This document shows, piece by piece, positions 1 through 7,524 of a DNA stretch of 7,524 nt (position 1 is the stretch's first letter; every line of letters begins with the position of its first letter). Source of the DNA: Candidatus Rokuibacteriota bacterium (lineage in GTDB: Bacteria; Methylomirabilota; Methylomirabilia; Rokubacteriales; JACPHL01); the NCBI GenBank assembly GCA_016188625.1, contig JACPHL010000145.1, positions 1 through 7,524 of the forward strand, in the 5' to 3' direction. Under the pieces are notes generated by a model, which worked only from the letters and a program-made list of their open reading frames with translations, had not been told where the DNA came from and searched no databases. Made by a program: the position numbers and the translations under genes.

Positions 1-259
1 CCTCGATCGCGTCGCCGACCTGCTGCCGACCGGTCTCCAGGAGCTTGGCGCGGACCTGTTTCAACAGCTCGACGCCCTCGGCCTTTACCAACTGGTGTTC
101 GGCCGGCGTCAACACCCCCTTGAGCCGTACGACGACCATGTCCCGGATGAGGTAAGTCTTCACGTCGGTGGGCCCCCGCCCCATGTACTCCCGCTCGAAT
201 TTGACGAGGGCCTGGCTGATCTCTGCTTCGAGCTGTCCCTTCGTCTTCCGGGTCATCAT
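1..259 (-). CDS. MpsC / DUF2294 family protein (partial, 3' end outside window)
   Basis: The window holds the N-terminal 86 codons of a leftward gene that continues past base 1. The translation begins MMTRKTKGQLEAEIS and contains YMGRGPTDVKTYLI (about residues 25-38) and VVRLKGVLTPAEHQL (about residues 42-56). I recognise this as the MpsC family (formerly DUF2294, Pfam PF10057), small soluble proteins of roughly 120 residues. Family naming links them to a sodium-translocating, membrane-potential-generating system, but their biochemical role is poorly established. Two adjacent ATG codons (257-259 and 254-256) are possible starts. A GGAGGG lies upstream but about 14 bases from the first ATG, which is rather far. 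The gene has its own promoter (329-357) and is divergent from a cation antiporter gene. The family call is recognition from sequence; any functional link with the antiporter is inference. Confidence 0.8.
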   Translation of the reverse strand, partial: MMTRKTKGQLEAEISQALVKFEREYMGRGPTDVKTYLIRDMVVVRLKGVLTPAEHQLVKAEGVELLKQVRAKLLETGRQQVGDAIE

Positions 260-328
260 GGTATCGCTCGGGACCCTCCGACCCTTATCCCCATCCGGGT
301 CAGCGACACGACCGCTACGCGTTCCGTG

Positions 329-357
329 ACCCTACCCGGCAAACGGTTTCCTGTCAA
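329..357 (-). promoter_or_regulatory. sigma70-type promoter for the MpsC-family gene
   Basis: Read on the minus strand, a perfect -35 TTGACA (357-352) is followed by a 17-base spacer and TAGGGT (334-329) as a -10 matching three of six consensus positions. Transcription would start near 322, giving a leader of about 60 bases before the ATG at 259. The -35 and spacing are strong; the -10 is weak. Confidence 0.5.
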
Positions 358-428
358 GAGCTTCCAGCCCTCGGATCGCTTATGAGGATGACCCGAGGGG
401 CGCCCCGGAGCTTGCCGGCGGTGCATCC

Positions 429-457
429 TTGACAATGGTCACGAAATCACCTATGGT
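429..457 (+). promoter_or_regulatory. sigma70-type promoter for the antiporter transcript
   Basis: A perfect TTGACA (429-434), a 17-base spacer and TATGGT (452-457, four of six consensus positions) form a good sigma70-type promoter. The predicted transcription start is near 464. That leaves a leader of about 130 bases before the supported ATG at 594, with an intrinsic terminator inside it. Confidence 0.65.
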
Positions 458-520
458 TAGGTCGTACCGGCGGATCTGCCAGAGGGCAATTTCCTCAGGG
501 AAAGGGCCAGCTGGGATATA

Positions 521-562
521 GGTCGGTGGGACGTCCCGTGGGGCGTCCCGCCGGCCTTTTTT
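521..562 (+). terminator. intrinsic terminator inside the antiporter leader
   Basis: The 5' arm GGTCGGTGGGACG (521-533) pairs with the 3' arm CGTCCCGCCGGCC (544-556) over 13 bp, with two G-U wobbles and a 10-base loop. Six T residues follow immediately (557-562). It lies about 57 bases downstream of the predicted transcription start and 31 bases upstream of the ATG, so it would block expression of the gene behind it unless it is prevented from forming. Confidence 0.75.
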
Positions 563-580
563 GTCGTCCAAAAAGACCGG
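551..580 (+). promoter_or_regulatory. hairpin overlapping the terminator U-tract
   Basis: CCGGCCTTTTT (551-561) can pair with AAAAAGACCGG (570-580), with one mismatch and an 8-base loop. It uses the last six bases of the terminator's 3' arm plus the T-tract, so the two structures are mutually exclusive. Forming it would disarm the terminator and leave the ribosome binding site at 584-588 free. The pairing is seen in the sequence; the regulatory role is inferred. Confidence 0.4.
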
Positions 581-583
581 AAC

Positions 584-588
584 GGGAG
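584..588 (+). promoter_or_regulatory. ribosome binding site deciding the antiporter start
   Basis: GGGAG sits five bases before the ATG at 594. The reading frame is also open from a TTG at 561, but that codon is made of the terminator's T-tract and has no ribosome binding site. The ATG at 594 is therefore the better start. Confidence 0.7.
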
Positions 589-593
589 ACACG

Positions 594-1934
594 ATGATAT
601 CGGACATGCATGGAAGAGCTGGTGGCGGGGACGGAGACCGCCGATGGGGGGGCCACGCGATCTGGATGGGGTCCGCGTCCGCCCTCGCCCTGCAATGGCT
701 CATGATCCGGGGGAGCGGGCTCCACCTCCCACCCGCCCTCGAGGCCCTCTCCTCCGGGGCGGGGATCCTCGGCGCGGCCTTCATCCTCTCGTGGGCGGCC
801 GAGGTGGCGCAGCTCGACATCCCGCGAAGCCTGGCCATCGCCGCCCTGGCTATCATCGCGGTCCTGCCCGAGTATGCAGTGGACCTCTACCTGGCTTGGC
901 AAGCCGGCCGCGATCCCGCCTACGTGGGATATGCGACGGCGAACATGACCGGCGCCAATCGTCTCCTCATCGGCATCGGCTGGGCGGCGCTGGTCCTCGT
1001 CCTCTGGCTCAGGAGTCGGGCCAGGGAGACGGAGATCCGCCTCGAGCCTGGCCATCGGGTCGAGCTGCGCTACCTGCTCCTGGCGACCGCCTACTCCTTC
1101 GCGATCCCCGCGAAGGGCACGCTCTCCTCCCTGGACGCGGTGGTGCTCCTCGGCCTCGCGGGCCTCTACTTCCGGGCGGTCGCGCGCCAGCCGATGGAGC
1201 CACCTCACCTGATCGGGCCGGCGGTCCTCATCGCGCGGCTCGGGACTTCCCCTCGGAGGGGGATCACCGCGGCCATGTTCCTGTTCTCCGGGCTCGCCAT
1301 CCTGCTGGCCGCGGAGCCCTTTGCCGAGTCCCTGATCGCCACCGGAAAGCTACTCCGAGTTCCGGAGTATCTGCTCATCCAGTGGTTGGCGCCCCTGGCC
1401 TCTGAGTCCCCGGAGTTCATCGTCGCGATTCTGTTCGTTCTTCGCGGCAGCGCGACGGCCGGCCTGGGGATCTTGCTATCGTCCAAGGTGAACCAGTGGA
1501 CGCTGTTGGTCGGGGCCCTCCCCGTCGCTTACTGCGTCTCCTTGGGGCGGATCTCGGGCATGCCGCTCGATGCCATTCAGGTGAAGGAGATATTCCTGAC
1601 TGCCGCCCAGTCCCTGTTCGGGGTCATGGTCCTCGCTTCCTTCTCCTTGTCCCTGAGGGAAGCCGGGCTCCTCTTCGTCCTGTTCTCCGGCCAGCTCCTC
1701 ACCCAACTCCTTCCCCAGATGCTTCCGGAGCTGTTCGCCGGGATCCCGGGCTTCGCCTTCACGGCGGGATACGTGTTTGCCTACGCCTATCTCGGGTTCT
1801 CCGCTGTCCTCCTGGGCACGAGCCCCGACACCCGGCGGGGCATCCTGGGTCTCATCAGGCGACCGCTCGAGGGCCCGGCGCCTGGCCACGCCATCAGGCA
1901 TCTGCCGAGTCCGGGAAGGAAGAACCTGTCCTAA
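594..1934 (+). CDS. CaCA-type sodium/calcium exchanger family membrane protein
   Basis: This is a 446-residue polytopic inner-membrane protein with roughly ten hydrophobic segments, of the Ca2+:cation antiporter (CaCA, PF01699-like) superfamily. Two internally repeated signature regions are visible. The first has LPEYAVD (91-97) and [11 protein letters not shown] (117-127). The second has SESPEF (270-275) and [12 protein letters not shown] (296-307). In this superfamily the acidic residue after Pro and the Asn-containing helix of each repeat line the cation site; here these would be E93, N117/N122, E274 and N300. A basic, Gly-rich N-terminus precedes the first membrane segment (about 22-38), and a basic tail (about 413-446) follows the last. 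The ion pair exchanged (Ca2+, Na+, K+ or H+) cannot be read from the sequence. The gene is preceded by an attenuator-like leader and followed after 19 bases by the zinc-finger gene, so the two are probably cotranscribed. Confidence 0.85.
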
Positions 1935-1953
1935 CTTCCCGGGAGGTGTTCCC

Positions 1954-2403
1954 ATGGCCCCCCCGCGATTCACTGGCCAGGATGAAGAGTCGCTCGCGCG
2001 GTTGGAGTTCGAGCGGGCGTGCCAGGCGATATCGGCGCGCCGCGGCGAACGCGCGGCTGTCAGCAGGCGGGTGGCGAGGGCTTACGGGATGCTCTGCCCT
2101 CGATGCGGGAGCGAGCTCGTGCGGATCCGGTACCGGGGCATCGAGCTCGACAAGTGCTCGGCGTGTGAGGGGATCTGGGTCGGTCGCTCGGACCTGGAGC
2201 GGCTGGAAGCGCCTGGGGACTCCTTCGTCTCAGGTATGCTGAAGATCTTCCGTGGGCTGGATCCGGGGACCCGAGGCGACCGAGAACTGGACCATGACCG
2301 GCCCTTGCCAGGTGAGGCCACCGTGCTGGGACGACTTGGCGCGCTCTTGGGGATAGGGATGATCCTCGGGATTCTCGTCTGGACGTTCTTCTTTAGTCGC
2401 TAA
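1954..2403 (+). CDS. zf-TFIIB domain protein with C-terminal membrane anchor
   Basis: This is a 149-residue protein. The start is fixed by GGGAGGTG six bases before the ATG at 1954. Residues 48-85 form a TFIIB-like zinc ribbon (Pfam zf-TFIIB, PF13453): CPRCG (Cys48, Cys51), then CSACEGIWVGRSDLERLE (Cys68, Cys71 and the typical G-x-W after the second pair). The N-terminal 45 residues are charged and probably helical. Residues about 128-147 are a single hydrophobic segment ending three residues from the C-terminus, so the protein looks tail-anchored with the zinc finger in the cytoplasm. Bacterial proteins with this domain have no well-defined role. The gene follows the antiporter by 19 bases and probably shares its transcript. 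A role in assembly or control of the antiporter is only a guess from position. It converges with the response regulator gene, with 11 bases between the stops. Confidence 0.8.
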   Translation: MAPPRFTGQDEESLARLEFERACQAISARRGERAAVSRRVARAYGMLCPRCGSELVRIRYRGIELDKCSACEGIWVGRSDLERLEAPGDSFVSGMLKIFRGLDPGTRGDRELDHDRPLPGEATVLGRLGALLGIGMILGILVWTFFFSR

Positions 2404-2414
2404 AGAGCTGCTAC

Positions 2415-3814
2415 CTAACCCGGCCCGCGGCGGCTCCGGGGGCCCTCCCGCCGGAGCCCGAGGAGGGCGATCTTGGCCTGGAGGGTGTTCCGGTGCAGCC
2501 CGAGGACCCGGGCCGTCTGGGTCTGGTTCCAGTCCGTCCGCTCGAGGGCGCGGAGGATGAACTGCTGCTCGAACTGCCGGCGCGCCGCCCGGAGGGTCCC
2601 GGCCGCCCCCCCGCCCTGCCGGCCCACCAGGAGATCCAGGGGGAGGTCCTTGGGCGAGATCACCCCGCCGTCGGTGAGGGCCACGGCCCGCTCGATGACG
2701 TTCTCCAGCTCCCGGACGTTGCCCGGCCAGTCGTACCGCTCCAGGGTCGCCAGGGCCGGCTTGGTGAGCCCGCGCACCGGCTTGCCGAACTCGCGGGAGT
2801 ACTTCGCCAGGAAGTGCCGCACCAGGAGCGGGATGTCCGAGCGCCGCTCGCGGAGCGGGGGGACGTGGATGGTGACGACGTTGAGCCGGTAGAAGAGGTC
2901 CTCGCGGAAGCCGCCCTCGGCCACCACCCGCCGAAGGTCGAGGTTGGTGGCGGCGACGATCCGGACGTCCACCTTCACCCCGTGCGTGCCGCCCACGCGC
3001 TCGATCTCCCGCTCCTGGAGGGCCCGGAGGAGCTTGGCCTGCAGGTCCATGCGGAGGGCGCCGACCTCGTCCAGGAAGAGGGTCCCGCCGTGGGCCAGCT
3101 CGAACTTCCCCGGCTTCCGCGCGTAGGCCCCGGTGAAGGCCCCGCGCTCGTGGCCGAAGAGCTCGGACTCGAGGAGCTCGGCGGGGATGGCGGCGCAGTT
3201 GACCGCCACGAAGGGGCGCTCCCGGCGGGGGCCGTGACGATGGACGGCGCGGGCGATCAGCTCCTTGCCCGTCCCCGACGCGCCGGTGACCAGCACCGTA
3301 ACCGGGGTGCGGGCCACGTGGGCGATCACCTCGTAGATCTTCGCCATCGCCCCGCTCTGCCCGACCAGGTCCTCGAAGCCGTGCCGGCGCGCGAGCTCGC
3401 CCCGGAGGTAGAGGACCTCCCGCTCCAGGGCCCGGCGCTCCACGGCCCGGCGGACCACGGCGCCGAGCTCCTCGAAGTCGAAGGGCTTGGTGAGGTAGTC
3501 GTAGGCCCCCAGCTTCATCGCCTCCACGGCCGTCCTGACGGTCTTGACGGCCGTCACCAGCACGACCTCGACCGCGTCGTCGAGGGCCTTGACCCGCTGG
3601 AGGACCTCGAGCCCCTCCATCCCGGGAAGCCGGATGTCCAGCAGGACGAGGTCCACCGGCCGGCTCTCGACCACCTGGAGGGCCGAGGGGCCGTCCGGGG
3701 CCTCGAGGACCTCGTAGGCGTCCCGGAGGTATTCACGCAGGGTCGCCCGCACCGCGTCCTCGTCGTCCACCACCAGGACGACCGGGCGGGGCGAGCCGTC
3801 CGTGGGCTCCGGGC

Positions 3815-3818
<4 letters not shown>
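2415..3818 (-). CDS. NtrC-class sigma54-dependent response regulator
   Basis: This is a 467-residue cytoplasmic transcription activator with the full three-domain layout. The receiver (about 12-125) has acidic pocket D18/D19, phospho-acceptor D61 in LVLLDIRLPG, T89 and K111 (TKPF). The AAA+ sigma54-interaction domain (about 150-385) has Walker A GASGTGKE (179-186, Ala where Glu is usual), the sigma54-contacting GAFTGA loop (226-231) and Walker B LFLDE (247-251). A Fis-type helix-turn-helix (about 425-455) contains NQTQTARVLGLHRNTL. The GTG start at 3818 overlaps the protease stop as GTGA, pointing to translational coupling, with AGGGG five bases upstream. The frame stays open another 300 codons upstream, but that stretch is antisense-like noise over the protease gene. 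No histidine kinase is in the window, so the signal is unknown. No -24/-12 promoter was seen nearby to suggest autoregulation. Coupling to an envelope protease makes a stress-response role plausible but unproven. Confidence 0.93.
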
Positions 3819-5085
<1,267 letters not shown>

Positions 5086-5089
<4 letters not shown>

Positions 5090-6585
5090 CCGCTCGGCGA
5101 CCGCGACGAACGCCCGCTCCAGGGCCTCGAGCAGCGCCCTCGGCTCGACCTGGGGGGCGGCCGGGGCCTCGGCCCGGGCCGCCGGGACGTTCGCTCCCGG
5201 GCGCGGATCCGGAGGACGCGGTGCGTGCCCGGGGTCAGCGGGGCCGCCTGTCCCCGGCGAAGGCCGACGACCCAGAGGACCTCGTCGCCCCCGACGAGGA
5301 GCGCCAGGCGGTCCCGCCGATGGCGCAGCACCCGCTCGTCGATGAGATAGGCGGAGAGCGCCTTCCCGCCGGGCCCCCCGAAGGGGACGAACCGGTCGCC
5401 CGGGCGGCGCGGCCTGAGGACGAGGGGTCGCGGCAGGGCGTCCCAGTCGAAGAGCGCCTCCCAGCGTGGGTCGGCGGGGAGGGGCGCCGGCGGGGCGAGG
5501 AGCTCGGCGGTCAGGGTGAGGCCGAACGGCGCCGCAACCGTCTCGCCCGGGACCGCGAGCGGGACCGGCGCGGGGGGCGCGGCGGGACGGGGGAGGTGGA
5601 GCCCCTCCCGGACCCGCTCGACCGTCTGGCCTCCTGGCAGGCGGACCCGGCTCCCCTCGCGCCCCTCCTCGAGGAGGGCGGCCAGGGCGGCGAGGTGGGT
5701 CGCGCGGAGGCCCGGGAGCCCGGCGAGGTCGATGAGGGCTTCACGGAGGCAGGCCTTCTGGGCCCCCGGCGGAAGCCGGCGGAGCGGCTCGGCCAGGACG
5801 AGCCAGCCCGAGGCCTCCTCGCGGACGAGGTCGGGGAGGAGCTGGCGGACCAGGACGCGGAGCGCCTCGGCGGCCTCCCGACACCCGTGGGCGACCCGCG
5901 CCAGGGCCTCCCCGATCCGCGGTGAGTAGTGGGCGGCAAGGAGCGGGAGGAGGTCGTGGCGGAGCCGGTTGCGCAGGAACTTGGGGTCGGCGTTTGTGGC
6001 GTCCTCGATCCAGGGGAGCCCGTAGGCGCGAAGGTGAGCCAACACCATGGCGCGCGTGGCCTCGAGGAGCGGGCGGATCACGCGCCCCCGGACGGGCGGG
6101 ATCCCGGCGAGCCCGAGCGGACCGGCGCCCTGGAGGAGCCGCATCAGGACGGTCTCGGCCTGGTCGTCGGCGGTGTGGCCGACCGCGATCCGGCCCGCCC
6201 CGATCAGGGTCGCGCGCCGCTCGAGCGCCCGGTAGCGGGCGAGACGAGCGGCCTCCTCCGGGGAGCGCCCCCCGCCGAGGGCGACCGTGACGCGATCGAC
6301 CGAGACCGGGAGGCCGAAGCGGCCGGCGAGCTCCTCCACGAAGGCCGCGTCCTGATCCGCCTCGGGGCGGAGGCCGTGGTGGACATGGGCCACGTGGAGG
6401 GAGAGCGCGTCGGGGGCGGCGAGGAGGTGAAGGGCGTGGAGGAGGGCTACCGAATCGGGGCCGCCGGAGACCGCGACCAGGACCCGGTCCCCGGGCAGGA
6501 GCATCCGATGGCGGGCCGCGGTGGCCCGGACCGTCGCCGTGAGGAGCGTCTCCCCGGACCGGGGCCGGACTCCAGGTCCTTCCAT
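5086..6585 (-). CDS. tilS: tRNA(Ile)-lysidine synthetase TilS (C-terminus runs on)
   Basis: TilS attaches lysine to C34 of tRNA-Ile(CAU) using ATP, so that the tRNA reads AUA as Ile instead of AUG. The ATP-pyrophosphatase (PP-loop) motif SGGPDS is at 40-45, HVHHGLRPEADQDA at 67-80 and GHTADDQAETVLMR at 136-149, all typical of the N-type ATPase domain. A C-terminal TilS domain follows with RPRRPGDRFVPFG and LIDERVLRHRRDR. The start ATG (6585-6583) has GGGGAAGGGGG just upstream, and lies 18 bases from the ancestral moaE stop at 6604. The recognisable family sequence ends near residue 462 (THRVLRIRA). The last 37 residues (Arg/Ser/Pro-rich) have no TilS character and are read out of frame over the 5' part of the protease gene, so the natural stop seems to have been lost. 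In many bacteria tilS is followed by ftsH, but not here. Confidence 0.92.
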
Positions 6586-6974
6586 GCCCCCTTCCCCGAG
6601 CGGCTAGGAGTGCGCACAGCCTCCCTGTAGGCCGACCCAGACCCCGCCAAGTGGCAGGCCTCGAACGCCTGCTGTCGGTGGCCGGCGGAGACGGCCACGA
6701 TGACGCTCGGCTCGCCGATCTCGAGGCGTCCGATCCGGTGGACCATGGCCACCCGCTGGACGTCCCGCCAGCGCCGGGTGACCTCCTCGCCGATCTCCTT
6801 CATCTTCGTCTCGGCCATCTCCGGGTGGGCCTCGTACTCGAGGTGGAGGACCCGCCGCCCCCCCGACTCGGCCCGCACGACCCCCAGGAAGACGCAGACA
6901 GCCCCGGCCTCCGGGACCGTCACGGCCTCGGCCAGCGCCTCGGGATTCAGCGGCTCGGTGGTGATGTGATACAT
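6447..6974 (-). CDS. moaE: molybdopterin synthase catalytic subunit MoaE, internally deleted and frameshifted
   Basis: MoaE is the large subunit of molybdopterin synthase. It inserts two sulfurs carried by MoaD into cyclic pyranopterin monophosphate to make molybdopterin. Residues 1-107 match the family: MYHITTEPL, FLGVVRAESGG (29-39), LEYEAHPEMA (45-54), MVHRIGRLEIGE (77-88) and VSAGHRQQAFEAC (95-107). After Cys107 the family's next segment, holding the active-site lysine region (E. coli K119 and K126, in LKTRAPFWKRE), is absent. The frame continues with unrelated residues over the start of tilS to a stop at 6447, giving 175 residues. In another frame the expected C-terminal end GGVWVGLQGGCAHS is still readable at 6648-6607, with a TAG at 6606-6604. 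This indicates loss of about 60 bases around 6649-6654. As written the product should be inactive. It is either a pseudogene or a sequence error. The start has GGGGGAG five bases upstream. Confidence 0.85.
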   Translation of the reverse strand: MYHITTEPLNPEALAEAVTVPEAGAVCVFLGVVRAESGGRRVLHLEYEAHPEMAETKMKEIGEEVTRRWRDVQRVAMVHRIGRLEIGEPSVIVAVSAGHRQQAFEACHLAGSGSAYREAVRTPSRSGKGAWKDLESGPGPGRRSSRRRSGPPRPAIGCSCPGTGSWSRSPAAPIR

Positions 6975-7225
6975 AGGTCTCCCCCGCCGCTCACCGGTGG
7001 GAAGCAGGCCAGCTCTTCGCCGGGCGCCAGGGGGCGCGAGGTCTGGACGTACTCGTTGCCGACGGCGAAGAGGGTGAAGGGGCGATAGCCCGCGAGCCCC
7101 GGGTGCCGGGCCGCCACGGCCCGCCAGACCTCCTCCACCGTGGCCCCCTCCGGAACCTCGACCTCCACCCGGTCCCGCCCCACCGCCTCGCGGTAACGAG
7201 CGAACAACCTCACGCTGACCTTCAC
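6947..7225 (-). CDS. moaD: molybdopterin synthase sulfur carrier subunit MoaD, with C-terminal extension
   Basis: MoaD is the small ubiquitin-fold subunit of molybdopterin synthase; its C-terminal Gly-Gly carries the thiocarboxylate used as sulfur donor. The 92-residue translation begins MKVSVRLFARYREAVG, has the ubiquitin-like core (VEVPEGATVEEVWRAV) and the typical ending ELACFPPVSGG. It is about ten residues longer than usual. Instead of stopping after the glycines (80-82) it continues DLCITSPPSR, so the diglycine is not terminal. It overlaps the moaE start by 28 bases. The GTG start (7225-7223) is supported by GGAGGGGGAGG nine bases upstream and by homology beginning right there. One extra base in the G-run at the end would instead fuse MoaD in frame to MoaE. 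It is the first gene of the five-gene leftward operon. Confidence 0.88.
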   Translation of the reverse strand: MKVSVRLFARYREAVGRDRVEVEVPEGATVEEVWRAVAARHPGLAGYRPFTLFAVGNEYVQTSRPLAPGEELACFPPVSGGGDLCITSPPSR

Positions 7226-7234
7226 GGCGATGCG

Positions 7235-7245
7235 CCTCCCCCTCC
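7235..7245 (-). promoter_or_regulatory. ribosome binding site of moaD
   Basis: GGAGGGGGAGG on the minus strand lies nine bases before the GTG at 7225. It supports this start over the long open frame that continues upstream to 7474. Confidence 0.7.
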
Positions 7246-7274
7246 GGTGACGATGCTGGATAGGTGCGCGGCCC

Positions 7275-7303
7275 ATTATAGCAGAGCCCTCCGAAGGCCG
7301 AAA
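7275..7303 (-). promoter_or_regulatory. promoter of the moaD-moaE-tilS-htrA-regulator operon
   Basis: On the minus strand a perfect TATAAT (7280-7275) stands out in very G+C-rich DNA. At 17 bases upstream the hexamer is TTTCGG (7303-7298), a poor -35. Transcription would start near 7268, about 43 bases before the moaD GTG. The genes downstream overlap or lie within 18 bases of each other, and I saw no other promoter-like site. Confidence 0.55.
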
Positions 7304-7318
7304 CCCCGCTTCTCCCGA

Positions 7319-7342
7319 GCCTCCCTCTAAGCCTCCCTCTAG
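7319..7342. repeat. two-copy 12-base tandem repeat
   Basis: GCCTCCCTCTAA (7319-7330) is followed directly by GCCTCCCTCTAG (7331-7342), differing only in the last base. No function is evident. Confidence 0.6.
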
Positions 7343-7427
7343 CTTAGCGCCGCTGGCGGGGTCCCCTTCGGGAAGGCCGGGCGGGGCCCCTCTCGGCCTC
7401 CAACCGGCCTCCCCGCGGCGGACTACC

Positions 7428-7445
7428 GGTGCCCCTCCGGGCACC
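7428..7445. repeat. perfect 7-bp hairpin
   Basis: GGTGCCC (7428-7434), loop CTCC and GGGCACC (7439-7445) form a perfect inverted repeat. No T-tract follows on either strand, so it is not a canonical intrinsic terminator. It may be part of a dispersed palindromic intergenic element together with the hairpin at 7461-7492. Confidence 0.5.
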
Positions 7446-7460
7446 TCGCGCGGCTCCGCT

Positions 7461-7492
7461 GCGGGACCGCACATCGGGGACCGCGGTCCCGC
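7461..7492. repeat. perfect 10-bp hairpin with internal palindrome
   Basis: GCGGGACCGC (7461-7470) is the exact reverse complement of GCGGTCCCGC (7483-7492), with a 12-base loop. The right half also lies in a second palindrome, GGGACCGCGGTCCC (7477-7490), so alternative foldings exist. It has no T-tract. The function is unknown. Confidence 0.5.
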
Positions 7493-7524
7493 TCCCTCGC
7501 CCCGGGCTCGGGCCGCTCCGCCGC

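Follow-up and report, generated by a model that had tools for sequence, protein, structure and literature searches.

Several bacterial leaders are controlled by a protein: in the LicT/SacY-RAT, PyrR, TRAP and ANTAR (EutV) systems an RNA element and a terminator exclude each other, and the regulator gene lies beside its target leaders. In transcriptional riboswitches, including Na+-I (DUF1646 motif, PMC9337991) and the Li+ classes, a short structured 5′ element has a P1 helix that shares sequence with the terminator, and some members lie upstream of cation transporters. In Staphylococcus aureus, mpsC occurs with inorganic-carbon transport genes; MpsAB is a Dab-type bicarbonate transporter whose function is independent of mpsC, deletion of mpsC gives no growth phenotype, and 5% CO2 lowers the expression of mpsA (PMC6689103).

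The leader analysed here lies in an entire contig of a metagenome-assembled genome (the window, 7,524 nucleotides), whose closest named relatives are Candidatus Rokubacteria, and has something in common with each of these systems. It shares with the protein-controlled leaders an element and terminator that are mutually exclusive and a neighboring candidate regulator gene, but its RNA fold differs from those known for them, and MpsC (PF10057), the putative binding protein, lies outside the LicT/SacY, PyrR, TRAP and ANTAR protein families. It differs from the Na+-I and Li+ classes in having no Rfam match, near-universal linkage to mpsC and mainly inorganic-carbon targets. The S. aureus MpsABC system differs in that MpsC has no known role there and no leader of this RNA family was seen at a staphylococcal plasmid mpsC locus. 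Terminator-based attenuation is known as a kind, whereas the RNA class, the MpsC link and the probable signal appear new: we found no description of this leader family, of a DUF2294 riboswitch or of a bicarbonate riboswitch in the open-access literature searched, and the main texts of motif surveys make no mention of these carbon genes.

The leader and its RNA family

Features of the window are listed in Table 1. The promoter and the terminator ahead of the coding start, both part of the original prediction, hold up well. The promoter is the sole sigma-70-like site in positions 300-1200 (0.1 expected), and 24/35 family members have a promoter scoring 9/12 or better in the 60 nt ahead of them (1.7 expected). 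The terminator forms 17 pairs, including G-U, over 520-557 with a T-run after (0.2 expected), and folds at -34.9 kcal/mol (z -7.0); folding of the leader beats that of shuffled sequence (z -4.2). The downstream gene does encode a cation antiporter, of the Na_Ca_ex type, and the short gap behind it suggests that the zinc-ribbon gene probably shares its transcript. Antiporter orthologues at two other loci (L041 and L042), 74-76% identical, carry the same promoter, element and terminator.

Table 1. Features of the window, with the parts of the RNA element
Feature	Position	Strand	Remarks
mpsC (DUF2294/PF10057)	2-259	-	truncated by contig end; divergent from leader; proposed trans-acting partner
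Sigma-70-type promoter TTGACA-17-TATGGT	429-457	+	predicted start ~464-466, at the element's first helix
Conserved RNA element (putative sensor/binding domain)	466-527	+	covariation in 29 leaders
Helix P1	468-471/522-525		element
Two pairs inside P1	474-519, 475-518		element
P2	479-482/511-514		element
2x2 AG/AG loop	483-484/509-510		element
P3	485-487/506-508		element
Variable tip	490-503		element
Intrinsic terminator	520-562	+	stem 520-536/541-557, then T-run
Na_Ca_ex (PF01699) cation antiporter	594-1934	+	putatively controlled gene
Zinc-ribbon protein (PF13453)	1954-2403	+	19 nt 3′ of antiporter ORF

The leader belongs to a conserved RNA family. A DNA search for relatives gave one real match besides the window itself, the remainder being short chance matches. 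A covariance model (R1) built from the leaders of the window, L041 and L042 found eight more in the same class, and a second (R2), built from 11 leaders, extended the family to other phyla, AT-rich genomes among them; folds predicted independently for these show the same architecture. The final alignment (A8) holds 29 leaders from several phyla, and about 10 more were found. The weakest leaders are those of L107, L109 and L120. A search of the phylum of genome G218 gave no additional members. The loci L076-L081, L084 and L131-L136 were rejected as terminator-driven; those that were read, which exclude L135 and L136, lack the core motif. Since a later model (R3) scores some of these rejected loci at 26-40 bits, bit score alone is no proof of membership. 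A weak leader-like match at L064 (1242-1316, minus strand) is very GC-rich and precedes a 6-phosphofructokinase-like ORF.

The suspicion that the leader matches no known riboswitch class held up against Rfam. At gathering score, the Rfam 15 covariance models gave no matches in the window, only tRNAs in 15 related loci and no match over the leader in 14 others; at E 10 the leader drew nothing relevant, only chance matches.

In the consensus element P1 is followed by a G-A mismatch and then by two covarying pairs (A-U/G-C and C-G/U-A); a 3x3 loop leads on to P2, and a 2x2 loop, usually AG/AG, separates P2 from P3, beyond which comes a variable tip. In A8, which was fitted to a model holding P2, P3 and the terminator and is biased towards those three, 93.5% of element hairpin cells are paired, with 76 double-change cells (21 shuffled) and a covariation score of 0.606 (0.194 shuffled, at most 0.107 with slid partners), and the terminator, whose T-run is conserved, is paired in 97.6% of cells, with 79 double-change cells (25 shuffled) and a score of 0.728; the double-change counts are inflated by relatedness, which the slid controls retain. 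The fitting model contained neither P1 nor the two pairs inside it; most members have P1 paired, and covariation is seen at the inner pairs.

P1 (A8 columns 4-6 with 98-100) overlaps the 5′ arm of the terminator (columns 96-105). Since this arm and the 3′ strand of P1 share sequence, the TAR-GCC stretch, the terminator and the complete element cannot form at once. The idea of mutually exclusive pairings around one terminator was right in kind but not in the competing pairings named. One of these, between the 5′ end of the RNA and the 3′ arm of the terminator (467-473/548-554), is present here and arises because CCGG is self-complementary; it is not conserved, being paired at 64.3% against 63.7% shuffled, with no covariation. 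In the conserved alternative the 5′ end pairs instead with the terminator's 5′ arm (468-471/522-525). The other, a hairpin at 551-580, can be drawn in this sequence and is missing from the two closest orthologous leaders.

Both alternative structures covary in orthologous and related leaders, which strongly supports, at the level of comparative sequence, the view of the leader as a regulated terminator with an RNA absent from Rfam. A constitutive terminator, passing a fixed fraction of transcripts or making a small RNA, with the hairpin conserved for RNA stability, would suit the very strong terminator but would need no conserved, covarying element in competition with it, and we rank it as the least likely of the explanations weighed here.

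Linkage to mpsC and the genes behind the leaders

The leader follows mpsC, not the antiporter. Among leaders found by RNA models alone, 14/17 adjoin mpsC, and for the other 3/17 the contig stops after 74-134 nt. PF10057 was found in 22/388 genomes and strong leaders in 10/388, with both in nine; PF10057 in 9/10 leader genomes against 22/388 overall has a hypergeometric probability of ~1e-11, kinship ignored. The PF10057 search placed mpsC directly upstream of the leader on the same strand in genomes G218, G180, G025, G019, G033, G076, G089 and, twice, G085. When loci were found by protein search only and then read downstream, the leader appeared behind most canonical mpsC genes: a strict core-motif regular expression placed it at most 300 nt downstream of mpsC in 14/28 loci (0.014 expected per locus), and at these loci, found blind to the RNA, the model search adds leaders beyond the strict motif's 14/28. 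In a held-out case R3 found genome G534, where the leader lies 36 nt behind mpsC and PEPCK comes next. A divergent layout of mpsC and leader is seen in the window, L041, L042 and L105. Divergent PF10057 proteins (L108, L110, L112, L114) have no leader, and no leader was found in genomes of the window's class that have the antiporter and lack mpsC. At L048 a tandem pair of leaders (1328-1422 and 1501-1589, plus strand) separates mpsC from the gene that follows; the first of the pair is weaker and has no clear T-run.

Such linkage alone fits a binding partner or a co-regulated gene alike. Protein-dependent antitermination calls for a candidate regulator gene that regularly accompanies the leader, and mpsC does so; it mostly lies upstream, out of the position controlled by the leader, while the downstream genes vary.

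Those genes were assigned by Pfam/NCBIfam. They encode PEPCK-GTP (L101, L103, L113, L130), PEPCK-ATP (L087), DUF4914 (PF16260; L102, L104, L107), gamma-carbonic-anhydrase/CcmM-like proteins (L116, tested and below curated cut-offs; L117-L119, alike by eye), beta-carbonic anhydrase (L121, L122), the Sbt_1 protein SbtA (L127, Anoxybacillus), DabA (L047), biotin carboxylase (L109), argininosuccinate synthase (L111), an ABC permease of TauC/nitrate type (L105), a lactate/oxalate MFS protein (L125), spermidine synthase (L123), GreA/Rnk-like proteins (L123, L124), chorismate synthase (L085), TerC (L082) and Usp (L073). About 14 putative targets handle CO2 or bicarbonate directly, a raw count from a grouping made by our own judgement. 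The window antiporter, TerC, Usp, chorismate synthase and spermidine synthase have no evident carbon link.

Some further recurrences were seen at these loci. Two proteins recur behind leaders in the window's class, at L048, L049, L061/L062 and L063: a small MWPFGK zinc-ribbon-like protein and a divergent paralogue resembling MpsC (PF10057; scores, where taken, of 27-34 bits), the latter counted among the putative targets at L048, L049 and L061. GreA/Rnk-like proteins are among the putative targets at L123 (2313-2413, minus strand), L124 and L115, and one such gene sits between leader and mpsC. DUF4914, a family with no function assigned so far, has a P-loop-like stretch, GASGGGKSE, reminiscent of PEPCK.

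The original prediction looked to ion transport and an ion riboswitch, an idea that finds no support here, as the leader tracks mpsC and its relatives control mainly inorganic-carbon genes. A riboswitch for Na+, Ca2+, Mn2+ or Li+ controlling an ion antiporter would account for the three family members before Na_Ca_ex antiporters and the one before TerC, a metal-ion-linked family, and would recall the former naming of the mpsC family as Na+-translocating. Yet the Rfam models for Na+-I, Li+, Mn2+, NiCo and fluoride riboswitches fail to match the leader even at E 10, most targets are not ion transporters, and distant antiporters have no leader; we judge such a switch highly improbable. More promising is the fallback offered at the time, a protein or trans-acting signal, and MpsC is the obvious protein.

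MpsC as a candidate switch protein

In the mechanism that we propose, the nascent RNA would by default form the terminator, and transcription would stop before the antiporter gene. With the 5′ element folded and P1 closed, the 5′ arm of the terminator would be occupied and read-through would follow; since closed P1 blocks the terminator, stabilization of the element should turn the gene on. MpsC, encoded next door, would most likely hold or release the element; it would work in trans, on every leader at its locus, and would itself respond to inorganic carbon (CO2/HCO3-). Action in trans is favored because mpsC is the constant neighbor over unrelated targets and is usually not under the leader, the layout of a regulator with its site, and the recurring inorganic-carbon theme makes CO2/HCO3- the likeliest signal. 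The response of S. aureus mpsA to 5% CO2 also speaks for the model. That a trans-acting MpsC, responsive to CO2/bicarbonate, switches the leader RNA is in our view about as likely as not.

Against this model stand the lack of a recognized RNA-binding fold in MpsC, the dispensability of mpsC in S. aureus, the missing leader at the staphylococcal plasmid locus and the several targets with no evident carbon link. The predicted MpsC structure (pLDDT 84) gave weak matches only in fold searches, some to ribosomal protein uL23, with no recognized RNA-binding fold and no clear family, which is no evidence for a new fold; a PDB sequence search found nothing. Viral contigs searched for MpsC relatives gave none. 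The very large genome of an uncultured phage (595 kb; LR756511, L128; match 2501-2838) does hold a gene like mpsC, which seems to be divided between two frames and has no leader. In OR849901, a 5,872-bp record under the name Staphylococcus phage SA 1298 Kay, mpsC is present at 3633-3962; this record may be host DNA deposited as a phage.

The main alternative is a classical riboswitch. Its element would itself bind a small ligand, such as bicarbonate or a CO2-linked metabolite, or would respond to pH, and mpsC would just be one more gene of inorganic-carbon physiology that stays close by. The compact, highly structured 5′ element, its conserved internal loops, the P1/terminator overlap as in transcriptional riboswitches, an RNA start apparently at P1 and the common theme among targets would all agree with this. 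It would not explain why the leader is tied to mpsC irrespective of the target, with mpsC mostly preceding it; moreover, a ligand that stabilizes P1 would turn genes on, yet SbtA, DabA and carbonic anhydrase would be expected on at low inorganic carbon. We regard the riboswitch as rather unlikely on balance.

Returning to control by MpsC, a tentative reading, with odds a little short of even, is that MpsC (DUF2294) represents a new family of RNA-binding transcription (anti)terminators; together with this leader it would let many bacteria adjust their genes for carboxylation, carbonic anhydrase and bicarbonate uptake to CO2/HCO3-. The linkage offers a candidate function for the widespread MpsC family, and mpsC, together with a leader ahead of genes for SbtA, DabA, carbonic anhydrases, biotin carboxylase and PEPCK, makes a directly testable circuit. 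Should the RNA alone respond, it would be the first inorganic-carbon riboswitch as far as we know. The leader family may be a means by which many bacteria sense inorganic carbon.
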